Assembly: GCA_020160935.1 (NCBI GenBank)
Contig: JAIUPL010000007.1
Location: 124,001 to 188,000 of the forward strand
Length of the DNA stretch: 64,000 nucleotides
Source of the DNA: Bacteroidota bacterium
Lineage (GTDB): Bacteria; Bacteroidota; Bacteroidia; Chitinophagales; Saprospiraceae
Direction: 5' to 3'
The notes beneath the pieces were generated by a model. It was not told where the DNA came from, did not search any database, and saw only the letters and a program-made list of their open reading frames with translations. Every line of letters begins with the position of its first letter. The first letter of the stretch is position 1. Shown here one piece after another: positions 1 through 64,000 of the stretch. The position numbers and the translations under genes are program-made.

Positions 1-375
1 GAAGCGCCCGTGACGGGTAAGGTGACCAATATTGGCCTGCGCGCCGACAATGCCTTCAACTACGATGTGGAAATAGAGGTGCCCAACCCCAAAAGCAATC
101 CCATGCGGGCGGGCATGCACGCCAAGGCGACTTTTACGTTTGATGCCAACCGCCAGGGACTGACCCTGCCGCGCAAAGCCATCGCGGGGAGTTTGCAGGA
201 CGCAAAAGTGTATGTGATAGTGCAGGATTCACTGGTGCAGGCGCGTACAATTCGCGTCGGCGGCGTGTACCACGACAAGGTGGAAGTGGTGTCGGGACTG
301 CAACAAAGCGACCGCGTGGTGGTGACGGGGCAATTGAATCTGTCGGACGGCGCGAAGGTGCAGGTGTTGGAGTGA
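1..375 (+). CDS. RND efflux periplasmic adaptor subunit (HlyD/MFP family), C-terminal fragment
   Basis: The frame is already open at base 1, so only the last 124 codons of a longer gene are present; the GTG at base 10 is just an internal codon. The fragment covers the end of the beta-barrel domain and the membrane-proximal domain of a membrane fusion protein: a strand with NPMRAGMHAKATF, then LPRKAIAG, then paired segments ending in VVSGLQQSDRVVVTGQLNLSDGAKVQV, the usual end of this family. Such adaptors link an inner-membrane RND pump to a TolC-type outer-membrane channel. The pump gene would be expected to the left or elsewhere. A TolC-family gene does lie in the window at 23339-24781, but it is too far away to call an operon partner. 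Confidence 0.88.
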   Translation, partial: EAPVTGKVTNIGLRADNAFNYDVEIEVPNPKSNPMRAGMHAKATFTFDANRQGLTLPRKAIAGSLQDAKVYVIVQDSLVQARTIRVGGVYHDKVEVVSGLQQSDRVVVTGQLNLSDGAKVQVLE

Positions 376-445
376 GCCCAGGGAGCAAGAGGCAAAAAAC
401 AAAGGGCAAGGAGCAAGAGGCAAAGGGCAAAGGACAAGGTTAAGA
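376..445. repeat. One-armed heptamer array (GGCAAAG/GGCAAGG type)
   Basis: Imperfect tandem units of the GGCAAAG/GAGCAAG type begin directly after the adaptor stop codon. No complementary arm is found in the following 190 bases. The same motif forms a longer array at 31441-31539. The rest of the gap to 634 shows no gene. Confidence 0.6.
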
Positions 446-634
446 GGCAGGTATTTGATTGTGCGCATACTTTCAGGAAAAGGCCAAGCGCGGAGCCCTT
501 TGGAGGGGGTGGCCGCAGGCCGGGGGAGGACAAGTACCTCATATTTAACTTTTCGGTAAAAGGCAAAAGGCTGCACATCAACCCGTTGTGCCATACTTTA
601 TGTCCTTCGTAGTAATAAAACAACTCAAATAACT

Positions 635-1738
635 GTGTCAGAAACCAGGCAACGACCCATCCATATTCCAGCCCTCGACGGGGTACGGGGTATTGCCATT
701 GCCCTGGTGATGCTGAGCCATTTTTTGCTGCTGGACTGGTGGACTGACCTGCACTGGTACACCTTCATCCAGGGCGGCTGGCTGGGCGTTGATCTGTTTT
801 TTGTGCTGTCGGGTTTTCTTATCACGGGCATTTTGCTGGAAACAAAAGGCCAGCCCGACTACTGGAGTGGTTTCTACCGCCGCCGTTTGTTGCGCATCTT
901 TCCGCTGTACTACACGGTGGTTATCATTACCTGGTTTGCTACATATTTCATTGAACATGAACGACCTGCGGGGTACGATTCCTTCGGCTGGTTTTTTGGA
1001 TTCGCGCCCAATATCGCCATCGGCCTGAAAAACGACTGGTCGTGGCACAGCCATATTTTCAACCTCAACCACCTGTGGTCGCTGGCGGTGGAAGAACAGT
1101 TTTACATCCTGTGGCCGCTGATGGTGTACCTGCTGCCCCGGCGTTATTTGCTCGGACTGTGTGTGTTGCTGGTGTATTTCAGCACCGGACTGCGGCACAT
1201 CACCGACGAATGGATGCAAACCAGCATGTCGCGGGCGAGTTATGTGTTGCCCTACTGTCGCATGGACGGACTAGCGGCGGGCAGTTTCCTGGCTATTTTT
1301 CTGCGCCTGGAACTGAACACGTACGTGCCTTTCGATAAATGGATTGCCCGCATCCTGCTGCTATGGATGGGCTACCGCATCGCCGACGCACTGTGGTTTG
1401 GCAATACGCAGTATATGGCCACGATGACGGCCCTGTTTTTTGCCTCGTTGTTGTACCTGGCGCTCAACGACGACCCCAAAGCATGGGTGCGCCGCCTGTG
1501 CGAAAACGCTTTTTTGCGGCACCTCGGCAAGTTCAGTTACGGCCTGTACATTTTCCACCAGATGTTCGAGTATTTCTGGCACGACTGGTTCCGCGATCCC
1601 TTGCTGCATGCGGGGGTGCATCCTGTGCTGGCCCAAAGCATTTATATCCTGCTGGCATTTGCCGGAACGTATGCGCTGGCGCGGCTGAGTTGGGTGGTGA
1701 TCGAGCAGCCGTTTTTGAGGATGAAAAACAAACGTTAA
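635..1738 (+). CDS. Acyltransferase 3 family protein (OafA/YrhL-like)
   Basis: Predicted polytopic inner-membrane O-acyltransferase of 367 residues, about the usual length for the family. The family hallmark is near the N-terminus: HIPALDGVRGIAIALVMLSHF, with the conserved His after the first membrane helix. It is followed by WLGVDLFFVLSGFLITGILL and YRRRLLRIFPLYY. About ten hydrophobic segments follow, ending with a basic tail. The family transfers acetyl or other acyl groups to sugars of surface polysaccharide or to other exported substrates; the substrate here cannot be read. The start is GTG at 635, immediately before the conserved region, with no clear ribosome-binding site. It stands alone between the adaptor gene and a convergent VOC gene. 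Confidence 0.9.
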   Translation: MSETRQRPIHIPALDGVRGIAIALVMLSHFLLLDWWTDLHWYTFIQGGWLGVDLFFVLSGFLITGILLETKGQPDYWSGFYRRRLLRIFPLYYTVVIITWFATYFIEHERPAGYDSFGWFFGFAPNIAIGLKNDWSWHSHIFNLNHLWSLAVEEQFYILWPLMVYLLPRRYLLGLCVLLVYFSTGLRHITDEWMQTSMSRASYVLPYCRMDGLAAGSFLAIFLRLELNTYVPFDKWIARILLLWMGYRIADALWFGNTQYMATMTALFFASLLYLALNDDPKAWVRRLCENAFLRHLGKFSYGLYIFHQMFEYFWHDWFRDPLLHAGVHPVLAQSIYILLAFAGTYALARLSWVVIEQPFLRMKNKR

Positions 1739-1832
1739 AGGGATTTTGCCAATACCCCTTGTTACAGGATTGGAAAACAGATGCAACGGGTCTTTCCGGA
1801 TTTGAATAAATCCTCTATTTCAATTTGAATCC

Positions 1833-2264
1833 TCACACCCCCCATCCCTGCTCTTTCAGCAGCAGCAACTGCACGCCAAACGGCGTAAAGCAATACACAA
1901 ACCCTTGTTCGTGGTTTACTTCCAGCATGCGCATGCGCGGAATTTGTTTGAGTTGTTCCATGGTGTGGCCCAAATCGGATACCTGAATGGCGATGCAGCA
2001 GCCGGGCACCGTGCTTTCGCGCAGCGGGTTCAGGCCTTGTCCGTACACTTCCCATTCGCGCAGTTCGATGCGTTGTCCGCTGAGTTCCAGCAGCGTCGAG
2101 CGGCCAATGGCTTTGTCGGGCATGCCGTATTGCCGGTTGATGCGGTCGCCCGCATCTGAAATGGGCCCTTCTTCGGAAAGGATGGAAAACCCGAGCCGGG
2201 AAGTGAAAAACTGAACGGCGGCATCCAGGTCAGGAACAACGAAACTGCAATGGGACAAGCGCAT
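1833..2264 (-). CDS. VOC family (glyoxalase/bleomycin-resistance fold) protein
   Basis: A 143-residue protein beginning MRLSHCSFVVPDLDAAVQFF, the typical first beta-alpha unit of the vicinal-oxygen-chelate fold. A second half ends with GFVYCFTPFGVQLLLLKEQG. The longer open frame up to 2378 is rejected because its first 38 codons translate the repeat next to the gene (SPSHPLTSLTLS). Family members bind a divalent metal and act as lyases, isomerases, dioxygenases or binding proteins; the substrate here is unknown. It converges on the acyltransferase gene 94 bases away, and its start codon abuts a composite hairpin element. Confidence 0.8.
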   Translation of the reverse strand: MRLSHCSFVVPDLDAAVQFFTSRLGFSILSEEGPISDAGDRINRQYGMPDKAIGRSTLLELSGQRIELREWEVYGQGLNPLRESTVPGCCIAIQVSDLGHTMEQLKQIPRMRMLEVNHEQGFVYCFTPFGVQLLLLKEQGWGV

Positions 2265-2265
2265 G

Positions 2266-2434
2266 ATAGAGAGTGAGAGGGTGAGAGAGGTGAGAGGGTG
2301 AGAGGGTGAGAAATGTGCAATAATAATAGATTTTTCAAATAGCGAACCGTCAACTCTACGAATTCTCACATCTCTCACTCTCTCACCCTCTCACATCTCT
2401 CACTCTCTCACATCTCTCACATCTCTCACCCTCT
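2266..2434. repeat. Composite hairpin element, GTGAGAGG arms (degenerate)
   Basis: Left arm at about 2268-2313 is tandem GTGAGAGG/GTGAGAGA. Right arm at about 2364-2434 is the complement (CTCTCACC, CTCTCACAT). The middle is AT-rich and poorly paired, but it keeps CTCTACGAA, also found in the inner stem at 30150-30172. It lies between the VOC start codon and a terminator. Confidence 0.75.
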
Positions 2435-2479
2435 AAAAAAGCGCCCTTGCCGGAAACTCTTCCGACAAGGGCGCTTTTT
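2435..2479. terminator. Intrinsic terminator hairpin
   Basis: GCGCCCTTG at 2441-2449 pairs with CAAGGGCGC at 2466-2474. The stem is flanked by A6 on the left and T5 on the right, so it could work in both directions. It sits 18 bases beyond the stop of the putative 28-residue ORF on the minus strand. Confidence 0.8.
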
Positions 2480-2496
2480 GTGGTGGTGAACGAAGA

Positions 2497-2583
2497 TTAA
2501 GCGTTTTCAGTTCTGAGGCCCCCGACTTTGCGTGCCACATAAATGGCGGCCAGTACCAGGGTGTAAGTGAATGTTGCGGTCAT
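2497..2583 (-). CDS. Putative 28-residue small membrane peptide
   Basis: ATG at 2583-2581 opens a short frame reading MTATFTYTLVLAAIYVARKV followed by GGLRTENA. Residues 5-16 are hydrophobic and are followed by a basic stretch, as in a single-pass inner-membrane microprotein. A strong terminator follows 18 bases after the TAA, making a compact unit (ORF plus terminator) in an otherwise gene-free gap between rsmI and the VOC gene. No family was recognised. About 115 bases upstream hold an imperfect CAGGGG/CCCCTG hairpin. No good -7 box was found, so expression is unproven. Confidence 0.4.
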   Translation of the reverse strand: MTATFTYTLVLAAIYVARKVGGLRTENA

Positions 2584-2786
2584 GGTTATTGTTGTCAGGT
2601 GATCGGTTATGTGTTTGTATAGACAGGGGGAAAACGATTATCCCCTGTGCTTTCGCTGCCTGATGACGTTAATTTTTTTGAAAAAAGTTTTTTGAAAGGA
2701 AATGAGGGTGTTGCAAGGGCATGATAAACAGCCAATTAGCGCCGAAATGCTATTTCTGGCATCGCTTCATTCCAGCAGAAAAACGA

Positions 2787-3455
2787 TCAGTCGGGTTTGC
2801 CGCCTACGACGATCACGATCTCGCCTTTCACTTCTTTGGCGCCGAAATGCGCTTTCAGTTCCGACAGCGCAGCCGTTTTTACCTCCTCGTGTTTTTTGCT
2901 GAGTTCGCGCGCCACGCATGCCGGGCGCTCGGGGCCGCAGAAGGTGGCGAGTTCTTCCAGGCATTTTAGCAGGCGGTGCGGCGACTCGTACAACACAAAA
3001 GTGTGCGGCAGTTCGGCCAGGTATTTCAGGCGGGTTTGTCGGCCTTTTTTGTGTGGTAGAAACCCCTCGAAATGAAAGGTATCGCAAGGCAGTCCGCTCG
3101 ATACCAGGGCCGGCACGAAAGCCGTGGCGCCCGGCAGGCACTCCACCCGCACGCCGCGGCGCTGGCAGGCGCGCGCCAGCAAAAAACCCGGATCGCTGAT
3201 GCCCGGTGTGCCCGCGTCGGATACGAGGGCCATGTCGACACCCGTGGCGAGTTCGTCGACGATGCGTTCCGTCACTGCGTGCTCGTTGTGGGCATGAAAC
3301 GCGCGCATGTGCGTCGTGATGCCGTAATGGTCGAGCAGGCGCCGGCTGGTGCGCGTATCCTCGGCCATGATCACCGCTACCTCTTTGAGGATGCGCAAGG
3401 CGCGCAGGGTGATGTCTTCGAGGTTGCCGATGGGCGTGGGAACGATGTAGAGCAT
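2787..3455 (-). CDS. rsmI: 16S rRNA (cytidine-1402-2'-O)-methyltransferase
   Basis: Cytoplasmic SAM-dependent enzyme that 2'-O-methylates C1402 in the decoding centre of 16S rRNA. The 222 residues show the tetrapyrrole-methylase fold: MLYIVPTPIGNLEDITLRAL at the start, AEDTRTSRRLLDHYGI at 31-46, the SAM-site segment LVSDAGTPGISDPG at 77-90 and the later EGFLPHKKGRQTRL. It is shorter than the E. coli protein (about 286 residues) and ends soon after the catalytic domain, as in many Bacteroidota. The start codon is followed upstream by a 58-bp-arm hairpin that separates it from purS. Confidence 0.95.
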   Translation of the reverse strand: MLYIVPTPIGNLEDITLRALRILKEVAVIMAEDTRTSRRLLDHYGITTHMRAFHAHNEHAVTERIVDELATGVDMALVSDAGTPGISDPGFLLARACQRRGVRVECLPGATAFVPALVSSGLPCDTFHFEGFLPHKKGRQTRLKYLAELPHTFVLYESPHRLLKCLEELATFCGPERPACVARELSKKHEEVKTAALSELKAHFGAKEVKGEIVIVVGGKPD

Positions 3456-3467
3456 GTTTGGTTATTG

Positions 3468-3606
3468 GTTATTTAAGTTGATGAGGGTTGATGAAGGTTG
3501 ATGAGGGTTGATATTCATCGGCTCGATGAAGTGAAAAATGTTCCTACCCGAGCCGATGAATATCAACCCTCATCAACCTTCATCAACCCTCATCAACTCA
3601 AATAAC
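3468..3606. repeat. Composite hairpin element, GTTGATGAGG arms (58-bp stem)
   Basis: Left arm 3468-3525 and right arm 3549-3606 are complementary over 58 nt with one mismatch, around a 23-nt loop. The outer part is a 10-nt tandem repeat (GTTGATGAGG, GTTGATGAAG); the inner part is ATATTCATCGGCTCG. It fills the space between rsmI and purS. Confidence 0.95.
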
Positions 3607-3612
3607 AGATAA

Positions 3613-3864
3613 CTAAACGGGCTTCAGCACGTAGTGGTATGTTTCCATAATCAGATTCGCCAGCAACTTCTGGCAGGCGGTTTCCACCTTTTCGCGGGCT
3701 TCGGTTTCGCCGGCCGCTTCGAGCGTCATGCTCACGTGGCGGCCGATGCGCACGTCGGCAATGCCCGAGAGGTGGAGGTGTTTCATGTTGTTGACCACCG
3801 CTTTGCCCTGTGGGTCGAGCAGTTCGCGATGCGGCATGATGTCGATTTCAGCGATAAATTTCAT
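3613..3864 (-). CDS. purS: Phosphoribosylformylglycinamidine synthase subunit PurS
   Basis: An 83-residue protein of the usual PurS size. It begins MKFIAEIDIMPHRELLDPQG and carries the conserved NNMKHLHLSGIADVRIGRHV segment, where most PurS proteins have a similar L-G motif. PurS dimers bridge PurQ (glutaminase) and PurL in the fourth step of purine synthesis (FGAR to FGAM). Neither purQ nor purL is in the window, so the complex is encoded at separate loci. The gene sits between two composite hairpin elements. Confidence 0.85.
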   Translation of the reverse strand: MKFIAEIDIMPHRELLDPQGKAVVNNMKHLHLSGIADVRIGRHVSMTLEAAGETEAREKVETACQKLLANLIMETYHYVLKPV

Positions 3865-3870
3865 GTGTAT

Positions 3871-4107
3871 GGGTTGGGAGGGTTGATAAAGGTTGATGAG
3901 GGTTGATGAGGGTTGATAGGGGTTGAGGAGTTGAGGAGTTGAGGGGTTGAGGAGTTGAGATAAGGCCGCTCAAATAGTGAGGCGCCCGATATTAAGCGAA
4001 CATCTTCCAATTTTTTCGAGTGTCTTTATCTCAACCCCTCAACCCCTCAACCCCTCAACTCCTCAACCCCTCAACTCCTCAACCCTCATCAACCTTCATA
4101 AACCCCA
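3871..4107. repeat. Composite hairpin element, GTTGAGGA/GTTGATGAGG arms
   Basis: Left arm about 3871-3963 moves from GTTGATGAGG units to GTTGAGGA units. Right arm about 4024-4107 is the complement (CTCAACCC, CTCATCAACC). The junction TTGAGATAAG pairs with CTTTATCTCAA. The central ~60 nt are unpaired. The right end encodes the last codons of pssA. Confidence 0.9.
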
Positions 4108-4801
4108 CAGATGCAACAATATAAATCAAAATAATCAAAGACAATGCGAGGGCTTTCAGCAATACAAACAGCACAATAAACAGGGCAAGAAAAGCCAGGT
4201 TGAACAGGTTGCTGCGCAGGTCGAAGCCTTTAATTTTCATGCCGAACATCGGTATTTCGCTGTTGAGCAGGAAAGAAAGCGCGCCTACCAACGTGTACAA
4301 AAGCCAGGGCTGCTGGATGATTTTTGCCAAACCAAAATAGTCGTAATGCACCGTCAGCGCCAGCCCGAGCACAAAAACCGTGCAGGCAGGCGTACTCAAT
4401 CCGATAAAATAAGTGGTCTGGCGCGTATCCAGGTTAAAACGGCCCAGCCGCAAACCCGATGCTGCCGAAAGGATAAAGGCCGGAAGCGCTGCAATACATA
4501 CCGAAAAGGCATGTCCCGGCACGACCGACTCGGCGCCGCAGGTAGAAAATTTCAGCAACTGATACAACATTGCCCCCGGTACCACCCCGAAACTCACCAC
4601 ATCCGCCAGCGAATCCAGTTCCTTGCCCAGCGGCGACGCCACTTTGAGCGCGCGTGCAGCCATGCCATCCGCATAATCGCACAGGAAAGAGCCCAGGGTA
4701 AACAGGGCTGCCGTCACCGGATCGTAAGCCAGGGTGAACAGCAGGGCGCAGCACCCGAAAAACAGGTTGGCAAGCGTTAGCAGGTTGGGAATGTGTTTCA
4801 T
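4079..4801 (-). CDS. pssA: CDP-diacylglycerol-serine O-phosphatidyltransferase
   Basis: Inner-membrane enzyme that makes phosphatidylserine, the precursor of phosphatidylethanolamine. The 240 residues contain the complete CDP-alcohol phosphotransferase motif: D42, D45, G46, R50, G59, D63 and D67 in DYADGMAAR...GKELDSLAD. It has about seven membrane segments. The start at 4801 (MKHIPNLLTLANLFFG) is chosen because the family begins there and a TACTTTTG -7 box lies just upstream, inside the longer open frame. Oddity: the last codons (GFMKVDEG, then TGA) are written by the CTCATCAACC units of the adjoining repeat. Confidence 0.93.
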   Translation of the reverse strand: MKHIPNLLTLANLFFGCCALLFTLAYDPVTAALFTLGSFLCDYADGMAARALKVASPLGKELDSLADVVSFGVVPGAMLYQLLKFSTCGAESVVPGHAFSVCIAALPAFILSAASGLRLGRFNLDTRQTTYFIGLSTPACTVFVLGLALTVHYDYFGLAKIIQQPWLLYTLVGALSFLLNSEIPMFGMKIKGFDLRSNLFNLAFLALFIVLFVLLKALALSLIILIYIVASVGFMKVDEG

Positions 4802-5217
4802 AGGAAGGTGGCGGTGGCCGCCGCAAAAGTAATATTTTCGCCCGGAATGGCATTTTTCAAAATAACTTATCCTTTGGACGAACCCTGGCCACGAAAAAGC
4901 GATTTTTATGCGTTGAAATTGTTCTTTTGCAGGCATGAATCGGGATTATGGGTATGAATACCGCAACTTGTTCGTTTAGTATTAAAAAACACATACTCTA
5001 CGCTTTGTGTTTCTTGGGACGACAGGCCGAAAAATCCTTTTTATCCGCCGCTCATCCCTATCATCCGTTATCCTATCCTGCCAAAAGGAGTACATCACCT
5101 GGCTCAACCCCATTTTTTTAAGAAAACTTTGACACTGTAACCAACCAACAATTCACCTCTTTTTTGCGTCTAACCATATGCCTCTACGCTCCTGAAAATT
5201 CGAAACGCAACATCATC
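4802..5217. other. Divergent intergenic region pssA / T9SS type B gene
   Basis: A 416-base gap between divergent start codons. It holds the pssA -7 box. On the plus side there is AT-rich sequence with a TTTTTTTAAGAAAACTTTGAC stretch before 5150, but no convincing -33/-7 pair. No ORF with family similarity, tRNA or repeat was seen. Confidence 0.5.
4824..4831 (-). promoter_or_regulatory. -7 box of the pssA promoter
   Basis: Minus strand reads TACTTTTG, an exact match to the Bacteroidota consensus TAnnTTTG, 22 bases before the pssA ATG. No TTTG -33 box was found at the normal distance. Confidence 0.45.
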
Positions 5218-7956
5218 ATGAGAAAACAACCACTCCTTTTACTCGTCCTCTTGCTGGCTGCTGTGGCTGCATGGGCCCAGCCCTCCAACGACGAGTGTTC
5301 CAATCCGATTTTTATACCCAATGTGCTGAACTTTTGCAGCGCAAACGGGCAATTTACCAATGTAGACGCCACTCCATCGTCGTACGGGCCTGCCACCTGT
5401 TTTGGTGCTACCACCCAGCGCGATGTGTGGTTTGCTTTTACAGCTCAGGCCACCGATGTGACCATCACCGTGCGTGGCGCCACCCCACAAGCCCCCGGTG
5501 GCACGCTGCAAAACCCGCAATTAGCGCTGTACTTCGGCACTTGCGGCGGCACCATCAACCAACTGGAGTGTCAGAGCGGCGTGCAAAATATCGTGCAGGG
5601 GTACCAGGGCGGACTGTTTGTCGGCTCTACTTATCTGATACGTGTACAGGGCGCAGCCGGGAAAATGGGCACCTTCCAGTTGTGTATCAACAACTACAAC
5701 CCGCCGGTGGAGCCAACTTCCGACTGTCCCGACGCTTCTATTTTGTGCGATAAATCGTCATTTGTAGTGCAAAATATCGTCGGTGCCGGTAACAACACAT
5801 CCGAACTGACCGATGCCCTGTGCTTTTCCAACGGCGCGCCCGGTAACTTCGAAACCAATTCCACCTGGTTTGTCTGGACCTGCTCCCAATCCGGAACGCT
5901 GGAATTTACCCTCTCGCCCCTGAACGTGAGCGACGACCTCGACTTCGCCCTGTATCGCCTGCCCAACGGCATCGGCAACTGTGCGGGCAAACAACTTGTG
6001 CGATGTATGGCCTCCGGTGACAACACCTATCCAAGCCCCTGTATGGGGCCAACCGGCCTGCAAGCGGGCGACCCCGACGTCAGCGAAGACGCGGGCTGCA
6101 CCAACCCCGGCGACGATGCCTGGCTGGCTCCCTTCGATATGGTACAGGGAGAGTCATATGCCCTTTGTGTGAACAATTTTACGGCTACGGGAAACGGGTT
6201 TAGTATCGATTTTGGCGGCTCAGGGCAATTTCTGGGCCCGGAAGTAGCATTTACCACCGATCCGCCGGCCGTTTGCCTGGGTACGGCAGTACAAGTCACC
6301 GACGCTTCTACTTTCGCATTGGGGTCTATTACTTCCTGGAAATGGAGTTTTGGCGCCGATGCGGTGCCGCAAACAGCCATTGGCCCCGGCCCTCATACGG
6401 TACAATTCAATACGCCCGGTCTTCGGCCCGTAGTATTGACCCTCGAAACCGACCTCGGATGCAAACTCACCGATATTCAAACGGTCAATATTTTCCCCGA
6501 TGTGGATGTGGATACACTCATTGCAGCGCCCGACTGCAACGGCACCGCCAATGGAACGATTACAATTAACAACATTACCAGCGGAACGCCGCCGTATCTG
6601 TTCAGTTGGAACGGCGGCCCGTTTGGTAATACGCCCAGCCTCAGCGGCCTCGGGGTCGGCGTATACACGCTGAAAATCCGCGACTCCAACAACTGCGAAA
6701 CCGATTTGTCGATCGATGTAAAAGAAAGGGTGCTAACGGCAGAGGCAGTGGTGGACAAGCCACTTTGTTTCGGCGACGACAACGGGGTGATTACCATGAA
6801 TGTCACCAATGGCGTGCAGCCTATTCAGTTTGACTTTGGAAATGGTTTTATCAATCAAAATTTCCAGGGGGGATATGCTGCGGGCAATTACACCATTCAG
6901 GCCATCGACGATGTGCTGTGCAAAGGAACATTTGAAGTGGAAGTGACAGACAATCCACCCCTGCAACTGGCCATGGACACCACCGATATTTCCTGCTTCA
7001 GTGCCAACGACGGCATGGGGCTGGCTACACCCACCGGCGGTGTGGGCAACTACACTTACTCCTGGTCGGACGGACAAACGACCATGAAAGCCAATAACCT
7101 CCCACCCGGCTTCTACTCCGTCACCGTAACAGACGGAAACGGCTGCAACATCGTGGGCAGCATATTTGTGGTCGAACCGGCCGATGTAGCCGTTGATGTG
7201 CTCGATGTGCTCGATCTGATTTGCAACAGTGAACCCACCGGCGAAATACGTGTGGAGGGCATCGGCGGCCGACAACCGTATATGTTTAGTGCCGACGGGG
7301 TGAATTTTGTGTCATCTGATACCCTGCGCAACCTGCCTGCCGGCGATTACTGGGTAAAAATCAAAGACGGCGGTGGGTGTATCGACTCCGTTTTTGCCAC
7401 TGTTGTACAACCTCCGCCCTTGATCGTAGCCGCCGAACCCGGCGATACTACCCTCGACCTCGGATTTACGGTGCATGTGGCCACTACGACCAGTCCGGCA
7501 GGCCGACCGGTTACCTACGCCTGGTCGCCGGGCCTGGGTGTGGACGATGTGACGATTGCGGAGCCAACCATCACGGCCATTTCCAATCAGATTTATACGA
7601 TTACCATTACCGACCAGGACGGTTGTACCGCTGTCGACGATGTGCAAATCATTGTGAACCGCAACCGACCCATGTATTTCCCTAATGTTTTCGGGCCGGA
7701 AAAAAATTATCCCAACAACTTTTTTACTGGTTTTGGTGGCCCGGCAGCCGAAGCCATTACCTTGCTGCGCGTGTACGACCGCTGGGGAACCTTGGTGTAT
7801 GAAACCCGCGCCAATCCGCTGAACGACCCCGATAAAGGCTGGGACGGGATGTATAAAGGAGAGCCTGTTCAAGGGGTTTTTACCTTCTATGCATTCGTAA
7901 AGTTTATCGACGGCGAAGAGTTGCAGTATGAAGGGGATATTACGGTGGTTCGATGA
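5218..7956 (+). CDS. T9SS type B sorting-domain protein with SprB-like repeats and a PKD domain
   Basis: Predicted large secreted or surface-anchored protein of 912 residues. A signal peptide MRKQPLLLLVLLLAAVAAWA is followed by two beta-rich segments with DVWFAFTAQ and NSTWFVWTCSQSG signatures. A PKD-like domain lies near 340-420 (WKWSFGADAV...GLRPVVLTLETD). Four SprB-type repeats end in GVYTLKIRDSNNC, GNYTIQAIDDVLC, GFYSVTVTDGNGC and GDYWVKIKDGGGC. The last ~90 residues are the gliding-motility-associated C-terminal domain (FPNVFGP...LLRVYDRWGTLVYE...GWDGMYKGEPVQGVFTFYA), the signal for type IX secretion. The start at 5218 is preferred over TTG 5164 because it begins the signal peptide. Probable adhesin or gliding-related surface protein. 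Confidence 0.92.
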   Translation: MRKQPLLLLVLLLAAVAAWAQPSNDECSNPIFIPNVLNFCSANGQFTNVDATPSSYGPATCFGATTQRDVWFAFTAQATDVTITVRGATPQAPGGTLQNPQLALYFGTCGGTINQLECQSGVQNIVQGYQGGLFVGSTYLIRVQGAAGKMGTFQLCINNYNPPVEPTSDCPDASILCDKSSFVVQNIVGAGNNTSELTDALCFSNGAPGNFETNSTWFVWTCSQSGTLEFTLSPLNVSDDLDFALYRLPNGIGNCAGKQLVRCMASGDNTYPSPCMGPTGLQAGDPDVSEDAGCTNPGDDAWLAPFDMVQGESYALCVNNFTATGNGFSIDFGGSGQFLGPEVAFTTDPPAVCLGTAVQVTDASTFALGSITSWKWSFGADAVPQTAIGPGPHTVQFNTPGLRPVVLTLETDLGCKLTDIQTVNIFPDVDVDTLIAAPDCNGTANGTITINNITSGTPPYLFSWNGGPFGNTPSLSGLGVGVYTLKIRDSNNCETDLSIDVKERVLTAEAVVDKPLCFGDDNGVITMNVTNGVQPIQFDFGNGFINQNFQGGYAAGNYTIQAIDDVLCKGTFEVEVTDNPPLQLAMDTTDISCFSANDGMGLATPTGGVGNYTYSWSDGQTTMKANNLPPGFYSVTVTDGNGCNIVGSIFVVEPADVAVDVLDVLDLICNSEPTGEIRVEGIGGRQPYMFSADGVNFVSSDTLRNLPAGDYWVKIKDGGGCIDSVFATVVQPPPLIVAAEPGDTTLDLGFTVHVATTTSPAGRPVTYAWSPGLGVDDVTIAEPTITAISNQIYTITITDQDGCTAVDDVQIIVNRNRPMYFPNVFGPEKNYPNNFFTGFGGPAAEAITLLRVYDRWGTLVYETRANPLNDPDKGWDGMYKGEPVQGVFTFYAFVKFIDGEELQYEGDITVVR

Positions 7957-7962
7957 GTTTTG

Positions 7963-8098
7963 GAGTTATGAGTTATGAAGTTATGAGTTATGAGTTATAC
8001 ACACATTACTTTTGGCATTTTCATTAGAGAAGCCAGAAGCAATGTGTGTATAACTCATAACTCATAACTCATAACTTCATAACTCATAACTCATAATT
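7963..8098. repeat. Composite hairpin element, AGTTATG heptamer arms
   Basis: Left arm 7963-8006 and right arm 8041-8098 are AGTTATG tandems in opposite orientation. The right arm has one more copy. A shared irregular AAGTTATG unit lies in both arms. The inner stem ACACACATT/AATGTGTGT leads to an apex with TTTTGGC/GCCAGAAG. The right arm ends 6 bases before the GTG of the next gene. Confidence 0.93.
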
Positions 8099-8104
8099 CA
8101 ACTT

Positions 8105-9391
8105 GTGTCTTACAAAAACATCCGGCTGCATCCAGTTCTGCGTATCATCTATTTTTTCCTGCGTGTATATGCATGGGTGGGCACACGTGTATTTTACCGA
8201 CGTCGAACCGTGTTGGGGGCCGAACACCTGCGCTTTGACGGCCCGGCTATTGTCATCAGCAACCATCCCAGCACTTTGATGGATGTGTTGAATGTGGGCA
8301 TTCCCATCCGGCAGGAGATGTTTTTTCTGGCAAATTATGGATTGTTCAAACACCCTGTCAGCAACTGGCTGCTGACACGCCTGTTTTGCATCCCTGTAAA
8401 ACGCCGGGAAGATGTAGCGGAAGGAGAAGACCGCAACAATGATGCTGCCTTCGAAGCATCGTTTCAGCACCTGGAGGCGAGTGGAATATTGTATATCGCT
8501 GCCGAGGGGGTGAGTTGGATGAACCGCTGGGTACGTCCGTTCAAAACCGGAACAGCCCGCATTGCCTTCAGTGTGGAGCAAAGGAATGCCTGGAACCTGG
8601 ATATGAAAATCATACCTGTGGGCCTGTCATATAATACGCCCAATCTGTTTCGCAGCGATCTCGTCGTGCATTTTGGCGCTCCGGTGAAGGTAGGGGAGTG
8701 GCGGCAGGCCTGGCAGCAGGATCCCGAAAAAGCGGTAGATGATTTTACCAGCCACCTCGAACAGACCGTTCGCTCCCTGACCATCGATACACGGGATGAA
8801 ACAGGCGAACGCGTTGTGGGCCATTGGGAAGAAATGTTGCAACATAGTGCTCCTGTTTCTGCCGAAGCGGCATTTCACCGAAGCCAAAATATAGTAGCGC
8901 AACACATAGATAATCAGCAACTTGTTGAAAAAACAGAGTCCTATTTTTCCCGACTCGCAAAAGCCGGAGCGAACGATCTGGGCGTCCAGATGGCCTTCAC
9001 AGGTATAAAAACCGGACAAATGTTGATGCTGATGCTGGGCCTCCCTTTTTTCATAGCAGGCTGGATATTTTGGGTTATTCCCTGCTTCTTGCCCTGGTGG
9101 CTGGCCAAAAAAATGAAATTATATATCGGTTACGACTCCAACGTAAAGGTGCTGGCAGGCTCCTTCACATTTGGCATAGCCCTGTGGTGGGCGCCCTGGA
9201 TAGTGGGGATGCATAACCAGTGGTCGGCCGCACTCGTTATCCTTGCTTGTATTGCATTGGGGTATTTTGTGGAGCAATATCAGGATGTTTGGAAAAAGTG
9301 GCAATCGTATCGCCGTTTCAGGAATTTGCCTGTCGTGGAGCAGCAGGCGTTGCAGGCACAACGCGCCGAAATTATTCAGAAACTGTTTTAA
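8105..9391 (+). CDS. PlsC-family glycerol(phosphate) acyltransferase
   Basis: Membrane-associated acyltransferase of 428 residues. The catalytic block is NHPSTLMD at 53-60, spaced H-x5-D as in the NHPN-type glycerol-3-phosphate acyltransferase branch rather than the H-x4-D of classical PlsC. The substrate-binding block LYIAAEGVSW and a later IIPVGLSY follow. A C-terminal half of about 150 residues carries two or three membrane helices (MLMLMLGLPFFIAGWIFWVI). A role in phospholipid or related lipid acylation is inferred. GTG start at 8105, directly after the repeat. Its 3' end forms part of a hairpin shared with the convergent kinase gene. Confidence 0.88.
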   Translation: MSYKNIRLHPVLRIIYFFLRVYAWVGTRVFYRRRTVLGAEHLRFDGPAIVISNHPSTLMDVLNVGIPIRQEMFFLANYGLFKHPVSNWLLTRLFCIPVKRREDVAEGEDRNNDAAFEASFQHLEASGILYIAAEGVSWMNRWVRPFKTGTARIAFSVEQRNAWNLDMKIIPVGLSYNTPNLFRSDLVVHFGAPVKVGEWRQAWQQDPEKAVDDFTSHLEQTVRSLTIDTRDETGERVVGHWEEMLQHSAPVSAEAAFHRSQNIVAQHIDNQQLVEKTESYFSRLAKAGANDLGVQMAFTGIKTGQMLMLMLGLPFFIAGWIFWVIPCFLPWWLAKKMKLYIGYDSNVKVLAGSFTFGIALWWAPWIVGMHNQWSAALVILACIALGYFVEQYQDVWKKWQSYRRFRNLPVVEQQALQAQRAEIIQKLF

Positions 9392-9438
9392 AACCCCTGA
9401 CAAGTCTTTGCGGCCGGCGAGGGGTATTAAAACAGTTT
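9380..9438. terminator. Bidirectional hairpin at a convergent gene end
   Basis: AAACTGTTTTAAAACCCC at 9380-9397 includes the plsC-like stop codon and pairs with GGGGTATTAAAACAGTTT at 9421-9438, with a 23-nt loop. It lies between two convergent genes, so a shared terminator is likely. Confidence 0.6.
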
Positions 9439-9472
9439 CTCAGTCCTTGTCGGTGTCGGGAGACACCTGAAT

Positions 9473-10399
9473 TTACAGGGCCGGTAGTTCTATGGTAAAG
9501 GTAGTACCCTTGCCAGGCTCGCTATCCAGCGTTATGGTTCCGCCGTGTTGCAGAATAACATTGGACACATAACTGAGTCCCAATCCATGGCCGCTGTTGT
9601 ACATACCTTTTTCAACAGGCACCCGGTAAAACTTTTCAAAAACCTTTTGCTGGTGCTCAAAAGCAATACCTACGCCATTGTCGCTGATTTTGAGCACAAT
9701 CATTTTTTCTTTCCGGCTCAATTCCAGCCTGATTCGGGGCGCGCGTTGCACATATTTCAGGGAATTATCGAGCAGGTTGAACACAATACTGGTAAGGTGA
9801 ATCCGGTCGCCACGCAACAGGAATGCTTCCTGTTGTTCGGGCTGTAGTGTAATAATGGCCTGTTTGCGTTCGGCGCGCAAGCGATTGGCCATCAATACCT
9901 GCTGTACGATTTGGTACATGTCGAGCGGCTCCGGATACAGGGCAGGTTCCCGGTCTTCAAACATGGAGAGCCGCAACACCCGATCGACGAGCAGGTTGAG
10001 GCGTTCGAGTTCCAGTTTGGATACCTGCAGCAATTCGGTCGACTGCCGGGCAGGATCGTCGTCGGTCGACATGGCCTCCAGCGCAATGCTGATGGTAGCA
10101 ATCGGGCTGCGCAGTTCGTGCGACATGCTGCTGATAAAGTCATTTTTGAGTTTCCCTAGTTGGTATTCCTGCCGGAGGTTGCGCAGCAGCATCCCGAAGG
10201 AAATCACAATTACGCCCATCAGCAGGAGAGCCACCAGGATGTAGGGCACCATTTCACCCGACCAGTAGTCGGTTTCGCCATACACAGATCCGTACAGTTC
10301 CGTCCACACCGTGTACAACCAGTAGATCAGAAAAATACCTAGCAGCGCGAGGCTGGTGATGATAAACCAGAGCGGACGGTATTGCCGGCGGATGCGCAT
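9473..10399 (-). CDS. Sensor histidine kinase (orphan)
   Basis: Inner-membrane two-component sensor of 308 residues. Two membrane helices at about 11-30 and 52-72 flank a short periplasmic loop of ~20 residues. The dimerisation/phosphoacceptor box SSMSHELRSPIATI has phospho-acceptor His94. The ATP-binding boxes are N (NLLDNSLKYV), G1 (ISDNGVGI) and G2 (GHGLGLSYV). The start at 10399 (MRIRRQYRPLWFIITSLALL) begins the first helix; the upstream extension in the open frame has no family character. No response regulator with a receiver domain lies beside it. It is divergent from an AraC-type regulator, which lacks a receiver domain. Confidence 0.93.
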   Translation of the reverse strand: MRIRRQYRPLWFIITSLALLGIFLIYWLYTVWTELYGSVYGETDYWSGEMVPYILVALLLMGVIVISFGMLLRNLRQEYQLGKLKNDFISSMSHELRSPIATISIALEAMSTDDDPARQSTELLQVSKLELERLNLLVDRVLRLSMFEDREPALYPEPLDMYQIVQQVLMANRLRAERKQAIITLQPEQQEAFLLRGDRIHLTSIVFNLLDNSLKYVQRAPRIRLELSRKEKMIVLKISDNGVGIAFEHQQKVFEKFYRVPVEKGMYNSGHGLGLSYVSNVILQHGGTITLDSEPGKGTTFTIELPAL

Positions 10400-10613
10400 A
10401 AAATTTGTGTTTGCGGGGTTAAAAATAGGCGATTTGTGTGAATTTAACACAAATTCTCCCGCTCGATTGTCTTGGAGCGAAAAGTGCGCCAAATTGAAAA
10501 AATTGTGCTTGAGGGCGCAAACGATTGCGGGATTTTCACCTTTGCGCATATTCTTGTATGTCAAATTTTTACAGTAAAATATTTTATATAAACAAAAGTT
10601 GACAGAATCTATC

Positions 10614-10640
10614 TTGGTTTTCAAGAAGTGTATACTTTCG
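10614..10640 (+). promoter_or_regulatory. Candidate promoter of the AraC-family gene
   Basis: TTG at 10614-10616 and TACTTTCG at 10633-10640 (one mismatch to TAnnTTTG), 30 bases before the ATG. Confidence 0.35.
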
Positions 10641-10670
10641 CCTGTGAAAATTGAGTGAAGCATTCTACTG

Positions 10671-11492
10671 ATGCAACAGTTATTCAACATTTTTGAAGTT
10701 ACACAGTCGAACGTCGATTACAGACTGGCACACCCAGAACCTTTGTGCCGACACGATTATGAGGAGATTCTGGTAGGCACCAACGGTCAGTTGGATCATT
10801 ACATTGACTTTCGAATCGAGCGCTCTGTGGCGCCGTCGGTGGTGTTCATACCGATGGGCAAGATACATTACACGCAGCCCAGCAAGGATGCCAGGGGCTG
10901 GGTAATTCAGTACAAAAGCGAGTTTGCACCCGGCACGCCGTTCAGTACGTTTTCCAAATTCCTGGAAACGTCCTGCTACCCGTTTTCAACGCCCGAAACC
11001 ATCGAACGGATGACGGGCCTTTGCCAGATGATGAACCGGGAATACCAGATGGCTTCCCCGGATTACCTGGTGATACGTCACTTGTTGTGTGCGTTGATTG
11101 CGATGATCGACTCCGAACGAAAGAAAAATTTGCCGGCTGTGCCCGAGGCCAAAAGCACGCAGGTAATGCTGTTCAATAATTTTTTGAAGATACTGGAAGC
11201 CAATTTTCGCAGTGCTGCTGGCTGCAAGACGTATGCCGAGAAACTGAATATCTCCGTTCGTCACCTCAACAATGTGTGCCATGCCATGTTCGGGAAAAGC
11301 GTTTCGGAAATCATTGAAACGCGTAAGTTGCTGGAAGCCAGGCAATTATTGATAGGTACTTCCCGTACCGTTTCTGAAATAGGATTCGACCTGGGGTACA
11401 ATGAGAAGTCTTACTTCACAAGGGTATTTCATAAAAAAACGGGGCTTACCCCGACCGAGTTCAGGACGGCTGCAAAAAGCCTTACTTCCTAA
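10671..11492 (+). CDS. AraC-family transcriptional regulator
   Basis: Cytoplasmic DNA-binding regulator of 273 residues. The N-terminal ~150 residues show no receiver domain and probably form a ligand-sensing or dimerisation domain. The C-terminal ~100 residues hold the two helix-turn-helix units of the AraC/XylS family: YAEKLNISVRHLNNVCHAMFGKS (first), then TVSEIGFDLGYNEKSYFTRVFHKKTGLTPTEFR (second, with the family signature). It lies ~500 bases upstream of and in line with the SusC/SusD cluster, and it is divergent from a histidine kinase, so either may be its target. Target genes are an inference from position only. Confidence 0.92.
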   Translation: MQQLFNIFEVTQSNVDYRLAHPEPLCRHDYEEILVGTNGQLDHYIDFRIERSVAPSVVFIPMGKIHYTQPSKDARGWVIQYKSEFAPGTPFSTFSKFLETSCYPFSTPETIERMTGLCQMMNREYQMASPDYLVIRHLLCALIAMIDSERKKNLPAVPEAKSTQVMLFNNFLKILEANFRSAAGCKTYAEKLNISVRHLNNVCHAMFGKSVSEIIETRKLLEARQLLIGTSRTVSEIGFDLGYNEKSYFTRVFHKKTGLTPTEFRTAAKSLTS

Positions 11493-11988
11493 AAGTACCA
11501 CGATTTATCTGAAAAGTGTTACCCCTTGCTAGGCCTCAGAATCCACTTTTGCCCCATAATAAATTCGCTGTCATTGCGTAGTTTGACAAAATTATAATTG
11601 TATCAAAACAAGCGTATTTTGGTATAATTTGGTTTTTTAAAAGTCTGTTTTCCGGAGTGCTGCCATTTCGAATCGGCAATGAAACAAAGAGATGCAAGGA
11701 ATGAAGATGTAAATGTTGCCTGCTGTTCAGGCCCACCACACTGAACAGTTGAGGCAGTAACTCCGCTATTTTGAATGATATTACAGCCACTTGTTGCCTG
11801 CTGATTGGGACCAAGTTTTAAAAATCCTTGAAATGGGTCTTCTTGCGACACCCTGTTTCAGGGTTTTCGGTGCAGTACTACTTATGAGCTCCCCAAAAGC
11901 CATCCGTTCCATGACGGATATTCAAATGGCTTCATTCAACTCACTATAGAACTAATACTTTATTCAAATTCATTCAAATTTCATTCGC
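11493..11988. other. AT-rich gap between the AraC gene and susC
   Basis: No recognised gene. Visible structure: a direct repeat TGTTGCCTGCTG at 11714-11725 and 11792-11803, and a minus-strand GTG frame 11851-11603 (82 codons) rich in Ser, Thr, Cys and Gln with two QQAT motifs. The region before susC is probably its leader and promoter, but no clean -33/-7 pair was found. Confidence 0.5.
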
Positions 11989-14900
11989 ATGAAGGAAAAA
12001 CAACTTACCAATCGATTCATCACCCCCCCTGATCGTCACAGATTTTGGGGAGGGCTGATGGTCATGATTTTGCTGTTTTTGACCACTTCGGTCTTTGCGC
12101 AAAAGCAAATCAGCGGTAAAATTACCGACGAGAACGGCAATGGCCTGCCTGGCGTAACAGTGTCTGTAAAAGGCACTTCCACGGGTACCACAACCGACAT
12201 CGACGGCAATTACAAACTGTCAGTACCTGCTGGCTCCACGATCAGCATTTCGTACACAGGTTACGAAGGAAAAAATGTGGTAGTGGGAGAAGGCGGCACG
12301 TTCGACCTGGCCCTCCAGCCCAACGAAACGCTCATCACAGAGCTGGTTGTAACGGGTTACACCGTTGATACGCGCAAGCAAACCACTGGTTCTGTTTCCA
12401 CGGTGAAAACCCGCGACCTGACCGCCGTACCATCCGGTAACGTCGAGCAGCAGTTGCAGGGCCGTGTAGCCGGCGTAACGGTTATCACCAACGGTCAGCC
12501 AGGTACCTCCAGTATCGTGCGTGTACGTGGTTTCAACGCATTCGGTGGCAACGAACCGCTCTTTATCGTAGACGGTTTGCCGACGTACAACGTTGACTTC
12601 CTGTCTCCGGACGATATCGAGTCGACTACCGTACTGAAAGATGCTGCTGCTGCTTCTATCTACGGTGCGCGTGCTGCCAGTGGTGTAATCGTATTCACCA
12701 CCAAACGCGGTACAAAAAAACCACAACCGCTGACCATTTCTTACGACGGTTCCGTTGGTTTCACTACGCCTGGTAAAGGTCAGGAAATGCTAAACCCACA
12801 GGAATTGGCCGACTGGACCTGGAATGCCCTGCGCAACACCGGCCAGACGCCCAGCCACCCGCAATACGGTTCCGGTGCAACACCGGTTCTGCCCGACTAC
12901 ATCAACGTAGGTGGTGCAGCAGGTGTAATCGGCAATGTTGACCTGAATGCAGAACGCGCCAAGTACAACATCGACCCGACTGTAGGCCCGGTTTATCAAG
13001 TGGTAAGAGCCAACAAGGCTGGTACTGACTGGTACGGTGCTATTACGGACAATGCTCCTATGACGCGCCACTCGCTGGGTTTCACCGCTTCTACGGATCG
13101 TATGCGTTTCTATTCGAGCGTCAACATCCAGCACATCGATGGTATCCTGCTCAACAACTCTTTCGACCGTCATACCTTCCGTATCAACTCGGAATTTGAC
13201 CTCAGCAAACGCATCCGCGTAGGTGAAAACCTGCAGATCCTCTACCGTCGCGTACTGGGCCAGGGCGGTGGCAACAACGGCGCCGGTGTTCCGGGCGACG
13301 AAAATGCCATCCTGAGCGCTTTCCGTATGCCTTCGATCATTCCAGTCTATGACGAATTCGGTGGCTACGCTGGTACGGCTGCAAAAGGTTTCAACAACCC
13401 GCGCAACCCGGTTGCCGAGCGCGATGGCATCGCCAACAACCGCGGTTTCGGCTACGGTACCCTGGGTAACTTCTACCTGGAGATCGATCCGATCAAAAAC
13501 CTGACTATCCGCAGCAGCATCGGTGGTTTTGCCAGCGCTTCCGCTTACAAATTCTACAATCGCCTGCAATACGAAAACTCAGAGAACAACGCCAGTTTCT
13601 CGTATGGTGAAGGTAATTCCTATTTTGTAAACTGGACGTTCACGAACACGGCTGCCTATAAAGCACAATTTGGCGAGTCTTCGCTCGACCTGCTGGCAGG
13701 TATCGAAGCCATCAACAGCGGCAACGGTCGCTCTACGGATGCTTCCGGTCTGAACCCGTTCTCTACCGATCCTAACTACATCAACCTGACCACGGTTTCC
13801 AACCGCCAGGTAAGTTCGAGCTACATCACCCTGCCGCACTTCTTCTCGGTGTTCGGTCGTGTGAACTACGGCTTCCGCGACAAATACTACGTGACTGGTG
13901 TGCTGCGTCGTGACGGTTCTTCCGTATTCGGCGAAACCAACCGCTACGGTGTATTCCCTGCTGTTTCTGCTGCATGGCGTATCTCTGCAGAGCCGTTTAT
14001 GGAAGGTGTTACTTTCCTCGACGACCTGAAACTGCGTGGTGGCTGGGGTCAGATGGGTAACTCCAATATCAGCAGCCTCAACCAGTTCAGCCTCTTCGGT
14101 GGCAACGTGAACGATTCTTACTACGACATCAACGGTAGCAACACCAGCACAGTAGAAGGCTTCTACAAAAGCCGTATCGGTAACCCGGATGCAAAATGGG
14201 AAACTTCCGAAACGAGTAACTTTGGTTTCGACGCTTTGCTGGGTAATGGCAAATGGGACGTGATCCTCGACCTGTGGCGCAAAAAAACCAAAGACCTGCT
14301 GTACACTGTACCGCTGCCGCAGGTAATTGGCAACTACGCTGCTTCTCCTGCTGTGAACATCGCCAGCATGCTCAACGAAGGTATCGACCTGCAAATCGTG
14401 AACAAAGGCCGTTTCAGTGCCAACTCGAAATACGAACTGACGCTGACAGGTGGCTGGCTGCGCAATGAAATCACTTCGCTGGCGCCTGGTATCGACTACT
14501 TCGATAACTCTCCGCCAACCAACCGCCTCAGCTCGCCTCCGATCCGCAACCAGATAGGTTACTCCATTTCTTCTTTCTATGGCTATCAGGTAGTGGGTCT
14601 GTTCAAAGACCAGGCTGAAGTAGATGCCGCTCCTGATCAGGACGGCGCCGGCCCAGGTCGCTTCCGCTACGCCGACTTGAACGGCTACAATGCTGAAGGT
14701 AAACTGACAGGTGCACCGGATGGCAAAATTGACGCTGCCGACCGTACGTACCTGGGTAGCCCGGTACCGAAATTCATGGGCGGTGTAAACCTGAAAGTTA
14801 CTTTTGGTAACTTCGACGTGGAAACCTATATCTACACTTCACTGGGTAACAAGGTATTCAATATGTCGAAATGGTACACCGACTTCTACCCGTCCTTCAC

Positions 14901-15270
14901 CGGTGCTGCTGTCAGCGCTCGCGTAAAAGACTCGTGGACAACGGCCAACACCGGCGCAGAAACACCGATCTTCGAAAACGTTTCCAACTTCAGCACCAAC
15001 ACGCAAGCCAACTCTTTCTATGTAGAAGATGGTTCGTATGCTCGCATGCAAAACCTGGCTTTCGGATACACGGTGCCTTCCAGCGCATTGAGCAAACTGA
15101 AAATGAAGCGCCTGCGCCTGTATGTGTCGACCAACAACGTATTCACCATCTCCAAATACCAGGGCCTCGACCCTGCTGTAGGTGGCGCTGCTGATACTAC
15201 CTTCGGTATCGACATTGGTAACTACCCAGTAACACGCAGCTTCATGTTTGGTGTGAGCGCCGGGTTCTAA
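11989..15270 (+). CDS. SusC/RagA-type TonB-linked outer-membrane transporter
   Basis: Outer-membrane TonB-dependent importer of 1093 residues that works with a SusD lipoprotein. Signal peptide within 1-38 ending SVFAQ. A carboxypeptidase-like regulatory domain follows at about 40-115 (ISGKITDENGNGLPGVTVSV...DGNYKLSVPAG). The plug domain carries SVSTVKTRDL, QGRVAGVTV, IVRVRGFNAFGGNEPLFIVDG and the SusC hallmark LKDAAAASIYGARAASGVI. The rest is a 22-strand barrel ending in the aromatic-terminated FMFGVSAGF. It is followed after 37 bases by SusD. The glycan or other substrate cannot be read, as no glycoside hydrolase is nearby. Confidence 0.97.
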   Translation: MKEKQLTNRFITPPDRHRFWGGLMVMILLFLTTSVFAQKQISGKITDENGNGLPGVTVSVKGTSTGTTTDIDGNYKLSVPAGSTISISYTGYEGKNVVVGEGGTFDLALQPNETLITELVVTGYTVDTRKQTTGSVSTVKTRDLTAVPSGNVEQQLQGRVAGVTVITNGQPGTSSIVRVRGFNAFGGNEPLFIVDGLPTYNVDFLSPDDIESTTVLKDAAAASIYGARAASGVIVFTTKRGTKKPQPLTISYDGSVGFTTPGKGQEMLNPQELADWTWNALRNTGQTPSHPQYGSGATPVLPDYINVGGAAGVIGNVDLNAERAKYNIDPTVGPVYQVVRANKAGTDWYGAITDNAPMTRHSLGFTASTDRMRFYSSVNIQHIDGILLNNSFDRHTFRINSEFDLSKRIRVGENLQILYRRVLGQGGGNNGAGVPGDENAILSAFRMPSIIPVYDEFGGYAGTAAKGFNNPRNPVAERDGIANNRGFGYGTLGNFYLEIDPIKNLTIRSSIGGFASASAYKFYNRLQYENSENNASFSYGEGNSYFVNWTFTNTAAYKAQFGESSLDLLAGIEAINSGNGRSTDASGLNPFSTDPNYINLTTVSNRQVSSSYITLPHFFSVFGRVNYGFRDKYYVTGVLRRDGSSVFGETNRYGVFPAVSAAWRISAEPFMEGVTFLDDLKLRGGWGQMGNSNISSLNQFSLFGGNVNDSYYDINGSNTSTVEGFYKSRIGNPDAKWETSETSNFGFDALLGNGKWDVILDLWRKKTKDLLYTVPLPQVIGNYAASPAVNIASMLNEGIDLQIVNKGRFSANSKYELTLTGGWLRNEITSLAPGIDYFDNSPPTNRLSSPPIRNQIGYSISSFYGYQVVGLFKDQAEVDAAPDQDGAGPGRFRYADLNGYNAEGKLTGAPDGKIDAADRTYLGSPVPKFMGGVNLKVTFGNFDVETYIYTSLGNKVFNMSKWYTDFYPSFTGAAVSARVKDSWTTANTGAETPIFENVSNFSTNTQANSFYVEDGSYARMQNLAFGYTVPSSALSKLKMKRLRLYVSTNNVFTISKYQGLDPAVGGAADTTFGIDIGNYPVTRSFMFGVSAGF

Positions 15271-15307
15271 ATCTTTTAGAAATTGATTTTTCAAAAGTTA
15301 ATACAAC

Positions 15308-17059
15308 ATGAAAAAAACTATCAATAACAAAATTCTGATTGCCCTCAATATTATTTTGGTGGGAAATCTGATACTGGTTGCCTGCAAAAAGGAATTTTTG
15401 CAAATTCAGCCGACCGGCCAGTTGACAGAAGAAGTTCTGTCTTCGAAAAAAGGCCTGGAGGGGCTCCTGATCGGCGCTTACGGTATGCTCGGTGGCCGAG
15501 GCAACTACTTCGGTGGCGCTTCCAACTGGACAAACGGTAGTATCCAGGGTGGCGATGCCAACAAGGGTACCAATGCCGGTGACTTCAACGACATCAACCC
15601 GATCCAGCGTTTCGAAACGACTCCTACCTCTCGTGTAGTTGCCGACCGCTGGGGCCCACTGTATGAAGGTATCAGCCGTTGCAACGCTACGTTGCGTATT
15701 CTCGGTACATCTACAGACGCTACACTGACAGATGCTGACAAGAAGCGTATCTCTGCCGAGGCTCGTTTTCTGCGCGGTCACTACTACTTCGAACTGAAAA
15801 AATCGTACAACAACGTTCCTTATGTGGACGAATCGCTTTCTTCTGACGAAGCCGTAAAAGTGCCCAACACTGCTGATATCTGGCCGAATATCGAAGCCGA
15901 CTTCCAGTATGCCTTCGACAACCTGCCTGAAACACAGTCCGCTGCAGGCCGTGCCAACAAATGGGCTGCTGCTGCTTACCTGGGTAAAACATACCTGTAC
16001 GAGAAAAAGTACCAGGATGCGAAAAACATGTTCAATCAGGTGATTTCCAGCGGAAAAACCGCCAGTGGCGCCGCCTATGGCCTGATGGACAACTACGCAC
16101 AACTGTTCAACGCCGAGTTTGACAACAACAAAGAGTCGATCTTCGCTGTACAGGCAGCAGCCAATACGGGTAGCACGAACAATGCCAACCCTGATTTCGT
16201 ACTCAACTTCCCGTACAACACCGGCCCTGCCGGCCCGGGTAACTGCTGCGGATTCTTCCAGCCAAGTTTCGAACTGGTAAACTCTTTCCGTACAGACGCC
16301 AACGGTCTGCCTTTGCTCGATGGCTCGTACAACAACGCAGCCAATGAGGTGAAGACCGACCAGGGGCTTCTGTCCAGCGCTGCATTCACACCAGATGCAG
16401 GTAACCTCGACCCACGCCTCGACCACTCTGTAGGCCGTCGTGGTATTCCATACCTCGATTGGGGTGCGTTCCCAGGCTACGACTGGATTCGCGACCAGGC
16501 TTATGCAGGCCCATATGCGCCTAAAAAATACATCTACTACAAATCTCAGGAAGGTACGTTGACCGACGGTAGTTCCTGGACGCGTGGTTATGGCGCTATG
16601 AACTACGTCATCATTCGTTTCGCCGACGTACTGCTGATGCAGGCCGAATGCGAAATCGAACTGGGCAACCTGGAAGCAGCACGCGCACTGGTAAATCAGG
16701 TGCGTGCCCGCGCAGCCAATCCGGCTACATGGGTGAAAGACAGTGGTGGCGCCAATGCAGCCAACTATGTGATCGGCCTCTACAACACACCATGGACCAG
16801 CGCTGACGCTGCCCGCTCCGCCGTACGTTTCGAGCGCAAGCTCGAACTGTCGGGTGAGGGCCACCGCTTCTTCGACCTGGTTCGCTGGGGTATCGCCGAC
16901 GCTACACTGGATGCATACCTGCAGTATGAAGGTAGCAAACTGCCGGTTGCACTTGGTGGTTCGTCCTTCACAGCCAACAAAAACGAGTACTACCCAATTC
17001 CGCAGACACAGATCGACCGTCAGGGCGCAGATGTGCTGCACCAGAACCCGGGTTACTAA
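15308..17059 (+). CDS. SusD/RagB-type nutrient-binding outer-membrane lipoprotein
   Basis: Surface lipoprotein of 583 residues that caps the SusC barrel. The lipobox LILVAC is near residue 26. The helical TPR-like core carries AEARFLRGHYYFELKKSYNNVPYVDE. The C-terminal family block is SAVRFERKLELSGEGHRFFDLVRWG, and the end is YYPIPQTQIDR, typical of the family. It is co-directional with susC and followed by a terminator at 17131-17176, so susCD probably form one transcript. Substrate unknown. Confidence 0.97.
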   Translation: MKKTINNKILIALNIILVGNLILVACKKEFLQIQPTGQLTEEVLSSKKGLEGLLIGAYGMLGGRGNYFGGASNWTNGSIQGGDANKGTNAGDFNDINPIQRFETTPTSRVVADRWGPLYEGISRCNATLRILGTSTDATLTDADKKRISAEARFLRGHYYFELKKSYNNVPYVDESLSSDEAVKVPNTADIWPNIEADFQYAFDNLPETQSAAGRANKWAAAAYLGKTYLYEKKYQDAKNMFNQVISSGKTASGAAYGLMDNYAQLFNAEFDNNKESIFAVQAAANTGSTNNANPDFVLNFPYNTGPAGPGNCCGFFQPSFELVNSFRTDANGLPLLDGSYNNAANEVKTDQGLLSSAAFTPDAGNLDPRLDHSVGRRGIPYLDWGAFPGYDWIRDQAYAGPYAPKKYIYYKSQEGTLTDGSSWTRGYGAMNYVIIRFADVLLMQAECEIELGNLEAARALVNQVRARAANPATWVKDSGGANAANYVIGLYNTPWTSADAARSAVRFERKLELSGEGHRFFDLVRWGIADATLDAYLQYEGSKLPVALGGSSFTANKNEYYPIPQTQIDRQGADVLHQNPGY

Positions 17060-17130
17060 GTCGGTGAATGGTACCCATTTAGAGTTATATTCTCCGAATG
17101 GACAGTACCAGACGCCTGATATTTAAAAGA

Positions 17131-17176
17131 CAGGTTGATGGAGTCCCGGAAACGGCTTCATCAACCTGCTTTTTTT
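17131..17176 (+). terminator. Intrinsic terminator after susCD
   Basis: CAGGTTGATG at 17131-17140 pairs with CATCAACCTG at 17159-17168, followed by T7. It lies 70 bases after the SusD stop and before the VCBS lipoprotein gene. Confidence 0.85.
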
Positions 17177-17232
17177 AAGCGCGTGTTAAGCAGTTTTTTC
17201 AGAACATTGCGCGACCATGATGATTACCCTCT

Positions 17233-20200
17233 ATGAAATGTAACAACTCTTATTTCTGGCTTCTTCTACTCGCTGCTGCAGCATTTATTGGCGGCTGCAC
17301 CCACCAACCCGATACCCTTTTCCAACTGCTGGACAGTAAAAAGACGGGAATCGAATTTAACAATGACATTACGGAATACGATTCGCTCAATATCCTCAAC
17401 TCCGAATTTATCTACAACGGCGGCGGCGTAGCCATCGGCGACCTGAACGGAGACGGACTACAAGACCTGTATTTCTCCGGCAATCAGGTGGAAAACAAGT
17501 TGTACCTCAACAAAGGCAACCTGCAATTTGAGGACGTGACCGAGCGTGCCCTCGCCCAAAAACGCCCCGGACAATGGTCGGCCGGCGTTAGTTTTGTCGA
17601 CCTCAACCGCGACGGCAAACTGGACATTTATGTGTGCAACACCTTTGTAAAAGACCCTGAAAAACGCGCCAACCTGCTCTTCGTCAACCAGGGCAACGAT
17701 GCCAACGGCATCCCGCAGTTTGAAGAACTGGCTGCCGCTTATGGTATTGCCGACACCACCCATTCGGCCAACGCCCAGTTTTTTGACTGCGACAATGACG
17801 GCGACCTCGATTTGTTTCTGGCCGTCAATTTCATGGACAAACCCAATCCCAATCAGTACTTTCAAAAAGCCACCGACGGTTCTTCTCCCAATCGCGATCG
17901 CCTGTATCGCAACGACTGGGTAGCAAAAGTAGGCCATCCTGTTTTTACCGATATTTCCCTTGAAGCCGGCCTTAAATGGGACGGCTACAGCCACAGTTCG
18001 CTGGTGAGCGATTTCAACGAAGACGGCTGGCCTGATATTTATGTGGCCAACGACTACGTGACCAATGACCTCGTTTACCTGCGTGATTCTGCCACCTCAG
18101 CCTATACCAACCAGATTGCCCGTATTTTCAAACACCAGGCCGCCTCGGCCATGGGCAGCGATGTGGCCGACATCAACAACGACGGCCGCCTCGATCTCTT
18201 CACCACAGAGATGCTGCCCTACCACAACAAACGCAAAAAACTGTTTCTCAACGCCAACAACTACTCCACTTACATCAACAACGAGGTGTATGGATACGAA
18301 TACCAGTTTGGCAGAAATACCTTGCAGATCAATCAGGGAATCGATGCGCAAAGCGGCCTGCCCGTATTCAGTGATGTGGCTTTTCTGACCAATACCCAGG
18401 AAACGGAATGGAGTTGGACGCCGCTGATGGCCGACTTCGACAACGATGGCAACCGCGATATTTTTGTCACCAACGGCTTTCCCCGCGACGTCACCGACCA
18501 CGATTTTAACAACTACCGCAGTACGGTCAGTTACCTGCTTCCTCCCATGGAAATGCAACAGGCCATCCCGCAGGTGAAAGTGCCCAAATTTGTATTTCAC
18601 AACGATGGCGACCTGCATTTTACCGATTTTTCCAAAAAATGGGGCGTCGACGTGCCCGCCTTCTCCAACGGCGCGGCCTGCGGCGACCTCGACAACGACG
18701 GCGACCTCGATCTGGTGGTCAACAACATCGACGACAAAGCCTTCGTGTTTAAAAATACCCAAAACGACGGCCCGCAAAAACCCAATTACCTGCGCCTGAA
18801 AATTGTAGGCGAGGATACCAATCCTGATGCTTTCGGCACCGAAATTACCGCATACTTCGATGGGAAAGCACAAAAAGGGCAACTGCTGTCGGCACGCGGC
18901 TATATGTCGGCTTCTGAAAATTTCTTTCACCTCGGTCTGGGCAATACCACCAAAGTCGACTCTGTGGTGTTGCGCTGGCGCGGTCTACGGACGGCTACTG
19001 TCAAAGACCTGCCCATCAATCAAACGGTGACGCTTCGCCTCGCTGAATTGCCGGTTCGTTTTGCCAAAAATGCGGCCGGTGCGGCCGGACTGTTCAGAGC
19101 GCCCGATCCCGCTTCACTCGGGCTGGCTTTCATGCACCGCGATTCCGATTATATCGATTTCAACTATCAGGTCACTTTGCCGCATAAATACTCCGAATAC
19201 GGCCCCGGCATTTCCATCGGCGATGCCAATGGCGACGGCCTCGATGATGTGTACCTCAGCGGCAGCGCCCGCGAACCCGGCACCTGGCTGCTGCAAACGG
19301 CGCAAGGGCGTTTTACCCGCAAAGATGTGGCTTACAAAACCGACCCGCACCGCAACGAGGAAGAACTGGGCACGCTCTTGTTCGACGCCGACGGCGATGG
19401 CGACAACGACCTGTACCTGGTGCACGGAGGAAATCAGGAAGCCGCCAACGCGCCCGGTTATCAGGACGTGTTGTGTGTGAACGACGGCAAAGGCAATTTC
19501 TCTATCGCTTCGGGCGCATTGCCCCAGGAAACTTCCTGCGGCCAGGCCGTAAAAGCCGCCGATTTCGATGGCGACGGCGACCTGGATCTGTTTGTAGGCG
19601 GGCGCGTGCTGCCGCGTTCGTTCCCGAAACCCGACCGCAGTTTTATCCTGCGAAACGATTCAAAAGGCAAGGACTCGCCCTTGTTTACCGATGTGACCGA
19701 GCAGGTTTGTCCCGAACTGGCCACCATCGGGCTTGTAAGCGACGCACTTTGGACAGATTTCAACAACGACGGCCGCCCCGATCTGCTGGTGGCCGGAGAG
19801 TGGATGCCACTCACGTTTTTCCAGAATGAGGGTGGAAAACTTAAAAACATTACCCCGGAAACAGGCATAGCCGATCAAACCGGCTGGTGGACGAGCCTCG
19901 CTGCCGCCGATTTCGACAACGACGGCGATGTAGATTACGTAGCCGGAAATTTTGGTGAAAATGTGTATTTCCGATGCCAGGCAGGCGAACCGCTGTCGAT
20001 TTATGCCAAAGATTTCGACGGCAACGGATTTTACGACCCTTTCATTTCCTGCTTCTGGCCCGACTCCGCCGGCAATCGCCATGAATACCTGTACCACAAC
20101 CGCGACGATATTCTGAAGCAACTCATCAAAATTCGCAAGCGTTTCAATACCTATGGCGCCTTGGGCGAAGCCACGGTGCAAGACATTTTCAAGCCCCAAG

Positions 20201-20811
20201 ACCTGAAAGATGCGCAGATTATGCGTGTCAACCGCATGTCCAGCAGTTTTGTGGAAAACCTTGGCGGCGGGAAATTCAAGATAAGCAGCCTGCCCGTCGC
20301 CGCACAAATAGCGCCCTTGCAAGGTATGCTGCCGTATGACGTCGACCACGACGGACTGCTCGACCTGCTGCTGGTTGGCAACGACTACGGCATGGAATTG
20401 CAACAAGGCCGCGCCGATGCTTTCTTTGGATTAGTGCTAAAAAACCTGGGTCAGAATCGTTTTCGGGCGCTCGATCTGGAGGAAAGCCGCTTTTATGTGC
20501 CCTATAATGCCCGCGCATTGGCGCGACTTACGCTTGGTAGCGGTCAGGAACTTGTGCTGGCCACGCAACATCGTGGCCCGCTGAAAGTGTTTGCGCCCGC
20601 TACAAATGAAGGGAAGGCTGTTCGCCTGAAACCCAACGAAGCCAAAGCCCTTGTAATCCTGAAAAACGGACAGAAACGGTCGCAGGAACTCTACTGGGGC
20701 AGTACCTTTTTGTCGCAGGATTCCCGCAGCCTGCCCATGGATAAACAGGTGGATTCTGTGGAAATTTTTGATGCCAAAGGCAAACAAACACGCGTTATTG
20801 CAGGGTTTTAG
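17233..20811 (+). CDS. VCBS/FG-GAP repeat lipoprotein with ASPIC/UnbV domain
   Basis: Exported lipoprotein of 1192 residues with lipobox FIGGC at about 18-22. About fourteen FG-GAP/VCBS-type calcium-binding repeats are visible (DLNGDGLQDLYFSG, DCDNDGDLDLFLA, DFNEDGWPDIYVANDY, DFDNDGNRDIFVTNG, DVDHDGLLDLLLVGNDY and others), forming beta-propellers in two blocks. Between them, near 545-615, is an ASPIC/UnbV segment (GYMSASENFFHLGLGNTTKVDSVVLRW). Proteins of this type often follow SusC/SusD genes in Bacteroidota, where they are thought to be surface binding partners; that role is inferred here. The TAG stop is the first base pair region of a GC-rich palindrome. Confidence 0.93.
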   Translation: MKCNNSYFWLLLLAAAAFIGGCTHQPDTLFQLLDSKKTGIEFNNDITEYDSLNILNSEFIYNGGGVAIGDLNGDGLQDLYFSGNQVENKLYLNKGNLQFEDVTERALAQKRPGQWSAGVSFVDLNRDGKLDIYVCNTFVKDPEKRANLLFVNQGNDANGIPQFEELAAAYGIADTTHSANAQFFDCDNDGDLDLFLAVNFMDKPNPNQYFQKATDGSSPNRDRLYRNDWVAKVGHPVFTDISLEAGLKWDGYSHSSLVSDFNEDGWPDIYVANDYVTNDLVYLRDSATSAYTNQIARIFKHQAASAMGSDVADINNDGRLDLFTTEMLPYHNKRKKLFLNANNYSTYINNEVYGYEYQFGRNTLQINQGIDAQSGLPVFSDVAFLTNTQETEWSWTPLMADFDNDGNRDIFVTNGFPRDVTDHDFNNYRSTVSYLLPPMEMQQAIPQVKVPKFVFHNDGDLHFTDFSKKWGVDVPAFSNGAACGDLDNDGDLDLVVNNIDDKAFVFKNTQNDGPQKPNYLRLKIVGEDTNPDAFGTEITAYFDGKAQKGQLLSARGYMSASENFFHLGLGNTTKVDSVVLRWRGLRTATVKDLPINQTVTLRLAELPVRFAKNAAGAAGLFRAPDPASLGLAFMHRDSDYIDFNYQVTLPHKYSEYGPGISIGDANGDGLDDVYLSGSAREPGTWLLQTAQGRFTRKDVAYKTDPHRNEEELGTLLFDADGDGDNDLYLVHGGNQEAANAPGYQDVLCVNDGKGNFSIASGALPQETSCGQAVKAADFDGDGDLDLFVGGRVLPRSFPKPDRSFILRNDSKGKDSPLFTDVTEQVCPELATIGLVSDALWTDFNNDGRPDLLVAGEWMPLTFFQNEGGKLKNITPETGIADQTGWWTSLAAADFDNDGDVDYVAGNFGENVYFRCQAGEPLSIYAKDFDGNGFYDPFISCFWPDSAGNRHEYLYHNRDDILKQLIKIRKRFNTYGALGEATVQDIFKPQDLKDAQIMRVNRMSSSFVENLGGGKFKISSLPVAAQIAPLQGMLPYDVDHDGLLDLLLVGNDYGMELQQGRADAFFGLVLKNLGQNRFRALDLEESRFYVPYNARALARLTLGSGQELVLATQHRGPLKVFAPATNEGKAVRLKPNEAKALVILKNGQKRSQELYWGSTFLSQDSRSLPMDKQVDSVEIFDAKGKQTRVIAGF

Positions 20812-20863
20812 ACCTCACCCCCCGGCCCCCTCTCCGTTGGAGAGGGGGCCGGGGGGTGAGGTC
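20811..20863. repeat. GC-rich perfect palindrome (REP-like), 25-bp stem
   Basis: Arms 20811-20835 and 20839-20863 are perfectly complementary with a 3-nt loop; the core is CACCCCCCGGCCCCCTCTCC. The left arm starts at the last base of the VCBS stop codon. The C-run/G-run type is a common interspersed palindrome in bacteria. It may act as a terminator or mRNA end. Confidence 0.9.
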
Positions 20864-20890
20864 CAAAACACCAAAACACCAAAACACAAT
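20864..20890. repeat. One-armed CAAAACAC octamer array
   Basis: Three tandem CCAAAACA units directly after the palindrome. The same octamer forms the outer arms of the element at 51043-51197. Confidence 0.65.
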
Positions 20891-20908
20891 CATAAACAAT
20901 CCTCCCGC

Positions 20909-21901
20909 ATGCCATACACCGCACACGCCGCCCGCTACGATCAAATGGAATACCGCCGCTGTGGAAAAAGCGGTCTGAAACTGTCTGCCCTTTCGCTGGG
21001 GCTGTGGCACAATTTCGGCCATGTAGATGTGCTGGAAAACTGTCGGGCCATTCTGCGCCTGGCCTTCGACAGTGGCATTACGCATTTTGACCTTGCCAAC
21101 AACTACGGCCCGCCGCCGGGCTCGGCAGAGGAAAATTTCGGGCGACTGCTGAAACAGGATTTTACGCCTTACCGAGACGAACTCATCATTTCCACCAAAG
21201 CCGGCTACCACATGTGGCCCGGCCCGTACGGAGAGTGGGGCTCGAAAAAATACCTGGTGTCGAGCCTCGATCAGAGTCTGCAACGCATGGGCCTCGACTA
21301 CGTGGATATTTTTTACCACCACCGCCCCGATCCCGATACACCGTTGGAAGAAACCATGGCGACGCTCGACCTGATGGTGCGGCAAGGCAAGGCGCTGTAC
21401 GTAGGTATTTCCAACTACCCGGCCGATGCAACGGCACGCGCCTGCGCTATCCTGAAACAACTGGGTACGCCTTGCCTCATTCACCAGCCGAAATACTCCA
21501 TGTTCGAGCGCTGGGTGGAAGGCGGACTGCTTCAGGTGCTGGAACAGGAAGGCGTCGGTTGTATTCCCTTTTCACCGCTGGCGCAAGGTCTGCTCACAGA
21601 CCGTTATCTGAAAGGCATCCCCGAAGATTCCCGTGCCCACAAGCCACACGGTTTTTTGCAGGAAAATGCCCTTACGGAAGATCGACTGAACCAGATTCGC
21701 GCCCTGCATTCCATCGCATTCGGCCGCGGACAGTCGCTGGCGCAAATGGCGCTGGCCTGGCTGCTGAAAGACCCACGTGTAACTTCCGTGCTCATTGGGG
21801 CCAGTCGCCCCGAGCAATTGGCCGATTCCTTGCAGTGTTTGAAAAGCCCGCAGTTTTCGGAAAAGGAGTTGAGGACGATTGAGACGATATTGAGGGGGTA
21901 A
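20909..21901 (+). CDS. gpr: Aldo/keto reductase, L-glyceraldehyde-3-phosphate reductase type
   Basis: Cytoplasmic NADPH-dependent carbonyl reductase of 330 residues. It resembles E. coli YghZ (Gpr) closely along its whole length: QMEYRRCGKSGLKLSALSLG, LWHNFGHVD, GITHFDLANNYGPPPGSAEENFG, DELIISTKAGY. Catalytic residues of the AKR fold are visible as D61, Y66, K97 and H137/H138. The end LLKDPRVTSVLIGASRPEQL is also typical. The start at 20909 (MPYTAHAARY) matches the family; the longer frame from 20768 only translates the upstream palindrome. Gpr reduces L-glyceraldehyde-3-phosphate and methylglyoxal-like aldehydes; a detoxification or sugar-handling role here is inferred. Confidence 0.9.
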   Translation: MPYTAHAARYDQMEYRRCGKSGLKLSALSLGLWHNFGHVDVLENCRAILRLAFDSGITHFDLANNYGPPPGSAEENFGRLLKQDFTPYRDELIISTKAGYHMWPGPYGEWGSKKYLVSSLDQSLQRMGLDYVDIFYHHRPDPDTPLEETMATLDLMVRQGKALYVGISNYPADATARACAILKQLGTPCLIHQPKYSMFERWVEGGLLQVLEQEGVGCIPFSPLAQGLLTDRYLKGIPEDSRAHKPHGFLQENALTEDRLNQIRALHSIAFGRGQSLAQMALAWLLKDPRVTSVLIGASRPEQLADSLQCLKSPQFSEKELRTIETILRG

Positions 21902-21921
21902 ATGACTCCCAAAATCCTCAT

Positions 21922-23124
21922 TCACCCCTTCCTCCGCAATCCCCACAGCCCCTTCAATGCCACCAGCCCTGCCAGCGGCATAGCAGCGGCAGGCAGTTCC
22001 TGCGGCCAGAATTTCCAGAAAATAAGACACAGCCCGGCGAGAATGGACGTGATGGCAAAGTAGTTGCGCATCCACGCCTTCCGGTTTTTCAGCCGCCAGA
22101 ATACGAGCAAATGAGTCGGCAGCGCCCACATCAGGTTGTAATTCGTTTTGGTCGCCGAGTGGTCGGTAGCAAACCACAACAGCGCCATAATCAGGCCTGC
22201 AAGGCCGATGACAAACCAGAAAACCGTGTCGAACATGCGCTCGGCGCGTGGGTGCAACATGCAGAGCAGCCCGATCAATACCAAAAGAGACGTGCAGAGC
22301 AAAGGGCGATCAAAAATGCCCGGCTTCCATTCCGGCAGCGGGAAGGGGCGTGGGGGAGTGAGCCGCTCGTCGTACACCAATGCCCGGCCGTCGGGTAACC
22401 TGGCCGTTCCGAACATGTTGTGCAGCCCATCCGGTAAAAACATAAAATCCTGTGGAGAAGCGCGGCGGTCGGCGGGTGTACCTAGCACCAGGTCGATGCC
22501 AAACCCCATCCAGGGTTGCCGTACCAGATAAGGGCGCAGCAACTGGCGCATGGTGGTACCCATCGGCAATTGTGTGCTGTCGTATGTCACCTCGTTCAAC
22601 AGCGCATTTTGCACAATGTCGCGGATACGGGTGGCGCAGTTGTCGTAAAAAAAATCGTATTGGTAGTACCTGTTCTCCTCTTGGGCATTTTCCTGCAAGA
22701 GGGCAAACAGGCGTTGCCGCTGCGTACTGTCCAGTTGCAGATACTGCTCCTGCATGGTGCGCCGGTCGGCCAGGTTGCCGTATTCAAAGCCGCGATACGA
22801 TTCAATATCCAGAAAATAGAGCAACTTTCCCCGGCAGAATTTTAACAGAAAATTGGGCTGATCAAACTGAAAAGTACCGTAGTTGTAGCAGCGATCCACG
22901 CCCTGTGCCGGGTCGAACACCCGAATGGCGCTGTGCCCAAAGGTGCTGTAGACGAATTCGCCCGGCGCAACGGTCATCAGGCTGATACGCGCACTCGGAG
23001 AAATGGTTTGTACAGGCTTCTGGGAATACAGCGTGGCTGAAAGCAACAGAAAAAAACCTAAATAGAATTGCTGAATGAGTCGACAGCCGACAGTCGACAG
23101 TCGACAGTCTGTAGAGTACACCAT
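21922..23124 (-). CDS. DUF4105 domain membrane protein
   Basis: An exported or membrane protein of about 400 residues. After a signal-like helix (FYLGFFLLLSATLYSQ) comes the DUF4105 domain with SLMTVAPGEFVYSTFGHSAIRV, YNYGTFQFDQPNF and YDFFYDNCATRIRD. The conserved His, Cys and Asp pattern hints at a papain-like/NlpC-type fold, but no activity is known. Five hydrophobic helices follow in the C-terminal third. The only ATG that leaves room for a signal peptide is 23124. The first ~16 residues it would encode (MVYSTDCRLSTVGCRL) are pure translation of a repeat arm, so this start is uncertain. It converges on gpr 20 bases away. Confidence 0.82.
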   Translation of the reverse strand: MVYSTDCRLSTVGCRLIQQFYLGFFLLLSATLYSQKPVQTISPSARISLMTVAPGEFVYSTFGHSAIRVFDPAQGVDRCYNYGTFQFDQPNFLLKFCRGKLLYFLDIESYRGFEYGNLADRRTMQEQYLQLDSTQRQRLFALLQENAQEENRYYQYDFFYDNCATRIRDIVQNALLNEVTYDSTQLPMGTTMRQLLRPYLVRQPWMGFGIDLVLGTPADRRASPQDFMFLPDGLHNMFGTARLPDGRALVYDERLTPPRPFPLPEWKPGIFDRPLLCTSLLVLIGLLCMLHPRAERMFDTVFWFVIGLAGLIMALLWFATDHSATKTNYNLMWALPTHLLVFWRLKNRKAWMRNYFAITSILAGLCLIFWKFWPQELPAAAMPLAGLVALKGLWGLRRKG

Positions 23125-23338
23125 ATTATTCTTGGCTTTGCTATTATTGACACCAAAGGTACAAGGCGTATGACTTAGTCGTGGCATAAGATATAAAAAG
23201 TCGATAGCCTGTTTTGCCATCGGCAAAACAGGCTATCGACTTTTTATATCTTATGCCACGACTTGTAAAGTTATATTGCAGATAAGCGTATAATGCGTAA
23301 TCTACCAACTGTCGACTGAAGACTGTCGACTGAAGACT
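23079..23338. repeat. Composite hairpin element, GTCGACA heptamer arms with a 42-bp perfect inner palindrome
   Basis: Outer left arm about 23079-23123 is tandem GTCGACA plus CTGTAGAGTACACC. Outer right arm about 23307-23338 is tandem CTGTCGA/CTGAAGA. Nested inside, 23177-23218 and 23222-23263 are perfectly complementary over 42 nt around a 3-nt loop. It separates tolC from the DUF4105 gene. Confidence 0.93.
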
Positions 23339-24781
23339 TTATTCCAGTCTCAACGGTTTACCCAGGTAAAAATCCAGGATTTTCAATTTGAACAAATAGT
23401 CATACTTGGCCACCACCATATCATTTTCTGCATTATCGCGGTTGTTCTGGGCCGTCGTGAGGTCGAAAGAATTGACGGCGCCGACGGAATAGCGTTTTTG
23501 CATATTTTCGAAGGTCAGTGTGGTGAAATTCAGGGTGCGTTGAGCCGCTTCAAATTGCCGGCCTGCTGCGCGGGCATTGGCAATAGCCGTCTGAATATCG
23601 TTTTTCAGCGTCTGGCGCGTCTGGTTTTGCTGGAGTTGGGCATTCAGGAGCGCCAGTTCGGCCCGTTCCACGCTGAGGCGGGTGCGGCCGTTCTGGTAAA
23701 TGGGGATATTGACGCCGACGCCGATGCTTTGACCAAAGTTTTGATTCAACTGGTCGAAGTAAGGCACCCGGCGCACGTTGACAGGTACCTGAGTGGGCTG
23801 TCCGGGAATTTCCAGGGTGCGGTTTTCACCGTCGATCAGCACGGGAAGAATAGTTGGCACAGTGATGATATTCTCCGGGCGTTCGAAGGCAGTAGAGTAG
23901 TTGGAGTTGAGGTTGACACCCAGGCCAATGGACGGATAATACGCCGATTTGGCAATCGGGATGCCCTCTTTGGCACTTTCCACGCGGTAGTCGGCAGCGC
24001 GAATATTGGCCTGAGTGCCCAGGGCTGTCTGATACACATTGGTCAGCGAAAGGCCTTCTGGTTGGGCATCAGCGGGCAGGGCTACTGTTGGCTTTTCGAT
24101 GCTCAGGGAATAATCGGGTTCGAGTTGCAGCAGTTGCTTGAGGTTCAAGTAAGCAATATCGATGTTGTTGTGCGCAAGTACAGCCGACTGCTGATCGCGG
24201 GCGATCTGCGATTCGATGTTGTATTTGTCGACGAGTGGAATGGTGCCGGCATCGATCATTTTTTGCGTCACTGCGAGTTGCTGCTGGCTGAGTGCCACCC
24301 GACGGTCTGCGTTTTCACCCTGTTCTTCGTTGAGCAGAATGGTCAGAAATGCCGATGCGACCTGAAGCGAAATGTTATTCACCGTTTGCTCTGCATCCGC
24401 TTCTGCAGCGCGGCGATCCCAACCTGCTTGTTTGACGCTGTGGTGAATCAGTCCGCCATTGAACAAGGAAATGTTGGCGCTCAACCCGACGCTGTTGAAG
24501 CCTGTGGCTGCCGTGCTAAAGGTATTGGTGGTCGGGTCGATGGTATAACCGAATTGTTCCCCGGCATTGATCGTTGCGCTAACACTCGGGAGCCTTGCTG
24601 CTTTGGCCTGGCGTTCAGACAAAGCCGAAATTTTGGCATTGGCAGCCGATTGTTTGATGTTCAGGTTGTTCTCCTGCGCGTATTGAACGCATTTTTCAAG
24701 CGACCAAACCTCTTGTGCGTGTGCAGCCCCGCCCCATAGCAGGGCCGCGAGTAAAGCACTCAGTTTAAATGTGTACTTCAT
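23339..24781 (-). CDS. TolC-family outer-membrane efflux protein
   Basis: Outer-membrane channel subunit of 480 residues. The signal peptide MKYTFKLSALLAALLWGGAAHAQ starts at 24781, preferred over the longer frame. The first helix is WSLEKCVQYAQENNLNIKQSAANAKISALSERQAKAARLPSVSA. The internal duplication of the family is visible, with a second set at AQLQQNQTRQTLKNDIQTAIANARAAGRQFEAA and the closing DLTTAQNNRDNAENDMVVAKYDYLFKLKILDFYLGKPL. Such proteins form trimeric exit ducts for RND/ABC/MFP efflux or type I secretion. No pump or adaptor gene is adjacent. Both ends are bounded by composite hairpin elements. Confidence 0.93.
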   Translation of the reverse strand: MKYTFKLSALLAALLWGGAAHAQEVWSLEKCVQYAQENNLNIKQSAANAKISALSERQAKAARLPSVSATINAGEQFGYTIDPTTNTFSTAATGFNSVGLSANISLFNGGLIHHSVKQAGWDRRAAEADAEQTVNNISLQVASAFLTILLNEEQGENADRRVALSQQQLAVTQKMIDAGTIPLVDKYNIESQIARDQQSAVLAHNNIDIAYLNLKQLLQLEPDYSLSIEKPTVALPADAQPEGLSLTNVYQTALGTQANIRAADYRVESAKEGIPIAKSAYYPSIGLGVNLNSNYSTAFERPENIITVPTILPVLIDGENRTLEIPGQPTQVPVNVRRVPYFDQLNQNFGQSIGVGVNIPIYQNGRTRLSVERAELALLNAQLQQNQTRQTLKNDIQTAIANARAAGRQFEAAQRTLNFTTLTFENMQKRYSVGAVNSFDLTTAQNNRDNAENDMVVAKYDYLFKLKILDFYLGKPLRLE

Positions 24782-24900
24782 GTTTGAATGGAAAGCGTTG
24801 ATTCTGTTTCCAGCCGTTTTTATCCACAGCAAGAGTACGTCAAACATGGGACGTATGGGTAGGATTTTCTATAAAAGGTGGGATTTTATGGATAAAAATA

Positions 24901-25034
24901 AGTCCTGAGTCCTAAGTCCTGAGTCCTAAGTCCGTAGAGTACACCTGATTACCCTGAGCATCTTATTTACAAATGCCGAAGGTGATCAGGTGTACTCTAC
25001 AGACTTAGGACTTACGACTCAGGACTTAGGACTT
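24901..25034. repeat. Composite hairpin element, AGTCCTG/AGTCCTA heptamer arms
   Basis: Left arm from 24901 is five 7-nt units AGTCCTG/AGTCCTA. The inner stem GTAGAGTACACCTGAT pairs exactly with ATCAGGTGTACTCTAC. The right arm to about 25034 is the complement of the tandem. The stop codon TAA of the M14 gene is inside the right arm. Confidence 0.93.
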
Positions 25035-26786
25035 CGTCCGAAGGACTCTCGCTACCGGATACATCCGATGCGTAGGCTCATACCACGGCGAATGCCGATA
25101 CACCCATTCCAGTTGAGCGGCGCCATCGGCAGCAAAAGCGGGGTCGGCTTTGCGTTTGATGTCGAGTTCGGCTTTGACGGCCGGGTTTTCCCGAAGAAAT
25201 TGTGCGGCAAGGTCTTCGAATACGTAGGCGGAATAGGATTCCTTTTGCATAAGAATAGGTTCGAAGAAATTCCAGGCAAACCAGGAATCGGGTGCATGGG
25301 GTTCGAGTGTTTCCACGATGTATCGATTGGCGCGCTGGTTGACAGGAATCAGCAAATCGCCTTTGTGGAATGTGCGACGCATGGTACGCTTTTCCAATTG
25401 CACCCCAAAGTGAAAAGCATGACCTTCCCAGGCATTCCGAGTTTTGTAATCGCCGATGAAATAGGTTTCCGTTTCAAATTCCTCGTCGCGTTCCAGCGGC
25501 TTCATGTCAACACCATTGAGGCGCAGGCGCTCGATGACATTTTCCCAGGCGGCGGGCAAGATGTAGGCCTCCGGTTTTTCCACCGTTACGGACGGAGTGA
25601 AATAGTTGTAGTAAAAAATGTTCTTTTCGTAGGGTTTACTGCGGTCATACCACAGGCGTGGCAAGCCGCTCACTTCCGAGGGTTTGTAGGCTGCTTCGTA
25701 GCCCTTGAACAAAAAAGTATCATGCTTCTGCTGGTCAAGGGCGTAATCAAGGTTGAACTCTTTTTTGGTTTGGGTAAGGTGAAACGCTGCGTCCCGCGCT
25801 TTCTGGATTTCAGCATGGTGACGGTCGATGAAATGAATCACCGCATCCATGAAGTGGTAGGTGCTCCAGAGCCGGTCGGCAAAGGGTTTGAGCATGTGTG
25901 TTTCGGGCATAAACCCGATGGTATTCCAAAGTGCCGCATAGCCGGTGGAGTAGCGGCCATAGTCGCAAAAACCGACGATACCCGAATCGGGCACCTCATT
26001 GGGCGAATCCACATAAGGTGTCATTTCCCAGTGGCGGTTTTTCATATCGGCATACAATTCATGCAGCATGGTATCCTGTAAAAATGTGCCGAGTGGCGCC
26101 TCCAGTTTGTTGTGCTGGGTAGCGATCAGCGTCATTGTGTACTGATAATCAGCGCCATTGCTGGTGTGGTTATCCACAAAAATATCGGGCATCCAGGTCT
26201 GGAAAACCTGGTTGAAGGAGCGGGCATTGCGCGTATCGCATTTTACAAAATCGCGGTTGAGGTCGTAGTTGCGCGCATTGCCCCGAAAGCCATACGATTC
26301 CGGGCCGTCCTGATTGGCGCGGCTGTGGCTGTTGCGGTTCAGGCAACCGTCGATGTTGTACACCGGAATAAACACGATGGCGAGGTGTTCGAGCGCCTTT
26401 TGCAGTTCAGGCTTGCTCAGGTAGTCGCGCAGCAGCAGGATAGTGGCGTCGATACCTTCCGGCTCACCCGGGTGTATGCCGTTGTTAATCAATAAAATAC
26501 GCTTGCCGGATCGGCGAATGGCATCCGGATCGAATTCACCTGCCGTATTCAGCACGGCCACATGCAAAGGGTAGCCGCTGTCGGTGCTGCCAGCCGTTTC
26601 CAGGTGGAAAATGCCGGGATGCGCTGCCGCCAGTTTTTCGTAGCACTCGATGGCTTCGAAGTAGGTGAGCGTCTGGTTGGGGTTTGTTTCAAAAGGAATT
26701 TTAAAATCTGCCATGGTGCGAACGGGATGAATTTTATCGGTACAGGACGTAAAGAGCAGCAAGAGGATGGGTAACGCGCGGAGCAT
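25026..26786 (-). CDS. M14-family zinc carboxypeptidase lipoprotein
   Basis: Predicted exported metallo-carboxypeptidase of 586 residues. The N-terminus MLRALPILLLLFTSC has a lipobox with Cys15. The M14 zinc site is seen as H105-x-x-E108 in NNGIHPGEPEG and the third ligand in FVDNHTSNGADYQ. IPVYNIDGCLNRNS and NYDLNRDFVK are further family blocks. It probably trims peptides in the periplasm or at the cell surface. The start codon overlaps a TACTTTTG sequence on the other strand. The last codons (ending RTKS, TAA) are written by the adjoining AGTCCTA repeat. Confidence 0.9.
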   Translation of the reverse strand: MLRALPILLLLFTSCTDKIHPVRTMADFKIPFETNPNQTLTYFEAIECYEKLAAAHPGIFHLETAGSTDSGYPLHVAVLNTAGEFDPDAIRRSGKRILLINNGIHPGEPEGIDATILLLRDYLSKPELQKALEHLAIVFIPVYNIDGCLNRNSHSRANQDGPESYGFRGNARNYDLNRDFVKCDTRNARSFNQVFQTWMPDIFVDNHTSNGADYQYTMTLIATQHNKLEAPLGTFLQDTMLHELYADMKNRHWEMTPYVDSPNEVPDSGIVGFCDYGRYSTGYAALWNTIGFMPETHMLKPFADRLWSTYHFMDAVIHFIDRHHAEIQKARDAAFHLTQTKKEFNLDYALDQQKHDTFLFKGYEAAYKPSEVSGLPRLWYDRSKPYEKNIFYYNYFTPSVTVEKPEAYILPAAWENVIERLRLNGVDMKPLERDEEFETETYFIGDYKTRNAWEGHAFHFGVQLEKRTMRRTFHKGDLLIPVNQRANRYIVETLEPHAPDSWFAWNFFEPILMQKESYSAYVFEDLAAQFLRENPAVKAELDIKRKADPAFAADGAAQLEWVYRHSPWYEPTHRMYPVARVLRTKS

Positions 26787-26819
26787 ACTTTTGGGCGAAA
26801 GATAGCGCTTTGAATGTGT

Positions 26820-26827
26820 TACTTTTG
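26820..26827 (+). promoter_or_regulatory. -7 box of the RecB/AddA-like helicase gene
   Basis: TACTTTTG, an exact TAnnTTTG match, 23 bases before the GTG start. A second copy at 26786-26793 overlaps the divergent start codon. No ideal -33 box was found. Confidence 0.4.
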
Positions 26828-26850
26828 CCGATATAAAAACACAAAATACC

Positions 26851-29800
26851 GTGCTCCCAATCGAAGTGATCTCCGCCGGCGCTGGCTCCGGAAAAACCTA
26901 TCGCCTCACCGGCCGAATGGTCGAACTCCTGCGGGAAGGAGTACGCCCGGCGGGTATCGTAGCCACTACATTTACCCAAAAAGCCGCCGCAGAATTGCAG
27001 GAGCGCGTACGGGTGCGCTTGCTCGAATCGGGCATGAGCGAGGCGGCCAACAAACTCGGCTCGGCGCTCATCGGCACGGTACACAGCATCGGCACGCGCT
27101 TGCTGCAACGCTTCGCCTTCGAAGCGGGCGTGTCGCCGCTGGTGGAAATTATTGCCGACAACGACAGCCAGCGCCTCTTCAACGAATCGCTGGCGCAGGT
27201 GCTCACGCCTGCGCGCATCGAACGCATGAACCACCTGGCCGACCGACTCGGCCTCTCCAAAAAACGCGCTACCGGCGAAAACTACGACTGGCGCCGCAAC
27301 ATCCGCGAAATGACCGATGTGGCACGCGCCAATAATTTTTCCAAAAAAGTACTGGAAACCAGCAAGCAACGCTCCTGGGAAACCTTCGAACGCCTGCTGC
27401 CACCCATGCAAAACACCGACCCGGTGGTGTGGAACAATCGCCTGCTGTCGGCCATCGACCAAACGGTGGCTGCCCTGGAGGCCAATGAAAGCGATACCAC
27501 CGTGGTGACGCAAAAGGCGATGGAGGTGTTGCGCGATTTCCAGAACCAGTTGAAATACCGGGGCGAACTGTACTGGCATGAATGGGTGAAAATTTCCAAA
27601 ACCAACCCTTCCAAAAAAAGCGCCGATTTGATGCAGGACTTGCAGGAACTGGCGCTTCGCCACGACGAGCATCCGCAATTCAGGGCCGACATCAAGGGTT
27701 TTATCGACCTCGTGTTCGACATTGCTACCGATGCGCTCGGCGAATACGAGCAATACAAGAAAAAACGCGGCCTGATCGACTACACCGACATGGAAACGTA
27801 CGTCAGCCAGTTGCTGCGTGTGCCCTCGGTGCGCAAAACGCTGGCTGGAGAAATCGACCTGCTGCTGGTCGACGAATTTCAGGATACTTCGCCCATTCAA
27901 CTGGATATTTTCCTGCAAATCAGTCAGTTAGCCAAACGCTCGATCTGGGTGGGCGACCCCAAGCAGAGCATCTACGGGTTTCGCGGCGCCGACCCGGTGT
28001 TGATGCAAGCCATCATCGAGGCGACCGGCGGGGTACGCGACGAGAATATCCTGAAACAATCGTGGCGCAGCAGACCGGATATTGTGCGTGCCGTGAATGC
28101 CATTTTTACCCGCGCATTTCCGCAGGTGCCGGAAGAGCAGGTGGTGTTGCAACCGGCACGGGAAGAAATGCCCGGGCTCGATGCCGCTTTGCAACATTGG
28201 CATTTCCGATCGGCGCTCGACGAAAACAAAGTGCCCGCCAAGCCCTGGACCAACCACTGCATCGCTGCACAAATCAGGGTATTGCTTGACCGGCAAACGC
28301 CCATTCCGGATAAAAAAACAAAGGTGCTTCGCCCGGTGCTGCCTTGCGACATCGCCGTGTTGTGTCGCAACAACCGCGACTGCCTCGATATGGCCGAAGC
28401 CCTGCATCGCGCAGGCCTGAAAGCGGCCATCAGTCGCACAGGCCTGCTCGACACGCCCGAAGCCAAACTTATATTGGCTTGCCTGAAATACCTGCTGACG
28501 CCTTCCGATGCACTGAGTGCTGCCGAAATACTGCTGCTGACACGTGAAATGTCGCTGGAGGAAATGGTAGATAGCCGACTGGAATGGCTGCATGCCGAAG
28601 CAGAAAACGGCCGTTCGCCCTGGGCGGCCCACGACACCATACTGGAACACCTGCTCCAACTTCGGCCCCGCATTGCCGACCTTTCAGCCTCTGAAATTCT
28701 CAATCTTGTACTCGACGAACTGGAAATACGCCGGCTCGTGGCGCCGCTCGGTTACCTGAACCAGCGCCTCGACAACCTCGACCGCCTGCGGCATTACGCT
28801 TTGGAATACGAATCGGCCTGCAACAGGCTGCATTCAGCGGCTTCTTTGAGTGGTTTTTTGTTGTGGACCAACGATTTGTGGCGCAATCAGCAGGATGCCC
28901 AGGGTTCGGGTGAAAGCGAAGACGCCATCAAGGTGCTTACCTACCACCGCAGCAAGGGACTCGAATACCCGGTTGCCATTTGCCACAACCTCGACGAGCC
29001 GCTCAAGGAACGCATCTGGGGCCTGAACCTGGTAGCCGAAACAGAACGCCCCGACATCCAGAATATCCTGGGCAACCGCTGGCTGCGTTTCTGGGTGAAC
29101 CCGTATGCCGATCAGTTTCAAAATACACACCTGGAAGAAACCCTGAAACAAACGGAAGAATGGGCTGCCGCATCCCGGCAGGCGCTGGAAGAAGAAGCGC
29201 GCCTGCTGTATGTGGGGCTCACCCGCGCCCGCGACTACCTGGTGTTCCCAACGGTGCGGAAACCCGCGCGCTGGCTCAATCGCGTTTTTAACCACGGCGA
29301 CGAATCCGTTCCCACCCTCGACCCGGATTCCGACGAAACGCCTTTTTACTACAATGGTATGCCGTTGCACTGCGCAACGGATATTTCCATTCATCCCAAG
29401 GATTTTCCCGAAGCCCAACCCGACACACAGCCGGTGCCATTTCATGCTGCCCGTGCCGGCCGCCGCCCTATCCCGCGTGCGCCGCTACTGATCGACGCTG
29501 TGAGCGAACTGCCACCTACGGGGTTGCCTGCGCCGAGTTCAGACCCCCGGCCTTTTGCGCCCTGGCTGGCGTTTCGGGGCGATTATTCCAGCGCCTTGGG
29601 CAAGGCTGTGCAGCACTTTCTGGGGGTCGCGATGTACCCTAATTCGGATGTTCAATTGCTGAAGGCGGCTCGTAAACAACTGGAAATCAGGGAGGTAACA
29701 GAACAACTTTCTGCCGAACAGTTGTTGCAACATGGCAAAGCCTTTCGCGACTTCTGGATGCAGCAGATTCCTGATGCCACCCCTTGTTTTCAATATCCGC

Positions 29801-30045
29801 TGGAATGCTGGCAGGGCAAGCGCGTGCTGCAAATTCAGCCCGATCTTTTTCTGGAAAACAAAGATTCTGTTGCGGCAGTCTATTTTGCAGGTTTTGCCGA
29901 AGGCATGAAAAAATGGAAGAACCATACACAGTCCCTCGCGCCCCTTACTGGCTGGACACAAATGTTGCTCCGGCAGGTATTCCCGGACAAAAGAGTAGGG
30001 GTTTGGCTGGTATTTGCGATGGAAGGACAAGTTATAGAGATGTGA
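26851..30045 (+). CDS. UvrD/RecB/AddA-like superfamily I helicase with a degenerate C-terminal nuclease domain
   Basis: DNA-repair-type ATP-dependent helicase of 1064 residues. Walker A is SAGAGSGKT at 8-16, motif II LLLVDEFQDTSPIQ near 335, motif III WVGDPKQSIYGFRGAD near 365, then TYHRSKGLEYPV near 696 and LLYVGLTRARDYLV near 785. The final ~160 residues align in outline with the RecB-family nuclease (ALGKAVQHFLG near 914, LQIQPDLFLE near 994). Where active enzymes have an Asp-Tyr-Lys-Thr catalytic block, this one reads AAVYFAG. Nuclease activity is therefore probably lost. No AddB-like partner is adjacent. GTG start at 26851, placed just before the first strand. The TGA stop is inside a repeat arm. 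Confidence 0.9.
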   Translation: MLPIEVISAGAGSGKTYRLTGRMVELLREGVRPAGIVATTFTQKAAAELQERVRVRLLESGMSEAANKLGSALIGTVHSIGTRLLQRFAFEAGVSPLVEIIADNDSQRLFNESLAQVLTPARIERMNHLADRLGLSKKRATGENYDWRRNIREMTDVARANNFSKKVLETSKQRSWETFERLLPPMQNTDPVVWNNRLLSAIDQTVAALEANESDTTVVTQKAMEVLRDFQNQLKYRGELYWHEWVKISKTNPSKKSADLMQDLQELALRHDEHPQFRADIKGFIDLVFDIATDALGEYEQYKKKRGLIDYTDMETYVSQLLRVPSVRKTLAGEIDLLLVDEFQDTSPIQLDIFLQISQLAKRSIWVGDPKQSIYGFRGADPVLMQAIIEATGGVRDENILKQSWRSRPDIVRAVNAIFTRAFPQVPEEQVVLQPAREEMPGLDAALQHWHFRSALDENKVPAKPWTNHCIAAQIRVLLDRQTPIPDKKTKVLRPVLPCDIAVLCRNNRDCLDMAEALHRAGLKAAISRTGLLDTPEAKLILACLKYLLTPSDALSAAEILLLTREMSLEEMVDSRLEWLHAEAENGRSPWAAHDTILEHLLQLRPRIADLSASEILNLVLDELEIRRLVAPLGYLNQRLDNLDRLRHYALEYESACNRLHSAASLSGFLLWTNDLWRNQQDAQGSGESEDAIKVLTYHRSKGLEYPVAICHNLDEPLKERIWGLNLVAETERPDIQNILGNRWLRFWVNPYADQFQNTHLEETLKQTEEWAAASRQALEEEARLLYVGLTRARDYLVFPTVRKPARWLNRVFNHGDESVPTLDPDSDETPFYYNGMPLHCATDISIHPKDFPEAQPDTQPVPFHAARAGRRPIPRAPLLIDAVSELPPTGLPAPSSDPRPFAPWLAFRGDYSSALGKAVQHFLGVAMYPNSDVQLLKAARKQLEIREVTEQLSAEQLLQHGKAFRDFWMQQIPDATPCFQYPLECWQGKRVLQIQPDLFLENKDSVAAVYFAGFAEGMKKWKNHTQSLAPLTGWTQMLLRQVFPDKRVGVWLVFAMEGQVIEM

Positions 30046-30233
30046 GAGCGTGAGAGGGTGAGAGATGTGAGAGGGTGAGAGATGTGAGAGATGTGAGAGG
30101 GTGAGAGTTCGTAGAGTGTACCGCTCCGTTTAAACATCTGTTGGGGCGAAGCGGTACACTCTACGAACTCTCACTTTTCTCACCCTCTCACTCTCTCACC
30201 CTCTCACTCTCTCACCCTCTCACATCTCTCACC
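30041..30233. repeat. Composite hairpin element, GTGAGAGG arms with a GTAGAGTGTACCGC inner stem
   Basis: Left arm from about 30041 is tandem GTGAGAGG/GTGAGAGAT. The inner stem 30103-30125 pairs perfectly with 30150-30172 (AGCGGTACACTCTACGAAC). The right arm to 30233 is CTCTCACC tandem. It joins the stop codons of two convergent genes. Confidence 0.95.
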
Positions 30234-30234
30234 T

Positions 30235-30453
30235 CTATTTAAGCGGGTAAATCTGCGCCATTGCATACGCAAAAATGGCAAACAGGATGCTGCCGATCAG
30301 CACACCCAGCGCGAGCGGGCGATCATCGCTGGTTTTGAGCATAAAAAAGCCGGCGATGATACCGCCAATGGCCAGGAAATAATATGGAATGATGTATTGC
30401 AATGCCGCAAAAAGGGCAAAGGTGGCGATGGTGCGGAGTAGGGTAGGGAGCAT
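30235..30453 (-). CDS. Small two-helix membrane protein, unknown function
   Basis: A 72-residue protein with two hydrophobic segments, FALFAALQYIIPYYFLAIGG and LGVLIGSILFAIFAYAMAQI, separated by a polar turn (KTSDDRPLA). It is very probably an inner-membrane protein; no family was recognised with confidence. It lies between two repeat elements and downstream of gldF in the same direction, with ~230 bases of repeats in between. Confidence 0.7.
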   Translation of the reverse strand: MLPTLLRTIATFALFAALQYIIPYYFLAIGGIIAGFFMLKTSDDRPLALGVLIGSILFAIFAYAMAQIYPLK

Positions 30454-30457
30454 TTTT

Positions 30458-30506
30458 AGAGGTGAGAGGTGAGAAGTGAGAGGTGAGAGGTGAGAAATGA
30501 GAGATT
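30458..30506. repeat. One-armed GAGGTGA heptamer array
   Basis: Seven 7-nt units (GAGGTGA, GAAGTGA, GAAATGA) immediately upstream of the small membrane protein. No complementary arm follows. Confidence 0.7.
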
Positions 30507-30543
30507 AAACAGCACAGTCACACTTTGTAACCACGAGCAAGCC

Positions 30544-30587
30544 CTGAAAGGGCGTATTCAATAGCACAGGGCATCGCCCTGTGTATT
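30544..30587. repeat. 44-bp hairpin repeat unit, single copy
   Basis: Same 44-nt unit as at 40319-40450: a CTGAAAGGGCGTATTCAAT lead, then the hairpin CACAGGGC-ATC-GCCCTGTG. Relative to the other copies, the stem changes at paired positions. Confidence 0.8.
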
Positions 30588-30668
30588 CGTTCAAAACCAT
30601 CGTTCAAAACCATCTTCCAAAACGACCGCACCTGTGCATTCGTTCAAAACCATCGTTCAAAAAACCAA
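30588..30668. repeat. 13-bp CGTTCAAAACCAT tandem
   Basis: CGTTCAAAACCAT occurs twice in a row at 30588-30613 and again at about 30640-30665, with a diverged stretch between. The array ends just before the gldF stop codon. Confidence 0.65.
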
Positions 30669-30681
30669 CATTCCAATATTT

Positions 30682-31413
30682 TCACCACCTTCTTTTTCCC
30701 AACGACAACACCGTAGCCGCGAGGAACAAGGCAATCACCGACAGAAAATATACCACATCGCGGGAATCGAGTACACCGCGGCTGATAGAGTCGTAGTGAT
30801 AGGAAATGCCGAAAGATTGCACAATATCATCTGTTTTGCCATAAAAAACAGGCAATCGGCTCAGCGAATCAAATGCCATATAACTCATAAAACACAGGAA
30901 AGTGGCCAGCACAAAAGACACGATCTGGTTGTTGGTAAGCGAACTGGCAAAAACGCCGATAGCAACAAAAGCGCCGGCCAGAAACAACAAACCGATATAA
31001 GAACCAATGATGCCGCCAGTGTCCAGATTGCCTTTCGGAGCGCCCAGTTGGTACACCGTAATGTAATATAAAACGGTCGGCAGCAGCGAAAACACCACCA
31101 GTGTAAAGCAGGCCAGGAATTTTCCGCCCACAATTTTCCAGTCTGAAATCGGGCGTGTTACCAGCAGTTCAATGGTGCCCGTTTGTTTTTCCTCGGCAAA
31201 AGTGCGCATACTGACAGCCGGAATCAGGAACAAAAAAACCATGGGCGCAATGCCAAACAGCGCGTCCAGGTTGGCATAATTGTTATCCAGCACGCTGTAT
31301 TCAGGAAATACCCACATCACCAGTCCCATCAATACCAGAAAGGTGCCGATGACGATGTATCCGATCAGCGAGGAGAAAAAACTGTTGATTTCTTTGAAGT
31401 AGATGGCAAGCAT
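30682..31413 (-). CDS. gldF: Gliding-motility ABC transporter permease GldF
   Basis: Inner-membrane permease subunit of 243 residues with about six helices. It begins MLAIYFKEINSFFSSLIGYIV and carries the family block IPAVSMRTFAEEKQTGTIELLVTRPISDWKIVGGKF. GldF pairs with ATPase GldA, and normally with the substrate-binding-like GldG, in a transporter associated with gliding in Bacteroidota. gldA is directly upstream, separated by a one-armed repeat. No gldG is found: downstream are only repeats and a small membrane protein. Confidence 0.9.
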   Translation of the reverse strand: MLAIYFKEINSFFSSLIGYIVIGTFLVLMGLVMWVFPEYSVLDNNYANLDALFGIAPMVFLFLIPAVSMRTFAEEKQTGTIELLVTRPISDWKIVGGKFLACFTLVVFSLLPTVLYYITVYQLGAPKGNLDTGGIIGSYIGLLFLAGAFVAIGVFASSLTNNQIVSFVLATFLCFMSYMAFDSLSRLPVFYGKTDDIVQSFGISYHYDSISRGVLDSRDVVYFLSVIALFLAATVLSLGKRRW

Positions 31414-31440
31414 TGCTTTGAAAGAGGCAATTTTTTAAAA

Positions 31441-31539
31441 GGCAAGGGACAAGGGGCAAAGAACAAGGGGCAAGGGGCAAAAGGCAAGGGGCAAAGAACA
31501 AGGGGCAAAAGGCAAAGAACAAAAGGCAAGGGGCAAAAA
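31441..31539. repeat. One-armed heptamer array GGCAAAG/GGCAAGG/AACAAGG
   Basis: About fourteen units with strict 7-nt period between gldF and gldA. No complementary arm. Same motif as at 376-445. Confidence 0.85.
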
Positions 31540-31547
31540 AGTATGTG

Positions 31548-32453
31548 TTATCGGGTTAGTTGCTGGAATACGTCTTCCACGCTGTACATTTCCTTGTGCA
31601 GTTCGAGCAGGGTCAGTTTATTGGCCACGGCAAATGCAAAAACATCTGCCCGAATATCGTGCTCGGCAGAAGCAGTCAGTTGCCAGGTATGGTTTCCGGT
31701 CGACTGAACCGATTGTACGTGCTTGATTTTTTTGAGCAGGCCTGCATCGGCAGGGCCGGCAAATTCCACGGTGACAATGCTTTGTCCGGTAAACTGTTGC
31801 TTCAGTTCCTGGATCGGTGCGTCGGCCACCAGTTTGCCTTTGTTGATAATAATAGCACGGTCGCACACAGCCTCCACTTCGCCGAGGATGTGGGTGCTGA
31901 GGATGACCGTTTTTTCGCGACCCAGGTCTTTGATCAGTTGGCGGATTTCGATAATCTGGTTGGGGTCGAGTCCGGAAGTCGGCTCATCCAGGATCAGCAC
32001 TTCCGGGTCGTGCAGCATGGCCTGCGCCAGCCCCACGCGTTGTCGGTAGCCTTTGGACAGTTCACCGATTTGTTTGTGCCGATGGCTCGTCAGACCAGTG
32101 CGTTCCACCATCTCGTCCACGCGGCGCGCGGCGTTGCGTACGCCGTGCATACCGGCTGTAAATGCCAGGTACTCGCGCACATACATATCGCGGTAGAGCG
32201 GATTGTGTTCGGGCAGGTAACCGACACGGGCGCGCGCTTCCATGGGCGATTCCGACACGTCAAAACCGCAGACTTCTGCTTTACCTGCCGATTGGGGCAG
32301 ATAACCCGTAATAATTTTCATGGTGGTGGTTTTTCCGGCGCCATTTGGGCCCAGAAAACCCAGTACTTCTCCCTTGTGGGCTTCGAACGTCACATCGTCG
32401 ACGGCACGCTGCGCCTCGAATGTTTTGACCAAGTGGGTGACTTTGACAGACAT
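31548..32453 (-). CDS. gldA: Gliding-motility ABC transporter ATP-binding protein GldA
   Basis: Cytoplasmic ATPase subunit of 301 residues. Walker A GPNGAGKT is at 35-42, the signature LSKGYRQRVGLAQAM is mid-protein, Walker B is LILDEPTSGLDP, and the switch His lies in VILSTHILGEVEAVCD. The C-terminal ~75 residues form an extra domain typical of the GldA/CcmA branch. Its position upstream of gldF supports the assignment over a generic ABC ATPase. The start lies 24 bases from a composite hairpin element. Confidence 0.9.
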   Translation of the reverse strand: MSVKVTHLVKTFEAQRAVDDVTFEAHKGEVLGFLGPNGAGKTTTMKIITGYLPQSAGKAEVCGFDVSESPMEARARVGYLPEHNPLYRDMYVREYLAFTAGMHGVRNAARRVDEMVERTGLTSHRHKQIGELSKGYRQRVGLAQAMLHDPEVLILDEPTSGLDPNQIIEIRQLIKDLGREKTVILSTHILGEVEAVCDRAIIINKGKLVADAPIQELKQQFTGQSIVTVEFAGPADAGLLKKIKHVQSVQSTGNHTWQLTASAEHDIRADVFAFAVANKLTLLELHKEMYSVEDVFQQLTR

Positions 32454-32477
32454 AGCGGCGCAAAAATAGGGAAAATC

Positions 32478-32629
32478 AGTTATCAGTTATTAGTTATTAG
32501 TTATTGGTTATCAGGGTAGGTAAGGGTTTATTTACACAAATGAATAGCATCACTGCCCGTGCGGCCATTCATTTGTGTAAATAAACCCTTACCTACCCTG
32601 ATAACCAATAACTAATAACCAATAACTAA
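32478..32629. repeat. Composite hairpin element, GTTATTA/GTTATCA arms (40-bp perfect stem)
   Basis: Arms 32506-32545 and 32567-32606 are perfectly complementary over 40 nt (TCAGGGTAGGTAAGGGTTTA core) around a 21-nt loop. They are flanked by GTTATTA/GTTATCA heptamers on both sides. It lies between divergent gldA and the sigma-factor gene. Confidence 0.95.
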
Positions 32630-32939
32630 ACGCTGATCATGTCCAGCCCAATAATGCCGGACGGAAGGTGGGTAAATGTTTGCTGCATACAGGAAACCAA
32701 TTAGTGAAAAAAAGATGATTACAGATCGGCCTTTGATTCACTACAGCGGATTAAAACTTTAGGTACTAAACAGCGCCAAAAGTAAACATATGTGTTAAAA
32801 AAATACATTGTTCGGAAAAATAATGTTAAATGCTTTTTTGATCTGCCTCTAAAAAAATGGCATCTCTCTTTATGCAATGTCGTTTCAAATCGCATCCATT
32901 CAATACTTTTGGCGGTTCAACTTTCTGTATACTCTATTC
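32630..32939. other. AT-rich upstream region of the sigma-factor gene
   Basis: About 310 bases without a recognised gene. It is clearly more AT-rich than the neighbouring coding DNA and ends with the candidate promoter at 32883-32911. Other short hairpins (CCGGACGG region near 32655) are weak. Confidence 0.45.
32883..32911 (+). promoter_or_regulatory. Candidate promoter of the ECF sigma-factor gene
   Basis: TTTC at about 32883 and the exact -7 box TACTTTTG at 32904-32911, spacing ~17-19, with the ATG at 32940. It supports the downstream start over the longer frame from 32877. Confidence 0.5.
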
Positions 32940-33518
32940 ATGCTGAAAATTTTCCGTCCGAATGCCGCCAACCAGGACAGCGATGATGCGCTGTTGGCCC
33001 GATACATCCGGACAGGGGAAGCGGACTTGTTGGGCCGCCTGTATGAGCGCTACATGCCAATGGTATATGGTGTTTGCCTGAAAATACTGAAGGACCCCGG
33101 AAAGGCGGAAGACGCTGTAATGGGTATATATGAATCACTGAGCAAGAAAGTGCAGGAGCATCAAATCGAAACTTTCCGGGGCTGGTTGTATGTGTTGGCA
33201 CGAAATTATTGTTTGATGGAATGGAGAAAGGCACAACGCCGACCCACCGATCATTACGCACCCGAGGATATGGTACATCATGATGCGGTGGAACAGGCTG
33301 CCGAATATGAGTTGCCGCAAGACCGCACACCGCTTGAAAAATGCCTCGAACAACTCAATGTTGTGCAACGAAACGTGGTACAATGGTTTTATTATGAAGA
33401 CAAATCGTACAAGGAAATATCCGAAATGATCACAGAAGACGTGGGTAAAGTGCGCTCCTATATTCAAAATGGTCGCCGAAACCTGCGTATCTGCCTCGAA
33501 AATTCCGGAGCAGCCTAA
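32940..33518 (+). CDS. ECF-type RNA polymerase sigma-70 factor
   Basis: Sigma factor of 192 residues. Region 2 reads LLGRLYERYMPMVYGVCLKILKDPGKAEDAVMGIYE; region 4 reads LNVVQRNVVQWFYYEDKSYKEISEMITEDVGKVRSYIQNGRRNL, with the helix-turn-helix of ECF factors. The start at 32940 (MLKIFRPNAANQ) fits the promoter seen just upstream. The next gene, 26 bases on, encodes a membrane protein with anti-sigma features, so the pair probably forms a regulatory module. The regulon is unknown. The short gap between the two genes is itself a CTCACCT/CTCACTT mini-array. Confidence 0.9.
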   Translation: MLKIFRPNAANQDSDDALLARYIRTGEADLLGRLYERYMPMVYGVCLKILKDPGKAEDAVMGIYESLSKKVQEHQIETFRGWLYVLARNYCLMEWRKAQRRPTDHYAPEDMVHHDAVEQAAEYELPQDRTPLEKCLEQLNVVQRNVVQWFYYEDKSYKEISEMITEDVGKVRSYIQNGRRNLRICLENSGAA

Positions 33519-33544
33519 TTTCTCACCTCTCACTTCTCACCTCT
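33519..33544. repeat. Mini-array CTCACCT between sigma and anti-sigma genes
   Basis: Three to four heptamers (CTCACCT, CTCACTT) fill the gap exactly from the sigma-factor stop to the next ATG. Confidence 0.7.
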
Positions 33545-34549
33545 ATGTTTCTTCCCGACGACGCCCGTTTCCTCGACCTCCTGCAGAAGTGGCAGGACGG
33601 GGATTTTACGCGCCGCGACGAGCAGGAAATGCAGGCGCTGGTGCGGGAAGACGCGTTCCGCAGAGAGGCATGGGAGGGATTTCAGGATCACCCGGAAACA
33701 GACCACAACGCCCGGCTGGATGCCTTGCGCGCGCGTTTGCGCCCTGCACAGCGCAGCCGAAGGGTATGGCTCCCGCAGGCAATGGCCGCTGCCGCCGTAT
33801 TTGTAGTGCTTTTGGCCGCCTTGTGGTTTTTCAAGGGCCCGGGGCCGGAACCTGCCGACACCCTGGCAAAAACGGAAACGCCGACGTTGCAGACAGAAAC
33901 GATGTCTGACGCGCCCACCTCCGCGCCTGCTCCCGAAGCGCCCGTGGCCTTGCGAAAGTCGGTAGAGCCCATTGCACAAGCCGACAAGCCTGTTTCGCGA
34001 AATGAGGCGGCAGGAGCAGTGTTTACGGATGCCGTTTCTGAAAAAAAACAGCAGGAAGATATCGCCGTTGCCGACGATGTACAAAAGCCCGCTGCCATCT
34101 TGAGCGCAACAGAAGAGTCGGAATCGCCCAAGGAGTCGAAGGATTTGGGCGATGTAGCAACCACACCAACGGCGCCTGCCGCGCGCCCTCCCGCAGAATA
34201 CGAACAAATGTCGACCCGCGCGAAAGCCGCCTCCAAACCGCAGACCAGCGCACCGGGCCAGCCTGCTTCACAGGCCAATGCCATGCAGGATGTCGATTAC
34301 GATATGCTGGCCCTGCAGGATTACTTGCGCCGGAATGCGCGGCTTCCGGAAGCCGCTCGCCAGAACAATATCAGCGGATTTGTGAGGGTGTCATTTCGGC
34401 TTACCAAAAATCGCCGGCCCAAAGATTTCGTTGTCGTACAGTCGCTTGGCTACGGATGTGATGAAGAAGCCCAGCGCCTTTTGCGGGAATACAACTGGAG
34501 CCAGTTCACACAGGATACGCTTACGGTGGAAGTACCCTTCGTACGTTGA
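33545..34549 (+). CDS. Membrane anti-sigma-like protein with C-terminal TonB domain
   Basis: A 334-residue protein of three parts. The cytoplasmic N-terminal ~75 residues (LDLLQKWQDGDFTRRDEQEMQALVREDAF) resemble the helical start of Bacteroidota anti-sigma proteins. One membrane helix follows near 78-95 (AAAAVFVVLLAALWFF), then ~150 residues of low-complexity Ala/Pro/Glu-rich periplasmic linker. The C-terminal ~80 residues match a TonB C-terminal domain: ALQDYLRRNARLPEAARQNNISGFVRVSFRLTKNRRPKDFVVVQSLGYGCDEEAQRLL. The position directly after the sigma gene suggests it holds that factor at the membrane. The TonB part could sense or contact outer-membrane receptors. The function is inferred. Confidence 0.75.
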   Translation: MFLPDDARFLDLLQKWQDGDFTRRDEQEMQALVREDAFRREAWEGFQDHPETDHNARLDALRARLRPAQRSRRVWLPQAMAAAAVFVVLLAALWFFKGPGPEPADTLAKTETPTLQTETMSDAPTSAPAPEAPVALRKSVEPIAQADKPVSRNEAAGAVFTDAVSEKKQQEDIAVADDVQKPAAILSATEESESPKESKDLGDVATTPTAPAARPPAEYEQMSTRAKAASKPQTSAPGQPASQANAMQDVDYDMLALQDYLRRNARLPEAARQNNISGFVRVSFRLTKNRRPKDFVVVQSLGYGCDEEAQRLLREYNWSQFTQDTLTVEVPFVR

Positions 34550-34606
34550 GGCGCCAATGTGTATGTGAATTGGACAAATCGAGCGAAATATTTCCGAAAA
34601 AATACG

Positions 34607-34632
34607 TTGTTGGAATAACCAAAGTAATTTTG
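34607..34632 (+). promoter_or_regulatory. Candidate ribA promoter
   Basis: TTG at 34607-34609 and the exact -7 box TAATTTTG at 34625-34632, 30 bases before the ATG. Confidence 0.5.
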
Positions 34633-34661
34633 CAGTGTTTTAACAGCGATTTCCCGGAAAC

Positions 34662-35261
34662 ATGCCCGATATCACCTTGAACAGACAAGCAGAAGCCCCG
34701 ATTCCTACGCGTTACGGGTCGTTTCAGATGATCGCTTACGCCGATGACCCGGCAGAACGAATGCCGCACCTGGCTTTCGTGGCAGCAGATTTTGATGCAT
34801 CCCGCCCTGTGCCCGTGCGCATTCACTCAGAGTGTATGACCGGCGACGTATTTGGCTCCCGCCGTTGCGACTGTGGGGAGCAACTGGATATATCCCTGAA
34901 AATTACCGCCGAACGCGGTGGCGTCGTTATTTACCTGCGGCAGGAAGGCCGTGGCATCGGCCTGATCAACAAACTGAAAGCCTATAACTTGCAAGACCTC
35001 GGCCTGAATACCGCCGAAGCCAATACGCACCTCGGTTTCGATGTGGATGCCCGACAATATGATTGCGCCATTTTTATCCTGCAAGACCTGGGTATCCGTG
35101 AGGTGGAACTCATCACCAACAATCCTGACAAAGTAGAAGCCCTCCGCCGTTCGCCCATTCAGGTAATGGGCCGTATCCCCATCGAAATTCCTGCCAACGA
35201 AGACAGCCGCGATTATTTACAGGCTAAAAAGGAGTTGATGGGGCATTTGCTGGGACTCTAA
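34662..35261 (+). CDS. ribA: GTP cyclohydrolase II
   Basis: Cytoplasmic zinc enzyme that opens GTP to 2,5-diamino-6-ribosylamino-pyrimidinone phosphate, the first step of riboflavin synthesis. The 199 residues are the full single-domain length. Zinc ligands C58, C69 and C71 lie in SECMTGDVFGSRRCDCG; the GTP-binding and catalytic block LRQEGRGIGLINKLKAYNLQD follows; LITNNPDKVEAL is the usual C-terminal block. No ribB domain is fused and no other rib gene is adjacent. Its stop faces that of a GNAT gene across a hairpin element. No FMN riboswitch was seen upstream. Confidence 0.95.
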   Translation: MPDITLNRQAEAPIPTRYGSFQMIAYADDPAERMPHLAFVAADFDASRPVPVRIHSECMTGDVFGSRRCDCGEQLDISLKITAERGGVVIYLRQEGRGIGLINKLKAYNLQDLGLNTAEANTHLGFDVDARQYDCAIFILQDLGIREVELITNNPDKVEALRRSPIQVMGRIPIEIPANEDSRDYLQAKKELMGHLLGL

Positions 35262-35263
35262 TA

Positions 35264-35385
35264 GTCCTGAGTCGTAAGTCCTGAGTCCTGAGTCTGTAGA
35301 GTACACCTGGTTACTCTTGGCATTCATAATAAAGGAACGCCAAGGGTAATCAGGTGTACTCTACAGACTCAGGACTCAGGACTCA
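35264..35385. repeat. Composite hairpin element, AGTCCTG arms (45-bp stem)
   Basis: Arms 35277-35321 and 35339-35383 are complementary over 45 nt with two mismatches and a 17-nt loop. Modules from outside in: AGTCCTG tandem, GTAGAGTACACCTG, TTAC, CTTGGC apex. It spans between the stops of convergent ribA and GNAT. Confidence 0.95.
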
Positions 35386-35943
35386 CTTAAGTGCACAGCA
35401 CACAATCACCCATTCTTCTCCATTTTCTTCATCCGTAAATTCCTGCATGATGTCAAATCCGAAGCGTTCGTGTGCGCGCAGGGAGCGGGTATTGCGGCGG
35501 GAAATTTCTGTGACCACCAGTTCAAACCGATTGGCGTTAAAATTTTTGAGTCCGTGGTAGAGCCCGTCGAAAACGCCCTGCCCGCGGTATTCTTTGGCAA
35601 CGCACACCTGGCCCATGACAAAATAGGCGGTATCTTGCAGTGATTTTCCATTCCACTGCATGTCATCGAGACGGTCGAACATCGACATCAGTACCGGTAT
35701 TTCCGTGCGGAAGGAGGGTAGCATAGTGAGGGCATAACCTACCACGAGGTTGCCGTCTTTTGCAATGGTGTGTGCACCGGCATCGTTCATGCGACGCAGA
35801 ATATCGAGGTGGTGCACAACGGTCACAAATCCCTGATCGGCCACTTCTTCGGGGCTCAGGTTGACCGCCAGGTTTTTTCTTTGCAGTGCAAGAATACCCT
35901 GTAAGTCGGTATCGCTTTTTGCTTGTGTAATTTCAACCATCAT
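35383..35943 (-). CDS. GNAT-family N-acetyltransferase
   Basis: Acetyl-CoA-dependent acyltransferase of ~186 residues. The motif A region is VMGQVCVAKEYRGQGVFDGLYHGLK (R-G-Q-G pyrophosphate loop), followed by VTEISRRNTRSLRAHERFGF, the motif B helix. The substrate is unknown. The start is ATG 35943 or the adjoining ATG 35940; the longer frame to 35997 begins with translated heptamer repeat. The stop codon TGA is supplied by the edge of the AGTCCTG element. Confidence 0.88.
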   Translation of the reverse strand: MMVEITQAKSDTDLQGILALQRKNLAVNLSPEEVADQGFVTVVHHLDILRRMNDAGAHTIAKDGNLVVGYALTMLPSFRTEIPVLMSMFDRLDDMQWNGKSLQDTAYFVMGQVCVAKEYRGQGVFDGLYHGLKNFNANRFELVVTEISRRNTRSLRAHERFGFDIMQEFTDEENGEEWVIVCCALK

Positions 35944-35980
35944 AAAATGAATATTGTATTCTAAAACCAGCGCGCCAAAA

Positions 35981-36043
35981 TACTCACTATTCACCACTCA
36001 CTACTCACTACTCACTACTCACCACTCACTACTCACCACTCAC
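35981..36043. repeat. One-armed CTCACTA/CTCACCA heptamer array
   Basis: About eight units with 7-nt period between divergent GNAT and methyltransferase genes, ending one base before the GTG start at 36045. No complementary arm. Confidence 0.85.
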
Positions 36044-36044
36044 C

Positions 36045-36782
36045 GTGAACAATCTCTACGCCGGCCTGGCAGAAGTATATGAGGCCATGTACCAGACTTT
36101 TATCGACTATGACGCCGAATTTCAACTGTACAGCCAATTGCTCAAACAGGCGCCCGGCAGGTCGGTACTGGAAATCGGATGCGGTTCGGGGCATCTCACG
36201 CCGCGCTTCGAACAGGCCGGATTCCGTTATGCCGGGCTCGATCTGAGCGCCGATATGCTGAAAATTGCCCGAAGCAAATCGCCTGAAAGTGACTTTTGGG
36301 AAGCAGATATGCGGCATTTCGATCTGCCCGAGCCCGTAGACGGCGCGATCATGACGGGGCGCACGATCAGTTACCTTCTGCCATTTCAGGATGTGTACGA
36401 CTGCTTCGTGTCGGTGCGGCAAAATCTGCGGGATAAAGGGCTGTTCTGTTTTGATTTTATCGATGCTGCCCGATTTATCCCTCGTATCCGCGAACAGGAA
36501 CGGGTCGTTCACCGGGCCGAGTACCAGGGCAAGCACTTCTTCCGGGAAAGTTTTTGGAAGCCCAACCTCACATACGGCTGGGGATTCGACTGGAAATCAA
36601 CTTATTACGAAGAAACAGAGAGGGGGCCGCAATTGCTTGGCGCGGATGATTCGACCATTTCCGCCTTTACAAAAGAAGATATTGCGCTGTTGTTGCAATT
36701 GGCCGGATTTGAGGTGCTGGGGTTTGAGGATCGGCCGAGTTATGCTTTTGAAACGTGGGTGGTAGTTAGTCGTAAGTCCTGA
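36045..36782 (+). CDS. Class I SAM-dependent methyltransferase
   Basis: A 245-residue cytoplasmic methyltransferase with motif I VLEIGCGSGH at 41-50, YAGLDLSADMLKIAR (motif post I) and motif II near FWEADMRHFDLPEPVDGAIM. The target molecule cannot be read. GTG start at 36045, directly at the end of a heptamer array. The last residues SRKS and the TGA stop come from the first AGTCCTG unit of the next element, so both ends of the gene touch repeats. Confidence 0.88.
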   Translation: MNNLYAGLAEVYEAMYQTFIDYDAEFQLYSQLLKQAPGRSVLEIGCGSGHLTPRFEQAGFRYAGLDLSADMLKIARSKSPESDFWEADMRHFDLPEPVDGAIMTGRTISYLLPFQDVYDCFVSVRQNLRDKGLFCFDFIDAARFIPRIREQERVVHRAEYQGKHFFRESFWKPNLTYGWGFDWKSTYYEETERGPQLLGADDSTISAFTKEDIALLLQLAGFEVLGFEDRPSYAFETWVVVSRKS

Positions 36783-36900
36783 GTCCTGAGTCCTGAGTCT
36801 GTAGAGTACACCTTGTTACCCTTGGTATTTACTTATGGGGATGCCAAGGGTAACAAGGTGTACTCTACAGACTCAGGACTCAGGACTCAGGACTCAGGAC
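36774..36900. repeat. Composite hairpin element, AGTCCTG arms (51-bp perfect stem)
   Basis: Arms 36775-36825 and 36844-36894 are perfectly complementary over 51 nt, with an 18-nt loop. Modules: AGTCCTG tandem, CTGTAGAGTACACC, TTGTTACC, CTTGG apex. It lies between two convergent genes and supplies the methyltransferase stop. Confidence 0.97.
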
Positions 36901-36905
36901 TTTTA

Positions 36906-38267
36906 TCATTCTCCCAACAACTCCTTCAACTTCTCACCCAACTGTTCGCCTCGAACATTGCGGGCAAGGATTTTTCCATCTTTATCCACCAAAACGGTCT
37001 GAGGGATAGAGGTAACGGAATACAGGGCAGCGTGCGAACTTTGCCAGCCTTTCAGGTCGCTGATGTGGTGCCAGGGCAACCCGTCGTCTTTGATGGCTTT
37101 TTTCCAGGCATTGGGTTCGCGGTCGAGGCTGACGCCGAGGATATCGAAACCCTTGTCTTTGTATTTGTTGTAATTCTTGACCACATTGGGGTTCTCGCGG
37201 CGACAGGGGCCACACCAGGATGCCCAGAAGTCGATCAGCACTATTTTACCGCGTAATTTGCTGAGTGAGTACGACTGGCTGTCGGGCGTCATGCCGACCA
37301 GGTCGGGTGCTTCAAAACCGGGTGTAGAGGTACCTGCGCGTTTCATTTCGTAATCCATTTGCGCAATTTCTCCATAACTGTCATTTTTGTAACGCTCCAT
37401 ATATTTCTTGGAGTAGTCGGGATACAGCGGGTTATTGCTGGCTTTAAGCCCCGATACCAGGCCGCCGAGAGCCAGGCGGTAGGTTCTGGAATTCTGCGGG
37501 ATTTTTGCCAGTTGGAGTTGGGCCCACTGATCAAACTCCTGCTTGGAAGCGCGCAGGTTGGTCAGAATTTGGGCGTATTGTTGGAATGCCTCGAACACGT
37601 AAGGGAAACCTTCCATGCCGGGGTCGGCCAGATTGGCATAGCGGAAAAATTCCTTGCCATAAAACTCCGAGGGGCCGGCATAACCTTTCACAGCGGTGGA
37701 ATAATCGGGGAACAACAGCAGGGACGCTGTGCGCGCCAGCAGCGGATTGCTTGCTTTAAGCGAATCGATCAGTTTTGTTTTTTGGGCATTGAGTGCTTCA
37801 ATTTGCTTCTCAGCACTTTTGTCGGCCATTTTGGCGCGCAACTGACCACCTTCTTCGCGGAGTTTGGCTACCTGTTTCTGCAATTTTTCATTGGCAGTAT
37901 TGATGGGCGAGCCTGTGGTGCGACCCAGCGACATGTATTGCGCCTGTGCGTACAGTTTTACCTGGGGTTCTTCGCCCAGGATCACCTTGGTGGCTTCCAG
38001 TTCGTTGATACCTACGCCGTAAATGCGCGATTTGGAAGCAGGCACTGTCAGCACAAACGAACTATCGGGCATTTGCCGGCCGCCACTGGCAATGGCGCGG
38101 TTGCCTAGGCCGTTCAGTTCGTACAGCATGATGCTGTCAACGCCGGGTGGCAAACCGTAGATATAGCAGGTGAGGGTCACGACCGATTTGGCCGGTTTGC
38201 CGGATGTATTTTTTTGAGCCCAGAGCAGTGCAGGCATCAAAAAAAGAAAGAGAAACCATTTTTTCAT
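36906..38267 (-). CDS. TlpA-like thioredoxin-fold disulfide reductase
   Basis: Exported protein of 453 residues with signal peptide MKKWFLFLFLMPALLWAQ. A DUF4369-like N-terminal beta domain spans ~30-115, followed by a charged helical middle (EKLQKQVAKLREEGGQLRAKMADKSAEKQIEAL). A TlpA/ResA-type thioredoxin domain holds the active site FWASWCGPCRREN near 347 and the cis-Pro block VTSIPQTVLVDKDGKI. It probably reduces or maintains thiols in periplasmic proteins such as cytochromes. A possible -7 box TACTTTTG lies 70 bases upstream on the minus strand (38338-38345). Confidence 0.92.
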   Translation of the reverse strand: MKKWFLFLFLMPALLWAQKNTSGKPAKSVVTLTCYIYGLPPGVDSIMLYELNGLGNRAIASGGRQMPDSSFVLTVPASKSRIYGVGINELEATKVILGEEPQVKLYAQAQYMSLGRTTGSPINTANEKLQKQVAKLREEGGQLRAKMADKSAEKQIEALNAQKTKLIDSLKASNPLLARTASLLLFPDYSTAVKGYAGPSEFYGKEFFRYANLADPGMEGFPYVFEAFQQYAQILTNLRASKQEFDQWAQLQLAKIPQNSRTYRLALGGLVSGLKASNNPLYPDYSKKYMERYKNDSYGEIAQMDYEMKRAGTSTPGFEAPDLVGMTPDSQSYSLSKLRGKIVLIDFWASWCGPCRRENPNVVKNYNKYKDKGFDILGVSLDREPNAWKKAIKDDGLPWHHISDLKGWQSSHAALYSVTSIPQTVLVDKDGKILARNVRGEQLGEKLKELLGE

Positions 38268-38337
38268 GTGAAAGAGTCAATTTTGACAGCCGGAACCATC
38301 GCCCGACTTTGAATGGAATTACAACGCAAAAAGCGTG

Positions 38338-38345
38338 CAAAAGTA
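38338..38345 (-). promoter_or_regulatory. Candidate -7 box of the TlpA-like gene
   Basis: Minus strand TACTTTTG, exact TAnnTTTG match, ~70 bases before the ATG; -33 not convincing. Confidence 0.35.
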
Positions 38346-38401
38346 TTCCTTTCCATGCGGAGTTGACGTTGTGAGAACGTTAATGGATGCCAAAATCAAA
38401 A

Positions 38402-39067
38402 CTAGTCCACCACTTTCACGGGCCGGGACTTCGAATAGAACTCGGTAATGCCCCGCACCTCCACGCCGTCTACGACGGCTTTGGTCAGCCGTTTGCGGAC
38501 GACGTAATAAGACCAGTTGCCTGCCGGGATTTCTGCCATTTTCACTGCAGGGAAGTCGATAATATTGGAAGTGCCGATGTTGTACAGTTCTACGGGTATG
38601 GTCTGCCCTTTTTCCGTATTTTCCCAGATAAACACCAGGGCTTCACCTTTTTCGAGCGGCGCACCTTTCCAGGAAAAGCGGGCCGGTTGCTTACGCGACA
38701 CCACTTTGGGATCGAACGAAATACTGTCGAGCGCATTCATGTGCATGTTGAACTCCAGGGTTTTACCTGCAGCATTTTTCCATTCGAAAGAATGTTCTTT
38801 GGTAAAATCTGCCGGATAGGCGTGTTGGTATTTCAGGCCAATCACCGGCACCAGCGTCATTGCCACGCGTTGGTAACGGATGCCACCGGGCACTTCCACT
38901 GGTTTGGGTGGCAGGGCGCTTTCGCTCATGGTGGCCTCCGCGGTCAATTTCCCTGCTTGTTCATCAAAACGGGCGTAACAATCCAGCGTATATTTTTTGG
39001 CTGGCTCGGATGGCGTGCACGAGAAAAATGCTAAAGTGGACAGAATCAAAAAAAAGATGTGTTTCAT
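38402..39067 (-). CDS. Hypothetical lipoprotein
   Basis: A 221-residue protein with an N-terminal lipoprotein signal MKHIFFLILSTLAFFSC (Cys17). The mature part is beta-rich, with no motif I recognise (CYARFDEQAGKLTAEATM, FSWKGAPLEKGEALVFIWEN, YYVVRKRLTKAVVDGVEV). The start at 39067 is chosen for the signal peptide; the 56 upstream codons have no family character. It is probably attached to the outer membrane facing the periplasm. Function unknown. Confidence 0.8.
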   Translation of the reverse strand: MKHIFFLILSTLAFFSCTPSEPAKKYTLDCYARFDEQAGKLTAEATMSESALPPKPVEVPGGIRYQRVAMTLVPVIGLKYQHAYPADFTKEHSFEWKNAAGKTLEFNMHMNALDSISFDPKVVSRKQPARFSWKGAPLEKGEALVFIWENTEKGQTIPVELYNIGTSNIIDFPAVKMAEIPAGNWSYYVVRKRLTKAVVDGVEVRGITEFYSKSRPVKVVD

Positions 39068-39088
39068 GTGTTCGTCTAAATATCTTTG
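39062..39088 (+). promoter_or_regulatory. Candidate promoter toward the 2-hydroxyacid dehydrogenase gene
   Basis: TTTC at 39062-39065 and the exact -7 box TATCTTTG at 39081-39088. It would give a ~200-base leader before the ATG at 39294. Confidence 0.35.
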
Positions 39089-39293
39089 CCGCCAGTCGGT
39101 AAAGGAAAGGCATTTGGTCAGAAAATATGCGCGGCACTGCGCGGTGCAAATTTCCGCCAACTGCTTCAAACGACCAACTTCTGCCCGATTCTTCCACGAA
39201 CCAAGATAGAGCATTCGCGGGCGCTCGCATACCATTCACACAATCTGGCATTTCCATTTAAAAAAGGATGCCGACATTCGACGAATAATCAGG

Positions 39294-40244
39294 ATGAAAA
39301 AAGTGCTCATCACGGATGACTGTCATCCTTTACTGGCAGAGGGATTGGAACGGCTGGGATACCAATGCGATTTTTTGCCCGATATTACCCCCGAGACAAC
39401 CTTTGACCTGATTCCCGATTACGAAGGGTTGATTATTAATAGTAAAATAAATGTCAACCGCGCCTTTCTCGATCGTGCCACCCGCCTGCGTTTTGTAGGC
39501 CGACTGGGATCGGGAATGGAAATAGTAGACCGCCCTTACGCCGCTGAAAAAGGGGTAGCAGTATTGAGCAGCCCGGAAGGCAATCGAAATGCCGTTGCCG
39601 AACAAGCCCTGGGTATGCTGCTGGCCCTTCAAAACAACCTTCTTCGAGCCGACCGTGAAGTGCGCGCCAATATCTGGCGCCGCGAAGCCAACCGCGGATA
39701 TGAACTGCGGGGCAAAACCATCGGTCTGATCGGATTTGGACATACGGGCAGCCAGTTCGCCCGAAAACTGGCCGGTATGGAAATGACCGTACTGTCTTTT
39801 GACAAGTATAAATCACCCGGTTATGCGGCCGAAATGCCCTGGGTAACGGAAACGGATTTCGACACCATTCAGCAACAGGCAGATATTATCAGTCTGCACT
39901 TGCCACTGACGAACGAAACCCGACACCTCGTAAACACGGCATTTATCAAAGTCTGCAAACCAGGGGTCATTCTGATAAATACCTCGCGAGGTGCGTGCAT
40001 CCATACGGCAGATGTGGTGAATGCACTGGAAAACGGCGACTTGGGCGGTGCTTGCCTCGATGTGTTTGAAAACGAAAAACCACCCACTTTTTCCGACGCC
40101 GAGCAGGCTTTGTACCACCGCTTGCACCAGTTGGAAAACGTAGTGCTCACACCGCACATCGCCGGCTGGACGTATGAATCGAAATACCTGCTGGCGAGTG
40201 TGTTGCTGGAGAAGATAACAGAGAGTGAGAGGGTGAGAGGGTGA
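39294..40244 (+). CDS. D-isomer-specific 2-hydroxyacid dehydrogenase (phosphoglycerate dehydrogenase-like)
   Basis: NAD-dependent cytoplasmic dehydrogenase of 316 residues. The Rossmann loop GKTIGLIGFGHTGSQFARKL is at 140-159. Catalytic residues are visible as R232 (INTSRGA), E261 (FENEKPP) and H288 (TPHIAGW). It is close to the short SerA type without an ACT domain, so 3-phosphoglycerate is possible, but other 2-hydroxyacids cannot be excluded. Oddity: the last seven residues ESERVRG and the TGA are translation of the GTGAGAGG repeat that follows, so the original C-terminus has probably been extended or replaced. Confidence 0.9.
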   Translation: MKKVLITDDCHPLLAEGLERLGYQCDFLPDITPETTFDLIPDYEGLIINSKINVNRAFLDRATRLRFVGRLGSGMEIVDRPYAAEKGVAVLSSPEGNRNAVAEQALGMLLALQNNLLRADREVRANIWRREANRGYELRGKTIGLIGFGHTGSQFARKLAGMEMTVLSFDKYKSPGYAAEMPWVTETDFDTIQQQADIISLHLPLTNETRHLVNTAFIKVCKPGVILINTSRGACIHTADVVNALENGDLGGACLDVFENEKPPTFSDAEQALYHRLHQLENVVLTPHIAGWTYESKYLLASVLLEKITESERVRG

Positions 40245-40290
40245 GAGAAGTGAGAGGGTGAGAGAGTGAGAGAAGTGAGAGGGTGAGAGG
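40220..40290. repeat. One-armed GTGAGAGG array overlapping a gene end
   Basis: Seven to eight GTGAGAGG/GTGAGAGA units, beginning inside the dehydrogenase gene. No complementary arm follows. Confidence 0.85.
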
Positions 40291-40318
40291 TGGTCACTCA
40301 TTGCCACCAAAAACAGCC

Positions 40319-40450
40319 CTGAAAGGGCGTATTCAATTGCATAGGGCACCGCCCTATGTATTCTGAAAGGGCGTATTCAATTGCATAGGGCACCGCCCTA
40401 TGTATTCTGAAAGGGCGTATCCAATAGTATAGGGCACCGCCCTATGTATT
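40319..40450. repeat. Three tandem 44-bp hairpin units
   Basis: Units start at 40319, 40363 and 40407. Each has CTGAAAGGGCGTATTCAAT, then the hairpin ATAGGGC-ACC-GCCCTAT, then GTATT. Units 1 and 2 are identical; unit 3 differs at a few bases. A fourth copy is at 30544-30587. Confidence 0.95.
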
Positions 40451-40744
40451 CGATCGAAAAAAAACACAAAAACCACCCACAAATCCGATCAAAAAACCAA
40501 CCAAAGCCTTTCGACCCATACACCCACATAATACCCAAAAAACCACCCCCTAAACCCCAAACAACCATGCTCCAATTAGCAAACCGACAGATTCTGCCAT
40601 TTGGGAAGCCCTGAAACGACAGGGTTTTACTATCATTGCAGCCTTTTTTTAATGCCGAAAAACCAAAATGAACACAACGCTTTGATTATCAATAACATAA
40701 TCTCAATTGATAGGATTTTACACCATTTTTTCAATCACTGTTCT
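40451..40744. other. G-poor upstream region of the TonB receptor gene
   Basis: About 295 bases without a recognised gene. Bases 40451-40566 are almost free of G on the plus strand, with five C runs at 40515-40558. The remainder is AT-rich. A weak -7-like TATCATTG lies at 40631-40638. Confidence 0.5.
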
Positions 40745-43700
40745 ATGGTACGTTCTTTACTCTTAACCATTGCCATGCTATTTTGCCTCGGCGCAGCCAT
40801 TGCCCAGTCGACTGTGTTGACGGGTAAGGTAAGCGACGACAAGGGCGAGGTGTTGATCGGTGCTTCGGTCAAGGTGTCGAAAGGCGCCGACATGATCAAG
40901 GGCGCCGTGACCGATTATGAAGGCAACTTCAGGATCACACTCGACCCAGGCACTTACACTGTGGAGTTTACCTATACAGGTTTTAACTCCGTACGAGTAG
41001 AAGGCGTGAAAGTACTCACCGCCCAACTCAACTTCCTTAACCAGTCCATGTCGGACAACCTGACATTGAGCACGGTAGACATCGTGGCTTACAAGGTGCC
41101 GCTCATCGAGCAGGATAAAACCTCTGGTGGCCAGACGCTCACGTCCGACCAGATCAAAAATCTGCCGACGCGTAGTGTTAATGCCATTGTTGCCACCACT
41201 GCCGGTACGACCTCCATCGACGGAGGCGCTATCAACATCAAAGGCGCCCGTTCGACTGGTACCAACTATTACATCGACGGGATCCGCGTGTCGGGTACAC
41301 CCCCACCGGTACAAGACCTGGAACAGTTGCAGGTTATTACCGGCGGTCTGGGCGCTGAGTATGGCGACGTAACCGGTGGCGTAATCTCCATGATTACCAA
41401 AGGTCCGGCCAGCGACTACCACGGCTCCGTAGAGGTGGAAAACTCCAACGGTCTCGACCAGTTTGGCTGGTTGCTCGCTACGGCCAACGTAAGCGGCCCG
41501 ATCATCAAGAAAAAATCTACCGATGGCAGCAGCCGTACCATACTGGGTTTCCGTTTGTCCGGACAATACAATACCCAGAAAGACGACGACCCGCCTGCTA
41601 CTCCGGTGTACCTCGCTAAAGGCCAGGGTGTAGATATGGCCAAACTGTATGGCACAGATGAAGCGGCTGCCAATGCAGAGCGTGCCAAACTCAACGACCC
41701 GAACAACGTACTCGGTCGTCTGATGGCACACCCCATCATTCGCAGTGGAGAACTGATTATTCCTTACGGCGAAACGCTGACCAACGACAGCGTGGATACC
41801 TACCACTACAACCCGTACGAGAACCGCCGCGACATCGACCTGACCGGTAAACTCGACCTGCGCCTGACCAACAACATCGATTTCAGCGTAACAGGTACCT
41901 ACAAAGACCAGCAGGATCAGTTTACGCCGGGCGGCTGGAGGCTGGTAAACACCCAGTTCAACCCGACGCAATATTCGAACCGCTATCGGGGTATCGGTCG
42001 TTTCCGCCACCGCCTGGGTAGCAACAATGACGACGAAAATTCCAGCAGTTCCAACCGTGTAAGCATTTCCAATGCCAGTTATCAAATACAGTTTGCCTTC
42101 GAACGCGGCAGTGCCAAAGTGTACGACCCGCGGCATGGTGACAACCTGTTCGACTACGGCTATGTAGGTAAATTCGAATTTGAAAATATTCCGCAGGCAC
42201 TTGCTTTCCGCGATTCGACAGGACAGACCATCGTTCGCCATGCTGGTTACACCACCGACTTCGTTGGTTTTACACCCAGCACGATCAATCCGGGCCTCCT
42301 GCCTTACAACGAGTTTGCCGTTGCAAACAGGTATGAAACCTACCAGGCTACCAATGGTATCGAGCCAAGCCTGTACACCACTATCTGGGGCAACCACTCC
42401 AATGCAGGCCTGGTGTACAACTCGTTTTCCAACAGCCAGGACGACATCATGACGATCACTGCGAACAGCAGTTTTGACCTGAAACTGGGCAAAACAGGTG
42501 TTCACAATATCCAGTTCGGTCTGTTGAACGAACAACGTACCAGCCGCTTCCGCGGTGTAGCGCCTATCGGACTTTGGCAGCAGGCCATCCAGTCGGCCAA
42601 CAGCCACTTCAACGGTATCGACCTGAATGCTACTCCAATTGGTACATTTGTCGACCCCGACTATGCTGACATTGGTGAACTGCCACAGTACCCCTACCTG
42701 GTGGTAGATCAACCCGGTCGCCGCTTCTATCGCGCTGTTCGCGAAGCCATGGGTGTGCCGCTCAACCAGTACCTCAATGTAGAAGCCCTCGACCCCAGCC
42801 AGTTGAGCCTGAGCATGTTCAGCCCGCGCGAACTGACCGACCGTGGCCTGGTGAACTACTATGGCTACGACTATTTGGGCAATCCTACCTCGGAAGGCGT
42901 TTCTTTTAATGACTTTTTCCGCCTGAAAGATGCCGACGGCGCTCGTTCGCTGCCGGTAGCCCCGCTGCGCCCACTGTACCAGGCTGCTTACCTGAAAGAT
43001 AAGTTCACGTTTAACAACATGATCTTCAGCCTCGGTGTACGCGTAGAGCGTTTCGACCTGAACACGAAAGTGATGAAAGACCAGTACTCCCTGTACGACA
43101 TCATGACGGCGAAAGATTACTTCGCTTCCGTGCCGGGTGCTCCGTCTGTTCGTCCGGGCGGCATTGGCGACGATTTCAAGGTGTATACCGTGAGCGATCA
43201 GGATAATTCTCCTGTAGCCTTCCGCAATGGCGATACCTGGTACTTCCCTGACGGCCGTCAGGCCAACGATGGTGTAGCCATTTACGGTAGCGGTGGTGTC
43301 GTACACCCACTGCAAGTAAGCGATGTAGAAATTACCAGCGATGAATTCGATCCGAATACCTCGTTTGTGGACTACACGCCGCAGGTAAACTGGCTCCCGC
43401 GCCTGGGCTTCTCGTTCCCGATTTCGGAAGATGCCAACTTCTTTGCGCACTACGACGTGCTGGTACAGCGCCCAACCAACTATCAGGTAACGGCACTCGA
43501 CTACTTCTACTTCTACACGCCCGGTCGCACACCTTCGAACAACGCCAACCTGAAACCGGAAAAAGTAGTCGACTATGAAGTTGGTTTCCAGCAGCGACTG
43601 AACCAGAACTCTGCGCTCAAATTCTCTGCATACTACCGCGAAATGCGCGATATGACGCAGTCACGTACGATTCAGCAGGTGCCGGTAATCGGCCTCTACA

Positions 43701-44428
43701 CCACATATGGCAACATCGACTTTGGAACAGTAAAAGGTTTTACCGTTCAGTACGACCTGCGCCGAATCAAAAATGCCGAACTGCGCCTGGCTTACACCCT
43801 GCAATTTGCAGATGGTACAGGTTCGAACGCCAACTCCCAACGCGGTCTGACCCGCCTGGGTAATATCCGTAACCTGTATCCGCTCGACTTCGACGAACGC
43901 CACAATCTGTCCGGTATCCTGGACTACCGCTTCAGCGAAGGCCGTGAATACAATGGACCACGCATCGGCAACAGTGATATTCTCTCCAATTTCGGCGCCA
44001 ACCTGCAACTCACGGCCGTTTCGGGCCGCCCATACACGTCCAATATCCGCGCTACCCAGTTTGGTGGCGATGGTATCCAGGGCGCTATCAACGGAAACCG
44101 CCTGCCATGGCGCTTTACACTCGACCTGCGTGTGGACAAATCGTTCAGCCTGACGGCCAAAAACAAAAAGCCGCTTAACCTGAATGTGTACTTCCGCGTA
44201 TCCAACCTGTTGAACCGTAAAAACATACAGGCTGTTTACCCTGTTACAGGTTCGCCAACCGACGACGGCTACCTGGCAACAGCAGAGGGTGTTAATGTAG
44301 TAAACAACATTGTGACAACCGGCAGAAGCACGCAGGCTTACCTGAATTCGTATTCCTGGCTGGTTCGCAACCCTGATTTTTACATGCTGCCCCGTCGTAT
44401 TTATGTGGGCGCAGCCTTCGAATTCTAA
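40745..44428 (+). CDS. TonB-dependent receptor with carboxypeptidase-like regulatory domain
   Basis: Outer-membrane receptor of 1227 residues. The signal peptide MVRSLLLTIAMLFCLGAAIAQ starts at 40745; the 48 upstream codons are not signal-like. The N-terminal CarboxypepD_reg-like domain reads STVLTGKVSDDKGEVLIGASVKV...DYEGNFRITLDPG. The plug carries GGQTLTSDQIKNLPTRSVNAIV and GGLGAEYGDVTGGVISM. The barrel ends RRIYVGAAFEF. It is not of the SusC type (no SusD partner follows). The next two genes encode a large exported protein and a PorV/PorQ-like protein in the same direction, which suggests a different uptake or surface-assembly unit. Confidence 0.95.
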   Translation: MVRSLLLTIAMLFCLGAAIAQSTVLTGKVSDDKGEVLIGASVKVSKGADMIKGAVTDYEGNFRITLDPGTYTVEFTYTGFNSVRVEGVKVLTAQLNFLNQSMSDNLTLSTVDIVAYKVPLIEQDKTSGGQTLTSDQIKNLPTRSVNAIVATTAGTTSIDGGAINIKGARSTGTNYYIDGIRVSGTPPPVQDLEQLQVITGGLGAEYGDVTGGVISMITKGPASDYHGSVEVENSNGLDQFGWLLATANVSGPIIKKKSTDGSSRTILGFRLSGQYNTQKDDDPPATPVYLAKGQGVDMAKLYGTDEAAANAERAKLNDPNNVLGRLMAHPIIRSGELIIPYGETLTNDSVDTYHYNPYENRRDIDLTGKLDLRLTNNIDFSVTGTYKDQQDQFTPGGWRLVNTQFNPTQYSNRYRGIGRFRHRLGSNNDDENSSSSNRVSISNASYQIQFAFERGSAKVYDPRHGDNLFDYGYVGKFEFENIPQALAFRDSTGQTIVRHAGYTTDFVGFTPSTINPGLLPYNEFAVANRYETYQATNGIEPSLYTTIWGNHSNAGLVYNSFSNSQDDIMTITANSSFDLKLGKTGVHNIQFGLLNEQRTSRFRGVAPIGLWQQAIQSANSHFNGIDLNATPIGTFVDPDYADIGELPQYPYLVVDQPGRRFYRAVREAMGVPLNQYLNVEALDPSQLSLSMFSPRELTDRGLVNYYGYDYLGNPTSEGVSFNDFFRLKDADGARSLPVAPLRPLYQAAYLKDKFTFNNMIFSLGVRVERFDLNTKVMKDQYSLYDIMTAKDYFASVPGAPSVRPGGIGDDFKVYTVSDQDNSPVAFRNGDTWYFPDGRQANDGVAIYGSGGVVHPLQVSDVEITSDEFDPNTSFVDYTPQVNWLPRLGFSFPISEDANFFAHYDVLVQRPTNYQVTALDYFYFYTPGRTPSNNANLKPEKVVDYEVGFQQRLNQNSALKFSAYYREMRDMTQSRTIQQVPVIGLYTTYGNIDFGTVKGFTVQYDLRRIKNAELRLAYTLQFADGTGSNANSQRGLTRLGNIRNLYPLDFDERHNLSGILDYRFSEGREYNGPRIGNSDILSNFGANLQLTAVSGRPYTSNIRATQFGGDGIQGAINGNRLPWRFTLDLRVDKSFSLTAKNKKPLNLNVYFRVSNLLNRKNIQAVYPVTGSPTDDGYLATAEGVNVVNNIVTTGRSTQAYLNSYSWLVRNPDFYMLPRRIYVGAAFEF

Positions 44429-44444
44429 TTCAGTTGATTCCAAT

Positions 44445-44470
44445 TGCCCGCCAGCCGCAGTTGGCGGGCA
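44445..44470 (+). terminator. Intergenic hairpin between receptor and exported protein genes
   Basis: TGCCCGCCA at 44445-44453 pairs with TGGCGGGCA at 44462-44470. It lacks a long T run, so it is more likely an attenuator or mRNA-processing/stability hairpin within the unit. Confidence 0.5.
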
Positions 44471-44496
44471 TGTTTAAAATTTAAAAATTATCAACC

Positions 44497-47400
44497 ATGC
44501 GTATTTACAAACTTCTAATAGTTGTTGTACTCGCATTTGTCGCAGGGGGAACCGCTTTTGGCCGCCACCCCGATGATTATCGCCCCGAAAAGCGCACGAA
44601 TCAGGTGAGATATCGGGATGTGTGCGCCAACTCCGGGTCGGCTATCGACCAGTCGATCAACAACGTACGCGCCCGTTTGCTGGGTGGTGGCGACTGCTGG
44701 TGGAACTTCACCGACGGACGTTATATCGTACCAAAAGTAGACCCTTCCAGCGGACAACAAGAGGTATCCTCGATGTATGCCGGCGCAGTATGGATCGGCG
44801 GATACGACGACTTCGGCAACCTGAAACTGGCTTGCCAGGACTATCGCAGTTCTACCGCCAATGACTTTTGGCCTGGCCCGCTCGACCCCATTCAGGGCAA
44901 CACCGATGCGGTTACCTGCGAAAACTGGGACCGTCATTTCAAGGTGACGGGCGACGAAATCCGCCTGCACCTGCGCAACCTGGCTTCCGGGAAGGATAGC
45001 CCCAGCGACATCCCGAAAGGACTTCGCGAATGGCCGGCAAAAGGAAACCCATACTTCGTGGATGCATGGGGATTTGACCTGCCATTTACTCAACAGGCCC
45101 TGGCGGGCTTTTTCGACGCCGACGACGATGGACTGTACGATCCGCTGAAAGGTGACTATCCTTCCATCGAAATTCGTGGATGTCCGAACGACCGCTATCC
45201 TGACGAAATGATATTCTGGATTTACAACGACGAAGGCGGTGGTCAGGACCACACCCAGTCGCGCGGCGATGCCATTCGTATGGAAATTCAGGTGCAGGCT
45301 TTCGGCTATGCTACCAACGACGCATTGAACGATATGACGTTCCAGCGTTACAAACTGATCAACCGTGCCCAGGACCCGATCGACTCCACCTTTTTTGCCA
45401 TGTGGGTCGACCCTGACCTTGGTTGCTCTATCGACGACTACATCGGTTGCGATACTTCCCTCAGCCTGATGTATGTGTACAACCAGGACCCTGTAGACGG
45501 CCAGCCGGGCAATACCTGCGATGGTGTGCCAACGTACAACGACAAGGTGCCTATGATCGGCGTCGACTACTTCCGTGGCCCTTTGCGCCCGATTACGGTC
45601 GACTCTTCCGTCGAACTGGGCATGTCCTCGTTCATGTACTACAACCGCGGTGGTGCAGAAGGCGGTAACTGGCCAGCAGCCATGACCGACCCGCAGTCGC
45701 CACAGGCATTTTACAACTACATCACCGGCTCCTGGGCAGATGGCACCCCTTGTACTTACGGTGGTAGCGGCTACAACCCGAACAACCCGACAGCAGCCGA
45801 TATCGATTACGTATTTACCGAGCAGCCCAACCAGCCGATTCCGGCATGGTCGATGTGTACTGCCAACCAGGCATTCGGTGACCGTCGTACCCTGCAGGCT
45901 TCCGGACCGTTCCGCCTGAACCCGGGTGCTGTGAACGAACTGATTATTGGCCTCCCTTGGGTGGCTGATATTTCGTACCCATGCCCGGATATGGAACCGC
46001 TGTTCCGTGCCGACCGCCTGGCGCAAGGCCTGTTCGACAACTGCTTCGACCTGCTCGACGGGCCGGATGCACCTGCTGTCAACTGGATCGAACTCGACCG
46101 CGAAGTGATTGCTGTTCTGACCAACGACTCTCTGTCGCTCAATTTCAAGGAAGATTACAGCGAAGTAGACTTCCTTGCTCCAGACTCCCTGCGTTTGAGC
46201 AACGACCCGGCTAAATTGGAATCGACCAAATACCGTTTTGAAGGTTACAAAATTTACCAGTTGCTGAACCCGAATACGTCGAATGCAGATTTTGAAAATC
46301 CTGATCGCAGCCGTCTGGTTTACCAGGTGGACGTGAAAAACGGTGTGAAAAAGATTTACAACTGGGAAGAAGCCCCGAATCCGAACAACCCGGGTGAAAA
46401 AATTTACACCCCGTCTGTTCAGGTAGAAGGAATCGACGAAGGTATCCGACATACGTTCTCTATCAAGGAGGACAAATTTGCTACGGGTAACGACAAGCGC
46501 CTCGTCAACCACAAAAAGTACTACTACGTGGCTGTGGCTTATGCGTACAACAACTTTGGTACTTTTGATCCGTTTACCGGCGCAGGCCAGCCCAAACCAT
46601 ATCTGGTAGGTCGTAAGGCTGCTGATGGCCCGATTCAGGTGTTTACTGTGGTTCCACGCCCGATCGTGGATAAAGTATTGCAATCGTCCTACGGCGATGG
46701 CGTAGCCATTACCCGCCTGGAAGGCGAAGGCGCTGGCAATAACTTCCTCGACCTCGATGATGAAACACGTGCACGGTTGCTGACACCGGGTTTCGACAGT
46801 CTTCTGACCTATAAAGCAGGCCGCGGCCCCATCAACATCACCATCTTCAACCCGTTTGAAGTAAAACAGGGTGACTTTGAAATTTCTCTGGTAGACGACA
46901 ACCTGACCGACGATGTCCTCGCTCCGAATGCATTGTGGCAACTGAAAAGCCTGACCGACGGTACGGTAGTGATTTCGGAAAAAACACTGGCTGAAATCAA
47001 CGAACAAATCGTACCCAAGTATGGCTTTTCGGTAAACATTTCTCAAACGCTGGATGCAGGCGACAATAACCAGAAAAACAATGGCGCGCTGGGTGCAGAA
47101 GTGGAATATTCCGATCCGAACATCCCATGGCTGACGGGTTACAAAGACCTCGACCTGCCGCCATTCCACTATGTGTTGACAAAACCGCCTATGGAAGTTG
47201 ACCACGAACTCGATATGAGCCGCGGCCTGAGTATCATGGGCAATGGATGGTTTGTACCGTTTGTACTGGCCGACTGGCGTTTGGGCGCTCGTCAGAACGT
47301 ACCGAATGACCGCGTGATCACACCGGCCTGGACAGAAAAAGGCGGTACACAGATTGGTACGCTGGCTTCCAGTGCACTGGGTAATAATGATGACAGAAGA

Positions 47401-48576
47401 GCAAAACTTGCCCAGCTGCCAAACGTGGATATCGTTCTGACCAAGGATACAAGCAAATGGAGCCGTTGCATGGTAGTAGAATCGGCATCGTATTACTACT
47501 CCGGCAACGAATTCCCGAAACTCGACGGTCTCGAAACGGAAAGCCCGTCCAACCGCAAACGTGTGATGTTTGACGTTCGTTATGCTCCTTCGGTAGGCAA
47601 AGTCGACGCGGATGGCGACGGACGCCCTGACCCGGATGGCGCTGTGAACCCGACCGGTGTACCTGGCAACAATGCCGGTACCCCTGTACGTGGCATGGGC
47701 TGGTTCCCGGGTTACGCAGTCGATGTAGAAACGGGCGTTCGCCTCAATATTTTCTTTGGCGAAAACTCTGTGTACAGTTCTACCATCGACCCAACCTGGA
47801 CCGGCCGCGATATGCTCTGGAACCCGACGGATCAGGTGCTGCGCGACCCGAATCAGGTGGAAGATTACTACGACCTGATGCTCGGCGGACAACACTGGGT
47901 ATACGTTACGTACACCCCATACGATGGTTGCGAAGCCATGCGCCGTCGCCTGACGCCGGAGTTTGCTCCGAGCGCCAACTCGGCTGGTATCTTCAAGGTT
48001 CAACGCATGAAAGACATCGCGTGGGCGGGTATGATTCAGACGGCGCCCGGTTTCCAGATGAAGCCTTTGAGAGAAGGACTCATTCCGAACGACGCCATCA
48101 TCAAACTGCGTGTAGACAACCCGTATCAGACCTGGTACAACGATGCGGATGCCAACAGAAAAACGGGCCACCCGAAATACCGCTTCTCAACGCGTAACCA
48201 GGAGCCTACTGACCTCGATCAGGTACAGGTTGGCAATGCACTCGACTCTATCAAGGCAGTACCCAATCCGTACTATGGTTTTTCGCAGTATGAAACATCC
48301 AAGTACTCGAACACGATCAAAATTACCAACCTGCCCGGCAAATGCACGGTTACGATCTACTCGCTCGATGGCAAGTTCATCCGCAAGTATGAGCGCAACG
48401 AAGTGTACCAGCCTTACCAGCAAATTACGCCGGATCTGGAGTGGGATTTGAAAAACAGCAAGGGTATCCCTGTGGCGAGCGGTGTTTACCTGATCAATAT
48501 TCAGGCGCCCGGTATGGGAACCCGAACGGTCAAATGGTTTGGTATAGCCCGACAGTTTGACCCCTCAGGACTCTAA
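44497..48576 (+). CDS. Large exported protein with FlgD-like/T9SS-type C-terminal domain
   Basis: A 1359-residue exported protein, signal peptide MRIYKLLIVVVLAFVAGGTAFG. The body has no catalytic motif I recognise. It contains FFDADDDGLYDPLKGDYPSIE and VDADGDGRPDPDG calcium-loop-like segments and many aromatic residues. The end is a FlgD-like beta-sandwich: KAVPNPYYGFSQYETSKYS, KITNLPGKCTVTIYSLDGKF, LEWDLKNSKGIPVASGVYLI. This resembles T9SS C-terminal domains but continues with GMGTRTVKWFGIARQFDPSGL. It is co-directional with a TonB receptor and a PorV/PorQ gene. A role as surface or extracellular partner of these is inferred. Confidence 0.85.
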   Translation: MRIYKLLIVVVLAFVAGGTAFGRHPDDYRPEKRTNQVRYRDVCANSGSAIDQSINNVRARLLGGGDCWWNFTDGRYIVPKVDPSSGQQEVSSMYAGAVWIGGYDDFGNLKLACQDYRSSTANDFWPGPLDPIQGNTDAVTCENWDRHFKVTGDEIRLHLRNLASGKDSPSDIPKGLREWPAKGNPYFVDAWGFDLPFTQQALAGFFDADDDGLYDPLKGDYPSIEIRGCPNDRYPDEMIFWIYNDEGGGQDHTQSRGDAIRMEIQVQAFGYATNDALNDMTFQRYKLINRAQDPIDSTFFAMWVDPDLGCSIDDYIGCDTSLSLMYVYNQDPVDGQPGNTCDGVPTYNDKVPMIGVDYFRGPLRPITVDSSVELGMSSFMYYNRGGAEGGNWPAAMTDPQSPQAFYNYITGSWADGTPCTYGGSGYNPNNPTAADIDYVFTEQPNQPIPAWSMCTANQAFGDRRTLQASGPFRLNPGAVNELIIGLPWVADISYPCPDMEPLFRADRLAQGLFDNCFDLLDGPDAPAVNWIELDREVIAVLTNDSLSLNFKEDYSEVDFLAPDSLRLSNDPAKLESTKYRFEGYKIYQLLNPNTSNADFENPDRSRLVYQVDVKNGVKKIYNWEEAPNPNNPGEKIYTPSVQVEGIDEGIRHTFSIKEDKFATGNDKRLVNHKKYYYVAVAYAYNNFGTFDPFTGAGQPKPYLVGRKAADGPIQVFTVVPRPIVDKVLQSSYGDGVAITRLEGEGAGNNFLDLDDETRARLLTPGFDSLLTYKAGRGPINITIFNPFEVKQGDFEISLVDDNLTDDVLAPNALWQLKSLTDGTVVISEKTLAEINEQIVPKYGFSVNISQTLDAGDNNQKNNGALGAEVEYSDPNIPWLTGYKDLDLPPFHYVLTKPPMEVDHELDMSRGLSIMGNGWFVPFVLADWRLGARQNVPNDRVITPAWTEKGGTQIGTLASSALGNNDDRRAKLAQLPNVDIVLTKDTSKWSRCMVVESASYYYSGNEFPKLDGLETESPSNRKRVMFDVRYAPSVGKVDADGDGRPDPDGAVNPTGVPGNNAGTPVRGMGWFPGYAVDVETGVRLNIFFGENSVYSSTIDPTWTGRDMLWNPTDQVLRDPNQVEDYYDLMLGGQHWVYVTYTPYDGCEAMRRRLTPEFAPSANSAGIFKVQRMKDIAWAGMIQTAPGFQMKPLREGLIPNDAIIKLRVDNPYQTWYNDADANRKTGHPKYRFSTRNQEPTDLDQVQVGNALDSIKAVPNPYYGFSQYETSKYSNTIKITNLPGKCTVTIYSLDGKFIRKYERNEVYQPYQQITPDLEWDLKNSKGIPVASGVYLINIQAPGMGTRTVKWFGIARQFDPSGL

Positions 48577-48589
48577 CGTGATGCCAGGC

Positions 48590-48632
48590 GGCCGGAGTTT
48601 CGTTCTCCAACAAGGAAAGCGAGGCTCCGGCC
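48590..48632 (+). terminator. Intergenic hairpin before the PorV/PorQ gene
   Basis: GGCCGGAGTTTCG at 48590-48602 pairs with CGAGGCTCCGGCC at 48620-48632, allowing two G-T type pairs. It is followed by CCTTCTTC, not a clean T run. Confidence 0.5.
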
Positions 48633-48690
48633 CCTTCTTCATTTCACTTTCCGGAATTGTTTTCCGGATTTATTTCATTTCCGAATCAAT

Positions 48691-49737
48691 ATGAAATATA
48701 CATACTCACTATTACTGTGTTTTTGTCTGCTGGCTTCAGGAGCAATGATGGCAGGCAACCCGGACCGGCAAGGGGAGGCAGGCGCCAACCAATTATTGCT
48801 CAACCCATGGGCGCGTAGCGCAGGCCTGCACTCGCTGAATACCTCTAGCGTATCGGGCGCAGAAGCCATGTACCTGAATGTGGCAGGGCTTTCCCGCCTC
48901 AAAAAAACGCAGATTCAACTCAGCCATGCGCGTTACATCGCCGATATCAATCTGAATGCACTCTCTTTCGGACAGCATATCGGTTCGGGCGGCGGCGTAT
49001 TTGGTATCTCTTTGGTGTCGATGGATTTGGGCGACTTTTTCTCCACCAGCGAGGACATTCCTGGCGGTACCGGGGCCACGTTCAGCCCTTCTTATTTTAA
49101 CATGGGATTGTCTTATTCTCACTTGTTTGTCAACAAGGTGTCAGTAGGCGTTACTTTCAAATTCGTCAATGAATCGATCAGCAACGTAGGCGCACGCGCT
49201 ATGGCGCTCGATGCCGGCGTTCAGTACGTAACAGGCGAAAATGACAATTTCAAATTCGGCATCTCGCTGCGGAACATCGGTACCAAAATGAAATACACGG
49301 GTGAAGGTTTGTCGACTCCGCGTCCGAATCCGAACCAGACCTGGGAATTCCCGATTACCTACTACCAGCGCTCTGCCGAATACGAACTGCCCTCACAACT
49401 TAATATCGGCTTCTCGAACGACTGGTTGCTGGGTAAATCCAACAGGCTCTCTCTGATCGGTAACTTTACCTCCAACGCGTTTTCGCGCGACCAGGTAGGC
49501 GGCGGCCTCGAACTCACCGTTGGCCAGAATTTCGGCCTGCGCGTTGCTTACAAAACGGAATTGGGAACAGCCATCGGTAGCACCGAAGCCACCCTCGATA
49601 ACGGTGTGAGCGCGGGCTTTACAGCCTCCATCCCGTTCAAAAAAGGTTCCGACAGCCGTCTGACGCTTGATTACTCCTACCGTGCCACTGCTGTGTACAA
49701 TGGTATTCATGGGGTAGGGCTGCGCATCGATTTGTAG
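48691..49737 (+). CDS. PorV/PorQ family outer-membrane protein
   Basis: Outer-membrane beta-barrel protein of 348 residues with signal peptide MKYTYSLLLCFCLLASGAMMAG. The family start is visible: GANQLLLNPWARSAGLHSLNTSSVSGAEAMYLNVAGLSRLKKTQIQLSHARYI. Later segments include GVTFKFVNESISNVGARAMALDAGVQY. PorV family barrels shuttle type IX secretion substrates from the translocon. A paralogue next to a large exported protein and a TonB receptor suggests a dedicated partner for that protein. The start at 48691 begins the signal peptide. Confidence 0.9.
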   Translation: MKYTYSLLLCFCLLASGAMMAGNPDRQGEAGANQLLLNPWARSAGLHSLNTSSVSGAEAMYLNVAGLSRLKKTQIQLSHARYIADINLNALSFGQHIGSGGGVFGISLVSMDLGDFFSTSEDIPGGTGATFSPSYFNMGLSYSHLFVNKVSVGVTFKFVNESISNVGARAMALDAGVQYVTGENDNFKFGISLRNIGTKMKYTGEGLSTPRPNPNQTWEFPITYYQRSAEYELPSQLNIGFSNDWLLGKSNRLSLIGNFTSNAFSRDQVGGGLELTVGQNFGLRVAYKTELGTAIGSTEATLDNGVSAGFTASIPFKKGSDSRLTLDYSYRATAVYNGIHGVGLRIDL

Positions 49738-49754
49738 AAAAAAAAGAGGCAGTC

Positions 49755-49785
49755 TTTCATTGCATTGAAAATTGCCGTAACTTTG
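49755..49785 (+). promoter_or_regulatory. Candidate greA promoter
   Basis: TTTC at 49755-49758, 19-base spacer, exact -7 box TAACTTTG at 49778-49785. A start near 49792 would make a ~155-base leader that contains both hairpins below. Confidence 0.5.
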
Positions 49786-49799
49786 CAGCACGATTTTAC

Positions 49800-49844
49800 A
49801 ACAGGAACGTTTCTATCTGCCCGATAGGAACGTTCCTGTTTTTT
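49800..49844 (+). terminator. Terminator-like hairpin 1 in the greA leader
   Basis: ACAGGAACG at 49801-49809 pairs with CGTTCCTGT at 49831-49839, followed by a T run to 49844. It could end the upstream PorV transcript or attenuate greA. Confidence 0.8.
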
Positions 49845-49865
49845 AGTCTGTATGGAAAAAAACGC

Positions 49866-49903
49866 AAGGTTTATCCTCCTGCATGGACGGATAAGCCTTT
49901 TTT
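49866..49903 (+). terminator. Terminator-like hairpin 2 in the greA leader
   Basis: AAGGTTTATCC at 49866-49876 pairs with GGATAAGCCTT at 49889-49899 (one G-T pair), with T6-7 to 49903, 45 bases before the greA ATG. Confidence 0.75.
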
Positions 49904-49947
49904 AACCTAACCAAAGAGGATTTTTTTAACCTTTAATACCGTTGAAT

Positions 49948-50424
49948 ATGGCAAACTACACCTATCTGACACAAACCGGCTACGACCGGCTACGGTCCGA
50001 ACTGGATGAACTGAAAACTACTGGTCGTCAGGAAGCAGCCCGTGCTATTGCCGAAGCACGTTCGCAAGGCGATTTGTCGGAAAATGCCGAATACGATGCC
50101 GCAAAAGATGCACAGGGGCTGTTGGAATTCAAAATCAATGAACTGGAAACCATTCTCGCCAATGCGCGTATCATAGACGAATCGCAACTCGATAGTTCCA
50201 AAGTGGCGATCCTTTCCAATGTGACCATCAAAAACCTGAAAACAGGAAAGGAAATGACCTACAAACTCGTGTCTGAAACTGAAGCAGATGCGAAACAAAT
50301 GCGCATTTCCGTTACCTCTCCCATCGGACAGGGCCTGCTGGGCAAAACCGTAGGCGAAATCGCCAAAGTGGCGACACCCGCCGGCGCCATGGAGTTTGAA
50401 GTAATGGGAATATCCGTCGGATAG
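49948..50424 (+). CDS. greA: Transcription elongation factor GreA
   Basis: Cytoplasmic factor of 158 residues that rescues backtracked RNA polymerase by stimulating transcript cleavage. The N-terminal coiled coil carries YLTQTGYDRLRSELDELKTTGRQEAARAIAEARSQGDLSENAEYDAAKD, with the acidic tip D-x-x-E-N-A-E-Y. The C-terminal FKBP-like domain has VTIKNLKTGKEMTYKLVSETEAD and SPIGQGLLGKTVGE. ATG 49948 is the family start; a TTG two codons earlier is unlikely. The leader holds two terminator-like hairpins, suggesting premature termination control. Confidence 0.96.
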   Translation: MANYTYLTQTGYDRLRSELDELKTTGRQEAARAIAEARSQGDLSENAEYDAAKDAQGLLEFKINELETILANARIIDESQLDSSKVAILSNVTIKNLKTGKEMTYKLVSETEADAKQMRISVTSPIGQGLLGKTVGEIAKVATPAGAMEFEVMGISVG

Positions 50425-50426
50425 TA

Positions 50427-50639
50427 GTTATCAGTTATCAGTTATTGGTTATCAGGGGTGGTAGGGGTACATTTGTGCAAGTTTTTTCGCGGCTCTAAAA
50501 GGCGTGTTGAACATTTACACAAATGTACCCTTACTACCCCTGATCATTTATCTTGCTACACGACCACAGATGTCCGGTATAATGAACAAATGTACCCCCA
50601 CCACCCTGATAACGAATAACTAATAACTGATAACCAATT
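50427..50639. repeat. Three-armed composite element, GTTATCA/GTTATTG heptamers
   Basis: Left arm 50427-50482: GTTATCA tandem, then CAGGGGTGGTAGGGGTACATTTGTG. Middle segment about 50511-50548 and right segment about 50588-50639 are both complementary to it in part (ACAAATGTACCC, CTACCCCTGAT / CCACCCTGATAAC). The right arm ends at the next ATG. Confidence 0.85.
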
Positions 50640-51038
50640 ATGTCAAGCATTTTCACCCGCATCGTAAACGGAGAGATTCCGTGCCATAAAATTGCCGAAA
50701 CCGATGATTATCTGGCGTTTCTGGATGTGCGCCCGCAAGCCAAGGGGCATACGTTGTGCATCACCAAACAGGAAATCGACTATATTTTCGATGTAGAGGA
50801 TGACCTGTACACGGGTCTGTGGCTTTTTGCCAAAAAAGTGGCGCATGCGGTAAAAAAAGCCGTCCCCTGCAAACGGGTAGCCGTGGTGGTGATCGGCGAC
50901 GAAGTGCGCCATACGCACGTACACCTGATTCCTTTTAATAGCCTGGAAGATGTGCGTTTTCAGGGCTCTGCCAAAGTGGATATGTCGGCAGAGGAATTGA
51001 AAGAACTGGCGGCGAGTATTGCCGGGTACTTTCAGTAA
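50640..51038 (+). CDS. HIT-family hydrolase
   Basis: A 132-residue histidine-triad protein of the Hint/HinT branch. The triad His91-Thr-His93-Val-His95 (RHTHVHLIP) provides the nucleophile for cleavage of nucleoside phosphoramidates or related nucleotide adducts. The N-terminal block IFTRIVNGEIPCHKIAETDDYLAFLDVRPQAKGHTLCI is typical. Substrate in the cell unknown. The ATG is directly at the end of a repeat arm, and the next repeat starts within 5 bases of the stop. Confidence 0.94.
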   Translation: MSSIFTRIVNGEIPCHKIAETDDYLAFLDVRPQAKGHTLCITKQEIDYIFDVEDDLYTGLWLFAKKVAHAVKKAVPCKRVAVVVIGDEVRHTHVHLIPFNSLEDVRFQGSAKVDMSAEELKELAASIAGYFQ

Positions 51039-51042
51039 GTGT

Positions 51043-51197
51043 TTTTGTGTTTTGGTGTTTTGGTGGGCTTCGCTCTTGGTGTTGGGAGGTAATTTGGCCG
51101 TGAAATCGGACAAAGTTTATTGAAAAGTCTCTGATTTCACGGCCAAATTACCTCCCAACACCAAGAGCGAAGCCCACCAAAACACCAAAACACAAAA
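51043..51197. repeat. Composite hairpin element, GTGTTTTG arms (65-bp perfect stem)
   Basis: Arms 51043-51107 and 51133-51197 are perfectly complementary over 65 nt around a 25-nt loop. Outer part is GTGTTTTG octamers, then GGGCTTCGCTCTTGGTGTTG, then GGAGGTAATTTGGCCGTG. It is between the convergent HIT and E1 genes. It is the longest perfect stem seen in the window. Confidence 0.98.
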
Positions 51198-51204
51198 CCC
51201 CCCC

Positions 51205-53196
51205 CTAATACTTCCTCAACTTCTCCAACTGCTCCTTCATCCGTTCCAGCGGAAAAAAGTTCTGTTCCAGCGGAATGGCAAAGGGCACCGGCGTATCGAG
51301 GCTGGCAGCCCGGAGTACCGGCGCATCGAGGTATTCGAACAAGTTTTCGGAAATCCAGGCGGCAATTTCACCGCCGATACCGCCAAACAGCGTGTCTTCA
51401 TGGAGAATCAGCACGCGATTTGTTTTTTTCACAGAATGGGTAATGGCTTCATAATCAAGTGGCACCAGCGAGCGCAGGTCGACTATGTCGGCATCCAGGC
51501 CGAGTGCATCGGCAGCGGCTTCTGCCCAGCGTACGCCCATGCCGTAGGTAAGGATACTTACTTCCGAACCGCTGCGCACCTGGCGGGCTTTCCCGATTTC
51601 TACTGTGTAAAAGCCTTCGGGCACCAGACCGCTTTCCGAGCGATACAGCGCTTTGTGCTCGAAAAACATCACCGGATTGGGGTCTTCAAAAGCCGCCAGC
51701 AGCAGGCCTTTCGCGTCGGCAGGGGTGCTGGGGTACACCACTTTCAGGCCGGGCACGTGTGTAAACCACGCTTCGTTCGACTGTGAGTGAAACGGTCCGG
51801 CGCCCGTACCGCCGCCGGTAGGCATGCGCACCACCATATCGGCCGTTTGGCCCCAGCGCCAGTGCAGTTTGGCGAGGTTGTTCACGATCTGGTTGAAGCC
51901 GCAGGTGACGAAGTCGGCAAACTGCATTTCCACCATACTTTTGATGCCTTTCAGGCTAAGACCCAGCCCGATGCCGACAATGGCGCTTTCACAAAGCGGG
52001 GTGTTGCGCACCCGATCTTTGCCGAATTCCTGCATGAATCCATTGGTAATTTTAAAAACGCCGCCATAATCAGCAATATCCTGGCCCATGAGCACCAGTT
52101 CCGGATGGCGTTTCATGGCCTCGCGCAGTCCGTCGCTGATGGCATCGATAAAACGCAATTCTCGGCCGGGTTGCGCAGGCGCCACGGCGGCCGGCGCCGG
52201 TGCATACACGTCGGCCAGTTCCTCGGCCGTATCGGCCACCGGTTCGGGCTCTGCAAACATGACATCTACGGCTTTCTGGATGTCTTTTTTATACCGTTCT
52301 TTCAAGGTTTTGGCCTGCGCTTCGGTGAGCAGGTTTTCTTCCAGCAGCCATTTCTCGAAATTGTCGATGGGGTCTTTTTGCGCCCAGGCATCCATCAGTT
52401 CCTGCGGCACGTATTTGGTGCCGCTGGCTTCTTCGTGGCCACGCATGCGGAAAGTGACGCATTCGAGCAGGAAGGGCTCGGGATTTTCGCGCATTTCGGC
52501 AGCAATTTTCCGAATGGTGGTAAACACCTCTATAATATTGTTGCCATCGATTTTGGCCGAGCGCATACCATAACCTGCTGCACGATCGACGAGGTCTTTG
52601 CAGGCGTATTGCTCATTGGGGCGGGTAGACAAGCCGTAACCGTTGTTTTCGATCAGGAAAATCACCGGCAGTTTCCACACCGACGCCACATTGAGCGCTT
52701 CGTGGAACTCGCCCTGGCTGGTAGCGCCTTCGCCGGTAAATGCCAGCGACACGCGGCCTTGTTTGCGCAGTTTGTGGGCCATGGCGACGCCGGCTGCCAG
52801 CGAAAGTTGCGGGCCCAGGTGCGAAATCATACCAACAATGGCGTGTTCCATAGCGCCAAAGTGAAAAGATCGGTCGCGGCTTTTAGTGTAGCCGAGTCGT
52901 TTGCCCTGCCACTGGCAAAACAGGCGGTCGAGCGGCATGTCGCGCGCCGTAAACACACCAAGGTTGCGGTGCATGGTAAATATTACTTCGTCGGGCAGCA
53001 GGGCGCAAGCGGCCCCGACGCTGATGGCTTCCTGCCCGATACCGGAAAACCATTTGGAAATACGGCCCTGCCGGAGCAGGTTGAGCATTTTTTCTTCAAT
53101 GAGGCGAGGGCGTACAAGTTGTTCGTACAGGTGCAAAAGGGTGTCTTTTTCCAGACCGGATGCAGTGTAGGGAATAGCAGTTGTGGTGGCGGTCAT
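51205..53196 (-). CDS. 2-oxoacid dehydrogenase E1 component, fused alpha and beta subunits
   Basis: Thiamine-diphosphate enzyme of 663 residues in which the E1 alpha (about 10-315) and beta (about 345-660) chains are one polypeptide, joined by a Pro/Ala-rich linker (VYAPAPAAVAPAQPG). The alpha part has the ThDP/Mg motif GEGATSQGEFHEALNVASVWKLPVIFLIENN and RMRGHEEASG. The beta part has GQDIADYGGVFKITNG, RMPTGGGTGAGPFHSQSNE and DLRSLVPLDYEAI. It decarboxylates a branched-chain 2-oxoacid or pyruvate and acylates lipoyl-E2; no E2 or E3 gene is adjacent. Fused E1 genes of this kind are common in Bacteroidota. Confidence 0.94.
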   Translation of the reverse strand: MTATTTAIPYTASGLEKDTLLHLYEQLVRPRLIEEKMLNLLRQGRISKWFSGIGQEAISVGAACALLPDEVIFTMHRNLGVFTARDMPLDRLFCQWQGKRLGYTKSRDRSFHFGAMEHAIVGMISHLGPQLSLAAGVAMAHKLRKQGRVSLAFTGEGATSQGEFHEALNVASVWKLPVIFLIENNGYGLSTRPNEQYACKDLVDRAAGYGMRSAKIDGNNIIEVFTTIRKIAAEMRENPEPFLLECVTFRMRGHEEASGTKYVPQELMDAWAQKDPIDNFEKWLLEENLLTEAQAKTLKERYKKDIQKAVDVMFAEPEPVADTAEELADVYAPAPAAVAPAQPGRELRFIDAISDGLREAMKRHPELVLMGQDIADYGGVFKITNGFMQEFGKDRVRNTPLCESAIVGIGLGLSLKGIKSMVEMQFADFVTCGFNQIVNNLAKLHWRWGQTADMVVRMPTGGGTGAGPFHSQSNEAWFTHVPGLKVVYPSTPADAKGLLLAAFEDPNPVMFFEHKALYRSESGLVPEGFYTVEIGKARQVRSGSEVSILTYGMGVRWAEAAADALGLDADIVDLRSLVPLDYEAITHSVKKTNRVLILHEDTLFGGIGGEIAAWISENLFEYLDAPVLRAASLDTPVPFAIPLEQNFFPLERMKEQLEKLRKY

Positions 53197-53213
53197 TGTG
53201 TAGTAGCGGTTTA

Positions 53214-53414
53214 GTTGTTGGTTGTTAAGTTATTGGTTGTTAAGTTATTGGTTATTGGTTATTAAGTTATTAGGGGTGGGTAAGGGTTTATTTCTTCGTT
53301 CGTTTGGCTGCTCAAACAGGAATGCCAAGATGAACGAACCACCAAACCCTTACCCACCCCTAATAACTTAATAACCAATAATCAATAACTTAACAACCAA
53401 TAACTAATAACTAA
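53214..53414. repeat. Composite hairpin element, GTTATTG/GTTGTTAA arms
   Basis: The core 53252-53289 pairs with 53344-53381 (38 nt; TTAGGGGTGGGTAAGGG). Outer arms are GTTATTG/GTTGTTA heptamers. The apex has TTCGTTCG...CGAAC and a TTTGGC/GCCAAG pair. It lies just upstream of the E1 start. Confidence 0.93.
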
Positions 53415-53823
53415 CCGGCGGCAAAATTCCAACATTTCCCAGACAATATTTGTCACATTCCTTTCATTCCTGATCAAGTGGTTTTATTTTTGTTCTGGAA
53501 ATAATTGATGTACTTATTAAATATATTTTACTTTTGTGCATTCGTTCCCGTTAATCTTCTTCCCTTGGGTACTCGAAATCCGCCCAATTCTATAATCCGC
53601 CTAGGTTTGAAAGAGATTCGACAAGCACTTTGATTAAACGCTTTTGCGGTTTAATCCTTTCCCTTTTTCAGGTCATACTAAAATTCCCATTTCCGATCAC
53701 AGCGAGGTTGATCCCTGGCTGGCTGGCTCATTGTCAGAATTATGCTTTCGGCCTTTGTGGCGCTTTGAAATGGCGTCGCACAGGCTCGGGTTGTTTATAT
53801 TTTTTTTAATACATGTACCCTAT
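53415..53823. other. Long leader region of the 510-residue protein gene
   Basis: About 410 bases between the repeat and the ATG at 53824. It contains the promoter candidate below and a GCTTTTGCGGTTTAATCC stretch near 53640. No other gene recognised; a frame open from TTG 53644 is not supported by family start or promoter. Confidence 0.45.
53505..53536 (+). promoter_or_regulatory. Strong Bacteroidota-type promoter
   Basis: TTG at 53505-53507, 21-base spacer, exact -7 box TACTTTTG at 53529-53536. A transcript from here would have a leader of about 280 bases. Confidence 0.55.
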
Positions 53824-55356
53824 ATGCGTGATTTGATCGAACTCACTAACCTCTTGAATACCACCAAGATGAAGGGAGACGGCATGATGAAATACATCAT
53901 CGAGCCCAACACCAAGATGGAGCGCCTCTATGAGGCACTGATCTCCAAAAAGGTGAAAAGCGATGAAGATGCCAAAACTCTTTTTGGGGATCAAGAGAGT
54001 GCCACCAATCTGACCGGACTGAAAAACAAACTCAAAGAGCGTTTGCTCGATTCGGTGTTCCTGCTTGATTTCAAGGAGGCCAACTTCTCGTCGCGGCAGA
54101 AGGCTTTTTACGAGTGCTATAAAAAATGGTCGGTTGCCATGACACTGCTCACACGCAATGCCAAAATCACCGGCATCGACCTGTTGGAGCGCCTGCACCG
54201 ACATTCTATCCACTTCGAATTTACGGAACTCACCCTCGACATCCTGCGCGTGCTCAAATTGCAGTACAGCGTCGTGGAAGGCGATATTGAGAAATACCAA
54301 AAAGCCAAAACCCAGTATTTTCGGTACGAGCACATCTGGATGATGGAAAGCAAGGCCGAAAACTATTATTCCGAACTGATGATTCAGTTCACCAACAGCA
54401 AATCGACCAAAACGGAGGTTACCGACCTCGCCAAAACATATTACGCCGAACTGGAAGGTTATATGAAGGAATGCGATTCCTTCAAACTCCACCTGTTCGG
54501 GCGCATGATTGAACTGACCATCTACAACAGCGCCAACGACTACCTCGAAACCGCCCGGCTTTGTGAAGACGCTATCGCCTTTTTCGACAAAAAAGAGTAC
54601 GACAGCGGCTTGCCACTTCAGGTGTTTTACTATAACCTGGTGGTGTGTTATCTTCAATTGCGCGAATTTGAAAAGGGCCAGGAAGTGATCGGCCGCTGCG
54701 AATATTTCTTTACCGAGGGCACCTTCAACTGGTACAAACTCCAGGAACTGTTCTTCCTGCTGGCTATGCACAGCGGCCACTACGCGGAAGCGTATCGGCT
54801 GTATGAAAAGATCACCAACTATCCGCGTTTCAACGAGCAGGCGCACCAGATCGTGGAAATGTGGAAAATTTATGAGGCTTACGTGCAGTTCCTCATACGC
54901 ATCGGCGAAATACCCGACGACCTGGTGAGCGAAAAAGCCCGGAAGTTCAGGGTGGGCAAATTCCTCAACGAAGTGAATGAATACGTGAAGGACAAGCGTG
55001 GTATGAATATTTCCGTACTCATCGCTCAAATCCTGTTCAATATTGCCGATCGCGACTACGACGAGGCCATCGAACGCATCGAAGCCATTGAAAAATACCG
55101 CTCCCGCCACCTTAAAGAAGACGATACCTTCCGCAGCAATTGTTTTATCAAAATGCTGCTGCAAATACCGCTCGTTAATTTCCACCGGGAAGCCGTGCTG
55201 CGTAAAGTCGAACGCTACCATAAGAACCTGCTTACCGTACCGCTCGAATCGGCTACACAAATGCACGAGGTGGAAATCATTCCTTACGAGCCTTTGTGGG
55301 ATATGATTATCCGAAATCTGGAATTGAAAATCTACAATTCAAAGAAGAAAAAATAG
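53824..55356 (+). CDS. Helical-repeat protein of unknown function
   Basis: A soluble 510-residue protein predicted to be almost entirely helical, with repeated Leu/Tyr/Glu-rich helix pairs like TPR arrays (DYLETARLCEDAIAFFDKKEYDSG, YLQLREFEKGQEVIGRCEYFF, YDEAIERIEAIEKYRSRH). No signal peptide, catalytic motif or family name was recognised. The start ATG 53824 (MRDLIELTNLLNTTKMKGDG) gives a normal cytoplasmic N-terminus; the longer frame from 53644 lacks support. It has its own strong promoter and stands alone, ending at a symmetric repeat. Confidence 0.8.
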   Translation: MRDLIELTNLLNTTKMKGDGMMKYIIEPNTKMERLYEALISKKVKSDEDAKTLFGDQESATNLTGLKNKLKERLLDSVFLLDFKEANFSSRQKAFYECYKKWSVAMTLLTRNAKITGIDLLERLHRHSIHFEFTELTLDILRVLKLQYSVVEGDIEKYQKAKTQYFRYEHIWMMESKAENYYSELMIQFTNSKSTKTEVTDLAKTYYAELEGYMKECDSFKLHLFGRMIELTIYNSANDYLETARLCEDAIAFFDKKEYDSGLPLQVFYYNLVVCYLQLREFEKGQEVIGRCEYFFTEGTFNWYKLQELFFLLAMHSGHYAEAYRLYEKITNYPRFNEQAHQIVEMWKIYEAYVQFLIRIGEIPDDLVSEKARKFRVGKFLNEVNEYVKDKRGMNISVLIAQILFNIADRDYDEAIERIEAIEKYRSRHLKEDDTFRSNCFIKMLLQIPLVNFHREAVLRKVERYHKNLLTVPLESATQMHEVEIIPYEPLWDMIIRNLELKIYNSKKKK

Positions 55357-55499
55357 GTTTTTGAGTTATGAGTTATGAGTTATGAGTTATGAGTTATGAG
55401 TTATACTCACGTTGCTCTTGGATGCTCTAAAAGTGAAGCCAAGAGCAACGTGAGTATAACTCATAACTCATAACTCATACCTCATCACTCAAAAACCTA
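55354..55499. repeat. Composite hairpin element, AGTTATG arms (40-bp perfect stem), stop-to-stop
   Basis: Inner arms 55382-55421 and 55439-55478 are perfectly complementary over 40 nt with a 17-nt loop (apex CTTGG/CCAAG). Outermost, TAGGTTTTTGAG at 55354-55365 pairs with CTCAAAAACCTA at 55488-55499, so both convergent stop codons (TAG) are part of the palindrome. Confidence 0.97.
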
Positions 55500-57200
55500 T
55501 TCCCTTTTCACCCGATAACTACCCGACACCGTATGCGTAGCCCCCTGTTCATCCAGATACGTGCCGGAGAAGGTGCCGATGAAATACTCGCCAGGATTTG
55601 CGGGGAAATTGGTCAGGTTGGTAATAATGCCGGCGGCTGCAGCGCCGGAAAGACCAACAGTGGGGTTGGAGAAATATTCCAGGGGATAGGTGCCGGCCTG
55701 CGTTGCTGAAAACTGAAGGGAGATATAACTGGTAGTGCCGAATCCTCCATACAAATTGATGCTGGCAAAACCGATAGAATCTATGGAATAGCCATCCGGT
55801 TCAGGAACAGTAAGTGTCTGCCCATCGATCGTGGATTGAATATATTCGTCCAGGCCGATACATGCGGTGAGTGTACCCACATTTATCACACCACCAGGGG
55901 TAGGTATAGCAACCGTCTGCACAGGGCTTTCTTTCAGGTTGTCGAGGTCGAATGCCTGCACCTGTATGCTGGGCAAGTTGTTACAATTCAGGATAGTATA
56001 TGAAAAAGCCCCGTTTTCGTCTGCAAACACGATATTATTTCCAATACGCACATACCCGTTGCTAACAGGATTACCTGCGCAGTTGACGATATTGCCGGTG
56101 AATGTAGGCGTATTCAGAGATGAACTGCTGATAATAATGGGCGGCAAAGTGGTGCTGCTATTGAATGGCCCAATGGTTTGGGTGTATAGTACCTGGTTGC
56201 CACACTGGCCGTACAACTGGATATTCATTTGCATCTCAACACCTTGGATCACCCCTCCGCCGAACTGACCGTTTTGGTCGGTATTGGCATATCCGGGCCA
56301 ACTGGTGTTGGTCGCAATCAATTCGATGGTCACAAATGGCAGCGGGTGTTGCAGGTCGTCGAGATAAACACTGCCATTCAACTGCACCAGCGACAAGCCT
56401 ACGTCACAGTTCCAGAAAGAAAAGTGTTTCACTTTACCCACGTACTGATTGCCGTTTTTCTGGGCCGAGCCCTCTTCTATCCAACGGGACTTGACTACAT
56501 CGAAATGCCAGAGCGGGATGTCCGACGGCGCTTGCGAAGCCTGCACACTTGTAATCGGCATAGTCAGTTCCACCTCCATGCCATCGGCAATCTGGGCTTT
56601 TCCGGCAGCGCCTTCCAGTTCTACGGCGACCATGCCAAAACTGCCAAGTGCCTGTTCGTTTCCGGAGGTACCGATTCCCCGAAAGTCGCCAGGGCAGAAT
56701 AAGGCCAATTGATCGTCCTGGGGGTTCAGGTAGCGTGCAAACACGCGGATATTGCCGGATGTGTTGACGGAATTGGCCGGGAATTTCAGGGTAGGGCCGC
56801 CCGGAATACTGACGGTACCACCCGACGCATTGTCGAACGAACCAACCTGTACTTTTTTAATCAATTGAATCGTAACCGTTTGCAGCGCCTCGTCTTTCAC
56901 ATAGTAGGCGCGGGAGAACTCGAAGTAACCATCTTTATTGACAGAAAGTATCGCGTCATTGTCGGGCATTTGTACCTTTTTGGTACGGAAAACACCGTTG
57001 TCGTCCGTCGTCACGGTCTGGGTGCCCGCCTGTACCTGTGCATTCGCCACCGGCGCACCCGATTCGTCGATAATACGCCCCGCAAAGGCTACGTCCACCA
57101 ACCGGGATTCAAAATTCATGGGATCCTGGTTGCAGGCGTACCAACTGACTATGCTCAGCAGTAGCACGAACAAGCCAAGGGTTACTCTAAGGTTTTTCAT
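55497..57200 (-). CDS. Lipoprotein with carboxypeptidase-like regulatory domain
   Basis: Exported lipoprotein of 567 residues; start 57200 gives MKNLRVTLGLFVLLLSIVSWYAC with the lipobox Cys23. An N-terminal transthyretin-like domain at ~35-120 reads VAFAGRIIDESGAPVANAQVQAG...DDNGVFRTKKV. A middle region of ~150 residues (GTVSIPGGPTLKFPANSV) resembles ZU5-type segments. Two further Ig-like beta domains follow (NGSVYLDDLQHPLPFVTIEL; FTGNIVNCAGNPVSNGYVRI). Probably a surface-exposed structural or binding protein. The longer frame to 57293 is not signal-like. Confidence 0.85.
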   Translation of the reverse strand: MKNLRVTLGLFVLLLSIVSWYACNQDPMNFESRLVDVAFAGRIIDESGAPVANAQVQAGTQTVTTDDNGVFRTKKVQMPDNDAILSVNKDGYFEFSRAYYVKDEALQTVTIQLIKKVQVGSFDNASGGTVSIPGGPTLKFPANSVNTSGNIRVFARYLNPQDDQLALFCPGDFRGIGTSGNEQALGSFGMVAVELEGAAGKAQIADGMEVELTMPITSVQASQAPSDIPLWHFDVVKSRWIEEGSAQKNGNQYVGKVKHFSFWNCDVGLSLVQLNGSVYLDDLQHPLPFVTIELIATNTSWPGYANTDQNGQFGGGVIQGVEMQMNIQLYGQCGNQVLYTQTIGPFNSSTTLPPIIISSSSLNTPTFTGNIVNCAGNPVSNGYVRIGNNIVFADENGAFSYTILNCNNLPSIQVQAFDLDNLKESPVQTVAIPTPGGVINVGTLTACIGLDEYIQSTIDGQTLTVPEPDGYSIDSIGFASINLYGGFGTTSYISLQFSATQAGTYPLEYFSNPTVGLSGAAAAGIITNLTNFPANPGEYFIGTFSGTYLDEQGATHTVSGSYRVKRE

Positions 57201-57350
57201 ACTGTAAAGTTTTTGTGAAAGAAATTGGTTGTCAGTCCATTTCACGCATCGCTCCCTGGGAAGGTTGGGTAAAGCCGAAAAAATTCTTTTCAACGCATTT
57301 GTAGAATTATCTTCGCCGCCCGTTCGAAATTCACATTTACCATCACAATC

Positions 57351-60287
57351 ATGCAGTTTCAGGTCGTATTCAACCTGTATCCTTTTTCAGAAAATCTGTA
57401 CCTGCCCTCCGCCAATATTGTGCAGGAGGACAAGGGCGGGCAACTGACGCACCTGGTGCAAAAGGCCACTGCAGCAACCGTGGTATCGTACGGACTGGAA
57501 CTCACCCCTCTGCAGCAACGACTGCTGGGGATGATCGAACAATTGACACCCAAAAGCCTCGAATCCAGGTACAAACCACCCAAAGCCAAAACGGCCACTG
57601 CGCTGGATAACCTGCTGGCCGACAAAGCGACGAAAGACGTGGTGGAGCGTTATATTTTTTCCCAACTCGATGTGTTTCTGGATGAAATTGCCCGCAATCG
57701 ACTACCGCTGACCATCGATGCCGAACGCAAATCGCTGGCAAAAGACGTGCAGGTGGTGTTTCCACGCGAAGAACTCGTGCCGCACCTGTTCTTTAAAAAA
57801 ACCACAGAAGGCATCGAGTATCGCCTGCAATTAGGCACCGAAACCCAGCGCTGGAACCTGCGCGAACACAACATCGTGCCGCTCACCAACCTGGAACCTG
57901 CCTGGATTCTGGTCGACTACGCCTTGTTTCGCGTGCCGGGCATCAATGGCAACATGGTCAAGCCGTTTCGCCAAAAAGACACCGTGCTGGTACCTGCTCG
58001 TTCGGAACGCGAATATTTCAGAAAAGTCATTGCCAAAAGCATTCGACGCGGCCGCGTGGAAGCCGAAGGTTTTCGGGTGGAAAAAGCCGAAACCCTGCGT
58101 TTTACCCGCCTCGAAACAGTGGAAAACATCCTGGAAAACCGCTGGCTGCTGAAACCGGTGTTTGAATACGACGGCGCCGAATTTCAGTGGGGCGAACGCC
58201 GCGACCGCGTCACTTCGCTGGATATTCCGGACAACGATCAGGGTGAAATTGCCGTACATCTCGTTTGCAGGGATGCAGAAAAAGAATTAAAACATATTGA
58301 TTTTCTCAAAAATAACGGCCTGGAAGACGACGGCCGCGCCATGAGCACCACACATTCAGGTGAAGGAAAATATGCCAGTCTGCAAAGCCTGCTTCAGTGG
58401 CTCGGTCGCCATCACCGTGCACTGGAATCGGAAGGTTTTCGCATTGTAGCGCCGCAAACCGACGGTCGTACCCTGTTTCTGGGCGCCTCGGATATTGCGG
58501 TTCAGTCGGAAGCCGCCGGCGACTGGTTTGATGTACAGGGGCGCGTGACAGTGGGTGAATATTCGTTTTCGTTTCAGCGTCTGCTGCCCAATTTGCGCCG
58601 CAACGACCCGTTTTTTGAACTGCCCGACGGCACTTTTTTCCTGATTCCGGAAGAATGGTTTGCCCGCTTTGCCGACCTGGCGGGTGTGTTGCAGGAACAG
58701 GGCGACCTGCTCCGGCTGCCCAAATCGCTGTACACCGTTTTGCAAAACACCGACAGCGATGCAGAGCCGGAAAAATACCCGCTCATCCAGCCCGAATCCG
58801 TTGACTATCAGCCGTCTGAACACCTGAAAGCCACGTTGCGGCCCTATCAGTTGACGGGTATAAAATGGCTGGTCGGGCATTACCGACACGGCTTCGGCGC
58901 CTGCCTGGCCGACGATATGGGGCTGGGCAAAACCCTGCAAACCATCGCCTTGCTGCTGCACGCCAAGGAGAACAAGGGACAAAGCGCCGAATTAGCACCC
59001 GCAACAGGCAATAGCCAACTCGACCTGTTTGCCAACTACCGCGCCGAACTCCGCCCGCTGAATGCGCTCTTGCTACTACCTGCCTCGCTGGTGTTTAACT
59101 GGCAGCAGGAATTGGTGCGTTTCGCGCCTTCGCTGTTTACCTACGCGCACCTCGGGCCCAAACGCCTGCGCGAGGCCCGGGCCATTGGCGCCCACGATGT
59201 GGTGCTTACGACGTACCACACGGCTTTGCAAGACCTCGAATTGCTGGAAAAAGTGGACTGGCATTTTATCGTGCTCGACGAAAGCCAACAGATCAAAAAC
59301 CGCGATTCGGAAATTTCCAAAATGGCCAGAAGCCTGCGCGCCGACTGCCGGATTTCACTGTCGGGTACGCCCATCGAAAACTCGCTGGCCGACCTGTGGA
59401 CGCAGATGGAATTTATCAATCCGGCCACGCTGGGCTCCTACCGCCAGTTTCGCGAACAATTTCAGGCGCCGATTGAAAAACAGGGCGACGAAAAAGCGAA
59501 AGCGCGCCTTTTCAGCCGCGTACAGCCGTTTTTCCTGCGCCGCACGAAAGAAGAAGTAGCGCCCGATCTGCCGGAACTGACTACCCAGATTTTTTATTCC
59601 GAAATGTCGGCCGAGCAGAAAAAATACTACGAACAGGTGAAATCGGCCATGCGCAACCAGATTCTATCGCTGTTCGACGACCCCAAAACGCGGCTTCAGG
59701 CCTTGCAGGCACTCACCCGCCTGCGGCAAATTGCCAACCATCCCCGCCTGGCCGACCCCGATTACCTCGGCTCCAGCGCCAAGATGGACGATGTGCTGGC
59801 GCAGTGGGACGTGGTGCGCCGAGCCGGCCACAAAGCCTTGTTTTTCAGCAGTTACGAAAAACACCTGCAATTGTATCGCAGTGTTTGGGAAGCCGAAAAA
59901 CAGCCGTATTCCTGGCTCACGGGCGAGGTATCGCAAGCCGACCGCGGCGCTGCCGTGCAACGGTTTCAGACGGACGCCGATGTGCAGGCATTTTTCATGA
60001 CCCTCGGCGCCGGCGGTGTGGGTTTGAACCTCACGGCAGCCGATTATGTTTTTCTACTCGACCCCTGGTGGAACCCCGCCAAGGAAGACCAGGCCATCGC
60101 GCGTGCGCACCGCATCGGCCGCATGCACCCCGTGACGGCCGTGCGATTTATCAGCCGCGGCACCATCGAGGAAAAAATATTGCAATTGCAGGAACGGAAA
60201 CGAGCGCTGGGGAAAGATTTGTTCGCTACCGCCGACTCCGAATACCCGCATTTGGAGCGGGAAGACGTGGAAATGCTATTGCAGTAG
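57351..60287 (+). CDS. SNF2-family DEAD/DEAH-box helicase
   Basis: ATP-dependent DNA translocase of 978 residues. The N-terminal ~480 residues carry no named domain that I recognise. The helicase core follows: YQLTGIKWLVGHYRHGFGACLADDMGLGKT near 505-528 (motif I), VLDESQQIKN near 640 (motif II, DESQ in place of DEAH), SGTPIENSLADLWTQMEFINP (motif III region), and motif VI QAIARAHRIGR near 914. No SWIM zinc finger is visible. Bacterial Snf2 proteins are linked to transcription or DNA repair; the role here is unknown. ATG start at 57351. Confidence 0.93.
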   Translation: MQFQVVFNLYPFSENLYLPSANIVQEDKGGQLTHLVQKATAATVVSYGLELTPLQQRLLGMIEQLTPKSLESRYKPPKAKTATALDNLLADKATKDVVERYIFSQLDVFLDEIARNRLPLTIDAERKSLAKDVQVVFPREELVPHLFFKKTTEGIEYRLQLGTETQRWNLREHNIVPLTNLEPAWILVDYALFRVPGINGNMVKPFRQKDTVLVPARSEREYFRKVIAKSIRRGRVEAEGFRVEKAETLRFTRLETVENILENRWLLKPVFEYDGAEFQWGERRDRVTSLDIPDNDQGEIAVHLVCRDAEKELKHIDFLKNNGLEDDGRAMSTTHSGEGKYASLQSLLQWLGRHHRALESEGFRIVAPQTDGRTLFLGASDIAVQSEAAGDWFDVQGRVTVGEYSFSFQRLLPNLRRNDPFFELPDGTFFLIPEEWFARFADLAGVLQEQGDLLRLPKSLYTVLQNTDSDAEPEKYPLIQPESVDYQPSEHLKATLRPYQLTGIKWLVGHYRHGFGACLADDMGLGKTLQTIALLLHAKENKGQSAELAPATGNSQLDLFANYRAELRPLNALLLLPASLVFNWQQELVRFAPSLFTYAHLGPKRLREARAIGAHDVVLTTYHTALQDLELLEKVDWHFIVLDESQQIKNRDSEISKMARSLRADCRISLSGTPIENSLADLWTQMEFINPATLGSYRQFREQFQAPIEKQGDEKAKARLFSRVQPFFLRRTKEEVAPDLPELTTQIFYSEMSAEQKKYYEQVKSAMRNQILSLFDDPKTRLQALQALTRLRQIANHPRLADPDYLGSSAKMDDVLAQWDVVRRAGHKALFFSSYEKHLQLYRSVWEAEKQPYSWLTGEVSQADRGAAVQRFQTDADVQAFFMTLGAGGVGLNLTAADYVFLLDPWWNPAKEDQAIARAHRIGRMHPVTAVRFISRGTIEEKILQLQERKRALGKDLFATADSEYPHLEREDVEMLLQ

Positions 60288-60289
60288 CA

Positions 60290-60375
60290 GTCCTAAGTCC
60301 TAAGTCCTAAGTCCTGAGTCCTAAGTCCGTGGGTAGCGAGCCCTGATAACAGATAACATATAACAGATAACAATT
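60290..60375. repeat. One-armed composite array: AGTCCTA followed by ATAACA heptamers
   Basis: Six AGTCCTA/AGTCCTG units at 60291-60326, a short unique spacer, then ATAACAGATAACATATAACA at 60347-60375, ending at the next ATG. Two arm types of the window are joined here without complementary partners. Confidence 0.8.
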
Positions 60376-60969
60376 ATGAAACCTGGCATTTATTCATTTC
60401 TCCTGGCGCTGGCAACTGTACTGGCGCTGTCGTCCTGCGGTGCCGATCCGGCGCCGGAAAGCAGCAAACCCAATGCCGTTACGACGCCACAATCTGCACA
60501 AGACCAGGCGGCTGCACCGGGCCCTTCGGCCGTGCCGGAACCACCCTTCATCAAGGAAGGTGAGTTGGCGTTGCTCGACGCCACGGGCAAAAAAGTGTTG
60601 ACCAAACTCGATATTGAAATTGCCGAAGTATCGCAGGAACGCGAACAAGGTCTGATGTACCGAAAAAGTATGCTCGACAAGCAGGGCATGCTCTTTTTAT
60701 TCGAGTTTCAGGAAGAACAGAGTTTCTGGATGCACAATACCTATATCCCGCTCGACATCATTTACCTGAACGACAAACTGGAAATTGTTTCGATCCAGAA
60801 AAATGCCCAGCCCATGAGCGACAAACCCTTGCCCTCGGGCAAACCTGCGCAATACGTGTTGGAAATCAACGGCGGCCTCAGCGACAAACTTGGACTCAAA
60901 CCCGGCGTGAAAGCAGCGTGGATGGATTATGTAAACAATCGGGAAGTGGGGGGGTATAATGGGTTGTGA
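60376..60969 (+). CDS. DUF192 domain lipoprotein
   Basis: Exported lipoprotein of 197 residues; lipobox LALSSC with Cys21, then a Pro/Ala-rich linker. The DUF192 domain covers about 75-190 with VSQEREQGLMYRKSMLDKQGMLFLFEFQEEQSFWMHNTYIPLDIIYL and LPSGKPAQYVLEINGG, matching the full domain. No biochemical function is established for the family. The ATG directly follows a heptamer array. Confidence 0.92.
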   Translation: MKPGIYSFLLALATVLALSSCGADPAPESSKPNAVTTPQSAQDQAAAPGPSAVPEPPFIKEGELALLDATGKKVLTKLDIEIAEVSQEREQGLMYRKSMLDKQGMLFLFEFQEEQSFWMHNTYIPLDIIYLNDKLEIVSIQKNAQPMSDKPLPSGKPAQYVLEINGGLSDKLGLKPGVKAAWMDYVNNREVGGYNGL

Positions 60970-61033
60970 GGGGTAGAGAGGTTTTGAGAAGAATAACAAT
61001 ATCAAACCATGTGATCTGATTTTGATTCAACAC

Positions 61034-61064
61034 TTGCCCTTTTTCCTGTAAAACAGTACCTTTG
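61034..61064 (+). promoter_or_regulatory. fic promoter
   Basis: TTG at 61034-61036, 20-base spacer, exact -7 box TACCTTTG at 61057-61064. Transcription would start near 61071, which makes ATG 61065 unusable and favours ATG 61086. Confidence 0.55.
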
Positions 61065-61085
61065 ATGCGATCAAATGATGGCATC

Positions 61086-62045
61086 ATGATTCACAAATAT
61101 TACGAAGGCACCCCTCAAATCATCAATCTGTCCACCGAGATTGGCAGGTTGTTAGGAGTTGTTGATGCTACACACCTCCAGAAGCCACAGGCCGAACTCA
61201 GGAAAAAAAACAAAGTAAAAACGATTCGCGCCTCCTTGGCAATTGAGGGGAATACTTTGAGTGAAGATCAGATCACTGCCATCATTGAGAACAAACGCGT
61301 AACAGGTCCTTCCAGAGATATCAAAGAGGTAGAGAATGCCATTCGTGCATATGACAATCTTTCGAATTTTGACGCTTTTTCAAAAGAATCCTATTTGGAG
61401 GCACATCGTCTGTTAATGTCGGGCCTTGTAGATACGCCTGGGCAGTTCAGGACTGGTTCAGTCGGAGTAATACAAGGAGACAGGATCGCCCATTTAGCGC
61501 CACCAGGATGGAATGTCGATAATTTGATGACAACTTTGTTTGGCTATCTTAAAGAAGGAGAGGATAACCTGATCATCAAAAGTTGTGTATTCCATTACGA
61601 GATGGAGTTTATTCATCCTTTTATGGATGGGAACGGACGCATGGGCCGACTCTGGCAGACGGTGATACTGATGAAGGCAAATCCCGTGTTTGAATTTTTG
61701 CCAATCGAACAAGAGATAAAGAAAAGTCAGGAAGAATATTACCATGTACTGAGCCAATGTGACAAAGAAGGGCTTTCCACAAAGTTTGTGGAATACCTCC
61801 TGAGCAAGATAAAAATAAGTTTGGCGGAACTGGTCGCTGCCCAACGTGTAAATTATACCGATTTGGAGCGTTTGAATTATTTTCTCGATCAAATTGGTAC
61901 TGCCCCTTTCACAAGGAAAGATTATCTTAGGGTATTCCCTAAAATCTCCACCGCAACAGCAACACGGGATTTAAAAAAAGGGGTAGAAGAGGGCATTTTG
62001 ACCAGGAATGGGAAGGATCGACTTGCCAACTATCAAAAGAAGTAA
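61086..62045 (+). CDS. Fic-domain protein (class II autoinhibited type)
   Basis: Predicted AMP-transferase-type enzyme of 319 residues. The Fic active-site loop HPFMDGNGRMGR is complete at about 177-188. The N-terminal inhibitory helix motif (S/T)xxxE(G/N) is seen as SLAIEGN near residue 50, so this is a class II Fic with its own brake. A C-terminal winged-helix-like segment follows (RKDYLRVFPKISTATATRDLKKGVEEGILTRNG). The family modifies protein hydroxyls with AMP; the target here is unknown. The coding sequence is visibly more AT-rich than its neighbours, consistent with acquisition. The start at 61086 rests on the promoter position. Confidence 0.9.
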   Translation: MIHKYYEGTPQIINLSTEIGRLLGVVDATHLQKPQAELRKKNKVKTIRASLAIEGNTLSEDQITAIIENKRVTGPSRDIKEVENAIRAYDNLSNFDAFSKESYLEAHRLLMSGLVDTPGQFRTGSVGVIQGDRIAHLAPPGWNVDNLMTTLFGYLKEGEDNLIIKSCVFHYEMEFIHPFMDGNGRMGRLWQTVILMKANPVFEFLPIEQEIKKSQEEYYHVLSQCDKEGLSTKFVEYLLSKIKISLAELVAAQRVNYTDLERLNYFLDQIGTAPFTRKDYLRVFPKISTATATRDLKKGVEEGILTRNGKDRLANYQKK

Positions 62046-62125
62046 TAACCAGCCTCGACAATACGCTGAAAAAAAAACTGTTTTTTGTTACACCATCCAT
62101 GGCCGCCTGTGTACTCTTTCTGTCC

Positions 62126-62623
62126 TCAATGACACTTAAAATAATCAAACGGCTCCAGGCAATCCAGGCACCTGAACAGCGCCTTGCAGGCCGTTGAGCC
62201 AAACTGCGACACCATTTCCGTGCGGGTGGAGTGGCAAAAAGGGCATTCCAGTGCGCGGTGTTCTCCCGTGAGCGCTTTTTTATCCATACTGGCTTCGGCG
62301 GGCGGCGCGATGCCGTATTCGGCTAATTTTCGGCGGCCCTCGGCGCTGAGCCAGTCGGTCGTCCAGGCCGGGCTGAGTACGGTGGTCACCCGCGTTTTCT
62401 GGAAACCGGCGTCCTGCAATGCCGCCCGGATATTTACCTCGATCATGTGCATGGCCGGGCAGCCGCTGTAAGTAGGGGTGATGACCACCTCCACCTCGCC
62501 GTCGGAGTGATGAATGACATCGCGAATGATGCCCAGGTCGCGAATGGTGAGTACCGGAATTTCCGGGTCGAAAACCGTATCGAGTGAACGGTTAATTTGG
62601 TCGAGCACCTGAAGAGCAGGCAT
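62126..62623 (-). CDS. paaD: PaaD-like protein (phenylacetyl-CoA epoxidase subunit D)
   Basis: A 165-residue protein with an N-terminal MIP18/DUF59 domain (VFDPEIPVLTIRDLGIIRDV, ITPTYSGCPAMHMIEVNI) and a C-terminal zinc-ribbon with Cys pairs CPFC and CLDC, the PaaD layout. PaaD is needed for iron-sulfur or di-iron maturation of the PaaABCE epoxidase that attacks phenylacetyl-CoA. No other paa gene is in the window, so it is isolated here. A TAACTTTA sequence (one mismatch to the -7 box) lies on the minus strand at 62642-62649. Confidence 0.88.
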   Translation of the reverse strand: MPALQVLDQINRSLDTVFDPEIPVLTIRDLGIIRDVIHHSDGEVEVVITPTYSGCPAMHMIEVNIRAALQDAGFQKTRVTTVLSPAWTTDWLSAEGRRKLAEYGIAPPAEASMDKKALTGEHRALECPFCHSTRTEMVSQFGSTACKALFRCLDCLEPFDYFKCH

Positions 62624-62731
62624 TTTGTCAGAATTTTGGGGTAAAGTTATCCGTTTTATTCATTTATTAACCAGGAGCGTATTATACCCCGGCCATTTTT
62701 GTTCTTGAAAGTGGCTAAAGTTGCAAGAAAT

Positions 62732-62880
62732 GCCAAGCGTAATTCAGGTGGTGGTATGGGCTTCAGCCCGTCAGGACAGCGCCATTTATGGCGCTCACAA
62801 TAAAAATACTAATTATAGCGCCTTAAAAGTCGCTGTCCCGACGGGCTGAAGCCCATACCACCACCTGAATATCGCTTGGC
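62732..62880. repeat. Inverted repeat with GGGCTTCAGCCC core
   Basis: Arms 62742-62781 and 62831-62870 are complementary over 40 nt with one mismatch; pairing extends outward to GCCAAGCG/CGCTTGGC (62732-62880) with small irregularities. The loop is ~49 nt. Each arm also holds its own self-complementary GGGCTTCAGCCC. Confidence 0.9.
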
Positions 62881-62954
62881 TGTTGTGTAGTACGGACGCC
62901 CATTCTAACAATGGGGACATATGCAGTGGTCAAAAGAAGGGAACGTTTCCGAAA

Positions 62955-62990
62955 CAAAAAACAGCCAAAGGGTACATACCCTCTGGCTGT
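62955..62990 (-). terminator. Terminator-like hairpin downstream of the T9SS type A gene
   Basis: ACAGCCAAAGGGTA at 62961-62974 pairs with TACCCTCTGGCTGT at 62977-62990 (one mismatch). On the minus strand it is followed by a T6 run, 245 bases after the stop at 63236. Confidence 0.65.
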
Positions 62991-63235
62991 GACATTCCAC
63001 AAGATTATTACGAAGATTGTACCAATGCGAGGCGAACGAGCCTGCTGCTGATAGCCAAAAAGCAACCGGCAAATGTTCGGCGCCGCAGGAGTTTTTTTTA
63101 TGAGCGGGGTTGGAAGCAGGCGCCCGACTTTTCGGACGCCTGCGACCCGCTGTTTCGCAACCCCATGCTCCCTTCAACGCTTTGAAAGAAACATTTTGGT
63201 GGAGGAGCGAACTTGTAAAGAGCAACTATTTCATG

Positions 63236-64000
63236 TTATTTGATCTGGATCATCTTGCGCGTAGCGCTGTCATTATCCGTTTGCAGGGTGTAGTATAGCA
63301 CCCCATTGACATTTACCATACTGCGGTCGATCGGGAAAGAATTGTATCCTTTGCTGAATTTCCCGCGTTGCAGGTGAATCAGGTGGCCGCCTTCGTCGTA
63401 AATGCTCAGGGTAGCCTGGGTATCTTCGGGCAGGTGGAATCCGATCACGGTACTGTTCATAAACGGATTCGGCATGTTCTGGTACAATTCGAAACCTACG
63501 CCAGTGACCGTTGGGCCATCCTTGCTCTGGAATCTGAATGCGACATCCAGTTTTTCGCCTTCCACTGTGTAGGCTTCCGCTTTGGTGATGCGGCTGGAAA
63601 CGCCCAGCATTTTGCTGATTTCGCCCGATTTTTTGGCTCTGAAACGAAGCGTGAAATGTGCTTCCTCGTTGCCATCCCAACTGGTGGTCAGGGCGCCGTC
63701 TTCTGCGAACACAGCGAAATTTTCACTTTTCATGGCATCACCCGGTTTGATGTCGATCAGTTCCAGGTCGCCGAAGTTCATGGTAAATTGATACCCTTGC
63801 ACTTTCTGATCGGCCTTGAATGTCACTTCAAACATTTCACCCGCTTTCACCATGCCATTGTTGCTTTGTGTGGAAGGTGCATCCACATCGAATACCAGGG
63901 CGCCGCTGCTGCGTTCTTCCGCACTCATCAGAGAGTTGGCAATCACGGAGTTGTTTACGTCGCCAATTTTGATAGCCACCATACTGTTTTCCACCTGGGT
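63236..64000 (-). CDS. T9SS type A sorting-domain protein, C-terminal fragment
   Basis: The frame stays open to the right edge, so only the last ~254 codons are present and the start is outside. The fragment begins with a dockerin-like segment (VAIKIGDVNNSVIANSL), then a cohesin-like beta-domain (FEVTFKADQKVQGYQFTMNFGDLELIDI, FTLRFRAKKSGEISKMLGV). It ends with the type IX secretion C-terminal domain: YQNMPNPFMNSTVIGFHLPEDTQATLSIYDEGGHLIHLQRGKFSKGYNSFPID and the closing GVLYYTLQTDNDSATRKMIQIK. A secreted, surface-attached protein is expected. Confidence 0.92.
   Translation of the reverse strand, partial: TQVENSMVAIKIGDVNNSVIANSLMSAEERSSGALVFDVDAPSTQSNNGMVKAGEMFEVTFKADQKVQGYQFTMNFGDLELIDIKPGDAMKSENFAVFAEDGALTTSWDGNEEAHFTLRFRAKKSGEISKMLGVSSRITKAEAYTVEGEKLDVAFRFQSKDGPTVTGVGFELYQNMPNPFMNSTVIGFHLPEDTQATLSIYDEGGHLIHLQRGKFSKGYNSFPIDRSMVNVNGVLYYTLQTDNDSATRKMIQIK

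Follow-up and report, generated by a model that had tools for sequence, protein, structure and literature searches.

The greA gene in the window (the whole 64,000-nt stretch that was analysed, part of a 5.84-Mb Saprospiraceae genome of the Bacteroidota, G000:C24) is preceded by a leader in which a promoter of the Bacteroidota type is closely followed by a very stable, terminator-like hairpin, with the hairpin kept before most of the greA genes read across the phylum and the arrangement attached to greA. Judged by its structure and conservation, the hairpin is very probably an attenuating terminator. The leader as a whole is probably a promoter-proximal attenuator of the kind represented by GraL in Escherichia coli, which would release an RNA of ~55 nt and be read by RNA polymerase and associated factors, with feedback by GreA as a probable element of that reading. 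The features of the locus are as follows.

48691..49737, + strand: PorV/PorQ-family gene, the upstream neighbour, given for context (NCBIfam NF033709)
49755..49758, + strand: greA promoter, −33-type element with the sequence TTTC (sequence; the T-T peak of 86 greA loci falls at this distance from the box)
49778..49785, + strand: greA promoter, −7 box with the sequence TAACTTTG (TAnnTTTG, the sigma-A consensus of Bacteroidota; PMC7366714, PMC9723704)
49790..49790, + strand: predicted transcription start, an A, 5 nt 3′ of the −7 box
49800..49840, + strand: hairpin 1, proposed intrinsic terminator (attenuator) (folding, terminator scanner, covariation, covariance model match)
49841..49844, + strand: U-run of hairpin 1 (sequence; T enrichment 3′ of the stem in relatives)
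49866..49899, + strand: hairpin 2, possible second terminator, with a T-run to 49903 (folding, scanner, the 13-sequence alignment A3, pair counts)
49948..50424, + strand: greA, ATG at 49948, encoding a GreA of 158 aa (NCBIfam NF001263/TIGR01462; alignment to E. coli GreA)

The TTTC element is separated by 19 nt from TAACTTTG, which is the sole exact TAnnTTTG on the + strand between 49737 and greA. By itself, the −7 box does not indicate a promoter, since exact boxes are about as frequent in the window as expected (36 versus 35.2). A T-T peak emerged when 86 greA loci were compared (69% and 63%, at 23 and 22 nt 5′ of the box), in the place that TTTC occupies here. A simple scan of the region gave no sigma-70-type promoter on the greA strand. 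The start at A49790 is predicted from the box-to-start distance of another species, Flavobacterium psychrophilum, in which the −7 box is reported to span −12 to −5 (PMC9723704). Given this start, the stem of hairpin 1 begins at +11, with 10 nt preceding it, and the predicted leader RNAs are about 55 nt long for hairpin 1 (ends at ~52–57 nt) and 114 nt for hairpin 2, in agreement with the ~50 and ~110 nt that had been guessed in an earlier, sequence-only reading of this DNA.

Hairpin 1 has an 18-bp stem with AACGTT in each arm, a 5-nt loop and six T from position 49839. Its folding energy of −27.1 kcal/mol (z = −9.5) was equalled in none of 200 shuffles. For hairpin 2, with the stem AGGTTTA/TAAGCCT and a T-run at 49898–49903, the energy was −18.9 kcal/mol (z = −3.9; equalled in 1 of 200 shuffles), and the entire leader gave z = −6.4. 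The terminator scanner scored hairpin 1 at 41.7 and hairpin 2 at 27.7, the top score among 500 leader shuffles being 26.0; a separate simple terminator scan reported hairpin 1 and not hairpin 2, and counted 3 terminator-like sites in the region versus 2.1 in shuffles. A weak form of the promoter-plus-terminator composite occurs 0.95 times per shuffled 64 kb and twice in the real window, the greA instance being the strong one. Since the weak composite also arises by chance, the case rests on hairpin strength, in which hairpin 1 greatly exceeds chance expectation, and on conservation. The sequence-only reading had described a promoter followed by two hairpins with T runs ahead of greA, and folding, shuffling and conservation all bear this out.

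Conservation of hairpin 1 as an RNA structure was assessed in two alignments. Within the genus (34 sequences, 32 of them distinct), 96.7% of the alignment cells pair, and both sides of a pair are changed in 45 cells, compared with 13.2 in shuffled alignments. Less striking is the count of pairs with double-side changes: seven, which 24 of 500 shuffles reached. In a broader alignment of 30 sequences, 22 of them from outside the genus, double-side changes were found at 16 of the 18 pairs (88 cells versus 28.7), a result that none of 500 shuffles reached. The sequences of these alignments (A1 and A2) were selected by a hairpin containing ACG, whereby no genus locus was lost and two loci (L137 and L128) are absent from A2. 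The stem letters vary from order to order (AATCCCGT...ATGGGATT in the Flavobacterium type, AAGACTATGTAGG...CATGTAGTCTTG in the Pedobacter type, AACGGTCTC...GACCGTT in the Cytophagales type and, among others, GCCACTG...CGGTGGC in distant families), while the position before greA is constant.

A covariance model, R1, was built from the 34 genus sequences, the window's own included. In this genome it finds one strong locus, at 49794–49850 (71.6 bits), with the runner-up place at 25.8 bits; the score of 43.8 bits on the opposite strand at the same locus arises because the hairpin is nearly palindromic. A dispersed element was thus rejected. Strong matches (E of 5.2e-8 or better) were obtained in 40 of 42 genus genomes, of which the 34 that supplied the model match by construction. 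In the six genomes unused for the model (G004 and G256–G260), the match lies directly before greA in every case, the greA of G004 being a fragment. The two genomes outside the strong set, G018 and G035, are also those without a greA match; G018 (87% complete) has one weak model match (E = 0.011). Of 11 other Bacteroidota loci, two (L083 and L153) were matched weakly by R1, at 25–26 bits; the remaining nine gave nothing at E of 1 or better, and neither did E. coli. Five weaker R1 places elsewhere whose sequences were read (L235–L239) are other hairpins and do not have the AACGTT core.

Two genus genomes deserve separate mention. G035, although rated 100% complete, has neither a greA match nor a match to the model, which may be a natural loss of greA or an assembly gap. 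On contig C437 of G014 there are two copies of greA, one of them L033, with a leader hairpin before each; this may be a duplication or an assembly repeat.

To describe the arrangement in the wider phylum, two sets of greA loci were scanned: 129 loci (L009–L138 minus L035, a duplicate of L039) that include the window and many of its close relatives, and 89 further loci drawn from 198 genomes, namely the 29 best matches and 60 others spread over the families. The nearest ATG was taken as the presumed start codon. Within 250 nt of the greA ATG, 124/129 and 79/89 loci have a terminator-like hairpin on the same strand; 5 and 10 have none within that distance, one of the former (L029) being scored as a miss with a hairpin beyond 250 nt. 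Of the interpretation given in the sequence-only reading, which holds in part, the proposal that a GraL-like layout recurs in a distant phylum is supported. A TAnnTTTG followed by a terminator within 40 nt was found in 89/129 and 27/89 loci, and TAnnTT[TC]G followed by one within 30 nt in 95/129 and 33/89. The strict TAnnTTTG composite is missing from 40/129 and 62/89 loci, perhaps in part because distant classes have other promoters.

In the intergenic DNA alone, a promoter with a terminator within 30 nt was present at 71 of 109 greA genes (38/57 in the co-directional and 33/52 in the divergent class), 109 being the number of the 129 loci in which greA was recognized for this count. The same layout was found at none of 239 other genes in these loci. 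This control set had been reduced from 247, among which sat seven mis-started greA genes and five antisense ORFs over greA; the only composite among the uncleaned 247, at L013, was one of those mis-assigned entries. As the neighbour controls are partly orthologous, a more varied control was taken from 464 kb of this genome, with genes defined by a simple ORF criterion, and there the layout occurred at 1 of 224 other genes, in a weak form.

The alternative raised by the sequence-only reading is that hairpin 1 serves the upstream gene: it would be the terminator of the PorV/PorQ-family gene, its overlap with the promoter would be accidental, and greA would be transcribed from further downstream. 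The PorV/PorQ-family gene is indeed co-directional, its end lying 63 nt from the stem, and a terminator-like hairpin is also present in 44 of 112 other co-directional intergenic stretches of the same loci. However, the arrangement survives where the upstream gene points away. The divergent class was rechecked, requiring an opposite-strand neighbour of at least 138 aa, and reduced from 52 to 49 loci by dropping L040 and L102, which have a longer co-directional ORF, and L061, which has no neighbour. The layout is kept in 32 and any terminator in 46 of these 49 loci, which are not independent, since ~30 are Flavobacteriales-type with one kind of ~140-aa neighbour; in other divergent stretches of the same loci, a terminator was found in 15 of 127. 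When the neighbour was required to be at least 150 aa and at least twice as long as any co-directional ORF, the terminator was present in 19 of 19 greA loci. In the window itself, the stretch from hairpin 1 to the greA ATG has no further exact −7 box. The explanation as an ordinary 3′ terminator was rejected as the main role and we consider it very unlikely. Because the layout is also seen where the upstream gene is divergent, and is near-absent at other genes, we assign hairpin 1 to greA: on these sequence comparisons it is a greA leader element and not merely the terminator of the upstream gene, though in the window it may additionally block transcripts reading through from the co-directional PorV/PorQ-family gene.

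Three further explanations accept the element and differ in what it does. As a trans-acting small RNA in its own right, the transcript would end ahead of greA by chance, greA being expressed by read-through or incidentally. The invariant sequence core of the stem would suit such an RNA, and E. coli GraL is reported to act in trans as well (PMC6829880); action on other mRNAs, such as nudE, is a mark of the GraL kind. A trans-acting role is compatible with the attenuator and does not exclude it. Independence from greA is, however, unlikely, considering that the element precedes greA in all six held-out genomes and has no strong match in G018 or G035, where greA had no match either, and that an RNA consisting mostly of stem has few free bases for pairing to targets. 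Protection of the greA mRNA from decay by a hairpin at its 5′ end, with no termination, would fit the closeness of the stem to the predicted 5′ end; the T-rich tract directly 3′ of the stem argues against it, as a stabilizer would need no U-run, and we regard this as distinctly unlikely. The conserved element could also be an operator in double-stranded DNA, bound by a repressor through the palindromic AACGTT present in both arms, and the invariance of the AACG core pairs across the 32 distinct genus sequences indeed goes beyond the needs of pairing. Yet the arms covary with each other, and outside the order the stem letters differ while the hairpin, its place and its U-run are for the most part kept, making an operator highly improbable as the explanation.

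Attenuation by hairpin 1 remains the preferred reading, and the geometry of the leaders constrains how it could be controlled. When the nearest box and the strongest terminator were paired, the 5′ tail before the stem had a median of 7 nt and was 15 nt or shorter in 120 of 156 loci, 16–40 nt in 13 and >40 nt in 23; a further 47 greA loci with a terminator have no box upstream within 250 nt, and 15 loci have no terminator. With the box searched only within 30 nt of the terminator, the median tail was 5 nt, and 15 nt or shorter in 120 of 128 loci. For these 128 close-layout loci, the predicted RNAs have a median length of 47 nt (5–95%: 28–61), and for two Flavobacterium-type leaders the predicted released RNA was computed as ~33–34 nt. 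The frequency of T was 0.69–0.87 in the first six positions after the stem in hairpins for which a T-run was required; with no such requirement, 89 of 156 loci had at least five T among the 8 nt after the strongest hairpin, compared with 13.6% of other windows.

With 10 nt before the stem (from the inferred start), the leader in the window does not have the form of a classical attenuator, riboswitch, T-box or leader-peptide system, and no Rfam riboswitch or other Rfam element was found in it. In most loci, the tail is so short that it could scarcely accommodate a leader peptide, an aptamer or an antiterminator. Because so little precedes the stem, leaving hardly any space for a ligand pocket, a leader ribosome or an alternative fold, control would most likely be exerted through polymerase-bound factors.

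Among the closest known systems is GraL of E. coli, in which 19 nt precede the terminator, RNAs of 37–59 nt are released and about one third of transcription reads through; deletion of greA raises a reporter about 3.5-fold, and the effect requires catalytic GreA (PMC6829880). The feedback by GreA was seen in vivo and not in vitro, and its mechanism is described by the authors as unsolved (PMC6829880). The leader in the window resembles GraL in having an intrinsic-terminator-like hairpin near the promoter, in the predicted RNA length (~55 versus 37–59 nt) and in the shortness of the sequence before the stem (~10 versus 19 nt). The catalytic residues are also kept, Asp42 and Glu45 of the window's GreA aligning with Asp41 and Glu44 of E. 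coli. The same scanner detects the E. coli GraL hairpin (11 pairs followed by A and seven T). Both the terminator-like hairpin downstream of a greA promoter and the attachment to greA, seen with divergent neighbours and in the held-out genomes, are as expected for a GraL-type attenuator at the level of sequence. The two differ in stem sequence, in promoter type and in the second hairpin present in part of the genus.

Rfam family RF01769 (Enterobacteria greA leader) likewise precedes greA and matches the E. coli gene at 127.5 bits. With that match as positive control, membership of RF01769 was rejected, since its covariance model had no match in the window at 48600–51300 at E up to 5; it also had none at the gathering score in seven other Bacteroidota greA loci. 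The Bacteroidota greA leader would join the functional kind of GraL outside RF01769. Naville and Gautheret (2010) ranked the greA/rnk family seventh among families with frequent 5′ terminators (PMC2965389), and the word Bacteroidetes is absent from the main text of that paper. The greA/rnk attenuators are described there as having a clear antiterminator in each case, whereas the Bacteroidota stem is mostly too close to the predicted start for one. In the same paper, the leader ahead of the rimP-nusA-infB operon has a terminator hairpin with a conserved stem motif, mostly no visible antiterminator and, in some species, tandem terminators (PMC2965389); it differs in its gene and in its stem motif (GGGc...gCCC). 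No paper on a Bacteroidota greA leader was found among the matches listed for the open-licence part of PubMed Central, though supplementary tables may list one. The main text of PMC9723704 contains 'great' words and no greA; the gene name was not counted in PMC7366714, and is not mentioned in PMC6429828 or PMC2704228 ('greater' and 'greatly' only) or in the main text of PMC2864571.

Hairpin 2 has a narrower distribution, so that the conservation anticipated for both hairpins holds widely for hairpin 1 and in part of the genus for hairpin 2. When no sequence pattern was imposed, 13 of 33 genus loci showed a second terminator-like hairpin, nine of these having GGTTTA; scanning 39 genus loci by pattern gave 13 with a hairpin of the form AGGTTTA...TAARCCT. 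Since the search pattern fixed GGTTTA and TAARCC, the six never-varying pairs of alignment A3 arise partly from selection; the double changes are unaffected by this, and in the stem outside the fixed core they amount to 19 cells versus 8.1 in shuffles. From this evidence, hairpin 2 is real and limited to part of the genus. Of all 218 greA loci, 45 have at least two terminator-like hairpins within 200 nt. The U-run of hairpin 2 is lost in 3 of the 13 loci (L018, L024 and L026), and hairpin 2 may accordingly act as an additional gate, weaker than the first, or do something else. The hairpin itself is kept in those loci (L018:2020–2067, L024:2034–2081 and L026:1396–1443), which hints at a function other than termination.

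The region downstream of greA contains repeats of its own. Nested inverted repeats lie at 50427–50485, 50510–50544 and 50583–50634 (GTTATCAGTTATCAGTTATTGGTTATCAGGG and others), and part of this sequence matches at least 68 further places in the genome, many of them inverted pairs some tens of nt apart; it is a REP/MITE-like interspersed family. Further on, a 68-nt inverted repeat (51043–51110 and 51130–51197) is 99% complementary, with a 19-nt spacer. It is flanked by a HIT-like gene and by a convergent one, the latter presumably related to 2-oxoacid dehydrogenases, and gave sub-threshold microRNA matches in Rfam.

For the greA leader, we infer a sequence of events in which RNA polymerase initiates at about 49790 and, 10 nt on, forms the 18-bp hairpin. 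Some transcripts would then be freed at the U-run as the short RNAs, and greA mRNA would arise only from polymerases that read through. The decision would be read by polymerase-bound factors, of which the likeliest is GreA itself, acting in negative feedback by analogy with E. coli GraL; taken on its own, we give GreA feedback on this attenuator an even chance. In that part of the genus that has it, hairpin 2 may add a further, weaker gate.

That the terminator keeps the same place across the phylum, with another promoter code and other stem letters, suggests that the arrangement is ancient or was reached repeatedly, and that nearness to the promoter may outweigh sequence. More tentatively, and with more doubt than confidence, all Bacteroidota might share one GreA homeostat, in which the geometry is conserved, the letters are swapped from order to order and the state of the polymerase (backtracking, occupancy by GreA) decides the outcome. 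If so, transcription in the Flavobacterium type would end almost as the polymerase leaves the promoter. The many natural variants, single or tandem and shorter or longer, could be used to probe how GreA alters termination. If the terminators are read rightly, Bacteroidota, like E. coli, would limit their own GreA by ending many of its messages early.
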